Part shown: positions 1 through 42,446 of the stretch, in pieces
Numbering within the stretch: the stretch's first letter is position 1
Layout of the letters: each line of letters opens with the position of its first letter
NCBI GenBank assembly: GCA_903994795.1
Contig: CAJEYI010000007.1
Span: 1-42,446, forward strand
Length of the DNA: 42,446 nt
Source of the DNA: an uncultured bacterium
Lineage (GTDB): Bacteria; Patescibacteriota; Minisyncoccia; Phycocordibacterales; Phycocordibacteraceae
Direction of reading: 5' to 3'
Notes under the pieces: model-generated
What the model was told of the DNA's origin: nothing
What the model saw: only the letters and a program-made list of their open reading frames with translations
The model's database searches: none
Program-made: the position numbers and the translations under genes

Positions 1-298
1 TTAAAGCAGCCTTTATTACTCCACTGCTCAATGCGCCGGCGAGTCCCTTATCGCTTGTTACCACAACGAGCGCTGTGCGCTTCACTTCCCGAGCTTTAGT
101 TAGTGGATGGCCTTGCACATCGCGACTTCCAGAAAGACGAGCAAGAATTGAAAGTGCAGCACGAGCATACGCACGGCCCTCAAATGCAGACTGCTGAGTC
201 TTTCGCATCTTCACCGCAGACACTGCTTCCATAGCACGCGTTACCGTGTGCATTCGTTTGGTTGCAAGTATTTTAGCTTTGATGTCTTTGAGTGCCAT
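1..298 (-). CDS. atpG: ATP synthase F1 subunit gamma, partial (N-terminal 99 codons)
   Basis: The gene starts with ATG at 298 and runs off the left edge without an in-frame stop; the TTA at position 1 is out of frame. The visible protein begins MALKDIKAKILATKRMHTV and continues through a segment reading TSDKGLAGALSSG. These are the gamma-subunit N-terminal helix and the following strand region. Gamma is the central rotor shaft that couples c-ring rotation to catalysis in alpha3beta3. It lies 23 nt downstream of atpA in the usual A-G order, so atpD and atpC are expected beyond the edge. No ribosome-binding site is seen before the ATG. About two thirds of the protein is outside the window. Confidence 0.95.
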   Translation of the reverse strand, partial: MALKDIKAKILATKRMHTVTRAMEAVSAVKMRKTQQSAFEGRAYARAALSILARLSGSRDVQGHPLTKAREVKRTALVVVTSDKGLAGALSSGVIKAAL

Positions 299-321
299 TG
301 TGGTGTATATGCTTCGTGTGT

Positions 322-1998
322 TTATTCAGCTGATTCGATTCCCTCTGCTGCTTCTACGGGCATCTCAAGTGTAGTCACGTCTGCTTTTGCGTCAGGAGTT
401 GCTTCAGTCTTCGGTGCCATACGTGCAACGAACTTATCAAGCGCAGCGCGAAGCGATGCTTCTGTTGCTTCCTCGATTACCTTTGAGTCTCGAATAGTCT
501 TTAGTACATCCTTTGCTTCACGCTGAAGGAAGTCCTGAAGACGGACCTCAGCAGCACTTGTCTGAGAAGGTTCGAATGAATCAAAGTATCCATTAACTGC
601 CGCAAAGATAACTGCAGACTCAACTTCAAATGGGAGAGGTTTTCCTTGTGGCTGATTAAGCATCTGAGTCATTCGCTGACCAGAATCAATTCGCTTCTTG
701 GTCTCTGAGTCGAGATCTGATGCGAACTGCATGAATGCTTCAAGTTCGCGGAACTGAGCAAGTTCAAGCTTAATTTTTCCGGACACTTTCTTCATCGCCT
801 TTGTTTGCGCAGAAGACCCCACGCGAGATACAGAGTTTCCAACATCGATAGCTGGGCGCTGGCCTTTGTTGAAAAGGTCGGCAAGAAGGAAGATTTGTCC
901 GTCTGTGATCGAGATTACGTTTGTTGGAATGTATGCAGAGATGTCGCCTTCCTGTGTTTCGATGATTGGAAGTGCTGTAAGTGATCCGCCCCCCTTTTCT
1001 TTTGAAAGCTTTGCAGCTCGCTCAAGAAGTCGTGAGTGCAAATAGAACACGTCTCCAGGATACGCTTCACGACCCGGCGGTCGGCGGAGAAGGAGTGCCA
1101 TCTGGCGATATGCAACTGCCTGCTTTGAGAGGTCATCATAGATAACGAGCGCATCCTTTCCTTGCTCCATAAAGTGCTCGCCGATAGTTGCACCAGCGAA
1201 AGGTGCGAGGAATTGAAACGCTGCTGGGCTTGATGCTGGAGCAGTCACGACAATTGTGTATTCCATTGCTCCTGCCTCGGTGAGGTCTGCAACGATACGT
1301 GCAGTCTTTGATTCCTTTTGACCAATGGCCACATAGATACAAATAGGTCGTGTTGCTTCTGGCTCTGACTTTTGGTTTAGAATTGTATCGATTGCGATTG
1401 TGGTCTTTCCTACACCGCGATCACCAATAATAAGCTCGCGCTGTCCACGTCCAATTGGAATCATCGCATCGATAGCTTTGATGCCTGTGTGAAGTGGCAC
1501 ATTAACAGGAGCACGGTCCATCACACCGTATGCTTCGCGCTCAATTGGCATAAGCTTTGTGCCCTTAATTGGACCTTTCCCATCTACTGGCTCACCAAGT
1601 GGATTCACGACACGTCCCACCAATTCATCTCCGACTGGAATAGAAAGCAATCGTCCCGTTTTCGCCTCGCCGGCAGCTGTTCCTGCTAACGCAGGAACAC
1701 GTCGCACACGCATTCCTTCGTATACCTTTGAAGAGTCACCAAGAATAACAACGCGAACGCCATCCTCTTCGAGGTTCAGAACGAGACCGTAGATCTGATC
1801 AGAGTCCTTGAGAGCTTCTTCTAGTGTGCGATCAAATGTCGGATCGAAGAGTACCATTTCTGTCATGACAGCTCCTTCGAGACCATCAATCTCTGCAATA
1901 CCGTCTCCGGTTGCTCGTACCACACCCGTTTCTTCCTCACGAAGTGTCGGTGTGAGAGCTGCGATTTCTTGTTCGATTTTTTTAATAATGCTTTCCAT
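322..1998 (-). CDS. atpA: ATP synthase F1 subunit alpha
   Basis: This 558-residue protein is the non-catalytic nucleotide-binding subunit of F1, on the cytoplasmic face of the membrane. It has the alpha N-terminus (IIKKIEQEI), the P-loop GDRGVGKTT, and the alpha signature around [20 protein letters not shown], which includes the catalytic-site arginine finger region. The family is usually about 505-515 residues. The extra length is an acidic, Ala/Thr-rich tail of about 30 residues ending [10 protein letters not shown]. It follows atpH by 33 nt. A TAAAAT hexamer (2007-2012) ends 8 nt before the ATG and could give an internal start, but read-through from atpB is the simpler model. Confidence 0.97.
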
Positions 1999-2031
1999 AG
2001 TGATAAATTTTAGTGGTGATAAGGACGCGAA

Positions 2032-2406
2032 TTAGTGGTGTGCGATTGAATTTCTGTAGAGCTCAATAAGTGAACGCTTTGCTGAACGATCGAACAACTT
2101 GCCTTGAGCAGTTGCTCGCCAGCCTTGAATGAGTGTGGGATTTGTGTGTGTTTTTGTGGCGTGAATGCCGAGAGCGTTTGCTTCTTTGAGAGCGTGAGCT
2201 GAATCTTTTTCGTGAGCAACTTCTACAACAGAATCCACTTTTGCATTTCGTGCTTCAATTCTTTGCAGATCCTGCAAGATTGAAGGAAGAAGCTTTGAGC
2301 GACCTTGCTTTTCAAGTAGCTTCACAAGTCGTGCGACAAGGTCCTTAGCATCAGCTCCATCTTTTTGAGCTGCGTTATAGAGTGCTTGTGCGTACGGATT
2401 TTTCAT
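2032..2406 (-). CDS. atpH: ATP synthase F1 subunit delta, unusually short
   Basis: Delta (OSCP) links the peripheral stalk to the top of F1. The start is taken as ATG 2406, giving 124 residues beginning MKNPYAQALYNAAQKDG. The open frame extends further upstream but overlaps atpF, which ends at 2411. The C-terminal pattern NPTLIQGWRATAQGKLFDRS matches the delta signature (a Gly-rich turn, then D-x-S). Typical delta subunits are about 175-180 residues, so roughly 50 residues of the N-terminal helical domain are missing here. Position between atpF and atpA supports the call. There is no Shine-Dalgarno site. Confidence 0.85.
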   Translation of the reverse strand: MKNPYAQALYNAAQKDGADAKDLVARLVKLLEKQGRSKLLPSILQDLQRIEARNAKVDSVVEVAHEKDSAHALKEANALGIHATKTHTNPTLIQGWRATAQGKLFDRSAKRSLIELYRNSIAHH

Positions 2407-2410
2407 AGAA

Positions 2411-2854
2411 TTACGCTTGTCTAAGGATTTTCTCAGCTGCAAGAATTGCAATACGAGCGATATCTTTTTCGCTTTCTCGTTGCATCTTTGCTGTGGCTTC
2501 CTTTGCGCGAGCATCTGCATCACTTGCAACTAGTACTGCTCGTGCCTCAGCCTCTTTTATGATGCGAGCTTTTTCAGCAGAAGCAGTTTCTCGTGCGGAC
2601 ACGACAATACCTTCTGCTTCAGTCTCAGCCACCGTGAGCTTCTCGGAAGCAATACCGTCAGCTGTTGCAAGCTTCTCAGCAGCAAGGTTTGCGTCTTCAA
2701 TTCCCTTTGCAACTTTCTGCTGGCGAGCTTCGAGCACTTTGGTGATCGGCTTATACAAGAAGTATGTGAGCGCAATCAATACCACACCGAAGTTCACCGC
2801 CTGCGCGAGAATTAAGGAGCCATTGAGACCGAATGCTGCGAATAGTGCCTGCAT
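2411..2854 (-). CDS. atpF: ATP synthase F0 subunit b
   Basis: The 147-residue protein forms the peripheral stalk. An N-terminal membrane segment (about residues 12-33, NFGVVLIALTYFLYKPI) is followed by the conserved KPITKVLEARQQKV stretch. A long Ala/Glu/Lys-rich helix then runs to the C-terminus and is expected to dimerise as a right-handed coiled coil. Length is close to the family norm of about 155. It lies 17 nt downstream of atpE and 4 nt upstream of atpH, so it is translated from the same message. Confidence 0.93.
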   Translation of the reverse strand: MQALFAAFGLNGSLILAQAVNFGVVLIALTYFLYKPITKVLEARQQKVAKGIEDANLAAEKLATADGIASEKLTVAETEAEGIVVSARETASAEKARIIKEAEARAVLVASDADARAKEATAKMQRESEKDIARIAILAAEKILRQA

Positions 2855-2871
2855 AAGTTAGGTGCTAACGA

Positions 2872-3105
<234 letters not shown>

Positions 3106-3175
3106 TTATTATTACTTTTATTTAATAAGCACACACAAATCGAACTCCGTTACGGAGCCGCATCGAAGTCACTAG

Positions 3176-3922
3176 TTAGTGGCTCCCGTGCGGTTCAGCA
3201 ATGGCAAGCTTGATGAAGAATAGCGTAAGCATGGCGAACACTATCGCTTGAATCAGTCCCACGAACATCTCAAATGCCATAAGTGGCACCGGCAAGAGAT
3301 ACGGCAAGAAGAAGCTCGCTACAAGAATCATCACTTCACCAGCAAAGATGTTTCCGAAAAGACGGAATGAGAACGATATAAGTCGTCCTAAGTTACTGAT
3401 GAGCTCGATAATCCCCACAGCGAACCCTACCGGTGACTTAAGATTAACATATTTGCCGGCATATTTGAAAAAACCAAGCATTGCAATGCCTGTAATCTCA
3501 ATAGTGAAAAATGAGATAAATGCGAGTGCGAGTGTGAGATTTAGGTCGGCCGTGGGTGCTCGAAGGAGCGGAATGAGCTCGCCACCCTGGAAGAATCCAA
3601 TCGATCCAACTCCAGGAAAGAATTCGAGCTCGTTTGAGACGAGCACAAAGAGGAAAATTGTCGCAATAAGCGGAAAGAAACGCTTTGCAAGCTTTTCGCT
3701 TTCGAGGGTCATGGCAATGTAGTCAAAAGCACCAGTTATTGCCATTTCAAAGCCCGCCTGGAACTTCCCAGGGATTTCCTTAAGGCTTCGCCCAAAGAAG
3801 AACGCAAAGGCAATTAAAATAACCATTACGACCCATGTCATTACGAGGCTATTAGTAATAGGCAGTCCGAGGACATGCCCTAATACTGAAGCCTTTAGCT
3901 CTACATGAATGCCTTTATCCAT
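3176..3922 (-). CDS. atpB: ATP synthase F0 subunit a
   Basis: This 248-residue integral membrane protein forms the half-channels next to the c ring. The key segment SNLGRLISFSFRLFGNIFAG contains the essential arginine (the R of FRLFGN) and the Asn/Gly pattern of the family. A second conserved stretch, GLIQAIVFAMLTLFFI, follows near the C-terminus. It is the first gene of the operon. Its ATG lies only 8 nt below a -10 hexamer (see 3931-3958), so the message is predicted to have almost no leader, although those 8 nt read GGTGATAA and could give weak ribosome contact. Confidence 0.96.
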   Translation of the reverse strand: MDKGIHVELKASVLGHVLGLPITNSLVMTWVVMVILIAFAFFFGRSLKEIPGKFQAGFEMAITGAFDYIAMTLESEKLAKRFFPLIATIFLFVLVSNELEFFPGVGSIGFFQGGELIPLLRAPTADLNLTLALAFISFFTIEITGIAMLGFFKYAGKYVNLKSPVGFAVGIIELISNLGRLISFSFRLFGNIFAGEVMILVASFFLPYLLPVPLMAFEMFVGLIQAIVFAMLTLFFIKLAIAEPHGSH

Positions 3923-3930
3923 TTATCACC

Positions 3931-3958
3931 ATTTTATCAGAAACCACCGTTTTCACAA
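3931..3958 (-). promoter_or_regulatory. Promoter of the ATP synthase operon
   Basis: On the minus strand TTGTGA (3953-3958) and TAAAAT (3931-3936) are separated by 16 nt. The hexamer ends 8 nt before the atpB ATG, placing the start of transcription within about two bases of the start codon. The match is decent but not perfect at -35. Confidence 0.55.
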
Positions 3959-3969
3959 AGTGAATAGCA

Positions 3970-4458
3970 CTAGCGTTCACTTTTTAGGGTTTCAAGGTCT
4001 TTGAGTAGTTGTCGAACGTCAGCCGTAAGCTTATCGATGTTTGTGGCGTGCTGTCGCGCAATCCGTTCCTCTTCAGCATCATCTTCAGAAAGTTCCTCGA
4101 GATCTTCACTCATTTCCTCAATACCTTCTTGAATTTCCTCAATATCTTCCCCCAGGTCTTCGACGTCCTCTTGAATTTCATCCACATCTCCCTGAATTTC
4201 ATCGATATCCTCTTCAACTTCCTGAAGACTCTTTGTGTTGCGGTTAACGGTGAACTGAATGAAGATCGCAAGATAGATTGCCTCAAGCGACACAATTGTG
4301 TTCCAGATAAGAAGCACGAGGTCACGAGGGAAAACTTCAGACAAGACTAGTATCAGAAAACCTAGAAAGACCAAGCTGTGGAAGATGAGTGACGGCACAG
4401 ACCCAATCCATGCAACAAAATGCTCAATCGGGCTTTTTTCGCGTGGAGTTTTTACCAT
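3970..4458 (-). CDS. DUF1003-like membrane protein with long acidic coiled coil
   Basis: The protein has 162 residues. Residues 1-70 contain two membrane helices and the segment SLEAIYLAIFIQFTVNR, which closely resembles the DUF1003 pattern (…SLEAIFLSIFILISQNR). From about residue 75 to 125 it is almost purely acidic heptads of the type (E/D)EIQxDV(D/E). These should form a cytosolic coiled coil, and a basic Leu-rich tail follows. The function of DUF1003 is not known. It lies 11 nt below the DUF2177 gene and probably shares its promoter. The coiled-coil half is longer and more regular than I expect for the family, so partner binding or oligomerisation is a reasonable inference. Confidence 0.7.
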   Translation of the reverse strand: MVKTPREKSPIEHFVAWIGSVPSLIFHSLVFLGFLILVLSEVFPRDLVLLIWNTIVSLEAIYLAIFIQFTVNRNTKSLQEVEEDIDEIQGDVDEIQEDVEDLGEDIEEIQEGIEEMSEDLEELSEDDAEEERIARQHATNIDKLTADVRQLLKDLETLKSER

Positions 4459-4469
4459 ATGTGCCTACT

Positions 4470-4874
4470 CTACTTTAGAAACTTTTTTCCAACAATAAAT
4501 GTAAGTGCAGAAATCACTGCGCCACCAAAGACACCGTAGCTCATATCAACGACGGAAAGCAGAACTGGCCAGTTGGTAGTGACTGCAAGACTTGTGAGGT
4601 CGTATGTTCCAAATGCCACAACTGCTAGAAACGCTCCCCGAAGTGCAGCTGTGCGAACAGTGCCAGATCGAAGGGATGGCGTGACGACGAAGTACACAAG
4701 TCCTAGCGCATAAATCACATACCAAATAGCAGCAGCCCATAGTACTGGATGTGCGGAATAGAGGGGACCGTATTGTGTTATATAAAACGAGTTTGCGATA
4801 AAACCAATCCACACGAAATCAAGTACAAGAGAAATAATAAGCGCAACGACGGAGAGTGTGAGGTATTTTTTCAT
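4470..4874 (-). CDS. DUF2177 family membrane protein
   Basis: The 134-residue protein has four predicted membrane helices. The motif FGTYDLTSLAVTTNWP matches the DUF2177 core (TYDLTNLATLKGWP), as does the DFVWIGFIANSFY segment near the N-terminus. No biochemical function is established for the family. It is the first gene of a two-gene unit with the DUF1003-like gene and is divergent from mltG. The -10 (TAGAAT) ends 6 nt before its ATG. Confidence 0.85.
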   Translation of the reverse strand: MKKYLTLSVVALIISLVLDFVWIGFIANSFYITQYGPLYSAHPVLWAAAIWYVIYALGLVYFVVTPSLRSGTVRTAALRGAFLAVVAFGTYDLTSLAVTTNWPVLLSVVDMSYGVFGGAVISALTFIVGKKFLK

Positions 4875-4880
4875 AAAGTT

Positions 4881-4907
4881 ATTCTAGCATATAGCCATAC
4901 GAATCAA
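4881..4907 (-). promoter_or_regulatory. Promoter of the DUF2177/DUF1003 unit (extended -10)
   Basis: On the minus strand TTGATT (4902-4907) and TAGAAT (4881-4886) are 15 nt apart. The -10 is preceded by TGC, giving an extended -10 (TGCTAGAAT) that can compensate for the short spacer. Exactly 6 nt separate the hexamer from the ATG at 4874, so the transcript should be leaderless. Confidence 0.6.
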
Positions 4908-4919
4908 TTGGTTGTAGGG

Positions 4920-4925
4920 TAAAAT
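4920..4925 (+). promoter_or_regulatory. -10 hexamer of mltG
   Basis: TAAAAT ends 9 nt before the mltG ATG at 4935. No convincing -35 is visible. The site is divergent from the DUF2177 promoter, with 33 nt between the two hexamers. Confidence 0.45.
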
Positions 4926-4934
4926 AAAGAGACA

Positions 4935-5960
4935 ATGGCATATACCACCCAAACAAGCTCGGAAACATCATGGCATGGTTATTTAAAGGGAGCTGCATTA
5001 CTTGCAGGACTGTTCGTCCTAGTCTTCTTTATATTTCCTGAGGTAGTTACATTTACACTTAAACAACAGCAGGCTTCCCCACTGGCTGTTTCGACCACCT
5101 CGTTCCCTGTCTCGGTTGATCCTGCAAACAAAAGCATTATAGATAACCCAAAAGCAGATGAATTCTTCACTGCCCAGACTTCATCACTTCCTGCATCAGT
5201 CGGAGCAGTTTCAAATGTGCTTGAATGGGTTGCGTCGTTAATCAACAGCACAAGCCTGTACCAGTCACTTGCCGCAGCAAACGAGCACCTTATAACTATT
5301 CAACCAGGATACCGCAAGGAACAAGTCGCAGCTTCTCTTGCATACGCACTCAATTGGAATAGCACAAAGCAGCAAGAATTTCTCACTGCCGTTGCAAATA
5401 ATAATCCAGGAATTACTGACGGTACACTTACACCCGGTACATATGTTGTTGATACAAACATGACACCGGCAAATGTCGCAGCACTTATGAATGTTGCCTT
5501 TGATAAAAACATCCTCTCGCACTACAGCGAAACTACCGCCCAGCAGGTTCCACTAAATCAAGCTCTCACGGTAGCCTCGCTTCTTGAGCGAGAAGCATCA
5601 GGACCAAGTGACATGCGAATCATTTCCGGAATTATTTGGAATCGTCTTTTCAAAAACATGAACCTCCAAATCGACGCAACACTTCAGTATGCAAAAGGCC
5701 AGAACTCCAGTGGCAACTGGTGGCAGCGTGTCGTACCAAAAGACAAATATATTTCGTCTGCATACAATACCTACGCTCATCCAGGCCTTCCACCGAGTGC
5801 TATTGCAAACTCTTCTGTGGCGTCAGTGCTTGCAGCACTCAATCCCGTCAAAACCTCCTGTCTCTACTACTTTCATGACTCACACAGTGTCTTTCACTGC
5901 TCAGATACGTACGAAGAACATGTTGCACTCTTAAAGAAGTACTACGGTCAGGGGAAGTAG
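4935..5960 (+). CDS. mltG: MltG-type endolytic murein transglycosylase
   Basis: MltG (YceG-like) cuts nascent glycan strands and is thought to terminate peptidoglycan polymerisation. The 341-residue protein has one N-terminal membrane helix (about residues 17-36) and an outward-facing catalytic part. The motif ASLLEREASGPSDM carries the expected catalytic glutamate (E218 by codon count), followed by ISGIIWNRLFKNMNLQIDAT. The C-terminal signature YNTYAHPGLPPSAIANSSVAS and the TSCLYYFHD segment are also typical. Length fits the family. It is transcribed alone on the plus strand, divergent from the DUF2177 gene. Confidence 0.93.
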   Translation: MAYTTQTSSETSWHGYLKGAALLAGLFVLVFFIFPEVVTFTLKQQQASPLAVSTTSFPVSVDPANKSIIDNPKADEFFTAQTSSLPASVGAVSNVLEWVASLINSTSLYQSLAAANEHLITIQPGYRKEQVAASLAYALNWNSTKQQEFLTAVANNNPGITDGTLTPGTYVVDTNMTPANVAALMNVAFDKNILSHYSETTAQQVPLNQALTVASLLEREASGPSDMRIISGIIWNRLFKNMNLQIDATLQYAKGQNSSGNWWQRVVPKDKYISSAYNTYAHPGLPPSAIANSSVASVLAALNPVKTSCLYYFHDSHSVFHCSDTYEEHVALLKKYYGQGK

Positions 5961-5997
5961 TTTCTGTACAAAAAATCCTCGTAAAACAAATCTAATA

Positions 5998-6006
5998 TGC
6001 TAGAAT
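5998..6006 (+). promoter_or_regulatory. Extended -10 promoter upstream of the 6044 gene
   Basis: TGCTAGAAT is an extended -10 of the same sequence as on the DUF2177 promoter. There is no good -35. A start near 6012-6014 would fall inside the left arm of the 6005-6036 palindrome. Confidence 0.5.
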
Positions 6007-6036
6007 CCTTTCAGTCGAACACGCGACTGAAAGGAT
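6005..6036 (+). promoter_or_regulatory. 13-bp perfect inverted repeat covering TSS region and ribosome site
   Basis: ATCCTTTCAGTCG (6005-6017) and CGACTGAAAGGAT (6024-6036) are perfectly complementary with a 6-nt loop. The right arm contains AAAGGA (6030-6035), the only ribosome site for the ATG at 6044 (8-nt spacer). The left arm overlaps the -10. It could be a protein operator in DNA. In RNA made from further upstream it could be a hairpin that hides the ribosome site. Confidence 0.65.
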
Positions 6037-6043
6037 AAGTATC

Positions 6044-6565
6044 ATGAATGCGTTGTTAGCTCTTCGTCACACCGTGGAAGGACAAGCGGAACTTTCAAAA
6101 CTTCTCGCTAGGAAATATGTTCGCCGTGGAGCGTTCTGGCTTAATTGCCATGCTCCGACAGAGTGGTATCGGTACTGCCTCAGGCGTGGAGCATCTCGGG
6201 TCCGTATGAGCTACCAAGGCGAGGGAATTCTTGGTGTCGCGTTCGAGAACTGTTCACGATTCACTAATTACTGGGGTCATACCTGCGAAGGCCAAGTGTT
6301 GCACCATTTCGGTCTTTCATTCTTCTCCCGCGAAGCTTACCGGCTGGGTCTAGAGACCTCGTCCAATGGATTCAATCCGTTCGCACGCCGTCCACATATA
6401 GTAATCACGAACAGGATGCTGGATCGGGCGTGGGCAGAGCTTCTTGAATCTCCCAGTGCAGAATACCTGACCCTACCTACCACAATGCAACTTCTGGGTA
6501 TCAAACCACGAATCTCGTGGTGGCAATGGCTCCAGAATATATTTGGGATTCAGCAAAGGATCTAG
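6044..6565 (+). CDS. Hypothetical protein with own promoter, RBS and terminator
   Basis: I do not recognise this 173-residue protein. It is basic and rich in Arg, Trp and His, with no signal peptide or clear membrane helix; the C-terminus is Trp-rich (WWQWLQNIFGI). Two Cys residues (N-terminal third) and several His residues could bind metal, but no spacing is diagnostic. The start is fixed by AAAGGA 8 nt upstream. Its codon choice (many C/G third positions), plus-strand orientation, clear ribosome site and strong terminator all differ from its neighbours and suggest acquisition. The 13-bp palindrome over its start region suggests dedicated regulation. Confidence 0.75.
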   Translation: MNALLALRHTVEGQAELSKLLARKYVRRGAFWLNCHAPTEWYRYCLRRGASRVRMSYQGEGILGVAFENCSRFTNYWGHTCEGQVLHHFGLSFFSREAYRLGLETSSNGFNPFARRPHIVITNRMLDRAWAELLESPSAEYLTLPTTMQLLGIKPRISWWQWLQNIFGIQQRI

Positions 6566-6580
6566 TGGGCCACTATGGAA

Positions 6581-6623
6581 AGCACTCGGGAATTCTCCCC
6601 AGCGCTTTCCCGAGTGGCTTTTT
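6581..6623 (+). terminator. Rho-independent terminator after the 6044 gene
   Basis: The arms AGCACTCGGGAA (6581-6592) and TTCCCGAGTGGCT (6607-6619) pair with one bulged G and are followed by a T run (6619-6623). It lies 15 nt after the stop codon. Confidence 0.85.
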
Positions 6624-6663
6624 CATTTGTTCTTGATATGAACGAACGTCAAAATGTTGTGGG

Positions 6664-6736
6664 TGGACCGTACAGGATTCGAACCTGCGACCCTCTCATT
6701 GCAAATGAGATGCTCTACCAACTGAGCTAACGGCCC
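6664..6736 (-). tRNA. tRNA-Ala (anticodon TGC)
   Basis: The minus-strand sequence folds as a full cloverleaf: acceptor GGGCCGT/ACGGTCC with one G-U pair, D arm GCTC/GAGC, anticodon stem TCTCA/TGAGA around loop TTTGCAA, and T arm GCAGG-TTCGAAT-CCTGT. Anticodon TGC reads Ala codons GCN. The discriminator is A; the next bases are CCC, so CCA is not encoded and must be added after transcription. It stands alone between the 6044-gene terminator and the pterin dehydratase gene. Confidence 0.96.
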
Positions 6737-6801
6737 TTGTTTGCGATACAAACGAGGTACAAGGCCGAACTGACCTTGTGGGAAAACTATAGCATAGAGT
6801 A

Positions 6802-7056
6802 TTAAATTGTGTCTATTTTTTCCGCAAGGATAACATCCTTGTCAGAAAGCCCATTAATGTCGTGGGTTGTAAGCTCGACTATCACCTTCCCCCAGGATAT
6901 ATGTAGGAGCGGGTGGTGGTTGAGTTCTTCGGCAAAGACAGCAATTTGGTTTGCGAAAGCCATGGCTTTTGCAAAGTTTGGAAATGTGAATTCCTTCCAT
7001 ATAGCAGTCCGATCATCATTCTCTATCCAGCTTAAGGGTATGTTAGGTTTGTCCAT
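6802..7056 (-). CDS. Pterin-4a-carbinolamine dehydratase-like protein
   Basis: This 84-residue protein has the family signature E-x3-HHP-x6-W followed by THD and a downstream D (EELNHHPLLHISW…TTHDINGLSDKD), plus the upstream F-x-F-x-x-FxxAMAF motif. These His residues dehydrate 4a-hydroxytetrahydrobiopterin during recycling after aromatic amino acid hydroxylation. No hydroxylase or pterin gene is nearby, so the substrate here is uncertain; many bacterial homologues act in other pathways or have unknown roles. It lies 2 nt downstream of ddl and is likely cotranscribed. Confidence 0.88.
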   Translation of the reverse strand: MDKPNIPLSWIENDDRTAIWKEFTFPNFAKAMAFANQIAVFAEELNHHPLLHISWGKVIVELTTHDINGLSDKDVILAEKIDTI

Positions 7057-7058
7057 AA

Positions 7059-7979
7059 TTATTTCATTGCTAGTTCAATTGTATGGGTTAAAAACTCAGG
7101 AAGCGTAACACCTACTGAGGCAAGAGATCTGTAGAACGCTGAGTCCCTTGAAAGCTTGCACCCAACGGCACTATTGAGCTCAAGGAAATACACCCCGTTC
7201 TTCGCAATCATAAAGTCCGAACGTGAATAGTGCCTCTGTCCAAGAATGCCATGCATAAGTCGAGCAGTTTTTATAAGTTCATCTTGAATCTCCTTTGAAA
7301 GGTTTCCTGGAATCACTGCCTGTGACGAGACAATCTCAACAGGAGGAAGTGCATATAGTATTTCACCTCGAAAGTCTTCAATAATTCCAACAGTTGCTTC
7401 TGTACCGCGGATTTTTTCCTCAACCAGCACTTCACCAGCAATAGCAATTAAATGCGAAATTGCTTCGTGCACCTGATCGTACCCACCGACTATTGTTACA
7501 CCAATTGATGACCCCCACGTAACAGGCTTTACCACTACAGGCTGTTGGAAGTTTCGAGTTATGTGGTACACAGCGAGATCTATATCTTCGCCTTCTTGAA
7601 TAAACTGAAAACGTGGAGTCCTGACATTTGCTTCAAGTGCTTTTTGTTTTGAAAGTACTTTATGCATTGCTGTGTATGAATTCATTGCATCTGGCCCTAC
7701 AAACGGTACGCCCATCTGCCTAAAGAGGCGTTGAAGGTCACCGTTCTCCCCGTATTCACCGTGGAGTGTGTTTATAACGACATCTGTCGAGCGAAGGATA
7801 TCGGCTGGCAGAAGGGGTTTTCCGCGTTCGTGCCATGTACCCTGCTTGTCAACGTAAATATCTCGTACTGTGTATCTGTCTCGTGGAATATTTGAAACTA
7901 CAGCATGGCCTGAAAGCAACGACATCTCGTGCTCATGTGATGGTCCCCCGCGAAGTACTCCAACTATTGCTCCTTGCAT
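7059..7979 (-). CDS. ddl: D-alanine--D-alanine ligase
   Basis: Ddl joins two D-Ala with ATP to make the dipeptide end of the peptidoglycan precursor. The 306-residue ATP-grasp protein shows the N-terminal GGPSHEHEMSLLSG, the LHGEYGENGDLQ motif, WGSSIGV, and the Mg2+ site residues in RSDFM and FLELN. The final loop is unusual: most Ddl enzymes read E-x-N-T-x-P-G, here it reads ELNSAVGCKLSRDS. This may change the lid over the second D-Ala. The ATG at 7979 lies 6 nt after TATACT (7986-7991), consistent with a leaderless start. Confidence 0.93.
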   Translation of the reverse strand: MQGAIVGVLRGGPSHEHEMSLLSGHAVVSNIPRDRYTVRDIYVDKQGTWHERGKPLLPADILRSTDVVINTLHGEYGENGDLQRLFRQMGVPFVGPDAMNSYTAMHKVLSKQKALEANVRTPRFQFIQEGEDIDLAVYHITRNFQQPVVVKPVTWGSSIGVTIVGGYDQVHEAISHLIAIAGEVLVEEKIRGTEATVGIIEDFRGEILYALPPVEIVSSQAVIPGNLSKEIQDELIKTARLMHGILGQRHYSRSDFMIAKNGVYFLELNSAVGCKLSRDSAFYRSLASVGVTLPEFLTHTIELAMK

Positions 7980-8012
7980 AGAGAAAGTATATCAGACAAA
8001 AATACTTCAGCG

Positions 8013-9329
8013 TCAACTTCTTTTTATCAAGCGTGCGGCGCGATGTTTTGCGAGTGAAAATCTGTGTGCCTCGGAGTTTGCAAGTACGGCATCAGCTTCG
8101 CTGATGCCAGCTTTCACTGCCCCGATTACCTCTCTAGGTCGGTGTTTTTCGTCTTTCACAACTGCCACAACTGGTATTGTCATACCAACTTCTGCGAGCA
8201 CTGACTCCGCTGCTTTCTTGTGAGTCTTTCCACCATCAATAATAAATGCTTTTGGAAGTGGCCATTCTTGGTGACCGAGCCGGCGAGAAAGAATTTCTTT
8301 GAGCGAAGCAATGTCATCGTTCATACGCTTTGCGTCTCTCGAGGTTGAGATATTTTTCCCATCGGTGTTGATTTTATTTTTCTGCTCGGTACCGCGTATT
8401 TTAAACATTCTATAGTCAGCCTTTACGGGAACGCCATTTTCTACAACAGTCATCACACCGATAGCGTTACTTCCTGAAATGTGCGCAGTGTCATATGCCT
8501 CTATTCGCGGTGCTTCTTGGCCTTTATCACGATCTTCCTTTATGAGTGAGACGTCCTGTACATGATCGAGCGCAAAGAGTTGTCGACGTATTTCTGCTGC
8601 ATCTTCGAACCGTTCCGCTTTTGCGAACTGATACATCTCACGTGTGAGTGTCGTGCGAAGTGCTTTAACTCGACCTGAGAGAAAGAGCGAAACGTTTCGA
8701 ATAGAACGCAGATACGCCTTCCGATCCATGTCACGTGGGTATTGTCCTATTTGCTGATTGAATTCTACTTTTGCAGTCTGATGCTTGCTCTTTGTGCCTA
8801 TTGGTTTGTCGGTATCATAAAACGGAAAGATTTTGCGAATGATTCGTAAAGCTTCTTTGAGCTGATATCCAGATGGGAATGGTCCATACACCGCCTGATA
8901 TGACACAAATGACCGCGACTGATTAACTGAAAACGTATGCGCATCGAAATCTATGTCTTTTCCACGTATAGCAAGTACGCGTGGAATTTCTTCGGCTGTT
9001 ATAACAGAGTATAGAAATGTTTTGTCGTCTTTGCCTTCTGAGTTTCCTTTAGGGTGATAGTGACGAATAAGTGCGGCTTCGCGCACAAGTGCTTCGAGTA
9101 CTGTTGGAGTCGTCTCGTGCATCAGACCATCGGCCTTTGTGACCATGTCCACAACTCGTGGGCCACGAGTAGCTATGAGATCATCATCAAAGTACGAGCG
9201 CACGCGATCGCGGAGCGATGTTGCCTTTCCTACATACAAGACTTTTTTAGCGCGCCCTTTGCCTTGTGTAAACAAATAGACACCCGGCACGTCGGGTAGT
9301 TCAAACTTTTTTAAATCAGACTTTTCCAT
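8013..9329 (-). CDS. uvrC: Excinuclease ABC subunit C, C-terminally short
   Basis: UvrC makes both incisions around a DNA lesion held by UvrB. The 438-residue protein has an N-terminal GIY-YIG nuclease domain (GVYLFTQGK…VLYVGKATSLRDRV, Glu in LEALVREAALI). A UVR motif for UvrB contact follows (about residues 210-245), and then the RNase H-like domain with acidic residues in EAYDTAHISG, NDDIASLKEIL and FIIDGGKTH. It ends at RAARLIKRS without the tandem helix-hairpin-helix domain that brings typical UvrC to about 600 residues. The cysteines that hold a 4Fe-4S cluster in E. coli UvrC are also absent: the region reads NQQIGQYP instead of the usual YYQIGRCLAPC. Confidence 0.93.
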   Translation of the reverse strand: MEKSDLKKFELPDVPGVYLFTQGKGRAKKVLYVGKATSLRDRVRSYFDDDLIATRGPRVVDMVTKADGLMHETTPTVLEALVREAALIRHYHPKGNSEGKDDKTFLYSVITAEEIPRVLAIRGKDIDFDAHTFSVNQSRSFVSYQAVYGPFPSGYQLKEALRIIRKIFPFYDTDKPIGTKSKHQTAKVEFNQQIGQYPRDMDRKAYLRSIRNVSLFLSGRVKALRTTLTREMYQFAKAERFEDAAEIRRQLFALDHVQDVSLIKEDRDKGQEAPRIEAYDTAHISGSNAIGVMTVVENGVPVKADYRMFKIRGTEQKNKINTDGKNISTSRDAKRMNDDIASLKEILSRRLGHQEWPLPKAFIIDGGKTHKKAAESVLAEVGMTIPVVAVVKDEKHRPREVIGAVKAGISEADAVLANSEAHRFSLAKHRAARLIKRS

Positions 9330-9366
9330 GGTTGATATATTCTAAGAGAAAAAGGATACGAATGTA

Positions 9367-9443
9367 AGAGATTGAAAATCATGTTCTCGCAGATTTGGGT
9401 TTGGCGCGGCAGGCAAATCGAGAGAAGCATGTTTTCAATCTCT
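9367..9443. repeat. 77-bp palindromic element, copy 1 (intergenic, uvrC/uvrA)
   Basis: The outer arms AGAGATTGAAAA (9367-9378) and TTTTCAATCTCT (9432-9443) are perfectly complementary. Inside lies a 46-nt core (9381-9426) that itself pairs TTCTC/GAGAA and GATTTG/CAAATC around a G-rich loop. The core is 45/46 identical to copy 2 inside uvrB (12990-13035). The whole folds as one long hairpin just after the uvrA stop and could terminate uvrA transcription, but no long T run follows. Confidence 0.9.
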
Positions 9444-9451
9444 GCAGCGCG

Positions 9452-12193
9452 TTATTTCCTCTTCTGCTTTTTAAACATTTTTGCGAGGTATTCTCCCGTA
9501 AACGACCCTTCAGTTTCCGCAACTTCCTCCGGTGTTCCCTTTGCAATGACCTTTCCTCCATGCACACCTCCCTCTGGACCAAAGTCGATCAGATAGTCAG
9601 ATGATTTAATGACGTCTAGATTGTGTTCAATAACCACCACTGTATTCCCGCGCCGCACGAGCTCCTGAAGGATTTCGATGAGCTTTCGGACGTCTTCGTA
9701 GTGAAGTCCCACTGTTGGCTCATCGAGTAGGTACAGAGTTTTCGTGGTTATTGGACGATAGAGCTCAGACGCAATCTTCACACGCTGTGCTTCTCCACCA
9801 GAAAGTGTTGTCGCGCTTTGGCCGAGTGTGAGGTATTGAAGCCCTGTTGAATTTAGTGATTCAAGTCGATCATTGATTGCGGGGATATCTTTAAAGAAAA
9901 TCTCTGCTTCCTCGATAGTCATTTGCAACACGTCATAGATATTCTTTCCACGATACGTGACCTCGAGTGTTTCTTTCATGAAACGCGTTCCGTTACAAAC
10001 ATCACACGTGACGTACACGGTCGGCAAGAAGTGCATCTCGACTGCGATAAGTCCGTTTCCTTGGCACGCTTCACATCGTCCACCGGGAACATTGAAAGAG
10101 AAGCGTCCGGGTTTCCAACCACGTGCTCGAGCCTCGTTTGATGCCGCAAAGAGATCGCGAATATGGGTAAACGCTCCTGTATATGTAGCGGGATTAGAGC
10201 GAGGTGTACGACCAATGGCTGACTGGTCCATGAGAATAACTCGACTAATGTACTCTGTCCCTGTCATCGAAGCACAGTTCTCAGTTTTGGCTTCTCGCTT
10301 ACTCATGCGTGCTGCAACATTTTTGTGAAGTACGTCATAGAGGAATGTCGACTTCCCTGAACCAGACACGCCAGTAATAGCCACAAGTTTTCCAAGTGGA
10401 ATGTCCACATTTTGGTTTACGAGATTATGCAAAGTCGCACCGCGCACCTTAATCGAACCCTTTTCACTTGTGCGACGCTCTTCAGGAATCGCTATTTCGG
10501 TCTCGCCACGAAGGTATGAAAGCGTCACTGAGCCGCTGTCATTTTTTGGAGCTGTGAGCAAATCATCGAGCCATCCGGTAGCAACGACATTTCCTCCATG
10601 CACACCGGCACCAGGGCCAATATCCACGAGATAATCTGCTGAATAAATAGTGTCTTCGTCGTGCTCCACAACAAGAATTGTATTGCCAAGCTCTTTAAGC
10701 GTCAGAAGTGTCTGAATGAGTCTGTCGTTGTCGCGCTGATGAAGACCAATTGTTGGTTCATCGAGTACGTATAGAGCACCCACGAGCCCTGTACCGAGCT
10801 GTGAGGCTAAGCGTATGCGTTGTGACTCACCACCAGAAAGTGTTGCTGCGGAACGATTTAGTGTGAGATAGTCGAGTCCGACATTAAGCATGAAGTCGAG
10901 ACGGCTTTCAATTTCACGAATCATTGGTCGTGCAATCTCCATTCGGAATTCTGACAGATCGAGATCCTGGATAAATTCTTTTGCTTCTCGTATAGAAAGA
11001 CCCGTGAAGTCCACGATGTTTTTCCCAAGACCATTATTGTCTTCATTTTTCGGTGCAATGCCCGATTTCTTTGCTTCTGTTTCTTCTTTCTTGCTGATCT
11101 TTCCTGAGTGAGTTCCCTTTAGGTATACACGTAGTGCCTCTGGTCGAAGTCGGAGCCCATTACACACAGGACATACTTCATCTGAAAATAGTGACTTTGT
11201 GCCAAGTCCGTTACAATTTGGACACGCACCATACGGACTATTGAAAGAAAAAAGGCGAGGTTCGACCTCTGGGAATGATGAACCGTCTTCAGGGCATATG
11301 AATTTCGAAGAAAGTGTTTCAACTGAATCATCTGCATGTTTAATTTTCACGAGCCCATCGCTTTGTTTAAGTGCGAGCTCAAGTGCCTCAGACACGCGTT
11401 CACGAGCAGCGTCAGGACTTCGTGCAAATTCTGAAATGAAAATACTATCGACAACCGCATCGATGTCATGCCGTTTATTTCGATCGAGCTCAATCTTTTC
11501 TCGGAGCTGATGACTCTTCCCGTCAATCATTACCTTTTCAAAACCTTTTCCGAGCAAATCATACAGTAGCTGATAGTACTCACCCTTTCGTCCCACAACT
11601 ACGGGCGAAAGAATTGTCACCGTGCTTCGGTCAAATTCTACTCCCATAATCTTCCCTGACGCATCAGTCTTTGGAGATTTCTCAGACACCTTCTTCCAAA
11701 TGATGTTGATCATTTCTTCCTTTGAAAGTTTTGAGATAAGCACGTCATGATGAATACAGTATGGCTGACCTGCTCGCGCATAGAGCACACGAAGGTAGTC
11801 ATAGATCTCTGTGACGGTTGCAACTGTCGAGCGAGGATTGTTTGATCGACTCTTTTGGTCAATCGAAATCGCAGGAGAAAGACCAGTGATCTCATCGACA
11901 TCTGGCTTCTGCATTTGGTTGAGGAATTGTCGTGCATATGCAGAAAGCGACTCCACATAGCGACGCTGGCCTTCTGCGAAGATTGTGTCGAATGCCAGTG
12001 ATGACTTTCCTGAACCTGAAAGTCCTGTGAGCACGGTCATTACTCCACGGGGAATATCGACTGAGATATTCTTGAGATTATGTGTACGAGCACCCTTCAC
12101 TGATATCCAATCAGCGCCTTGGTGCTGTTCGTGCTTTACAGCAGAACGCACTTTTTTAGTCTCTTCAGTTTTCTTTGAGTCTTTAGTTGCCAT
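9452..12193 (-). CDS. uvrA: Excinuclease ABC subunit A
   Basis: UvrA is the damage-sensing ATPase that loads UvrB. The 913-residue protein has two ABC modules. Module I has Walker A GLSGSGKS and signature LSGGESQRI; module II has GVSGSGKS and signature LSGGEAQRV, with [12 protein letters not shown] in between. The second zinc module is complete ([10 protein letters not shown] … [10 protein letters not shown]). The first reads CPEDG…CPNCNG, so one of four cysteines is replaced by Asp; variants of this kind occur in other bacteria. A Lys/Glu-rich linker near residue 370 is longer than usual. It lies between uvrB (28 nt upstream) and uvrC. Confidence 0.97.
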
Positions 12194-12221
12194 CGGGTAT
12201 CAATGCATTATAGCACACTTT

Positions 12222-14393
12222 CTACTTTCTTCGACCTCTCGGCGAGACCTTTTTCTGAGGCACTTCCTTGCCTTCTAGTCTTAAAATCTCATCACGAATG
12301 ATAGCTGCAGTTTCAAAGTCGAGTTGTTCAACAGCATCTGCCATTTGCTGTCTTTTTTCGAGCATAAATGCCTTCGGGTCTTCCTGGTACAGTCGTTCGT
12401 CGAGAGTTAGGAGGGTGTCGACTGTCTTTTGATGCTCTGAACGCATTGAGTCTGCAATGTCACGGATCTCTTTCTTAATAGTCATCGGTGTGATGCCATG
12501 CTCGTGATTGTATGTGAGCTGTATAGTGCGACGGCGATTAGTTTCTGAAATTGCACGCTCCATAGAGCCAGTCATGTTGTCGGCATAGAGAATTACTTTT
12601 CCGAGCACGTTTCGTGCGGCACGACCAATGGTTTGAATAAGTGATGTTTCAGAGCGAAGGAAGCCTTCTTTGTCGGCATCGAGAATTCCCACGAACTCAA
12701 CCTCAGGCAAGTCGAGACCTTCTCGAAGAAGGTTTACACCTACAAGTATGTCGAATGTTCCTTTGCGGAATTCGGTAAGAATGGTGATACGGTCGATAGT
12801 TTTAACGTCGCTATGCAAATATTCAGCTTTAATTCCCTTTTCTTTCAAAAAGTTTGAAAGGTCTTCTGCCATTTGCTTTGTGAGTGTAGTTGCAAGAGCT
12901 CGGCCACCACGTTTTATGACGATTTCTGCTTCTGCGATGAAGTCCGCAATTTGTCCCGGGTAGTTTTGTCTTGGAGCCGAAGCAGAAGTATGTTCTCGTA
13001 GATTTGGGTTTGGCGCGGCAGGCAAATCGAGAGAATCATACTTTTGTTCGGCGCCCGTACCGACGATGGGTCTTATTTCGAGAACCGGATCAACAAGTCC
13101 TGTCGGCCGAATAATCTGCTCAACTATTTGTCCTTTTGGTGGGATGCTGTGTTCCTTTTCGAAGTTACCAGGAGTCGCCGTGGTGAAAATCACCTGTCCA
13201 ATTCGCTTCTCGAACTCATCAAATTTCAACGGACGATTGTCTCGTGCAGATGGCAGTCGGAAACCAAACTCGACAAGATTGTCTTTTCGAGAACGATCAC
13301 CTGCATACATGCCACCGATTTGAGAAACCGTTACATGCGATTCATCTATCACCGTCAGGAAGTCTGCAGAACCATCTGACTTGTGTGGGAAGTATGAAAG
13401 AAGTGTATGCGGAGCTTCGCCTGGAGCACGCCCGTCGAAATGACGTGAGTAGTTCTCAATACCATTTGTGTATCCGACCTCTCGAATCATTGCTAAGTCA
13501 TGCTGAGTGCGACGCTTCAATCGCTCAGCCTCAAGCGGTTTCTCCTCACGTTTAAAATGAAGAAGCTGTGCATCAAGCTCTGCTTGAATTTCTTGAATTG
13601 CTCTCTCTCGTTCAGCGTCATCACTCACAAAGTGTTTTGCAGGAAAGACAAACACAGAATCATGTTCACGAATCTTTGCGCGAGAGATTGAATCGAGCTC
13701 TTCAATTGCGGCGACCTGGCTTCCCTCGTCGCCCACAGTGAACGTCACGCGATAAATTGCGCGCTTGTTAACTGGCATAAATTCCACAGTATTCCCGACA
13801 GCACGAATTTGTCCCGGAGAAAGGTCAGCGTTTGTTCGCTCAAAATATATACCGATAAGTTTTCGGATGAGGGCCGCGCGATTTTCTTCGGCACCCTTTT
13901 CAACTTTCACATGCACTTTTTGATAGTTCTCAGGTGAACCAAGTCCATATATAGCAGACACTGACGCAACAATGATGACGTCTTTTCGTGTGAGTAGGGC
14001 TTGTGTTGCAGCGTGGCGCAGACGATCGATTTCAGCATTGATCTGCGCCTCTTTTTCTATGTACGTATCTGAGTGTGAAATATATGCTTCTGGCTGATAG
14101 TAGTCATAGTATGAGACGAAGTAATGCACGGCATTGTTTGGAAAGAATTCGCTGTACTCCTGAGCGAGTTGAGCTGCAAGAGTTTTATTGTGAGCCATTA
14201 CGAGTGTCGGCTTCTGAATTTGACTGATGACGTTCGCAACTGTATAGGTCTTTCCAGAGCCCGTAACCCCTACAAGGGTTTGGTGCGTTAAGCCATCCTG
14301 CACACCTTTTACGAGCTTCTCAATAGCCTTCGGCTGATCACCAGCAGGAGGAAATGGTGAATGGAGCTTAAATCCTCCGGTATTCTCGTTCAT
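12222..14393 (-). CDS. uvrB: Excinuclease ABC subunit B with an in-frame palindromic insertion
   Basis: UvrB is the helicase-like core of nucleotide excision repair. The 723-residue protein begins with [20 protein letters not shown] and has Walker A GVTGSGKT (residues 42-49), the beta-hairpin region [11 protein letters not shown], helicase motifs up to [10 protein letters not shown], and a C-terminal UVR motif ([14 protein letters not shown]) that binds UvrC. Typical UvrB is about 660-680 residues. The extra residues lie between [15 protein letters not shown] and the segment [13 protein letters not shown]. Residues about 448-473 there are encoded by the 77-bp palindrome. The ATG lies 6 nt after TAGAAT (14400-14405). 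Confidence 0.97.
12976..13052. repeat. 77-bp palindromic element, copy 2 (inside uvrB)
   Basis: The core 12990-13035 matches copy 1 (9381-9426) at 45 of 46 positions; the only difference is T12999 versus C9390. The outer arms differ in sequence from copy 1 but still pair: GCCGAA (12976-12981) with TTCGGC (13047-13052), and AAGTATG (12986-12992) with CATACTT (13037-13043). The total length is the same as copy 1. It is translated on the minus strand as part of the UvrB insert containing [12 protein letters not shown]. Confidence 0.9.
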
Positions 14394-14456
14394 ACTACTA
14401 TTCTATCTGATTATTCAAATCATGTAAGTCCACGCACATTTCACTTTCATGAGAAA

Positions 14457-15701
14457 TTAATAATATGAGGCAAAGAAGTCTGACCTGTACTGTTCGAAAG
14501 TTCCCTGCATAAGTGCTTCTCGAGCACCATCAACGAGCTGAATGATAAATCCTAAATTGTGCATTGATGCTATGACTTGCCCCAGAATCTCTTTTGACTT
14601 TAATAGATGCGATACATATGCGCGAGTAAATCCCTCAGTCCCCGGTACAACTATATGTGGGTCGAGTGGAGCAAAGTCATACGTGAACTTCTCGTTTGTG
14701 AGGTTTATTGGGCCTTGCTTTGTATAAATAGTTCCGTGTCTTCCCAGTCTTGTAGCCGCAACACAATCAAAAAGATCCATGCCTTCTGCAATACCATTTA
14801 AAATATCACCTGGTTCGCCTATGCCAAGAAAGTGTCGCGGCTTGTCTTCGGGAAGTTCCGTAATGGCTGCTTGAAGTGCTCCCTGCATGTCTTCTTTGCT
14901 AAACGAACCCCCTATGCCGAAACCATCGAACTCCATACTCGCAATCTCTCGGGCACTTTCCTTTCGTAAGTCTTCATGACGACCACCCTGCACAATACCG
15001 AAAATTGACTGATCTTTTGCGGAAAGGTTTTGTCTGTGTGCCTTGAGTGATCGAAGTGCCCATCTATGAGTGCGATCCATGGCTTCTTTTTGATATTCGT
15101 ATGGCTCGGTTGGAGACGTACACTCATCAAACGCAAAGAACATGTCAGCTCCTAGCGCGTGCTGAATCTCAACTGATCGCTCAGGAGTGAATCGATGAAG
15201 CGAGCCGTCGTGGTGGGATGTAAACGTCACGCCTTCGTCATCTACAATGGCGAGCTGCCCATGTTGTGTTGCAACGTCTTCGTCATATACCGAGACATGT
15301 TGAGCTTGTGCTATTTCTTCTTCTGTCCGTGCTATCACTTCTCCTTTTGCAATTTTTGTAATAGTTTTTCCAAATGCTGCACCAAGCGAGAATACTTGGA
15401 AACCGCCGGAGTCAGTCATGGTTGGACCTTTCCAGTCCATAAATGACCCAAGGCCACCTGCTTGCTTTACAACTTCTTCTCCTGGTTGAAGGTACAGATG
15501 GTATGTATTTGCGAGCACTACTTGTGCACCAAGATTAACTAGTTGCTCAGGTAGCACGCCTTTCACGCCCGCCTTTGTTCCCACTGGTACGAATGCTGGA
15601 GTGTGAATAGTTCCATGCTTCGTTGTTAAAACTCCCGCACGAGCATTCTTGCTCAGTGAGTTTTCTTTGCCACGAGCTAATATAGAAAATGTTAATGCCA
15701 T
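14457..15701 (-). CDS. tgt: Queuine/preQ1 tRNA-ribosyltransferase, zinc site degenerate
   Basis: Tgt exchanges guanine-34 of GUN tRNAs for preQ1. The 414-residue protein keeps the catalytic core: base-recognition motif TDSGGFQVFSL (D97), IVQGGRHEDLR, FGIGGS, and nucleophile region DLFDCVAATRLGRHG (D312). The zinc site of the family, C-x-C-x2-C plus a distant His, is lost: the region reads DPHIVVPGTEGFTRAY (347-362) with no cysteine, though His381 of MHNLGF remains. There is also an insertion of about 35-40 residues (116-155) before GVTFTSHHDGS. It lies 63 nt upstream of uvrB. Ribosome contact may come from AGGGAG directly before the ATG. Confidence 0.9.
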   Translation of the reverse strand: MALTFSILARGKENSLSKNARAGVLTTKHGTIHTPAFVPVGTKAGVKGVLPEQLVNLGAQVVLANTYHLYLQPGEEVVKQAGGLGSFMDWKGPTMTDSGGFQVFSLGAAFGKTITKIAKGEVIARTEEEIAQAQHVSVYDEDVATQHGQLAIVDDEGVTFTSHHDGSLHRFTPERSVEIQHALGADMFFAFDECTSPTEPYEYQKEAMDRTHRWALRSLKAHRQNLSAKDQSIFGIVQGGRHEDLRKESAREIASMEFDGFGIGGSFSKEDMQGALQAAITELPEDKPRHFLGIGEPGDILNGIAEGMDLFDCVAATRLGRHGTIYTKQGPINLTNEKFTYDFAPLDPHIVVPGTEGFTRAYVSHLLKSKEILGQVIASMHNLGFIIQLVDGAREALMQGTFEQYRSDFFASYY

Positions 15702-15796
15702 CTCCCTACGTTACTAGGCATTCAATTTATCGCAACTTATATTTTATATAGCACATTAGCTCTGCGACATCTTCATGAAGAAAGTCAAGTAATACA

Positions 15797-15825
15797 TTGA
15801 CATTGTAGACATATAGTGATATAAA
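15797..15825 (+). promoter_or_regulatory. Consensus sigma-70 promoter of the lipoprotein gene
   Basis: TTGACA (15797-15802) and TATAAA (15820-15825) are separated by 17 nt. The predicted transcript starts near 15832 and carries a leader of about 95 nt, unlike the leaderless genes around it. The rest of the 15702-15926 gap shows nothing else I can name. Confidence 0.7.
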
Positions 15826-15926
15826 GTATCCAGACGTGCGAGGTCTTTGAAAGAAGATCAATTGTGCGTTTCCCAACAACCACACCCCCGAAACCCCGCC
15901 ATAATGGCAAACACGAGGACAAAGTC

Positions 15927-16619
15927 ATGCGTACCACGACTCAACTCTCCCTGCTGGCCATTCTGGCCGGCCTCACACTCTCGGGTTGCGCCGGCGCACC
16001 GATCGACAGTTCGTCGTTGGTGCATACGCCCGCAGCGACCCTTAAGATCGCTGAAAAAGCGAAAAGCATCGGCGGGAGCTACATAATCAACCCCTACCGG
16101 GGAACCGCCGACGATCCAACCGGTGCGGTCCAGCTGAACGCAGAGTCCTTCCTAGACTTCGCCTATCTGGAACAAACCTGTCGGTACAATCTCCGACGTC
16201 AACAACCCGGTGGAGTGGACTCGATTGGCACTTCAACCGTCGCCGGAGCTGCTTCAGGAGCCATTGGTGAAACCTTTGGCGAAGAAGCCATTGGAGCCAC
16301 TGCGCAGACGGTAGAACGTGCCGCGAAGTTCGGTGCAGCCTCAGGTGCAGGTTCGGGCCTTGTGAATGGCGTCGTCAATCATGCTGGAGCCAAGCGTCGT
16401 CAATTTGGGTCATGCATGTCACAGCAAGTGAACATGGCCCAGCACAACGAAAAAGCGGGTCACCTCCGAAACTATGGAGTGCTCGTGGACAGTGACATCG
16501 TCGATGGCACCCCGATCGCTAGGCCCAGCAACCACTTCGCCCCTCCGCCCGTGCTGATCCCACTCAAGCATGCGGGTCAGGTGGACGAGAACACCACCGG
16601 CGACGAAGATCCGCACTAG
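15927..16619 (+). CDS. Putative lipoprotein with glycine-zipper segment
   Basis: The start is placed at ATG 15927, with GAGGA at 15915-15919, giving 230 residues; the frame is open further upstream but that lies in the leader. The N-terminus is a lipoprotein signal: basic MRTTTQ, a hydrophobic stretch, then the lipobox LSGC at residues 16-19. The middle contains small-residue repeats (GAASGAIGETFGEEAIGA, KFGAASGAGSGLVNGV) typical of glycine-zipper membrane-inserting segments. The tail is hydrophilic and Pro-rich. I do not recognise a family. Its G+C-rich codons, plus strand, consensus promoter, ribosome site and terminator hairpin set it apart from its neighbours, so recent acquisition is likely. 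Confidence 0.75.
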   Translation: MRTTTQLSLLAILAGLTLSGCAGAPIDSSSLVHTPAATLKIAEKAKSIGGSYIINPYRGTADDPTGAVQLNAESFLDFAYLEQTCRYNLRRQQPGGVDSIGTSTVAGAASGAIGETFGEEAIGATAQTVERAAKFGAASGAGSGLVNGVVNHAGAKRRQFGSCMSQQVNMAQHNEKAGHLRNYGVLVDSDIVDGTPIARPSNHFAPPPVLIPLKHAGQVDENTTGDEDPH

Positions 16620-16664
16620 GCTTCCGACACCCCGATCAACAATAACAGGTCTTTCTTCTAACAC

Positions 16665-16698
16665 GAGGGCCCGGAACAATTCTACGTTCCGGGCCCTC
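16665..16698. terminator. Strong hairpin between the convergent lipoprotein and FKBP genes
   Basis: GAGGGCCCGGAAC (16665-16677) and GTTCCGGGCCCTC (16686-16698) are perfectly complementary over 13 bp with an 8-nt loop. There is no T run on either side, so classic intrinsic termination is not certain. Confidence 0.65.
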
Positions 16699-16725
16699 TC
16701 TACGCACATAACATAATAGGAGAAA

Positions 16726-17295
16726 TTATTTAATACTAAGAAGTTCAACTTCAAATACTAGCGTAGAATTAGCAGGAATAGAACCAACTGCCTGCGCTCC
16801 GTATCCTAAAGATGCAGGAATAACGAGCTCACGCTTTCCTCCCACTTTCATACCCGCAACACCTTGGTCCCAACCCTTAATAACTTGTCCTGCTCCTAGA
16901 GGAAATGTAAATCCTGCAGTGCCATGATTTGCGGAAGCATCAAAGACTGTGCCATTTGTGAGCATGCCGACGTATTGCACAGTAACAGTGTCACCTGCTT
17001 TTGCTTCTGCACCAGTTCCAACTGTTATGTCTTTGATCATAAGTTCTGTTGGGTTCGCAGGAATCTGTTCTGCAGGTGTTGATCCTTGAGGTGCTGTGTT
17101 TGTATCAGTCATAGTTGTAGGGTTAGTTGTTGTTGCTGTAAGTCCAGTTTGCATTTGTGTTGTTTGGGCAACCGTTGCAGCTGGTGATTTAAATAAGAAT
17201 GAAACGATTCGTGGTTCAAAAAAGAAAATTCCTACGACTATTACTGCGAAAGCCACAGCAATACCTGTAGCGGTAACATTTGTTGATTTATCCAT
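16726..17295 (-). CDS. Membrane-anchored FKBP-type peptidyl-prolyl isomerase
   Basis: The 189-residue protein has an N-terminal membrane helix (about 10-30), a Thr/Gln-rich linker of about 45 residues, and a C-terminal FKBP domain (about 85-189). The domain has the motifs VTVQYVGMLTNGTVFDAS, VIKGWDQGVAGMKVGGKRE, IPASLGYGA and STLVFEVELL. It should catalyse proline isomerisation outside the membrane, helping exported proteins fold. It is the last gene of a run that starts with the VirD4-like ATPase and lies 12 nt after the 102-residue gene. A role in folding the products of that locus is inferred from position only. Confidence 0.92.
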   Translation of the reverse strand: MDKSTNVTATGIAVAFAVIVVGIFFFEPRIVSFLFKSPAATVAQTTQMQTGLTATTTNPTTMTDTNTAPQGSTPAEQIPANPTELMIKDITVGTGAEAKAGDTVTVQYVGMLTNGTVFDASANHGTAGFTFPLGAGQVIKGWDQGVAGMKVGGKRELVIPASLGYGAQAVGSIPANSTLVFEVELLSIK

Positions 17296-17307
17296 AGTTT
17301 TACGTAT

Positions 17308-17616
17308 TTACTCTTTTGTAACTGCTAGTATATCACGTGCGAATTCTTCTATGGTTTCACTAACAATGTCATCTGCATCAGGAACATTTTCTGAAACATA
17401 CGCAAGAAACTCTTCTCCGGATGGCCCTGTCTCAACAAACTGCGTAAATGCATCCTGTTGTTCATCTGTCATTTTCTCAAGAATACGTACAAATGTACCT
17501 TTTAGAATTACATCTTGGACATCGAGCAGAATTTCTTCCTGCTCTTCTACGGGAAGTTCAGAGATGTCTAGTGCTTCGGTTAGTTTTTCGAAATCTGTTA
17601 ATTTAGTGCTAGTCAT
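17308..17616 (-). CDS. Small acidic helical protein (DUF5663-like?)
   Basis: This 102-residue protein is strongly acidic and predicted to be all-helical, with no membrane segment. The pattern LPVEEQEEILLDVQDVILKGTFVRILEKM, followed by a short helical domain, recalls small CPR proteins grouped as DUF5663. I am not certain of that assignment. It lies 7 nt after the 1008-residue gene and 12 nt before the FKBP gene, so it is part of the same operon. Confidence 0.6.
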   Translation of the reverse strand: MTSTKLTDFEKLTEALDISELPVEEQEEILLDVQDVILKGTFVRILEKMTDEQQDAFTQFVETGPSGEEFLAYVSENVPDADDIVSETIEEFARDILAVTKE

Positions 17617-17623
17617 ATAAATA

Positions 17624-20600
17624 TTAGTTTAACGGTCTAAAATCCTTTGTATCAATAATAAATGGATAGTCTTCCGGACCATACGGTGTCACTCCACCAC
17701 TACGGCGTATTTCAAACATTTCATTCTCCATCCTACCAGTATCAGGATTTCGCACTGAATGCTCTATGAATGCTGTGTCTTGCGAATTAGGTTTGGCAAA
17801 GTATTTACTAACTTCGTTTAATCTGTCTTGAAATTCTTTAGCAGTGCTATCTGCTCCACCCCAGAAAACTACATGACCTCTGTCCAGATAAGGAGCTGTG
17901 ACTGCTGGGTTTATTGGAGTACCTAGTGGATTAGTAAACGGTCTAAGCATCTGAATACTTGATGTGTCTATTGATGACTGAAAATCGGGCCTTATAGTCG
18001 GAGCAGCATCAGGAGCTGGTACACGTAAGTGATCTACCCCATTCTCAACCGTAACTCCTGGAGGTACGCCTGGACCGCTACTTACCGTTACACCTGCATC
18101 TAGCGGCGCAGGGCCCGTAGGTGTTCCATTAACACTAGGTGGATAAGCACCCGTAGGCGTTGCTGTTGCCTGCGCTTTCATATCAGCGACTCTTTGGGCT
18201 AATGCTTCAGGTGATGCTGAAGGAGCAGCTGGGGTCGGAACTGCTGCCTCTGCATCTGACGCACCCGCATCAGCTGTTACTGGGGCAGCAGGTGCTCCCG
18301 CATGCTCACCTGGAAAACGAGTATGTCTTAAATATTTTTCAAGATCAGAATGATCAGGATTTGGAATTCCTTTTGCATCAATCAACACGTGTGGTGGACG
18401 GACTTTGTCTGACCAATCAATAACAATTCTGCCATCGTTTGTGAGCTTAATAGAATCACCCTTGTGCACAAGTTCACTAAGTGGAGTCTTTTGAAGTCCA
18501 TAGAGTCTAGTCAGGTGGTCTTCGTTACTCATTCCAAGTGGATTATTATTTGCATCAGCAAGGAATCTGTCTACCGCAGGTGTGTGTACACCACCATTTG
18601 CATAGTGGTGCTGAAGCATTGCTCCGAAGTGACCGAGTAGCCTGTCAGCATTGTTAATGTTGGCACCCTCAAGGTTTGGACCTCCGACTTCTAGATGCAA
18701 TGTACCATCTGGGGCATATGGAGATGGTCCGGTGTGAGGTAAGGTAGGGACTTCGTGTGGAGCGCCCGGCGCAACAGGAGCGTGTGGTGTTCCAGGAGTT
18801 GCTGGAGTATGTGGAACTGCTCCCGGACCACTATGTGGGCCAGGAACACTGTGTGGCTCATGAGGAAGTACAGCTCCACCATGCGGTGTTGGCACAGCAA
18901 AGTATCCGTCTGGACCTTTGAAGAACGTGTTCCAAGAATCACGAACACCAAAAGCGTTCTGATTAAATTCGTATCCTAGTGCCATAGAAGTTGCCGCGCC
19001 CCCAGCAACAGCTCCCACTAGCTTTGCGTGCTGCCTTCGATTACCTCGAGTCTTTGCATTTCCATGCATGTATGCGGTACGCTGTTTTTTAAGATCTTCT
19101 AATGAGCCTATGTCATCTCTTTTTACTTGATTTCTCAGATCTTTCTTAGTCGACGTATTGAAAGTCCACTCATTAACTTTGCCTAATGCCTTTCCAGCCA
19201 AACCACCAACACCCATACCAACCAAGCTGCGTACTCCTCCAAAAGCTGCTGCACTCGCTAAACCGCCTGCTGCAACCGGCATGAAGACTGCCGCTGCGGT
19301 TGCGCCGATGAAAGCACCAGTAAGAACACGTCCAGCACGCATCCATTTCGCACGTGACTTCTCAAGTGCATCCCCAGTAAGGAACTCACCTTTTGAGTTC
19401 TTTTTTCCAAACATGTTGAACAAGCCTTTTCCTGGAAGACTTGTTACGAAACTTATTCCTTGAGCAGCAGCCTTTAATGGACCACCAGTCATCATGTAGT
19501 TCTTGATACTTCCCCATGATGTTTGACCACGCTCATTCATCGCTTCAAGCCTCGCTTGAGCTTTTAAGTCAGCAGGACCAACGAGCGTATCTCTTTTTCG
19601 TATTACAACAGCTTCTTGCCTGATTAGCTTCTTTTGTTTTTCGAGAATACTTAATCCTGGATCACTTAGTTGCAGCTTCGCCTCATACTCAGCGAGCTTC
19701 TCCGGCGTCATGCTGTGACGGAACTTATGTTCACGCTCTGCAGCAATTCTCGTGATTTCATCTTCAGGAATACTTTGCAATGCTTCTGACCAAGCTAGTG
19801 CTGCCTGATCAGCTGCAAGCTGCTTTGCAGAACGTTCAAATCTAGCGTTACTTTTGAAGCGTCGAAATACATTCTTGTGGTGTGCTAGCTCTTCGTCAAA
19901 CAATTCTTTGTCAGCAGCAACCTTAGCATCACGAATTGCCTGAAGATGCGGAAAGTCCAATGCAAATTTCTCGGAGCGCGCTTCTCTACGCTTTGCAACT
20001 ATTTGTTCATGGGCCTTTTGATCTCGTTGATATTTCTTAAATGCAGCTTCATCATGTGGAAGTTTTGCACCAGCCCGTGGATCAATTACTGACGGTCGAT
20101 GCTCTCTAAGAAGCAAGTCTTCAGCTTCCCTGGCAGCCCCACGACGACGCCATTCAGGTATTGAATAAGGAGCAGGCGCTGCAGGTGGCACTGCTGGGCC
20201 AGCAGGCGGTGCCGCGGGTGGAGCTGCAGGCGGAACAGGTGGCGCAGCAGGAGGTACTGCGGGTGGAGCTGCCGGAGGGGCTGCTGGTGGAGCTGCAGGC
20301 GGAACAGGTAGCACTGGTGGAGCTGCAGCTGGTGCGGCAAGAATAGCTCCACCAGCGACAGCAGGAGCTGCGGCTGTTGTGGTAACGACTGGTTCTAGAG
20401 TTTGTGTGGCAGCTCTTGGGGCAGGTGGAAGATTCCTTCTTGCTTCCTCAAGTTGAGATTCTAATAATGAGATATATTTATCTCGCCATTTTTTCCCTTC
20501 ACCTGCCTTATGTGATGCATTGTAAATATTTATTGCTCCTGGTGTATTTGCACTTTTTAATACTGAGGCCGGCACGCTTACACCATTTTTTCCAACCTTA

Positions 20601-20650
20601 ATCTTTTCAGGTTTATTTTTTTTTCGTGGTGCGCCTTCAGTTGATGTCAT
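17624..20650 (-). CDS. Large proline-rich protein with central hydrophobic segment
   Basis: I cannot assign this 1008-residue protein to a family. Its parts in order: a basic N-terminus; a proline/alanine tract of about 60 residues (about 100-165); a charged helical domain rich in Lys, Arg and Glu (about 170-400); a small-residue hydrophobic hairpin (about 440-490); a Pro/His-rich linker (about 590-660); and a C-terminal domain (about 660-1008) with further Pro/Ala linkers. The layout suggests a cytosolic part, a membrane hairpin and an outside part, or a scaffold. It directly follows the VirD4-like ATPase, but TATACT ending 8 nt before its ATG gives it its own promoter. Confidence 0.7.
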   Translation of the reverse strand: MTSTEGAPRKKNKPEKIKVGKNGVSVPASVLKSANTPGAINIYNASHKAGEGKKWRDKYISLLESQLEEARRNLPPAPRAATQTLEPVVTTTAAAPAVAGGAILAAPAAAPPVLPVPPAAPPAAPPAAPPAVPPAAPPVPPAAPPAAPPAGPAVPPAAPAPYSIPEWRRRGAAREAEDLLLREHRPSVIDPRAGAKLPHDEAAFKKYQRDQKAHEQIVAKRREARSEKFALDFPHLQAIRDAKVAADKELFDEELAHHKNVFRRFKSNARFERSAKQLAADQAALAWSEALQSIPEDEITRIAAEREHKFRHSMTPEKLAEYEAKLQLSDPGLSILEKQKKLIRQEAVVIRKRDTLVGPADLKAQARLEAMNERGQTSWGSIKNYMMTGGPLKAAAQGISFVTSLPGKGLFNMFGKKNSKGEFLTGDALEKSRAKWMRAGRVLTGAFIGATAAAVFMPVAAGGLASAAAFGGVRSLVGMGVGGLAGKALGKVNEWTFNTSTKKDLRNQVKRDDIGSLEDLKKQRTAYMHGNAKTRGNRRQHAKLVGAVAGGAATSMALGYEFNQNAFGVRDSWNTFFKGPDGYFAVPTPHGGAVLPHEPHSVPGPHSGPGAVPHTPATPGTPHAPVAPGAPHEVPTLPHTGPSPYAPDGTLHLEVGGPNLEGANINNADRLLGHFGAMLQHHYANGGVHTPAVDRFLADANNNPLGMSNEDHLTRLYGLQKTPLSELVHKGDSIKLTNDGRIVIDWSDKVRPPHVLIDAKGIPNPDHSDLEKYLRHTRFPGEHAGAPAAPVTADAGASDAEAAVPTPAAPSASPEALAQRVADMKAQATATPTGAYPPSVNGTPTGPAPLDAGVTVSSGPGVPPGVTVENGVDHLRVPAPDAAPTIRPDFQSSIDTSSIQMLRPFTNPLGTPINPAVTAPYLDRGHVVFWGGADSTAKEFQDRLNEVSKYFAKPNSQDTAFIEHSVRNPDTGRMENEMFEIRRSGGVTPYGPEDYPFIIDTKDFRPLN
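20164..20345 (-). repeat. Short tandem repeats encoding the Pro/Ala tract
   Basis: Degenerate units of GGAGCTGCAGGCGG type (plus-strand reading), about 12-15 bp, recur across this stretch and encode runs such as PPAAPPAAPPAVPP on the minus strand. Such tracts are prone to slippage, so length may vary between strains. Boundaries are approximate. Confidence 0.65.
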
Positions 20651-20658
20651 ATACAGAA

Positions 20659-20664
20659 AGTATA
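20659..20664 (-). promoter_or_regulatory. -10 hexamer of the 1008-residue protein gene
   Basis: TATACT ends 8 nt before the ATG at 20650, inside the short gap after the ATPase gene. It suggests a separate leaderless start inside this gene run. Confidence 0.45.
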
Positions 20665-20679
20665 GTGTGTAGTCAAGAA

Positions 20680-23424
20680 TTATGAAAGGTACCTGTTGCG
20701 GATATTGTTCTCAACCGTAGCTCGGTCTCGGCCATATGTAAGGTATGAGAGCTCACGCAAATCATCGACTTGGCTTTTGTTTCCTTCAATTGGTGGCGGG
20801 GTCTTTATGTTGAAAGGTTTTTGTGGTACTCCTCCGGCAAGCATCTTTACATACGCATTGTAGTTCTCGATGTTTACGAAGTCCGAGGAGGAGAGGGTTG
20901 GGGCAAACTGCTTCTCAAAGAACTCCCCATCCTCCTGTCCCACACGGAAGACAGTCATTGAACCGACGTTTCCAAAGACTGCATCACGAATCTTTTCATC
21001 AATTTGCGCAAGATATTGATGGGCAACCGTGAGTGATAGTTTGTACTTTCGAGCTTCAGAAAGAATTCCAGGAATTGAGTCTGTGGTGATATTTTGGAAT
21101 TCGTCGATATAGAAATAGAACGGTGGGAAATCCTTTCCAGGTGAGTCTGCACGTGACAGTGCTGCCATGAAAAGCTTTCCAACCAAGATCAGGCCGAGCA
21201 AGTTCGCATTTCGTTCGCCGAGACGACCCTTGGAAAGGTTCACGAGCAGAATCTTCTTTGTATCGATAATGTCCCGGAAGTTAAATGATGACTGCTGCTG
21301 TCCAATGATTGGTCGCATGAAATCGTTTGCAGTGAAGTCATCAAACTTGTTTGTGATGTATGGCACGATGTTTTGGAGCGACGCATCGCCTTCTGCCTTG
21401 GTCGCAATTTCTCGCCAGAATTGATTTACGAGTGGATTATTGCTCCGTGAAAGCTTCAGATTTCGAAATTCTGCATTTGTAAGTACGTACGCAATATCCA
21501 TCATTGTTGATCCAGACGATGGATCTTCCATTACAAGCATTGTGGCATTTCTGAAGTACTGCTCAAACATCGGCCCCATACTTTCTGGCGAATCAGCATA
21601 GAGTCGTCTGAAGATTGCGAGAATTTCGTTCACTATAAATGTCTTTTGCTCTGGATACCGCACGTCGTACTCAAGCAAGTTAAGCCCGACCGGCCTATCA
21701 ATGTATGCTGGATCGAAATAAATCACATCCTCATATCTGCTTGGTGGTACTGCAGCAAGAATATCGACAATGTCATTACCATGCGGGTCAATAAAGCACG
21801 CACCTTCCCCAGCCTGAATATCTTGAATACACAAATTCTTCAAATACACCGACTTTCCTGTTCCTGTCTGTCCAATTACATATAAGTGACGAAGTCGATC
21901 TGGTGGCGCGAGTGTAATCTTCGTCTCGGTGCCACGAAAATGATTCGTACCAAGTAGCAGACCAGCTTTTGGAAGATCGAGAGGCGCAGCAGAAGCTGTA
22001 TAGCGTGATTGTTTGAGATTTGGCGTAGATTCTATGCCCTTTGGTGGGAAGTGATATATAGTTGTGAGTTCACGGGTTGAAAGTTGCATCTCATTTGAGT
22101 GAGAATATAACCTGAATGTAAAGTCATGGAAAAGATCTTTTGCTGATTTCTGAACAATCTTTTTAAAAACAAATCTGTTTCCTCGTGTATTTTCAAATTG
22201 ATTAAACGCTGACTGCAAGTCATTGAGTATTTGTGTAGCACGAACTTCACTTCGAGAGGACACAATCAGGCGTATGTTTGTCTGCACCACAGGAGTGGCC
22301 ATTTTTTTCTCAACAGACTCAATAACACCCTGATCTGCATCGGCCCTGTCTAGCTCTTTCTGTTTTATGAATATCGATCCAGTTTCCTTTAATAATTCTC
22401 CTGCAAGACCTTCTGGTGTATCAAGCGCTTTGTGTACAGGTTCACCCCTACGCAACGCATCGAGTACTTTCCGGTAGTGCCGGATGTAACGATCATTCTT
22501 TGGCTGAATTATGATTTGCATTGCAGCTCCTTCGTCCTCTGCACCAATCTTCGCAAATGCATTAAGTACTGAGTTTAGAGGGTCATAGTCGAAGTCTGTA
22601 TAGTCCTTAAGTGGAAGCATTGGCTTGTGAACAAGTTTTGCTGTTGCTCCTATAGACACTCCTTCAGGTACGAAGATATTGTAGTCATTTGGTTGGGGAG
22701 TAATGTGCGCCTCAGGGAAGATTGAGAGTAGTTGCTTTTCAAACAAGTCTCTGCGACCATTTGGCACTGACACATAGAAAAAAAGTCCTGAACGCTCAAC
22801 AGGAACAGCGAGCTCAAGTGAGAAATATGGAGGCTCGCCCGCATATGCATCCTCAACAGAAAGCATTCCCGCATAGAATTGCTCCATTGATGAAATGAGT
22901 TCCTTAAGTGTTTTTTCTCTGCCCTGCTCACTATTATCTGCTTCGGGAAGAGCTATTTCATAAAGGGTGAGGTGGAGTGCTTTCCAATCAGGTTGGCTTT
23001 CAGATAGACCTTTTATAGGCATTCCTGCAATAAGGTACTGCACGAGAAATCTATGGAAGTCATCCTCTAGGTGCGGACTATTGAGTCTATATAGTACCGC
23101 GTATGCATTTCTAATTCCCTTTTCTTCCATCACGGAACGTAACTCCTCCATTGTCTCGTCATCGTTCTCCGGATCAAGATTTAAGTTCAGTGCTATTTCT
23201 TGTGCTTCTTCTGCCTTCATTACATACGAAGGTGCCATTACTGCATGCCCTTCGTCTCTGTGATGCAGGATGCGCTCGTGTGCAACTAATGCACGAGGTT
23301 GTTCTTGTTTCAAAGCACGGAGTTCTTCTTCCTTTGCTTCGACTTGTGCACGTAGATATGCAAGCTCGTCCTCAGGATTTGAGATTGATTGGGGTGCAGG
23401 GTTTACTAAATGCTCGAATGCCAT
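20680..23424 (-). CDS. VirD4/TraG-like type IV secretion coupling ATPase
   Basis: The protein belongs to the FtsK/HerA-type DNA-pumping ATPases used as coupling proteins in conjugation and type IV secretion. Walker A is GQTGTGKS in the segment LRHLYVIGQTGTGKSVYLKN. Then come FIDPHGN, VNLSKGRLG, a Walker B FYFYIDEFQNI, and VAHQYLAQI, as in VirD4/TraD proteins. Residues 10-45 form a coiled coil. The first half (about 80-450) has no motif I can name and may be the accessory domain. No N-terminal membrane helices are seen, unlike classic VirD4. The start is placed at ATG 23424 (914 residues), 7 nt after TATACT (23432-23437); the upstream alternative is a TTG. Confidence 0.85.
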   Translation of the reverse strand: MAFEHLVNPAPQSISNPEDELAYLRAQVEAKEEELRALKQEQPRALVAHERILHHRDEGHAVMAPSYVMKAEEAQEIALNLNLDPENDDETMEELRSVMEEKGIRNAYAVLYRLNSPHLEDDFHRFLVQYLIAGMPIKGLSESQPDWKALHLTLYEIALPEADNSEQGREKTLKELISSMEQFYAGMLSVEDAYAGEPPYFSLELAVPVERSGLFFYVSVPNGRRDLFEKQLLSIFPEAHITPQPNDYNIFVPEGVSIGATAKLVHKPMLPLKDYTDFDYDPLNSVLNAFAKIGAEDEGAAMQIIIQPKNDRYIRHYRKVLDALRRGEPVHKALDTPEGLAGELLKETGSIFIKQKELDRADADQGVIESVEKKMATPVVQTNIRLIVSSRSEVRATQILNDLQSAFNQFENTRGNRFVFKKIVQKSAKDLFHDFTFRLYSHSNEMQLSTRELTTIYHFPPKGIESTPNLKQSRYTASAAPLDLPKAGLLLGTNHFRGTETKITLAPPDRLRHLYVIGQTGTGKSVYLKNLCIQDIQAGEGACFIDPHGNDIVDILAAVPPSRYEDVIYFDPAYIDRPVGLNLLEYDVRYPEQKTFIVNEILAIFRRLYADSPESMGPMFEQYFRNATMLVMEDPSSGSTMMDIAYVLTNAEFRNLKLSRSNNPLVNQFWREIATKAEGDASLQNIVPYITNKFDDFTANDFMRPIIGQQQSSFNFRDIIDTKKILLVNLSKGRLGERNANLLGLILVGKLFMAALSRADSPGKDFPPFYFYIDEFQNITTDSIPGILSEARKYKLSLTVAHQYLAQIDEKIRDAVFGNVGSMTVFRVGQEDGEFFEKQFAPTLSSSDFVNIENYNAYVKMLAGGVPQKPFNIKTPPPIEGNKSQVDDLRELSYLTYGRDRATVENNIRNRYLS

Positions 23425-23478
23425 TGCTACTAGTATAACCCACAAGTAGCACGGGAGATTTCTATATGACTGTGTTTA

Positions 23479-23814
23479 TTAGGACTTTGGAACTGCAATC
23501 TGAAAGAGTGCATTAATGAGTGAAAGAAGTATTGAGAAAAGGAAGGCAGGCCAGAACCCTGTAACTCCAAATCCAGGAACAAAGAGCGCGAGCACCATTA
23601 TGATGAGCGCGTTTATAATCAACCATGAAATTCCAAGAGTCACGATGTTGATTGGAAGTGTAAGGATGACGATGATTGGCTTAATGAAGACATTTACAAG
23701 TCCGAGCACAACAGCAAGCACAAGTGCACCAATTATCGTAACGTGAACTCCGGGAACGAGATATGCAGCAATAAGAATTGCAATGGTAAGCACGAGCCAG
23801 TGAAGAAAAGTCAT
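23479..23814 (-). CDS. Phage-holin-IV-like (YvlD family) membrane protein
   Basis: The 111-residue protein has four membrane helices and almost no loops. The segment VLGLVNVFIKPIIVILTLPINIVTLG is the hallmark of the family often annotated as mycobacterial 4-TMS phage holin superfamily IV. There are no phage genes nearby. Most bacterial members are chromosomal and of unknown function, so lysis should not be assumed. It lies 12 nt downstream of the antiporter gene. Confidence 0.88.
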   Translation of the reverse strand: MTFLHWLVLTIAILIAAYLVPGVHVTIIGALVLAVVLGLVNVFIKPIIVILTLPINIVTLGISWLIINALIIMVLALFVPGFGVTGFWPAFLFSILLSLINALFQIAVPKS

Positions 23815-23826
23815 AAATAGTATTTG

Positions 23827-24885
23827 TTATGTGTATAAGAAAAATGCTACACCCAGTATGCCATAGGCTGCAAGTAGTTGTACTCCCTCGAACCAATTTG
23901 ATTGACCGTCGTCAATAACTGCGTTTGTTACAAATATCGCAAAGATAAAAGCCACAAGCTCAAAGAGTGAGAAAACTAAATTCATAGGATGTCCAAGTAC
24001 AAAACTAGCAAGCACAAGTAGTGGCGCCACAAACATCACAATCTGTGTTGCAGATCCAATTGTAATACTGAGCGTGAGGTCGAGATGATTTCGCAGAGCG
24101 GCCTGTATTGCAGATACATGCTCCGCAGCATTTCCAACAATGGCAATAATGATGATACCGATGAATAACTGTGTCCATCCGAAATACGCAACAACTGGTT
24201 CGATTGATGCAACGAGCGTGTCACTCACAAACGATACGGCAATAGTAGCCGCCGCAAGCACTGCAAGGCTCTTAATAATACTTAACTCTGGCTCTTCTTT
24301 CTTGCTCTGACCTGCTGGCACTGCGTTATATAGGTGCTTATGCGTGCGAAGCGTAAACACAAGCTGAGCAATGTACGAGAGAATCATCACAACTGCCACT
24401 ATCACAGAAAGCACAAGCAATGCGTTTGGTGTAGATGTTGGCAACGCAATTGCAAAGAATGCTGGCACAACAAGTGCGAGAGCAGCGAGCAAAAGCATAG
24501 AGCCTCCCGCCTTTGCTGCAATGACGTTGAATTTCTGATGATCTTTTCCTATACCCCCAAGAAATATTGCAGTTCCAAGCACCAGAAGCACATTTCCAAG
24601 CACAGAACCAATAATTGATGCTTTTACAACCTCGATAAGCCCTGCATTAAGTGCAAAAAGTCCCACAATAAGCTCTGGAGCATTTCCAAATGTTGCATTT
24701 AGAAAACCACCAAGGCCTGCATTTGTGTGTGCTGTTAGAGACTCTGTTGCGTCTCCTATGTATTTTGAAAGTGGAATAATTGCAAGTGCAGAAAGGAAAA
24801 ATGTAATAAGTGGAGATACGTGGAAATACGCCGCAAGCAAGGCAAGTGGCGTTGTGATAAGTAGTACAAGAAAGAATTTATTCAT
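23827..24885 (-). CDS. Calcium/proton antiporter (CaCA superfamily, CAX type)
   Basis: The 352-residue protein has about 11 membrane helices and two inverted alpha-repeats. Repeat 1 reads GGFLNATFGNAPELIVGLFAL; repeat 2 reads GNAAEHVSAIQAALRNHLDLTLSI. The Glu in GNAPE and in GNAAEH are the expected Ca2+ ligands of CAX exchangers. It should export Ca2+ using the proton gradient. The cluster of charged residues between the repeats is short. TATACT (24892-24897) ends exactly 6 nt before the ATG. Confidence 0.94.
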   Translation of the reverse strand: MNKFFLVLLITTPLALLAAYFHVSPLITFFLSALAIIPLSKYIGDATESLTAHTNAGLGGFLNATFGNAPELIVGLFALNAGLIEVVKASIIGSVLGNVLLVLGTAIFLGGIGKDHQKFNVIAAKAGGSMLLLAALALVVPAFFAIALPTSTPNALLVLSVIVAVVMILSYIAQLVFTLRTHKHLYNAVPAGQSKKEEPELSIIKSLAVLAAATIAVSFVSDTLVASIEPVVAYFGWTQLFIGIIIIAIVGNAAEHVSAIQAALRNHLDLTLSITIGSATQIVMFVAPLLVLASFVLGHPMNLVFSLFELVAFIFAIFVTNAVIDDGQSNWFEGVQLLAAYGILGVAFFLYT

Positions 24886-24916
24886 GTGCTAAGTATAGCA
24901 AATACTTTAGTACGTA

Positions 24917-25696
24917 TTACTTAGAAAATACTAGGAAGTTTGCAGACCCTGACGTGTCAGTACCAGATACTGAGAGCAGTATAATCGTTGATTTTCCGGC
25001 TATGTTTAGTCTTCCTGGTACCAAATCAATAGTATTGGTTGCACCTGTATTCCCCACTGACAATTCTAGTCTAGGTATTCCATTTCCAACGCATCCGACA
25101 CCAAACGTACAGCTTGCATTTGATTTTATTGACATCGGAGTAAGCGTAAGCCCATTCGAAAGTCGAGTTGTGCTGCCTAGTTGTGTAGAAAAGAAAACCA
25201 TGTGACTAGATATGGCATTTGGTTTTCCAAGTGATTTAACAACAATACCCTGATCATCAACTCCTCCGACCAGATGCACTAGTGTGCCAGATGGAACTGG
25301 TGAGGCATCACTTGCTGTACCATCGTTACCATATATATCTCTTGCACAGGGATATTCTCCTGCAGATATCTGGCAGGGTTGTGAGTCACCATTCATAAAA
25401 ATTAATTCTTTAATTCCGAGAGTATGCTTTGGAGTTTCATATGCTATGTAAGGCACTCCGGGCGCGCCACCAGATACATCTATAAAAAGCACTCCGTCAC
25501 CATTGAACTCAGGCAGAGCTGGTCTCTCGGCAGCAATTGCAGCCGGAGTTAGTGTATTCAGGTCAAAAGATAATGGCTTTGCGTTTACAAGAGAATCCAA
25601 TGCGTGAGAATTTGATATCCACACAAATATTCCCGCAATTATTACGAGAACGAAGAGATATTTGACTATAGTTGCCATATATAACAACCATACCAT
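24917..25696 (-). CDS. Membrane-anchored exported protein of unknown function
   Basis: The 259-residue protein has one N-terminal hydrophobic anchor (about residues 10-30) and then a Gly/Ser/Thr-rich, probably beta-rich, extracellular part. Two Cys-containing segments (QPCQISAGEYPCA and ASCTFGVGCVG) may form disulfides. I do not recognise a family. ATG 25696 is preferred because TAATAT (25704-25709) ends 7 nt upstream; ATG 25678 is the alternative and also keeps the anchor. It lies between the antiporter and the Pif1 gene. Confidence 0.7.
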   Translation of the reverse strand: MVWLLYMATIVKYLFVLVIIAGIFVWISNSHALDSLVNAKPLSFDLNTLTPAAIAAERPALPEFNGDGVLFIDVSGGAPGVPYIAYETPKHTLGIKELIFMNGDSQPCQISAGEYPCARDIYGNDGTASDASPVPSGTLVHLVGGVDDQGIVVKSLGKPNAISSHMVFFSTQLGSTTRLSNGLTLTPMSIKSNASCTFGVGCVGNGIPRLELSVGNTGATNTIDLVPGRLNIAGKSTIILLSVSGTDTSGSANFLVFSK

Positions 25697-25706
25697 ACTT
25701 TATATA

Positions 25707-27392
25707 TTATGCAAGTGCACGTAAATACGCTCGTGCAAGCTTCAATTCGTCATATGAATACAGTTCTTCAAGCTCAATAAAGACAGGTGCCAGTCGCTCG
25801 TATCCAAGTGATTTAAACGTCTCACCAATTTTTGGAATATGCTTCTTAAATGTCTCAGGTATCTGACTTCCAAGCTCATCTGTCGTAATCTGCTTTGAGC
25901 TTGCAAGTTTTTCCAGATGATCACAGATGGTTCCAAACGTCAGGTTTCGGATTGTGACAATTTCTTGTAGTGACTTGCCATCTTTTATAAGTGTAAGTGT
26001 CTCTTGGTATGTATTCTGAGTGCCTGCTGTCTTGCGTGAGCGAGCCTCCTCTGCAGTTTGTGTCTCAAGCTGCCCTCCTGCCGCAACGATGAAATTTTGC
26101 TCCATTTGGTCACGCTCTCCAGACTCAGAGAGTTCCCCAAACATATCCTCTGCAGTTTCTGAAGCCGCTTGGAATTCAAAGTCATGCTTCACTACGAGCG
26201 GATGCACTGCAACTGCCTGCGCGCTCCACCCAAGCAAATGCAGTCCTTCGAGCGTACGCACACGGGAAAGTGCCACATATCCTTGCCCATACTCAAAAGC
26301 TCGCGACAAATCCATTGCAGCGGCATCAAGACTTTGTCCTTGGCTTTTATGAACTGTTATTGCCCATGCTAGACGCAGCGGTATTTGAGTTATCTTTGCT
26401 CGTACCTTTCCTTCCTCTTCAACCACCCATTCAACCGGCGACATAGTTATAATTCTCTCGTCACGTGTTTCTATCTGCGGATAACCAGTATCTTGATCAA
26501 ATCCGACAACCATTCCAAGTGTACCGTTTGCGTAGCCTTGAGCGGAGTTATTTTTAGTACACATTACAACAGCACCCTCTTTGAGCGAAAGCCGTTCTGG
26601 GGACAAACAACCACGCTTTAGTGACTCAACAACATTTGCCTTTCCAGTGGACTCCATCATAAAGACGTGGCCATTTCCTTGAAGCGCAGCAAGCTGCGCT
26701 TCGTTTAGCTTGTCTACGTCTGCATTATGAGTATATAGCCGTGGCACATCGAGAGAAACGTTTTCAACTTTTATAAACCTCTCTTGAAGCAATTCTCCTT
26801 CATCTTCTGCAAAACTTCCGGAACGAATTGCTGACAGTAGCGAAAGAAACTGCCCGTCATCTTGACGATGCTGTTCTGTGAGATAACAGGTCATTACGTG
26901 CAAATCTTTCCATGCACGTGACTCAAATGCGAATGGTACAGTACGACCGCGACCAGCAACAGGTGGAAGTTGAAAGAAATCTCCCACAAGCACCACCTGA
27001 ATACCACCAAATGGTAGGTCGTTCCCCCGCACCTGCTTACACACAGCATCAACAGCATCTAGAATTGTTCCCGAAAGCATTGAAATCTCATCTATGATAA
27101 GTATTGAGGTTTTCTGTATTCGTTTAACTATCGGCTCCTTACTCGCAATTCGATCAAGCTCGTATGGCGTGAAGTTATCTACAATACCTACACCACTCCA
27201 TGCATGGATCGTCATTCCGTGGATGTGCGTAGCGGCAACTCCAGTAGAGGCCGTGATTGCGGGCTCAATGCCGTGTGAGCGAAGCCAATCTATATATGCA
27301 CGTACAGTGTATGTTTTTCCACTTCCTGGGCTTCCTGTGAGAAACACATTTGCGCCAGTTTGTAAGATTTCAAGCGCTGTTTTTTGGGTCAT
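25707..27392 (-). CDS. Pif1/RecD-like SF1 helicase with C-terminal HTH_40 domain
   Basis: The 561-residue protein has Walker A GSPGSGKT (residues 20-27), TASTGVAA, the DEAD-like ILIIDEISML, VLVGDFFQLPPV, the UvrD-C-like AWAITVHKSQGQSL and YVALSRVRTLEGL. These are the helicase motifs of Pif1, a 5'-3' enzyme that unwinds forks, R-loops and G-quadruplexes. The C-terminus (about 470-560) reads TLTLIKDGKSLQEIVTIRNL plus TICDHLEKL, the winged HTH found at the end of RecQ-type helicases. The ATG at 27392 is preceded at 27405 by an out-of-frame ATG that sits at leaderless distance from TAGAAT. Confidence 0.92.
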   Translation of the reverse strand: MTQKTALEILQTGANVFLTGSPGSGKTYTVRAYIDWLRSHGIEPAITASTGVAATHIHGMTIHAWSGVGIVDNFTPYELDRIASKEPIVKRIQKTSILIIDEISMLSGTILDAVDAVCKQVRGNDLPFGGIQVVLVGDFFQLPPVAGRGRTVPFAFESRAWKDLHVMTCYLTEQHRQDDGQFLSLLSAIRSGSFAEDEGELLQERFIKVENVSLDVPRLYTHNADVDKLNEAQLAALQGNGHVFMMESTGKANVVESLKRGCLSPERLSLKEGAVVMCTKNNSAQGYANGTLGMVVGFDQDTGYPQIETRDERIITMSPVEWVVEEEGKVRAKITQIPLRLAWAITVHKSQGQSLDAAAMDLSRAFEYGQGYVALSRVRTLEGLHLLGWSAQAVAVHPLVVKHDFEFQAASETAEDMFGELSESGERDQMEQNFIVAAGGQLETQTAEEARSRKTAGTQNTYQETLTLIKDGKSLQEIVTIRNLTFGTICDHLEKLASSKQITTDELGSQIPETFKKHIPKIGETFKSLGYERLAPVFIELEELYSYDELKLARAYLRALA

Positions 27393-27480
27393 ATGTACAT
27401 ATCATTTCCCTATTCTATCAGCTTTAGATGAAGAAATCTTAAAGCCGTTCTAAAGTATTTCTGAGTTTTCGTATATGAAC

Positions 27481-28461
27481 CTAGTTACCAGAATTATCAC
27501 TCGATGAATCATGTGATTTTGAAGAATTGTTTGCTGGGCTTGAGGTGGTTCCAGCGGTCAATACTGTTATTGCAGTCATTATCACACTTGCCCCTTTGTC
27601 TCCTTTATCAGTTGCTGGATTAGTTAATTCTGAGGATGTGGTTGTAAGCACAGTCGTCGATGCGGTACCTTCATTTTTTACGGATGCAACGTCGATTGTG
27701 GTATTTGTTGTGGTGGCTGTACCTCCCGCCAAAGCAATCGTATCAATATCTGCATGTACATCTTTTAGCATTGCTGCGACTGCAATTACCGTACTTGTCG
27801 CCGCGCTCTGCTCAAGCTGCGGTCCAAGCTTTGAGAGTGCATCTGCGTTTGTTGCAAGCTTCTCTGTGAGATCTGTGCGCACACTTGCTGCAGACTCAGT
27901 ATCGCCAGCATTCGAAAGCGCCAATGCATCCTGCTGTGCAAGAGCTACATGTGTTGCAACTTCTTTCGCCAGAAAGGCCTGCGTAGACGTGGCAAGTTTA
28001 TTTTGAATTGCCAACGTGGTTGCCTCTGAAAGCCTACGACTAGTAAGAATGTTTTCCCATTGTGCTTTCTCTGCTTGATTCGTAATAAAGGCACCCTGGA
28101 GTGGCTCAATCATTGAAACCTTGATACCATACAACGCTTCGCCAGGAAGTGACTTTTCTGCATGAGTAGATACGCCGAAACCTGTAACCATCACAAGCAC
28201 CAATACTGCAAAACTACTGAATCTTCGTGGATATGACGAAACATATGAAAATAGATACCCGAAAGAGTACGGGGAGGCAACAGGCTTTTGAATCTCTGCA
28301 GGTGAATGAAATGTTGCAAATGCCTGAAGGTTTTCGCGCATTTTTGAGCGAGCGTCATCAGGGATTTTTACCAAAACAAGCTTGGTCAGCAAGGTTTCCG
28401 CGAGTGACTCGGTCACCTCGTGGTCTACTGTATTTCTCGTTGTGTGTTTTGTATATTTCAT
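27481..28461 (-). CDS. DUF5667 membrane protein, likely anti-sigma factor
   Basis: The 326-residue protein has a cytosolic N-terminal part (1-75) and one membrane helix (about 80-98, FAVLVLVMVTGFGVSTHA). The DUF5667 motif EKSLPGEALYGIKVSMIEPLQ follows just outside, then a helical Ala-rich domain and a Thr/Ser/Asn-rich tail. The cytosolic part lacks the H-x3-C-x2-C zinc motif of ZAS anti-sigma factors. Its ATG overlaps the stop of the sigma-factor gene by 4 nt, which implies translational coupling. Sequestering that sigma at the membrane is the natural inference. Confidence 0.8.
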   Translation of the reverse strand: MKYTKHTTRNTVDHEVTESLAETLLTKLVLVKIPDDARSKMRENLQAFATFHSPAEIQKPVASPYSFGYLFSYVSSYPRRFSSFAVLVLVMVTGFGVSTHAEKSLPGEALYGIKVSMIEPLQGAFITNQAEKAQWENILTSRRLSEATTLAIQNKLATSTQAFLAKEVATHVALAQQDALALSNAGDTESAASVRTDLTEKLATNADALSKLGPQLEQSAATSTVIAVAAMLKDVHADIDTIALAGGTATTTNTTIDVASVKNEGTASTTVLTTTSSELTNPATDKGDKGASVIMTAITVLTAGTTSSPANNSSKSHDSSSDNSGN

Positions 28462-28991
28462 GTCAGATCGATTCGCTGTTCTTTACTCTCAACTCCCATA
28501 ATACTTTGCACTTTTTTTAATGCCCTGTGAATTCGTACTGAAACTACGTTTGCTGACTGACTAATTAGTTTTGCAATCTCTTTTGGAGGAAAGCCTTCCA
28601 CGTACCTAAGCAAGAGAATTTCTTGGTCCTCAGGATCTAGTTTTCCAAGTATTGCAATTACTTCGGCTATTTCTGAGTCTTTAGTGACTGACTCTAGACC
28701 ATCACCTTTAAAATCAATACCAGACTCTAGTGCAATATCTAGTGATTGATCCTTTCGCTTCCTATACCAGTCAATAACAAGGTTTCGAGCTATTGCGTAC
28801 AGAAAGGCACGCTCATTCTTAAATTTCTCTCCTTTTTGGAGGCTCTGCCAATAACGCATGAAGACTTCCTGAGTTATGTCCTGAGCAATCTCACCTCTGC
28901 TCACCTTAAGCAAGCAAAAGCGAAAAATAGCATCATTATATGAGTCAAATGCTAGCAAAAATTGGGCTTGTAAATTTTCGTGATTCTCCAT
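28458..28991 (-). CDS. ECF-family RNA polymerase sigma factor
   Basis: The 177-residue protein has sigma region 2 (AIFRFCLLKVSRGEIAQDIT, then FMRYWQSL and FLYAIARNLVIDWYRKRK) and region 4 (LGKLDPEDQEILLLRYVEGFP, then a helix-turn-helix KEIAKLISQSANVVSVRIHRALKKV). It has no region 1 or 3, as in extracytoplasmic-function sigmas. It is the first gene of a coupled pair with the DUF5667 gene. Unlike most first genes here it has no TANNNT at 6-9 nt; instead an ECF-type TGTAAG-N16-CGTC pattern precedes it (28999-29024), so self-activation is likely. Confidence 0.93.
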   Translation of the reverse strand: MENHENLQAQFLLAFDSYNDAIFRFCLLKVSRGEIAQDITQEVFMRYWQSLQKGEKFKNERAFLYAIARNLVIDWYRKRKDQSLDIALESGIDFKGDGLESVTKDSEIAEVIAILGKLDPEDQEILLLRYVEGFPPKEIAKLISQSANVVSVRIHRALKKVQSIMGVESKEQRIDLT

Positions 28992-28998
28992 AGATTAG

Positions 28999-29024
28999 GA
29001 CGTTGTATCTTTGCAATTCTTACA
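28999..29024 (-). promoter_or_regulatory. Candidate ECF-type autoregulatory promoter
   Basis: On the minus strand TGTAAG (29019-29024) and CGTC (28999-29002) are 16 nt apart. The pattern resembles the Bacillus SigX/SigM class (TGTAAC or TGCAAC with CGTC). CGTC ends 7 nt before the ATG at 28991. Confidence 0.45.
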
Positions 29025-29040
29025 AAGCAGGTGAAATCTG

Positions 29041-29985
29041 CTATTTGAACGCAAAACTGCTCACCATTGCTTCCATTATTTTCTTCACACTGACCTGATC
29101 AAATGCTTTAATTCCTTGATCTAGGGAGTAATTTCCAATGTTTGTTGAGTGAATTGTGTACTCAACAACATAGCACTGATTATCACGCACGGTTTTATAA
29201 CTTGTGGTGTCATAGTAGTTTCCTGCGCCAGCATCACTTACTTGGAACTTGGTATAAGTTACCCCGCCCATAACTACAGTACCTTTACGCGATCCAGTCT
29301 GTCCATTTGAATCTGTTAGGCAGTTTGCTACAGCGTCAGGGTCAGCACTTGTGCCAACAGTAAAGGTTGCGCCTGAAAAATTAGTCTTTGGCTGAGTTGT
29401 TCTAGGCAATACTGCCTTCGCAAGCAACATTCCGGATGATGTGGCATTTACCATCCAGTCAGTACCGTATCCAACCCCGCCTCCTGAGATAGTGACCGCA
29501 GAAGGGTATGTAAAGGAGAATAGTTTCCCAGCATCAGTAAACATATGCATATCTCCAACCCCCTGCGACACGGTTGCAGTTACACAATTATTGTACGTTG
29601 TCTTTGTGCCCTGCACGAGAAAGGCATTCGCTCCTTCTCCCACAAACTGAACATCACTTGGAGTATTCGCTCCTTGCTCATAACGAATGCCAGAGCCTGA
29701 CCGTACCTGTGGAAGTACGATGATTTGATTTCCTGGAAGTACGATACTTACACGACTAGTTGCGAGTGTGCTATCTAGAAACGTTGCGGTGAAGCTTCCC
29801 TCATCACAGAAGTACGTTACAACATTTTGGTTTTGCACCGCGTTTCCATTAGTCGCAGTAGTTGTGTCCACTGTACCTGACTGTGTTGGAGCGTGAGCCT
29901 CCGAAACGATGAAGAAATAGGCGCCACCCGAGAGAATAAGCAATATAATAATGACGATAAGTGCTACATGAGGAGTTGGTTTCAT
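29041..29985 (-). CDS. Anchored protein with an MliC (lysozyme inhibitor)-like domain
   Basis: The start is set at ATG 29985 (314 residues), 6 nt after TATACT; the upstream extension needs a TTG. An N-terminal anchor (about 8-28) is followed by a region (about 55-140) that matches MliC. It has YFCDEGSFTATF, the strand IIVLPQ, the signature SGSGIRYE (family S-x-S-G-x-RY), FVGEGANAFLVQG and a closing Cys (YNNC), which would bond with the first Cys. MliC blocks the active site of c-type lysozyme. The C-terminal half (about 150-314) is a second domain of unknown type. It lies 55 nt upstream of the sigma ATG region but has its own promoter. Confidence 0.75.
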   Translation of the reverse strand: MKPTPHVALIVIIILLILSGGAYFFIVSEAHAPTQSGTVDTTTATNGNAVQNQNVVTYFCDEGSFTATFLDSTLATSRVSIVLPGNQIIVLPQVRSGSGIRYEQGANTPSDVQFVGEGANAFLVQGTKTTYNNCVTATVSQGVGDMHMFTDAGKLFSFTYPSAVTISGGGVGYGTDWMVNATSSGMLLAKAVLPRTTQPKTNFSGATFTVGTSADPDAVANCLTDSNGQTGSRKGTVVMGGVTYTKFQVSDAGAGNYYDTTSYKTVRDNQCYVVEYTIHSTNIGNYSLDQGIKAFDQVSVKKIMEAMVSSFAFK

Positions 29986-30005
29986 ATACAAAGTATATCA
30001 CTTTT

Positions 30006-31274
30006 CTAATACACAGTACCAAGGCACGGCAAAATCATTGTCTTCTTCTGTATTGGACTACTCTTCACGCCTTTGCTTAACTTTTTTGTAGTCAGCGCTT
30101 GCAAACTCGAACCGAGAAACATCGTCTGCCTTCCGTATTTCTTGTTTACAGTATCTACTACCTGAAATGATCTACCTTTACTTGCCAATTCTTGAATCTC
30201 TCCAAATAAATCAAGCATGTGAGATTCATTAGAAATAAGACCTCTCAAAGTGACACCACTTGCCCGATATAGGACACCTTCTGCATAGACCTCATCAAAC
30301 CTCTTGTCAATAAAACCCATGACCTGAGTTGGGTCAGCAGTTGGAACAGTTAACTCAATCGACACAGCATGATACGTGAATTCTTGTGTTTTTAAGAAAA
30401 AAGAAATACCGCGTGCCTTTTGGTTATGATTTCGTGCTTTCTCACAGGCTCGTTCAACATTTTTCGATAATTGCGAGAATATATATGATCGACTCACTGA
30501 TGGCGGGGTGAATGTGCGAGTCGACATTATGGAATCGGTTGGGCCAAGTGACTCAAGTGTGAGCTTCTTTATGAAATGACCATTGAGCTCAAGCCATACA
30601 TCACGATATGCCTTGCCAAAATGGTGCTCTGTGAGCCATATATCGGGCTTCTGAGCGAACAGATAGGCGGTATCAGCACCAAGCTTCGCAAGATGCTGTC
30701 CTGATGCACCACCGAGTCCCCAGACACTATGAATTGAGAGAGGTTCGAGAAAATCTTTGATTTTCTCGAGAGGTATAACTGTAAAACCCGCGGGCTTGTT
30801 TGCCTTCGATGCTATCTTTGCAAGTGTTTTATTTGGCGCAAGACCGACGCCAAACGTAATGCCGAGCGAATCCTCAAGTTCGTCTTTAATCTTCATCACT
30901 ATTTCCTCATACGGCATTCCCATCTTTTCATCGAGCCCGGTAATGTCTGCAAAACATTCATCAATACTATATTCCTCAATTTTTTCAGTATATGTACGCA
31001 CGATTGAATACATGCGATGTGCATATATTCCATACGACCTATAATCCGAAGTGACAATAACTGCCTCTGGACAACGGATACGAATCTCACTCATTCGCAT
31101 ACCTCGATGAATTCCTCTTTTCTTCGCTTCGTATGAAAGTGAGGTCGCAGCACCTCTTTCACCCCCAGTGATAACCGGTTTCCCTCTCAATTTATAATTC
31201 ATCATCTGCTCGACTGAAGCAAAGAATGCGTCTCCATCAAAATGCACTATTGCTCGTGGAAAGTTTGCATTCAT
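30006..31274 (-). CDS. dinB: Y-family translesion DNA polymerase (DinB/UmuC type)
   Basis: The 422-residue protein has the catalytic aspartates in HFDGDAFFASVEQ and the D-E pair in YSIDECFADITG. A steric/template region AATSLSYEAKKRGI, the HhH-like thumb segment SIHSVWGLGGASGQHLAKLG, and a little-finger domain follow. It copies damaged templates with low fidelity. The C-terminal tail (about 395-422) resembles UmuC more than DinB and is basic. It lies 13 nt downstream of lexA, so it belongs to the SOS operon. Alternative naming as umuC is possible. Confidence 0.9.
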   Translation of the reverse strand: MNANFPRAIVHFDGDAFFASVEQMMNYKLRGKPVITGGERGAATSLSYEAKKRGIHRGMRMSEIRIRCPEAVIVTSDYRSYGIYAHRMYSIVRTYTEKIEEYSIDECFADITGLDEKMGMPYEEIVMKIKDELEDSLGITFGVGLAPNKTLAKIASKANKPAGFTVIPLEKIKDFLEPLSIHSVWGLGGASGQHLAKLGADTAYLFAQKPDIWLTEHHFGKAYRDVWLELNGHFIKKLTLESLGPTDSIMSTRTFTPPSVSRSYIFSQLSKNVERACEKARNHNQKARGISFFLKTQEFTYHAVSIELTVPTADPTQVMGFIDKRFDEVYAEGVLYRASGVTLRGLISNESHMLDLFGEIQELASKGRSFQVVDTVNKKYGRQTMFLGSSLQALTTKKLSKGVKSSPIQKKTMILPCLGTVY

Positions 31275-31287
31275 ATATAAATGGATC

Positions 31288-31863
31288 TCAGTATTTCCGA
31301 AACGTCGCAGTTACCACACCAATAATTTCTCCGTGCATTGGATGAATATCAGGATACTTTGCATTTGCTGCTTCCAAGTAGAACTGCGTACCGTGCTTCC
31401 GTAGGAATTTAAGTGTGTAGCCATCCTCTGTGAGAGCGACGACCATGTCTCCTGGCTTTGATTCCTTCGCACGCTCGAATATCACCATATCTCCTTCTTG
31501 AATTCCTGCATCAATCATTGAGTCTCCTTCGACTTTCAATAAATAGCTACGATTGGGGTGTGGTATTAGATATTCTCCGACAGACATCAAGTCAGCCATT
31601 TCATCCTCAGCAGGTGCCGCAAACCCAGCACGAATGTGTCCGACTAGGGGTAATTCGTGAATCTTGCTTGCTGGCGCGAGCTTACCAGTTCCGTCCTTCT
31701 CAATAATTCCTTCTTTCACCAATTGATTGATTGCGTAGAATGCCGAGCTGCGTGACGAAAAACCACACACTTTCATCACCTCGGTAACAGATGGCATGCG
31801 TTTATGTGAACGATAAAACTTCAGTATCTTTTCTTTATATTCTTGTAACCGTGATTCGGACAT
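31288..31863 (-). CDS. lexA: LexA-type SOS repressor
   Basis: The start is placed at ATG 31863 (191 residues). The N-terminal winged helix includes MPSVTEVMKVCGFSSRSSAFYAINQL. The C-terminal S24 protease domain has cleavage site A79-G80 in HIRAGFAAP, Ser115 in GDSMIDAG and Lys152 in GYTLKFLRK. RecA filaments trigger self-cleavage, which lifts repression. An LexA operator sits in its own promoter (31876-31893), and dinB follows in the same operon. The frame is open upstream of the ATG, but that stretch is the promoter itself. Confidence 0.92.
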   Translation of the reverse strand: MSESRLQEYKEKILKFYRSHKRMPSVTEVMKVCGFSSRSSAFYAINQLVKEGIIEKDGTGKLAPASKIHELPLVGHIRAGFAAPAEDEMADLMSVGEYLIPHPNRSYLLKVEGDSMIDAGIQEGDMVIFERAKESKPGDMVVALTEDGYTLKFLRKHGTQFYLEAANAKYPDIHPMHGEIIGVVTATFRKY

Positions 31864-31869
31864 CACTTT

Positions 31870-31899
31870 AGTATAATCGAACACTTGTTCGATAGTCAA
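31870..31899 (-). promoter_or_regulatory. lexA promoter with embedded SOS box
   Basis: On the minus strand the promoter is TTGACT (31894-31899), an 18-nt spacer, and TATACT (31870-31875), then 6 nt to the ATG. The spacer (31876-31893) is the palindrome ATCGAACAAGTGTTCGAT, which contains CGAAC-N4-GTTCG, the SOS box known from Bacillus-type LexA. Bound LexA would block polymerase directly. Confidence 0.9.
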
Positions 31900-33335
31900 T
31901 TGTGGATAACGGTTCCCGAACTCAACACCGTAAACGACTCTCGACGAGCGATATCTGGCACATGCTTCTTGATAAATTCCGACGTCACAACACCAGACAC
32001 TTCGTTCCAATTAGTAAGCTCGGTAAAGTCGAGCGGTACATACATGACCCTTACACCAATTGAATCTTTTATTCTGTCAATTTCATCCATGTACACAAGA
32101 TCTAACGGTGTTCGTGCAGAATAAATAAGCACAATATCTCGTCGCTCGTGTCTATCAGACAAATATCTGCAGATACTAATGACGGGTACGATTCCCATTC
32201 CTTCAGCGACTACACACAATTTAACCAATGGATCTTTAGGGAGAAACGGATCTCCGTATGGTCCGGTAATGGAAAGTACCTCTGCCTTTTTTAATGAGAC
32301 AAGCGCATCTTTAAAGGTGCTGCATTCGTTCGGGACGAGTGTACAAATACGCAAGAGAGGATCTGTTGGAGACGAACTTATATAAAAAGCTCGTCTATTT
32401 CCTCGAACATCAGTTGATTTATGAGGAATTGAAAATTCAAAGTATTGCCCAGGTTGGTATGTAATTTTCTGAACCGGCTTAAACGAATACTCAAAAATGT
32501 CTCGTGTAAGTTTTCGCGCATGTCTAAATATCACACTATGACGTTTCCTGCGTTCAAAAATAAACGCATATGTATTTCCAAGTAGTCCTGACGTGACTGA
32601 ATTTATTGCAATCCCCCCAACGGCAAATAGGTGCACATACAATAATTGATACACAAATCCAACCAATCCAGCATATATATTCTGGTGCTTACGAATACGT
32701 GGAGAGGACTGAGGATCAGTTAGTATAAATGCAGCGAAAAAGAGCACTGGACTGGTCACAATCAATCTGATCACTAGTCCGGATATCTCCAAGAGACTTG
32801 TGTGCGTAAAAATGACTGAAGTACCGACGAAAAATAGAATTGACGTACCTATAAAAACCCAGAACACTCTGTCCGAACCAGCTTTTCTGACAACAAGGTA
32901 TCCGAGAACTGCAACTGCGATTAACATCGCTGGAGCAGTGACCCACCAAGAAACTAGAGCTGTAGTTGCAAGTCCCGCACACAAGATACCCACCAGTGCA
33001 GGATTGAGGATATGAACTTTTTTGTATGAGATAACGTATTTAGATAGCATTGCAAGAGTTGCAACAATCATAAATAGCAATGCATCTCGTGCACTTTGCA
33101 CCGGAGTAAGCACGAAAAATAATATAAGTGCAGTAATATAGGGAGATTCGGAAATTGGTGTTGCTTTTGTAAAGAGCGCGAAAAGTGCATTTGCAACTTT
33201 TGCCGAGAACAACAAGATGAGCAATGACAGCAGCAATTCCATTGCAGTGTATGGAAGCCACCCAAGAAAAGCTTCAACAAGCGCAACTCCGCTTAGTGCA
33301 AATAAGCAATTCAATGTAAAACGCGCAACAGTCAT
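31896..33335 (-). CDS. NqrB/RnfD-like membrane domain fused to ferredoxin-NAD(P) reductase-like domain
   Basis: The 479-residue protein has about 9 membrane helices (1-260) with ILTDPQSSPRIRKHQNIYAG, similar to NqrB/RnfD. A flavoreductase domain (about 285-479) follows, with FAD-binding RAFYISSSP and the NAD-site GMGIVPVI. It may pass electrons between NAD(P)H and a membrane acceptor. The reductase domain ends at FTVLSSGTVIHN, where family members normally continue (a CGP-like turn and a last helix ending in an aromatic residue). About 20-30 residues are therefore missing. Its TGA stop lies inside the -35 hexamer of lexA. Confidence 0.75.
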   Translation of the reverse strand: MTVARFTLNCLFALSGVALVEAFLGWLPYTAMELLLSLLILLFSAKVANALFALFTKATPISESPYITALILFFVLTPVQSARDALLFMIVATLAMLSKYVISYKKVHILNPALVGILCAGLATTALVSWWVTAPAMLIAVAVLGYLVVRKAGSDRVFWVFIGTSILFFVGTSVIFTHTSLLEISGLVIRLIVTSPVLFFAAFILTDPQSSPRIRKHQNIYAGLVGFVYQLLYVHLFAVGGIAINSVTSGLLGNTYAFIFERRKRHSVIFRHARKLTRDIFEYSFKPVQKITYQPGQYFEFSIPHKSTDVRGNRRAFYISSSPTDPLLRICTLVPNECSTFKDALVSLKKAEVLSITGPYGDPFLPKDPLVKLCVVAEGMGIVPVISICRYLSDRHERRDIVLIYSARTPLDLVYMDEIDRIKDSIGVRVMYVPLDFTELTNWNEVSGVVTSEFIKKHVPDIARRESFTVLSSGTVIHN

Positions 33336-33339
33336 ATGC

Positions 33340-33348
33340 TATACTGTA
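33340..33348. promoter_or_regulatory. Overlapping divergent -10 elements
   Basis: TATACT (33340-33345, plus) ends 9 nt before the ATG at 33355. TACAGT (33343-33348 read on the minus strand) ends 7 nt before the ATG at 33335. The two hexamers share three base pairs, so only one polymerase can open this site at a time. Confidence 0.5.
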
Positions 33349-33354
33349 TCACTA

Positions 33355-33573
33355 ATGGATGCAGAACTTGCACAACGACTAACTAACCTTGAAGAAAAGG
33401 TTGATAAAATTTACATCTCCGTTGAGAAAACTCGAAAGTATTTCTTCTGGACGATGGTAATTACGATTGTGCTCTTTGTCTTACCTGCAGTCGGACTTGC
33501 CTTTGCTGTGCCAATGTTTATGACGAACTACATCGGACCACTACAAAATTTGCAAAATATTACCGGCAACTAG
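33355..33573 (+). CDS. Small single-pass membrane protein
   Basis: The 72-residue protein starts with a short coiled coil (LAQRLTNLEEKVDKIYISVEK), then a charged turn, then one long hydrophobic stretch (about 29-58). I do not recognise a family, but small proteins of this form are common in CPR genomes. The ATG at 33355 is chosen for its leaderless -10. Its stop codon overlaps the stop of the convergent peptidoglycan-binding gene. Confidence 0.65.
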   Translation: MDAELAQRLTNLEEKVDKIYISVEKTRKYFFWTMVITIVLFVLPAVGLAFAVPMFMTNYIGPLQNLQNITGN

Positions 33574-34802
33574 TACTGGTAGTAATACTGATTTCCGTTG
33601 CTACTTACAGTAACTAGGTATGTAACGTAACTACTTGCTCCATTTGCACTCGTTGCTGTAATCCTAAGAGTGTATGACCCTGGTGTCTGATATACATGAG
33701 AGAACGAAAACGTTTGATTTCCATTTCCATATGACTGTTGAATATCTGAGTTGTTGGTGTAAATATCACCCCATGTAGCCGTAAGAGTTGTATTGCTGTA
33801 ATTTGTACCATTCACGGTTACTGTCCATGTATTTGCAGCCCCTGCTCGAACAACAGAAGGTCCTGAAATATTTGAAAGACTTACAGGGTTATATGAGTTG
33901 TAACCATTATTCCAATTGTAGTTATTATTCCAATTATTATTGTTACTGTTGTTCAATACAAATGAAAGCGAGTTACTTGAGATACCTTGAGCATTCTTAA
34001 CCATAACTGCATATGTGCCTGAGTAGTATCCCACAGGAACAGTGAACGTAAGTGTTGATCCGTCTGAGGAATACACACCAGAGACTAGTGTGTTTCCGAA
34101 GTAGACAGTATTACCTGTCGCACTGAAACCGTTTCCTCGAACAGTAAGCGTAGCGGTATTGTAGTTGTACGATGCTGATAGTGAGCTAATTACAACATTA
34201 TTGTAGGGGTTACAATTGTTACCGTAATTATTGTAATTGCCATAGCCATTATTCCAGCTATTGCAGATAATTGGTGCAGGTATTGGAACAATAGGAGCAA
34301 CGGGCACTATTGAATTATTTGTACACACATACGTACTGTTATAGGTACTACCTGTCCAGTAGCAGTTATTACCATTTGAATAACCAGTTACAGGATATGA
34401 GTACGGAGTCTGATATCCAGACCCACAGCTTTGCTGATTGATTGCGGCACGAGTGATTGGTCCAACTGTTCCAGTAATTTGGATGTTATGTGACTGCTGA
34501 TAGTTAATAACTGCGCCTAATGTCCCATTGTCATATGTACCAGAAACGCCAGAAAGGTATCCAGTCTGATTCAAGAATTGCTGAAGCTGAGTTACCTGAC
34601 CACCTGTGTATGAATCCATGGAACCTGGGCCCTGGAAGGCTGTAAGAGCGAGACAGGACTGATATTGACCCTGGTAGCTGTAGTTTCCGTAGTATGACTG
34701 CGCATGAGTAGAAACAGGTGTCCCTGCAGCAATAACTGCCAATGTGGCGACAAAACTCAAGAAAACAGTCGCGAAAAGTGAAGAAAATGGTGAGTTTTTC
34801 AT
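33570..34802 (-). CDS. Secreted peptidoglycan-binding protein with IPT/TIG- and PKD-like domains
   Basis: The 410-residue protein has a Sec signal (about 1-35, cut near STHAQS). A PG_binding_1 repeat follows (about 60-125: QVTQLQQFLNQTGYLSG, YDNGTLGAVINYQQSHNI, GTVGPITRAAIN). After an Asn/Tyr/Gly-rich linker comes an IPT/TIG-like domain (about 200-285), a second Asn-rich linker, and a PKD-like domain (about 305-405, with FSFSHVYQTPGSYTLRITAT). It should sit on the cell wall. The Asn/Tyr linkers are low-complexity and AT-rich. TAACCT (34811-34816) 8 nt upstream is a weak -10. Confidence 0.85.
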   Translation of the reverse strand: MKNSPFSSLFATVFLSFVATLAVIAAGTPVSTHAQSYYGNYSYQGQYQSCLALTAFQGPGSMDSYTGGQVTQLQQFLNQTGYLSGVSGTYDNGTLGAVINYQQSHNIQITGTVGPITRAAINQQSCGSGYQTPYSYPVTGYSNGNNCYWTGSTYNSTYVCTNNSIVPVAPIVPIPAPIICNSWNNGYGNYNNYGNNCNPYNNVVISSLSASYNYNTATLTVRGNGFSATGNTVYFGNTLVSGVYSSDGSTLTFTVPVGYYSGTYAVMVKNAQGISSNSLSFVLNNSNNNNWNNNYNWNNGYNSYNPVSLSNISGPSVVRAGAANTWTVTVNGTNYSNTTLTATWGDIYTNNSDIQQSYGNGNQTFSFSHVYQTPGSYTLRITATSANGASSYVTYLVTVSSNGNQYYYQY

Positions 34803-34867
34803 ATAAATGTAGGTTATAGTGGCATATTATGCCTTAAATCTATAAATTGCAATATTTCACTTTCAAT

Positions 34868-34905
34868 AGAAAAGACCGACGACCCATAAGTCGTTGGTCT
34901 TTTCT
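34868..34905. terminator. Bidirectional hairpin terminator
   Basis: AGAAAAGACCGACGAC (34868-34883) pairs with GTCGTTGGTCTTTTCT (34890-34905) over 16 bp including one G-U. The A-rich 5' arm and T-rich 3' arm allow termination in either direction. It lies after the DUF5666 gene (minus strand). Confidence 0.8.
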
Positions 34906-34923
34906 AAAGCAACTATCTAATTA

Positions 34924-35475
34924 CTATTTCTTATTTCGAGTAGTTGTTGCCATGTGATTCTTGTTCATTGGCATTTCGGCTGGAGGCAATGGCTTGCGGA
35001 CAGTGGTGAACCCATCCACCACCGTGGTTGCTGTTACGTCTGTTCCAGAGACAGTTCCTATTACAAGCACCGCATCACCCTGAGAAATATTTTCTATGGT
35101 AATTGGAGTAGAACTTGATACATTTCTTCCAAACTTAATAATTTTAGCGCCTGATGCATCTACGGTATAAGTAGATGTTGCGGTTACTGACTCACCTGTC
35201 TTCATCATAGGGATATTTCCACGACCCGTAACAGTAAGTGTAGTGCCTGATATTGATACAACCTTACCCAAAATTGCAGGTGGCTTATTAGCATTCATGC
35301 GCTCTTGAGTACTCGTTCCCATCATCCCCATATGTCCTTCAAGTGTTGTCGTGCCCTCATGCTGTCGAGGCATTGTTGATCCTTCTACTGGAGGAGGTGG
35401 TCCATGGTGCCCTCCAAAAACGCTACTAAAAAGCATTCCAAATCCAGTAAATGCACCTGCCATTAAATTCATCAT
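34924..35475 (-). CDS. Exported protein with a DUF5666-like domain
   Basis: The 183-residue protein has a hydrophobic N-terminus (MMNLMAGAFTGFGMLFSSVFGG), then a Met/His/Pro/Gly-rich stretch (22-65). A beta-rich domain (about 68-160) has the repeated pattern GKVVSISGTTLTVTGRG … ISQGDAVLVIGTVSGTDVTA, as in DUF5666. The function of the domain is unknown. The His/Met-rich part could bind metal, which is an inference. The signal region is short and may be an anchor. It lies between the pilin-like gene and a terminator. Confidence 0.72.
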   Translation of the reverse strand: MMNLMAGAFTGFGMLFSSVFGGHHGPPPPVEGSTMPRQHEGTTTLEGHMGMMGTSTQERMNANKPPAILGKVVSISGTTLTVTGRGNIPMMKTGESVTATSTYTVDASGAKIIKFGRNVSSSTPITIENISQGDAVLVIGTVSGTDVTATTVVDGFTTVRKPLPPAEMPMNKNHMATTTRNKK

Positions 35476-35546
35476 AGTTCTATAGAAGAGTTACAAATAA
35501 TTTGTTCGCTCATTGCGCTGCTGCGAGACTTATAAATTATAACACA

Positions 35547-36041
35547 CTAACAATCAGGAGCTCCTGTAGTTACGGCAGGTGTATTTACTTGCTTTGATGC
35601 ACCACTACTACTTACGCACCATGCTTTGGAAGGATCACTTGCGAGCGGAACCAGCACTTCCCAATATGTGAAGGAACCATTTGTATAAATACTACAGAGC
35701 ATTCTATTTACGTTTGCATTTAAGCCAGCCGAATTTGTTGCTGCTTTCATTGCATTAACGACAGAGGTGTCACCGAACAATCCAGTCCCAGGACCAGGAC
35801 CACAATAACTTCCTGCAGTTGTCGTTGTCGTTGTGCCCGTGCTTAACGTAGCTCCATAACCACTATTTGTATCGTAGTACAAATACGATTGTGTCAAAAT
35901 AGTTTTTAGATTTGCTTTGACGGCAGCATCGTTACCCTTAGATCTTGCTGCGCTAAGTGATGCTAAAACAACAGCTGAGAGCACTCCAATTATTGCGATG
36001 ACTACAAGAAGTTCGATAAGTGTAAAGGCGCGTGATTTCAT
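35547..36041 (-). CDS. Type IV pilin-like (pseudopilin) protein
   Basis: The 164-residue protein starts with the class III signal MKSRAFTLIELLVVIAIIGV. Cleavage before Phe6 by a prepilin peptidase would leave Phe1 and Glu5 of the mature pilin. The helix (6-35) is followed by a Thr/Ser/Gly-rich globular part with four Cys residues (YCGPGPG, MLCS, AWCVSS and C-terminal PDC), able to form two disulfides. It should assemble into a type IV pilus or a DNA-uptake pseudopilus. No other pilus gene is in the window. It stands alone between the two-component genes and the DUF5666 gene. Confidence 0.9.
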   Translation of the reverse strand: MKSRAFTLIELLVVIAIIGVLSAVVLASLSAARSKGNDAAVKANLKTILTQSYLYYDTNSGYGATLSTGTTTTTTAGSYCGPGPGTGLFGDTSVVNAMKAATNSAGLNANVNRMLCSIYTNGSFTYWEVLVPLASDPSKAWCVSSSGASKQVNTPAVTTGAPDC

Positions 36042-36124
36042 AGATATAGTTTCTTAAGACTTTATTAAGAATACCTTAATATTTGTAAAACCTATATGTT
36101 TTTATAGGGCTGTATGTGGATAAG

Positions 36125-37141
36125 TTATTTTAAAAAAGTAATTACGAATTTTGTTCCTTTAGAGCTTGTGTCCACACGCAGCAATGCTTTATGATATTCA
36201 ACAACTTCTTTAACAATACTGAGACCGAGACCAAAACCATTATGTGTCTGCTCACTTTTTTCCTCATTCTTCCCACGGAAAAATGGTTCGTAAATATACG
36301 GCAAATCTTTTTTTTGAATTCCACTTCCTGTATCTGTGACCAATAATTGCACACGGGATCCAGTTTCCTTTATACAAACTGACACAGTTCCACCTTTGGG
36401 ACTATGTGCAATTGCATTCTTTACTAAATTTATAAGCATCCCTTCTAGGGCAACTCTATTTCCTTTTATAGGAGCTGCTTTCTCTGCACTTAATTTCAAG
36501 ACAATGTCGTGTTCCGAGCCAACCTTTTGTAGCAAAGGCCACGTATTTTCTATTAATTCAGTTAGTGATATTGGTACGAGTTCAGGAATCTTCTTCTGTT
36601 CTCGAAGCAACGAATACGCGAGGAGAAACTGAATCGTGTCAGTCATTCTATTCACCTCTTCTAGATTACTTTTAATCAATTCAACGGCTTTTTCATTACT
36701 TAAGTCTTTACTATTGCGCAACGCAATCTCAGATGAATTTTTAATAATTGTGAGGGGAGTTCTTAATTCATGAGACACCGTTGCGACAAAACGTTTTTGT
36801 ATATCCCGAGTCCTCCGCACAGGAAGAAGAGCAAATTCGGCAAAGAAATACGACGACACCACAAATAGTGCACTCATTATATATCTGCGAATTATTAACT
36901 GTTTATGATACCAGGCAAATGCGTCTTCAACTGACTGCCCGCTTTGCATGACAGCTATATCATGTACAGTCCTAAGCGTAACTGATCCCAGCAACCATCC
37001 GAATGCAATAAATATCGCAAAGCCAATAAGTAAATACCAAAACATTATCTGAAGTCGCACCACAAAAAAACCATCTGTTTGAATCTTATTTTTGAATTGT
37101 GTAACCGAGTCCTCGAACTGTTCGTATAATTTTGTATTCAT
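36125..37141 (-). CDS. Sensor histidine kinase
   Basis: The start is placed at ATG 37141 (338 residues). Two membrane helices (about 30-52 and 87-106) flank a short outer loop of about 35 residues, so the sensor part is minimal. The HisKA domain has phospho-acceptor His124 in ATVSHELRTPLTIIKNSSEI. The HATPase domain has NLVKNAIAHSPKGG (N box), TDTGSGI (G1) and GFGLGLSIVKEVV (G2). It overlaps the response-regulator gene by 56 nt; there is no ribosome site before it, so coupling through that overlap is likely. Confidence 0.94.
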   Translation of the reverse strand: MNTKLYEQFEDSVTQFKNKIQTDGFFVVRLQIMFWYLLIGFAIFIAFGWLLGSVTLRTVHDIAVMQSGQSVEDAFAWYHKQLIIRRYIMSALFVVSSYFFAEFALLPVRRTRDIQKRFVATVSHELRTPLTIIKNSSEIALRNSKDLSNEKAVELIKSNLEEVNRMTDTIQFLLAYSLLREQKKIPELVPISLTELIENTWPLLQKVGSEHDIVLKLSAEKAAPIKGNRVALEGMLINLVKNAIAHSPKGGTVSVCIKETGSRVQLLVTDTGSGIQKKDLPYIYEPFFRGKNEEKSEQTHNGFGLGLSIVKEVVEYHKALLRVDTSSKGTKFVITFLK

Positions 37142-37760
37142 GATTATCGTCAATCTTTTTTCGTAAATTACTGATATGCACATCTACCACATTACTAAAT
37201 GATACCTCATTACTACCCCACAAACCCATACTAATCTCTTCGCGGGTAAGCGCGCGCTCAGAGTGCTCAATAAGCATTTTGAGAACATCGTATTCTGTTG
37301 GAGTCAGTAAAACATCCTCGCCTGCACGCACCACCTTTCTAGTGTTAGATTGGATACTTAGAGTATTAATCTTGATCTCATCTACGGTTTTTCCTCGTGA
37401 CCTTCTATCAAGCGCCCGTAGTCGTGCGAGCAACTCATCAAAAGAAAAGGGTTTCGTTAGGAAGTCATCTGCCCCACTATCAAGTGCTCGGACCTTATCC
37501 TCAACTGATTCACGGGCTGTGAGAATTAAAATTGGTAGTGCGATTCCATTTTTTCGCAAAGCATCACACACCTCAAAACCATTCTTACGAGGGAGCATTA
37601 AATCAAGAATTACGAGCGAATAGATCACACTATTTCTTAAAAGCTCTACTTCTGCAGTCTCACCATCATGGAACAGGCTTACCACATAACCTTCTGCCTC
37701 AAGTCCCTCCTTTATTATCGAGGCAAGTTTTTTTTCATCTTCAACAACTGCTATATGCAT
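37086..37760 (-). CDS. OmpR/PhoB-type response regulator
   Basis: The 224-residue protein has a receiver domain with E7/D8 (VVEDE), phospho-acceptor Asp53 (LVILDLMLP), Thr81 and Lys103 (FLTKPF). A winged-helix output domain follows (LTPTEYDVLKMLIEH, SFSNVVDVHISNLRKKID, IRTVRGLGYTI). It pairs with the kinase downstream. Its -10 TATTCT (37767-37772) lies 6 nt before the ATG, inside the 3' end of the EVE gene, which it overlaps by 10 nt. Targets cannot be told from the sequence. Confidence 0.95.
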   Translation of the reverse strand: MHIAVVEDEKKLASIIKEGLEAEGYVVSLFHDGETAEVELLRNSVIYSLVILDLMLPRKNGFEVCDALRKNGIALPILILTARESVEDKVRALDSGADDFLTKPFSFDELLARLRALDRRSRGKTVDEIKINTLSIQSNTRKVVRAGEDVLLTPTEYDVLKMLIEHSERALTREEISMGLWGSNEVSFSNVVDVHISNLRKKIDDNHEYKIIRTVRGLGYTIQK

Positions 37761-38218
37761 ACAGATAGAATAGCAGTAAATTCCTGAGGTGTAACTGGAG
37801 TTATAGATAGTCGATTCCCAGGCTGGAGTACTTTCATAGTAGATAAATTTTTGTGTTCTCGCATTTCATGAAGCAATAGCGGTTTTTTAAACCTTCTATC
37901 AAAGCCAATATCAACAAGATACCAAACGGGCTTCGCTTGCGAAGCCCGTGGTTCAAAATACTCACTTTTTGAATGAAACTGCGTTTCGTCTGGATATGAC
38001 TCCGAGACGACTTTTGCGAGTCCGTACACACCTGGCTCTTTACAGCTCGAGTGATAAAACAGCACCTCATCCCCGATATGCATTTCATCTCGCATGTAGT
38101 TCCGGGCTTGAAAGTTCCGTATACCAGTCCATGCTGTTTTCTTGTCAGCGCATAAGTTCGAGATTGAATATGTTGTAGGCTCACTTTTAATGAGCCAGTA
38201 TTGTTTCGTTGCCGTCAT
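37751..38218 (-). CDS. EVE domain protein
   Basis: The 155-residue protein matches the EVE (PUA-like) fold: YWLIKSEPTTYSI, the motif AWTGIRNFQARNYMRDEMHIGDEVLFYHSS, then GVYGLAKVVSE and PVWYLVDIGF. EVE domains bind modified bases in DNA or RNA (thymocyte nuclear protein 1 is the human member). The gene holds a perfect 11-bp hairpin (37926-37949) in its coding sequence. It is divergent from the DUF167 gene with a shared -10 region. It is followed by the response regulator, which overlaps its end. Confidence 0.9.
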   Translation of the reverse strand: MTATKQYWLIKSEPTTYSISNLCADKKTAWTGIRNFQARNYMRDEMHIGDEVLFYHSSCKEPGVYGLAKVVSESYPDETQFHSKSEYFEPRASQAKPVWYLVDIGFDRRFKKPLLLHEMREHKNLSTMKVLQPGNRLSITPVTPQEFTAILSVCI

Positions 38219-38223
38219 GCGTA

Positions 38224-38230
38224 TATTCTA
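38224..38230. promoter_or_regulatory. Shared, overlapping -10 of the EVE and DUF167 genes
   Basis: Plus strand TATTCT (38224-38229) ends 7 nt before the ATG at 38237. Minus strand TAGAAT (38225-38230) ends 6 nt before the ATG at 38218. The two hexamers overlap by five bases. The whole intergenic region is 18 nt, so both genes are predicted to be leaderless. Confidence 0.65.
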
Positions 38231-38236
38231 ACCTAT

Positions 38237-38458
38237 ATGAAAATCTCTGTCCGTGTCAAAACAAACGCAAAGACAGATTCCGTGGAGGAACTTAATGAGT
38301 CCGCAATGTATAAAGTTTCAGTCAAAGCATCTCCAATTGATGGTGAGGCGAATGATGCCGTGATCAAACTTCTCGCAAAGCATTTTAAAATTAAGCCGTA
38401 CGATGTTCAGATACTTTCCGGACACACTTCGAAGCAAAAACTGATTAAAATTATGTAA
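38237..38458 (+). CDS. DUF167 (YggU family) protein
   Basis: The start at ATG 38237 gives 73 residues. It matches the family: VRVKTNAKTDSVEEL, YKVSVKASPIDGEAND, then VIKLLAKHFKIKPYDVQILSGHTSKQKLIKI (the family has G-x-x-S/T-R-x-K-x-x-x-I). Function is unknown. Its last 8 nt overlap the end of the convergent 91-residue gene. Confidence 0.9.
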   Translation: MKISVRVKTNAKTDSVEELNESAMYKVSVKASPIDGEANDAVIKLLAKHFKIKPYDVQILSGHTSKQKLIKIM

Positions 38459-38726
38459 TGTCCCAATTACCACTAGTTGTGTCTAATGATTCTTCTATGC
38501 GACCTTCTAGATACAAGATTCTTGCCTCAATCCCATTAACTTCTAAAGTATCAAAAACTTTCCCTAAATCGGCCTCTATTTCGAGAATCTTTTGAGATGT
38601 AGTTGATAAATCGAGCTTATTTCTTTCAGCAATATCTTTAATAGTCGCAATTCGCCTTGAAAGCGAATCTTTTCTTTCTCTTAGAATCTGCTCTTGGGAT
38701 TTATACCAACGTTCCTCTCCGCTCAT
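38451..38726 (-). CDS. Small coiled-coil protein of unknown function
   Basis: The 91-residue protein is charged and predicted helical, with heptad-like spacing (ILRERKDSLSRRIATI, LGKVFDTLEVNGIEARI). There is no signal or membrane segment. I recognise no family. TAGCAT (38733-38738) ends exactly 6 nt before the ATG. The overlap with the DUF167 stop is convergent. Confidence 0.6.
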   Translation of the reverse strand: MSGEERWYKSQEQILRERKDSLSRRIATIKDIAERNKLDLSTTSQKILEIEADLGKVFDTLEVNGIEARILYLEGRIEESLDTTSGNWDIT

Positions 38727-38760
38727 GTGCTTATGCTACCACATTTCCATCTGAAATTTG

Positions 38761-39765
38761 CTAGTTAATCTCAATATCCACATACGCAATCTGGGGGAAC
38801 TTGCTAATAATCTCCTGTTCTATCGTGTTGATTCGGTTTCCTACAAGCCGTGGTATTCGGTCAGTCGTTCTAAACATTAGTTTAGTAAATTCCTTAAAGC
38901 TGTCTTTAATTGTGTCAAACTCTTCCTTAAGGTCTCCATCATCATATATTTCCTCATAGAGCGGTGTACCATTCCACTCGACTGCTGCAAAGATTCTGTA
39001 CTTATGCACGTCAACTGCCACTGATTTAAATTCGATGACATGCTCAATACACGGATCCTTCCCTAGTAACTCAATGATGTCCTCAATCACATCCTCGCTT
39101 AAAGGTTTTCCGATGATGTACTGATGATTTTTTATAATTAGCAGCACTGCCAAAAATCCTAGTGCTAAACCAACTGCGATTCCACCAACAGCGTCATACC
39201 TCGCATCACCAGTTGCATACGTGAGGAACTGGGCAATTAAGGCGAATACGACCCCGCACACAGCTACACCGTCTTCATAGATTACGGCAAGCAAGACTGG
39301 ATCAGCATTTTCAAATATTTCAAAAGAAAGTGGCTTTTCATTTCTGAGCTCATCAATTGCGAGCAGTAACGTAATTCCTTCAATTACCAATGCCACCAGT
39401 AAGACCAGCACACCAAGCAAACTAAATACCTGCACATCATGTTCAGGTGAAATGATAGATGCGATTGAATGATATATCGTAATCCCGGAACCTATAAACA
39501 AAACCCCACATGCAGATATAAGTGACCAGAAAAATCTCTCAATTCCGTAGCCATACCCGTGAATATCATCAGCTGGCCTTTTGGACCGCTGAATCCCCAC
39601 AAGAAGCAAGGACTGATTTAGTGTGTCAGCGATACTATGTACACTCTCAGCAAACATGCTGACCGATCCGGTTGCGACAGAAACACCCGTCTTAATAAAT
39701 GCCAGAAATAAATTCCCGACTAATGCGGCAACCACTGATTTTTTCCCTTGTGCTTGCTCATTCAT
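38761..39765 (-). CDS. Cation diffusion facilitator (ZnT9-like)
   Basis: The 334-residue protein has six membrane helices. The metal-site motif HxxxD is seen in ESVHSIADTLNQS, followed by KRPADDIHGYGYGIERFFWSL. Helix 5 reads DPVLLAVIYEDGVAVCGV, the E-D form typical of the ZnT9-like branch instead of the D-x3-D/H-x3-D of Zn exporters. A cytosolic C-terminal domain (about 215-334) follows. Substrate (Zn2+, Mn2+ or Fe2+) cannot be told. It lies 2 nt after the HD gene. Confidence 0.9.
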   Translation of the reverse strand: MNEQAQGKKSVVAALVGNLFLAFIKTGVSVATGSVSMFAESVHSIADTLNQSLLLVGIQRSKRPADDIHGYGYGIERFFWSLISACGVLFIGSGITIYHSIASIISPEHDVQVFSLLGVLVLLVALVIEGITLLLAIDELRNEKPLSFEIFENADPVLLAVIYEDGVAVCGVVFALIAQFLTYATGDARYDAVGGIAVGLALGFLAVLLIIKNHQYIIGKPLSEDVIEDIIELLGKDPCIEHVIEFKSVAVDVHKYRIFAAVEWNGTPLYEEIYDDGDLKEEFDTIKDSFKEFTKLMFRTTDRIPRLVGNRINTIEQEIISKFPQIAYVDIEIN

Positions 39766-39767
39766 AT

Positions 39768-40376
39768 TTATATCAACATGTCGTTATCGAGTCTTTCAGT
39801 GGTTTGCACTGTTGATGCATCTATTTGAAGCACCTTTTGAGCTCGCGCATACTCACGATCAAACGCCTCATCAAGAACTGTACTTAATCCCTTGCACTCT
39901 TTTGCAATTTTATATGCTCCAATCACATAGTTCCTTCGACCATCAAGAGTCCAATCCACTTTAGGATCTACCGTAACCCTTCGCACATTTGAGGTCTGAT
40001 CTGCAAGTTTAATTCGTCGCGCGCTCTCGCTTTCGTGACGTATACGCTCGGCTTGTATTTTTTTACGCTCAGCTGTCGGTATAAATTTTAAATCATCAGC
40101 GTCAGTAAGTTCGTGTACAAGTTGCGCAACGTCCTCTCCGAAATCCCGCGCAACGTCCGCAACAGTCATTGGCGTATCTTCGACTAAGTCATGAAGCCAT
40201 CCAGCAGCGATTTCCACATCTGAACCTCCGGACACCCACACAAGATCAGCCACCTCCTGCAAATGTTCAATTGATAATCGAATATGTCCATTTACGCTCT
40301 TAAAACTCATACCACTGTGCGCACTACGCGCGAGCTTTGCAGCTCGTTGTACGAGATCGTCCTTATCGTTTGTCAT
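39768..40376 (-). CDS. HD-domain hydrolase (MESH1/SpoT-hydrolase-like)
   Basis: The 202-residue protein has the HD pattern AAGWLHDLVEDTPMT, preceded by IRLSIEHLQEVADL and followed by ARRIKLADQTSNVR. This order matches the hydrolase half of Rel/SpoT and stand-alone MESH1, which remove pyrophosphate from (p)ppGpp or NADPH phosphate. No synthetase domain is present. The substrate is an inference. The ATG lies 7 nt below TAAAAT (40384-40389). The CDF gene follows after 2 nt. Confidence 0.82.
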   Translation of the reverse strand: MTNDKDDLVQRAAKLARSAHSGMSFKSVNGHIRLSIEHLQEVADLVWVSGGSDVEIAAGWLHDLVEDTPMTVADVARDFGEDVAQLVHELTDADDLKFIPTAERKKIQAERIRHESESARRIKLADQTSNVRRVTVDPKVDWTLDGRRNYVIGAYKIAKECKGLSTVLDEAFDREYARAQKVLQIDASTVQTTERLDNDMLI

Positions 40377-40386
40377 ATTCGAGATT

Positions 40387-40839
40387 TTACCACAAACCAG
40401 AGTTCCGCAGCGCCTTCTCTATTGCCCATTGCTGTGATTTGAGATGCATTCTTTCCCTAATTTCCTCAATCTGTACCCACCCAACAGGATATACGTGCCC
40501 ATCACTATAGGTCGGCTCATTTTTTGCACCAAGTTCAACTACGTAGAAATATCCAACCTTCTTCATGTGAAATTGCTTATCTGGAACTTCTACGTATTCA
40601 ATTGCAGAACCAAGACTTTTGTATGATGAAATTTCATACCCTGTTTCCTCTAAAAACTCTCTCCTCAGAGCCTGCTCTATTGTTTCGTCTTTTTCCACTC
40701 CACCACCTGGCAAGAAATAACCAATGTGTGCAGTCTCTATGAGAACAGAGTCACCTTGAATGACTACGCCGTACGCTCCATGTCGTTCAATATAGTCTAT
40801 GCCCTCCTGCTTAATACCAAACTCCATATAATCTTTCAT
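40387..40839 (-). CDS. NUDIX hydrolase
   Basis: The 150-residue protein carries a complete Nudix box, G-x5-E-x7-RE-x2-EE-x-G: GGVEKDETIEQALRREFLEE followed by TGYEI (about residues 47-71). The box binds Mg2+ and hydrolyses nucleoside diphosphates linked to another group. The substrate cannot be predicted. It lies 24 nt downstream of the HAD gene and 10 nt upstream of the HD gene, so the three hydrolases may form one unit. Confidence 0.92.
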   Translation of the reverse strand: MKDYMEFGIKQEGIDYIERHGAYGVVIQGDSVLIETAHIGYFLPGGGVEKDETIEQALRREFLEETGYEISSYKSLGSAIEYVEVPDKQFHMKKVGYFYVVELGAKNEPTYSDGHVYPVGWVQIEEIRERMHLKSQQWAIEKALRNSGLW

Positions 40840-40863
40840 ATTTAAACAATGTTAAATAAATCT

Positions 40864-41424
40864 TTATAGACCTAATACTTTTCGTAGTTCTGATATCGAT
40901 ACATACAGGTGACCTTCCATTCCCACGTTTCTAGCACCATCAACATTTGCCTGACTATCATCAATCATCATTGCTTCACTTGGAGCAATTTCCATGCGAG
41001 AAATCATTTCATTATAAATTTCTGGTTCCGGCTTAGCATGACCAACCTCACTCGACACTACAACATGATCAAAAATATCTACCGTACCTGAAAGAGCCAT
41101 TACCGTATGGAAGAATGGAGACGTTGCATTAGAAAGCAGTCCGATTTTGTACTCACTTTTCAATTCCCGAATAAGACCTATAAGTTCTGTGTTGAAACGA
41201 ACATGTGCTAGCCAGTCTTTTTCAATTTCTTCGGGAGACACCTTTGCCATAACAGCAAGCTCGTCAAACAACTCCTTTTGGGAAATAACTCCACAGTCTG
41301 CAGGACGCAAATATTGATGCCTAAGCTCATTACCCTTTTCAGCAAAATGCTCTTCAAACCAAAAGGGTGATATTTCCGAGCATACAACTCCGAAGAAATC
41401 AAAAATTAACGCCTTGGGTTTCAT
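40864..41424 (-). CDS. HAD-superfamily (class IA) hydrolase
   Basis: The 186-residue protein has HAD motifs: I FDFFGVV (nucleophile Asp9), II LLSNAT, III Lys in HAKPEPEIY, IV MIDDSQANV. The usual general acid two residues after the nucleophile (D-x-D) is Phe11. Several HAD-IA phosphatases with D-F-F or D-L-G have this change, which may mean slow turnover or a phosphate-transfer role. A small helical cap lies between motifs I and II. TATATT (41431-41436) ends 6 nt before the ATG. Confidence 0.9.
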   Translation of the reverse strand: MKPKALIFDFFGVVCSEISPFWFEEHFAEKGNELRHQYLRPADCGVISQKELFDELAVMAKVSPEEIEKDWLAHVRFNTELIGLIRELKSEYKIGLLSNATSPFFHTVMALSGTVDIFDHVVVSSEVGHAKPEPEIYNEMISRMEIAPSEAMMIDDSQANVDGARNVGMEGHLYVSISELRKVLGL

Positions 41425-41445
41425 ATATCAAATATAGCAGTCTTT

Positions 41446-41970
41446 TCAAAAGGATTCTTCCATACTCTGAATAAGCTTAAAAGCGTCATTTTCAACCCAC
41501 ACAGCCTGATTGTCATGAAGCAAGATAACTGCTGTCGGATTAGTGACAAGCTCTTTAACAACCTCCTGATGCGAAGACACGAAATCTGGAGAATTACTAT
41601 GTGGAGCAATAGTCCACGAAACCAGCCCTAGACCTTTCATATTAAAACCCTTCTCGATATATTCTTGCTCCTCCACATCATCATACGAAAACATTGCAAC
41701 ATCCTGCGATGCAATCATAGAGCCAGCACTTGTGCCAGTATAGACAACTTTGCCAGACCTTACTGATTCAACTATCTCAGTATCAAAGCCCTTACTCTGA
41801 AGCAGCCAACCCAGATACGAGACACTTCCACCACACACATGCAAAATCGTGTGCGTATCGAGTAGTGCCTTAAATGCCTGACTATTAATACTTCGCAAAT
41901 CTATTTCTGTAACGATATATCGGCATAATACCCAAAAAAGTGTCCTGAAATAGCATTTCCATGGCTTCAA
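41446..41970 (-). pseudogene. Peptidase S51-like gene, 5'-truncated next to an IS element
   Basis: The readable frame has the S51 (PepE/cyanophycinase-like) core: ILHVCGGSVSYLGWLLQ, then GKVVYTGTSAGSMIA with the nucleophile Ser, and IAPHSNSPDF with the likely catalytic His. Family members have about 70 residues before VTEIDLR (here about residue 20). Those are absent, replaced by MKPWKCYFRTLFWVLC, and the only start is a TTG with an in-frame stop just upstream. The truncation point lies next to the transposase gene on the opposite strand, which suggests that insertion cut the gene. An intact gene from an odd start is possible but unlikely. Confidence 0.7.
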
Positions 41971-41978
41971 TACTGGCT

Positions 41979-42022
41979 ATATTCGTGTTTTTGTATTCGC
42001 ATGAATACGAAATCACGAATAT
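41979..42022 (+). promoter_or_regulatory. Long hairpin with the transposase start codon at its loop
   Basis: The left arm (41979-41998) and right arm (42003-42022) are 20 nt each and pair with two mismatches around a 4-nt loop GCAT. The ATG of the transposase (42001-42003) lies at the loop and first pair. It may be an end of the IS or an RNA switch limiting transposase synthesis. Confidence 0.6.
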
Positions 42023-42446
42023 GTCCGGTATGTGGAGGAAGAAAGACTATTAAAAAAGGAAGCTCAGGGAATCGAAAACAGTTGTTTGGGTGCAAAGAAT
42101 GTGGCCACCGGTTCACACTCTCACGACAGAAAAAGAAGACGGCGGTACACCGTCTCTGGATAGACTTCGTCTTCCACAAACAAACACTCCGAGAACTCGC
42201 AGAGACGTATCCACTGGATAGAAAGACCATCTATGCATACTTGCTCTCGTACGTGGTGCGGGAGAAGAAACATCACCCACGACCCGTGCACCTCCTAGTG
42301 GACGCACTCTATTTTGGAGTGCGCGAAGAGCGCACCAGCTGGTGCGCTCTGGTGTTTCGCGACCATGACACCAAGGAGAATCTCTGGTGGACATGGGGAC
42401 GTACAGAGACAGAGAGTCTGTATTTCATGGGACGGGAGACACTTGA
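42001..42446 (+). CDS. IS256-like transposase, partial (zinc-ribbon variant)
   Basis: The frame opens with ATG 42001 and runs to the right edge without a stop (148 codons). The N-terminus has a zinc ribbon, RICPVCGG then FGCKECGHRF, followed by a helix-turn-helix (TLRELAETYPLDRKTIYAYL) and then VHLLVDALYFGVREE, the first catalytic Asp region of a DDE transposase. WWTWGRTETESLYF follows. The set fits the zinc-binding variant of IS256-family transposases, but with only part of the protein the family is tentative. It disrupts or abuts the peptidase S51 gene. Confidence 0.75.
   Translation, partial: MNTKSRICPVCGGRKTIKKGSSGNRKQLFGCKECGHRFTLSRQKKKTAVHRLWIDFVFHKQTLRELAETYPLDRKTIYAYLLSYVVREKKHHPRPVHLLVDALYFGVREERTSWCALVFRDHDTKENLWWTWGRTETESLYFMGRETL
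42327..42350. repeat. 24-bp perfect palindrome inside the transposase gene
   Basis: AGAGCGCACCAG and CTGGTGCGCTCT form a perfect 12+12 palindrome with no loop. It encodes EERTSWCAL. It could be a cruciform or a binding site for the transposase, but its position in the coding region makes chance or codon constraint possible. Confidence 0.6.

Follow-up and report, generated by a model that had tools for sequence, protein, structure and literature searches.

A dispersed palindromic element with a conserved core and copy-specific paired arms in and around the uvr genes of Patescibacteria

The window, the whole stretch of 42,446 nucleotides that was analysed, carries on its minus strand the genes uvrC (8013-9329, 438 aa, Pfam UvrC_RNaseH_dom), uvrA (9452-12193, 913 aa, Pfam UvrA_inter), uvrB (12222-14393, 723 aa, Pfam UvrB, Helicase_C, UvrB_inter and UVR) and tgt (14457-15701, 414 aa, Pfam TGT). 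Two palindromic elements of 77 nt lie among them, one in the gap between uvrA and uvrC (plus strand, 9367-9443) and one inside uvrB (plus strand, 12976-13052), where minus-strand translation makes it part of residues 448-473. Each consists of a 46-nt core flanked by two arms: in the gap copy the core occupies 9381-9426 (+) and the arms approximately 9367-9380 and 9427-9443, and in the uvrB copy the core occupies 12990-13035 (+) and the arms approximately 12976-12989 and 13036-13052. Direct reading bears out the original prediction that two such elements stand at these positions with cores identical at 45 of 46 bases, a single base differing between them, and a repeat search aligns 9381-9435 with 12990-13044 at 93% identity over 55 nt.

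On either strand, each 77-nt copy forms a single long hairpin (-25.5 to -34.8 kcal/mol, z -4.8 to -6.5), and 0 or 1 of 200 shuffles fold as well. The core of about 46 nt folds as an imperfect hairpin, with the stems TTCTC/GAGAA and GATTTG/CAAATC and a 16-nt loop. A simple hairpin finder returned 7 hairpins in the window, and three dinucleotide shuffles gave 0, 1 and 0. It recovered 9367-9443 and missed the uvrB copy, in which the stem is bulged. A known RNA family was rejected as the identity of the element, as window positions 8000-16000 have no Rfam match at E up to 1.

Further copies exist, so that the two elements of the original prediction are both real but its count was too low. In the genome of the window (G000), a pattern search allowing up to three mismatches found a third copy, and the exact core was also found on a contig from a public collection, which bears the title Candidatus Parcubacteria bacterium and belongs to a second genome (G058). 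A covariance model trained on four copies and then run on the genomes places copies at five sites in G000, at 60.8-102.6 bits, two extra rows being opposite-strand hits to these sites. These sites are uvrB (102.6 bits), the uvrA-uvrC gap (95.2 bits), the start of a mutY-like gene, the yebC-ruvC gap, and the 3' side of a class I aminoacyl-tRNA synthetase gene (Pfam tRNA-synt_1 and Anticodon_1; valS by eye). In G058 there are copies at two places, uvrA and tgt, with 91.9 and 71.4 bits. The sites filled in G058 are empty in the uvrA and tgt of the window (at tgt, MDWKGPTMTDSGG), and at uvrB the contrast is reversed, the window being filled and G058 lacking the core, between proteins that are 86% identical. 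Non-orthologous sites in two genomes, together with their empty counterparts, indicate that the element is mobile, or formerly was. The proposal of a palindrome that moves and lands within coding genes, as Rickettsia palindromic elements (RPEs) do, is thereby supported, and a covariance search, which had been put forward as its check, returned more copies with a conserved core, varying paired arms and empty orthologous sites.

The core had no match at E 0.1 in 57 relatives besides G000, 33 of which belong to the genus of G000. A wider search of 383 genomes of the class gave weak matches of 23-36 bits in six others; these were rejected as the window core since by eye they are other hairpins. 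In two of the loci, from genomes of other families (L014 of G222 and L016 of G271), a common asymmetric core, about TTTGCATTTTnnGATTTnGCGCGCG, lies inside long unrelated arms, and this is perhaps another hairpin family of like architecture. A phage or plasmid origin was set aside, there being no match to the element in the viral contigs, plasmids and phages searched.

The copies in uvrB, mutY, uvrA and tgt are in frame and share one strand and one reading frame, and the uvrB copy can be read through in at least four of the six frames. The alignment of the best solved match to UvrB, chain E of 9gy7, covers residues 8-445 and 480-708, and the chain has nothing in the intervening interval (429 followed by 429), so the segment predicted to be translated at 448-473 is in frame here and absent from a family member. 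A UvrB search matched 52 of 58 genus genomes, and the loop was compared in 30 genes, drawn from the best 30 of these 52 plus G058, with one dropped. In 15 of the 30 genes the loop has at most 10 residues, and perfect inverted repeats there do not exceed 5 nt. The loop has at least 12 residues in the other 15, ten of which contain a perfect inverted repeat of 8-24 nt, and the sequences of these ten palindromes are mutually unrelated. The alignment of homologues by which the segment was to be judged thus finds it in only part of the relatives, half of the genes having a short loop. The UvrB loop is a hot spot for palindromes, which have arisen there recurrently and independently within the genus. 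The position of the insert at a loop of variable length suggests that UvrB tolerates it, presumably as a flexible insert in the junction that precedes the second helicase domain. Coding copies would survive in general where the reading frame stays open and the protein offers a permissive surface loop.

No transposase is tied to the window family, which counts against the mobile reading preferred below. G000 has one match to Y1_Tnp (L225, contig C39), with 61% GC compared with 44% for the window and without flanking palindromes, and G058 has none, both assemblies being incomplete; the flanked RAYT gene of REP systems is therefore lacking in the sequence at hand. The Y1 gene of L225 reads like a proteobacterial RAYT, and its contig may be foreign. 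The first 20 kb of another G000 contig, C5 (L238), have a GC content of 55.5% compared with 44-46% in the other four G000 stretches, and this contig, too, is possibly foreign.

Relatives contain palindromes within tgt, uvrB, uvrA and uvrC across 16 loci, and in one sister family, F1, two AAGGTnnnACCTT units form an inverted doublet with a loop of 13-15 nt between them (about GAGGATTCGGATTT). Of 91 genus genomes, 26 contain the F1 pattern and none contains the reversed-pattern control; no F1 unit was found in 134 kb of G000. The analysis covers 48 distinct copies, with G453, G488 and most of G440 outside the set and with orthologous copies that are not independent. F1 lies in frame in topA, dusB, tsaD, dnaG, def, mutY, dnaE and uvrA/B/C. 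As an inverted REP doublet that forms a hairpin it has the build of a REPIN, and by eye no GTAG head adjoins its units in the 48 listed copies. In G468 (L149) the F1 doublet is seemingly nested in another REP unit, with the common outer arms GCAAAAC/GTTTTGC.

Y1_Tnp genes are present in 24 of the 26 F1 genomes and in 33 of the 65 others, with means of 3.8 and 1.0 (Fisher p 2e-4, genomes treated without correction for relatedness). Among 31 Y1 loci, 14 passed an MPNHxH motif filter and 17 were dropped. The same palindrome stands on both sides of six of the 14 genes, on one side of two and on neither side of six. Of the six genes flanked on both sides, four carry F1-type palindromes (L226, L227, L253 and L261) and two carry other types (L254 and L255), and at L228, one of the two one-side loci, a second copy of the palindrome is visible at the gene end. 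F1 therefore shares with REPINs the arrangement of the same palindrome flanking RAYT genes. In L226 and L227 the RAYT coding sequences themselves contain a REP-like unit (KLQGRTLEEI and KLQGSTLLEI).

Two known systems resemble these families. RPEs are in-frame palindromes in genes that likely encode working proteins, and two REP-type inserts have been reported in R. conorii uvrB (PMC3733652). The window family shares the in-frame placement, whereas its element is about 77 nt long, combines a conserved core with copy-specific arms and comes from a different phylum; the comparison is one of architecture, not of sequence. The likeness to REP/REPIN elements and their RAYT (TnpA-REP) lies in the short, dispersed palindromes that form hairpins. 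REP units flanking RAYT genes are the defining arrangement of REPtrons (PMC2817692, PMC3116915), which F1 resembles in both the inverted doublet and the flanked genes. In contrast, the core of the window family is a single imperfect hairpin whose halves are not palindromic, GTAG occurs in two of its seven copies by eye and inside the stem rather than as a conserved head, its arms are long and vary among copies, many copies are intragenic, and no flanked RAYT was found.

Intragenic REPs and REP dimers in uvrA, uvrB and other repair or replication genes were described from R. conorii, Opitutus terrae and Thioalkalivibrio by Di Nocera and colleagues in 2013 (PMC3733652). The present elements differ in belonging to Patescibacteria, in the recurrent palindromes of the UvrB loop and in paired arms outside the conserved unit, the last two of which do not appear in the portion of that paper covered here. 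A literature search, in which subscription papers are thinly covered, found nothing joining REP, REPIN or RAYT with Patescibacteria or CPR, and the terms Patescibacteria, candidate phyl and Parcubacteria are absent from PMC12306157. REPs inside uvr genes are already known from other phyla, and on our best reading a variant with a conserved core and locally made arms is found here. Small intragenic palindromes are usually treated as Rickettsia curiosities; here, in one genus of reduced genomes, they land repeatedly in the same loops of essential proteins, and for one family transposase genes of the right kind bear the same palindrome.

Across the seven copies of the window family, the 28-nt inner core is 97% identical, while the left arms are 34% and the right arms 31% identical. 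Pairing between the two arms of a single copy yields -17.6 to -30.5 kcal/mol, compared with an average of -8.6 and a best value no better than -16.5 kcal/mol for the 42 swapped arm pairs; arms that differ between copies and still pair within each, as originally described, are thus a property of the whole family. The F1 arms are bimodal, 25 of the 48 listed copies having 5-11 paired nt (mode 8) and 23 having 0-3, and among 2256 pairs of swapped F1 arms, 2.5% have at least 5 paired nt. The origin of new hairpin stems, whether by selection, by target choice or by one-step template switching, is a question that such copy-specific pairing can inform.

On balance, the element is probably a mobile palindrome of the REP/RPE type, of which the core spreads and the arms arise locally from the landing site. 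The spreading unit would be the core, probably in the form of a single-stranded hairpin. By analogy with REPs, for which handling by RAYTs has been proposed, the core may be handled in trans by an HUH (Y1) enzyme. The arms could arise by two routes. Replication across the new hairpin might switch template, so that one flank is copied as the reverse complement of the other, or the core might enter the loop of an existing hairpin. Template switching has been described as a one-event creation or repair of perfect stems (Monttinen and Loytynoja 2022, PMC8794818). Such an event would yield copy-specific arms, and the portion of that paper covered here describes it for RNA genes, not for mobile palindromes. 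Several observations weigh against the reading of a mobile core with locally made arms: the 23 F1 copies with arms of 0-3 nt; the tgt of G058, where both arms lie within extra residues and neither is clearly ancestral; and the closest comparable genomes, which are about 86% identical in UvrB and present no fresh insertion. At that distance the pre-insertion bases are reconstructed from relatives.

The empty sites of F1 speak to when arms form. At uvrA the site is short in 29 of 37 genomes. A perfect inverted repeat of at least 6 nt is lacking in 28 of the 29, the sole exception carrying a single REP-like unit; in G484, the alignment cut off an insert further to the right. At dusB, where 5 of 30 loci gave no usable segment, all 16 short sites likewise lack such a repeat. 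Empty sites without a hairpin favour arms made at or after insertion. In the uvrA of G475, the right arm matches the ACG (Thr) codon expected there, and CGT has appeared in the left arm where 23 of the 29 short sites encode Lys-Arg. The uvrA of G477 and the uvrC of G013 also have the expected codons under the right arm and a new left arm. The left arm is instead the expected flank in the dusB of G475 and G440 and in the topA of G468, G448 and G477. The G477 topA insert is reversed relative to the others at the common site and hence represents an independent insertion. These eight cases in uvrA, uvrC, dusB and topA would fit, from their sequences, an inverted copy of one flank; in the uvrA, uvrB and dusB of G013 and in the window family, neither arm is clearly the ancestral one. 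In G448, G005 and G449 (L163, L164 and L178), non-F1 palindromes occupy the dusB position at which three other genomes have F1.

A tentative alternative, possible though distinctly less probable, is that the core inserts specifically into pre-existing hairpins, such as terminators or older palindromes, and that the arms are older than the core everywhere. Removal of the 43-nt core from the window uvrB leaves 89 nt, which align better to the 81 nt of G058 (score 51.0 versus 40.5), where a decayed hairpin is found. A palindrome occupies the UvrB loop in ten of the 30 genes, and by eye the intergenic copies could sit on terminator stems. Against this stand the hairpin-free F1 short sites of uvrA and dusB counted above and the weakness of the G058 hairpin, whose margin over shuffles is small (z -1.45) and which may just as well be what remained once the core had been lost. 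The core-removal result would fit either core entry into an existing hairpin or later core loss. Of the two origins originally offered for the arms, the insertion of a core into a stem-loop accordingly retains modest support, at uvrB only, from the decayed hairpin of G058, but is opposed by the empty sites of the sister REP family; selection alone has become the less likely.

That latter origin, in which selection on DNA or RNA structure keeps the arms paired through compensatory substitutions, appears unlikely. A covarying pair distinguishes the topA copies of G468 and G448, which are orthologous (CCCGAACC/GGTTCGGG and CCCGCACC/GGTGCGGG), the inner stems of F1 also covary, and compensatory change has been reported in REPINs (PMC3116915). 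However, wholly different arms surround cores that are 97% identical, which point mutation cannot produce in that time. Arms were moreover lost or never present in nearly half of the listed F1 copies (23 of 48), and the topA orthologues of G013 and G475 retain the left flank without a paired right arm. A segmental duplication within the uvr cluster without any mobile element, suggested by two copies 3.6 kb apart and named beforehand as an outcome that would refute the proposal, is rejected as most improbable, as three of the five G000 copies lie on other contigs, two lie at different sites in G058, and neither flanks nor arms are common to the copies.

The elements crowd the repair cluster. 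Across 16 loci, occurrences of four REP-like motifs number 30 in the 94.6 kb of uvrABC/tgt and 2 in the surrounding 84.8 kb, or 19 and none after removal of the richest locus, a biased count since the motifs were chosen after inspection of the same loci. In G013, the 13.5-kb cluster locus contains 13 occurrences of two motifs, compared with 9 in 100 kb of other stretches, and hairpins of 13 or more number 12 in the cluster versus 17 elsewhere. At least two of the five G000 copies lie in the cluster (p 7e-4, post hoc, the window having been picked for those copies), as do both of the G058 copies (2e-4, sizes rounded). Local mobility or a role in the cluster, as suggested at the outset, may lie behind the enrichment in uvrABC/tgt, which is real within the sample. 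The 2013 survey judged a fortuitous explanation hard for REPs in uvrA or uvrB of R. conorii, O. terrae and Thioalkalivibrio (PMC3733652). With that report from three other lineages, the crowding makes repair genes testable as a preferred or favoured landing place, and in relatives of the window, hairpins of a comparable kind are unusually frequent in these same genes. A more speculative proposal, which we consider doubtful, is a class of mobile hairpins that build their own stem from target DNA, a loop core plus an inverted flank copy, and are drawn to or retained in nucleotide-excision-repair genes across distant phyla, perhaps as inserts in UvrA and UvrB that tune the repair of such hairpins.

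At the end of the window (41979-42446), a hairpin at 41979-42022 and a perfect 24-nt palindrome at 42327-42350 lie within or before an ORF that has a zinc-ribbon transposase-like start and exits the window. By eye, they possibly mark the end of an insertion sequence.

Follow-up and report, generated by a model that had tools for sequence, protein, structure and literature searches.

The window, a stretch of 42,446 nucleotides, corresponds to contig 7 of a genome of 902 kb, and the genes around the promoter analyzed here all lie on its minus strand. lexA (31288-31863) encodes a 191-residue protein, P0001, in which domain and profile matches identify a winged helix-turn-helix (HTH) and an S24 peptidase domain. 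A gene for a Y-family DNA polymerase (DinB/UmuC-like; 30006-31274) follows 13 nt after lexA and is presumed to share its operon, and upstream lies a gene for a membrane protein with an NqrB/RnfD-like region and an FAD/NAD reductase domain (31896-33335). We treat P0001 as a LexA, although it falls below two family cut-offs: it scores 106.1 bits against NCBIfam TIGR00498 (lexA; curated cut-off 110.95), its best-scoring family, and 15.5 bits against Pfam LexA_DNA_bind (cut-off 23.7). Its C-terminal S24 peptidase domain matches PF00717 at 2.4e-24 (85.7 bits), and the LexA cleavage site and dyad (A79, G80, S115 and K152) are invariant across sets of 29 and 36 sequences. A profile search against solved structures returned full-length E. 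coli and Thermotoga LexA, covering both domains, in the 1e-29 range. The AlphaFold model of P0001 (mean pLDDT 77.9) and the LexA-DNA complex 3jso aligned along 166 residues with a Z of 14.1 and an rmsd of 5.8, the latter reflecting loose placement of the two domains. In named genomes the nearest lexA relatives come from Paceibacterota/Parcubacteria, among them Candidatus Kaiserbacteria, and reach at most 82% identity. The genome also has a recA gene. Y-family polymerases occur in 26 of 99 relatives, each of which also has a LexA match or, in G061, a UmuD/LexA-like match, so repressor and polymerase travel together.

Read along the minus strand, the lexA promoter consists of CAA, TTGACT, ATCGAACAAGTGTTCGAT, TATACT, AAAGTG and ATG TCC GAA. 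The -35 (TTGACT, 31894-31899) and -10 (TATACT, 31870-31875) elements have the hexamers and spacing (18 nt, within 16-18 nt) of a bipartite sigma-70 promoter. The whole spacer (31876-31893) is a candidate LexA operator, ATCGAACA-AG-TGTTCGAT from 31893 to 31876, with 8-bp arms around the central AG and an exact CGAAC-N4-GTTCG at 31878-31891. The earlier note had described this spacer as entirely a LexA-type palindrome and had placed the -10 six nucleotides from the lexA ATG (31863-31861), and we confirmed both: the palindrome takes up all 18 nt, and TATACT is followed by AAAGTG (31864-31869) and then ATG, so that transcription is predicted to begin on the A of the start codon or beside it. In place of the TG of an extended -10, which it lacks, the promoter has a good -35, as would be expected if the operator takes up the spacer. 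The TGA stop codon of the upstream gene does fall within the -35 (31898-31896), as had also been pointed out, but of the 39 lexA promoters with TTGAC, just two have a -35 stop that belongs to a real upstream gene. We therefore rejected the stop codon as a functional feature of the -35; the overlap is coincidental, a reflection of gene packing.

Within the window, CGAACN4GTTCG occurs exactly once, at the lexA promoter, and the number of looser matches to the box, with up to two mismatches, is about what chance predicts (17 found, 15.3 expected). There are five exact copies in the genome, and the four besides the lexA promoter lie well within genes; the proposed search for this box before uvr, recA and other genes, run across the genome, found none. 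A scan for degenerate boxes, which took in 834,592 bases (93% of the genome), matched ATCGAACN4GTTCGAT at all 14 positions at the lexA promoter only, and permuted half-sites yielded no matches in 200 trials. Elsewhere in the scanned genome, every GAACN4GTTC core either fell within a gene or an apparent tRNA or stood at the end of a gene with flanks that do not fit the box, and core-only sites were not enriched genome-wide (12 versus 18 for the control). Because of its flanks, the core at the gene end, which precedes a PBP gene, was rejected as a LexA target; three-mismatch sites before M16 peptidase and glycosyltransferase genes were judged to be chance matches. No box was found in the bases upstream of recA, and across the 834,592 bases scanned the lexA promoter is alone in having the full box, a result unlike a Gram-positive-type regulon that includes recA and repair genes. 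Given where the other cores lie and the boxless recA, the lexA-polymerase operon is probably the whole LexA/SOS regulon of this genome, 93% of which was scanned for degenerate boxes.

The same promoter arrangement recurs upstream of lexA in relatives. GAACN4GTTC-N(1-6)-TATAMT is present in 28 of the 99 relatives, usually once per genome and mostly at lexA or the lexA operon, whereas a reversed control pattern gave four matches in all. We also compared 81 distinct lexA loci of Patescibacteria and some further phyla. Under permissive scoring, a GAAC/GTTC-type box lies no more than 600 bases upstream in 80 of them; TTGAC stands at the -35 of 39 of these 80 box-bearing promoters, and the -10 is TATACT or TATAAT in 62. 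The design as a whole (TTGAC, a GAACN4GTTC palindrome as spacer, TATAMT) is found at lexA throughout the order and also outside it, at a frequency of about one per genome. It is shared by some records from Omnitrophota, Riflebacteria and deltaproteobacteria, so it is not private to Patescibacteria.

Two other features turned up beside lexA in these comparisons. At L050 and L053 (G053 and G055) the box is palindromic through the -10 (AGTATATAGAACAATTGTTCTATATACT), so that the opposite strand has a mirror-image -10 and may carry a divergent promoter. A conserved protein of 59-73 residues is encoded, in other families of the order, between the box and lexA or just 3' of lexA (for example L161:1087-1287, L178:1292-1498 and L206:1288-1479), with the consensus MSKxxxxK...ELxxLNxxIDxKIIxGxSYxREARRHKFLL. 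All nine of its matches in the 99 relatives adjoin lexA, and it is presumably SOS-controlled. It is predicted to form two long helices (mean pLDDT 85.5), and Pfam and NCBIfam searches gave no convincing match.

The core GAACN4GTTC is of the Firmicutes/Actinobacteria type, and in this respect the earlier note was right to call the box Gram-positive-type. As a class label, however, the term is too coarse, since the outer bases of the half-site differ between close relatives: the core is nearly constant, but even a single genus can have TC, TA or GT as the two bases preceding it, giving half-sites TCGAAC, TAGAAC and GTGAAC. GTGAAC is paired with a recognition helix starting SKN or SRN in 46 of 46 cases, TCGAAC mainly with an SRSS helix (12 of 14, one exception being a parsing artefact), and TAGAAC with assorted S-K/R-S/G/A helices. 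This pairing is clade-structured, and so it suggests, rather than proves, that the recognition helix determines half-site specificity.

In most lexA promoters that directly abut the gene, among relatives that are not phylogenetically independent, the -10 ends exactly 6 nt ahead of the start codon; the nearest relative (L138) has GTG at this position. In our genome TATACT occupies positions -12 to -7 relative to the ATG, the placement used to recognize leaderless genes. At this distance transcription is expected to start on the start codon, so the lexA mRNA is probably leaderless, a reading of the spacing that is absent from the earlier note. Other families of the order have 25-60 nt between the -10 and the first gene, and leaderless starts are therefore not universal in the order. 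A genome-wide scan of 1628 candidate ATGs of 867 open reading frames (ORFs) found TATAMT starting at -12, -13, -14 and -15 before the ATG 53, 22, 15 and 10 times, respectively, versus 1.6 times per offset elsewhere; 100 of the 867 ORFs have the hexamer 6-9 nt before the ATG. Across these TATAMT promoters, T at -15 (50%) and G at -14 (65%) make an extended -10, and no -35 signal is visible. Shine-Dalgarno motifs are only slightly enriched genome-wide, a weak signal. The lexA TATACT agrees with the TATAMT signal at -12, and this leaderless-type promoter signal, as far as sequence can indicate, fits a leaderless lexA.

The 16S rRNA gene (L137; G000:C9:2911-4368, minus strand) ends GTCGTAACAAGG...CTCGTGGAACATATCC in place of ...TGGATCACCTCC. 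With a tail of ...GUGGAACAUAUCC, the CCUCC (CCTCC) of the anti-Shine-Dalgarno sequence is absent, as it is from all 22 readable ends in the genus and order (L219-L244), which likewise fits a leaderless lexA. In a sample of the phylum, CCTCC is kept in 1 of 4 genomes of the class outside this order and, counted from the listed tails, in 98 of 107 genomes outside the class. Of 18 genomes tested, some with CCTCC and some lacking it, nearly all have more TATAMT-N6-ATG than the control; leaderless-type promoters are thus widespread in the phylum and do not simply follow from the loss. We accordingly rejected the idea that leaderless starts are a simple consequence of anti-Shine-Dalgarno loss, as the excess is also present in Patescibacteria that keep CCTCC. 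A broader proposal, to which we give somewhat less than an even chance, is that this order of Paceibacterota has, as a whole, lost the anti-Shine-Dalgarno sequence and initiates translation mostly on leaderless transcripts from extended -10 promoters. The lexA promoter would then be an exception that has a -35 in place of the extended -10, which frees the spacer to act as the operator of the repressor and results in a one-operon SOS response. The change in 16S is observed directly; we infer the order's dependence on leaderless starts and its novelty. A literature search on leaderless starts and the anti-Shine-Dalgarno sequence in CPR bacteria found nothing direct, which is weak evidence of novelty.

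Two peculiarities of the genome assemblies were noted along the way. A second 16S tail in G013 (G013:C6:260-306) has the canonical GGATCACCTCC, which that genome's own 16S lacks, and C6 is probably a contaminant contig. Contigs C5, C26, C39 and C40 of G000 have a G+C content of 54-67% in a genome of 45%, and C5 has phage-like or foreign-looking genes; these contigs may represent a mobile element or binning contamination.

We consider it likely that lexA is driven by an autorepressed promoter of 40 bases, part of a minimal SOS switch in which a LexA operator fills the spacer, lexA and the polymerase gene form an operon and the mRNA is leaderless. A LexA gene and a Y-family polymerase gene follow a single promoter, and sequence comparison finds the spacer palindrome conserved at lexA throughout the order. 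LexA dimers would sit on the palindrome between the -35 and the -10 and block RNA polymerase. Upon DNA damage, activated RecA would trigger self-cleavage of LexA at Ala79-Gly80, and the promoter would open to give a transcript starting at, or within 1-2 bases of, the lexA ATG. Translated without Shine-Dalgarno pairing, this leaderless mRNA would supply fresh LexA along with the mutagenic polymerase.

Other readings of the locus differ in how much of this scheme they keep. One retains the LexA operator and gives lexA a short mRNA leader or another start, at the GTG at 31866 or at a downstream codon, so that lexA would not be truly leaderless. That GTG lies only 3 nt before the ATG, and the 25-60 nt leaders of some order members lend the idea some credit; but the exact 6-nt spacing recurs in divergent lexA genes, the nearest relative with its GTG included, the TATAMT peak at -12 across the genome shows this geometry too, and the next in-frame ATG is Met23, within the winged HTH. 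We regard such a start as rather unlikely. Assigning the palindrome to a regulator other than LexA is much less plausible still, as the palindrome occurs about once per genome, at lexA, and its outer bases track the LexA helix (GTGAAC always with SKN/SRN, TCGAAC mostly with SRSS). That a packed promoter should contain the palindrome by chance agrees with the chance-level count of degenerate matches in the window, but this explanation has a negligible probability, given that the full match is the only one in 835 kb, that permuted half-sites give none and that the position of the palindrome is conserved across genera.

The minimal, leaderless SOS switch that we favor would define precisely, and in testable form, where the repressor binds and where transcription starts in the damage control of mostly unculturable bacteria, and it raises the possibility of an SOS response reduced to a repressor and a mutagenic polymerase. 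The LexA helices and their half-sites form a natural series of pairs, a ready test of how specificity changes. More generally, if a whole order combines leaderless-type promoters with the loss of CCUCC from 16S, this would be relevant to the question of how translation is initiated in the absence of Shine-Dalgarno pairing.

Several known systems resemble this one in part. In Bacillus subtilis and Actinobacteria, the SOS box at lexA is of the CGAAC-N4-GTTCG type and overlaps the promoter, through which LexA represses its own gene. The lexA promoter described here shares the GAACN4GTTC core and the overlap, but its box is the entire spacer between -35 and -10, relatives differ in the outer bases, and the scanned genome has the box at no other promoter, that of recA included. 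The LexA network of Patescibacteria, the same system in the same superphylum, was reportedly described in 2017 by Sanchez-Osuna, Barbe and Erill (Environ Microbiol 19:3465, cited in PMC8565304), whose work probably covers the motif. For Mycobacterium tuberculosis lexA, experiment showed that translation and transcription start at the same position (PMC2897130), whereas the leaderless start proposed here is deduced from spacing, in a lineage without the 16S anti-Shine-Dalgarno core. HdiR of Streptococcus uberis, a LexA-like self-cleaving repressor, governs only a mutagenic cassette (PMC8565304) and is similarly limited in reach, although HdiR is not LexA and the repressor here has the LexA winged HTH. 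With these precedents in M. tuberculosis, Patescibacteria and S. uberis, the lexA switch belongs to a known kind, and its translation context is the more surprising part.
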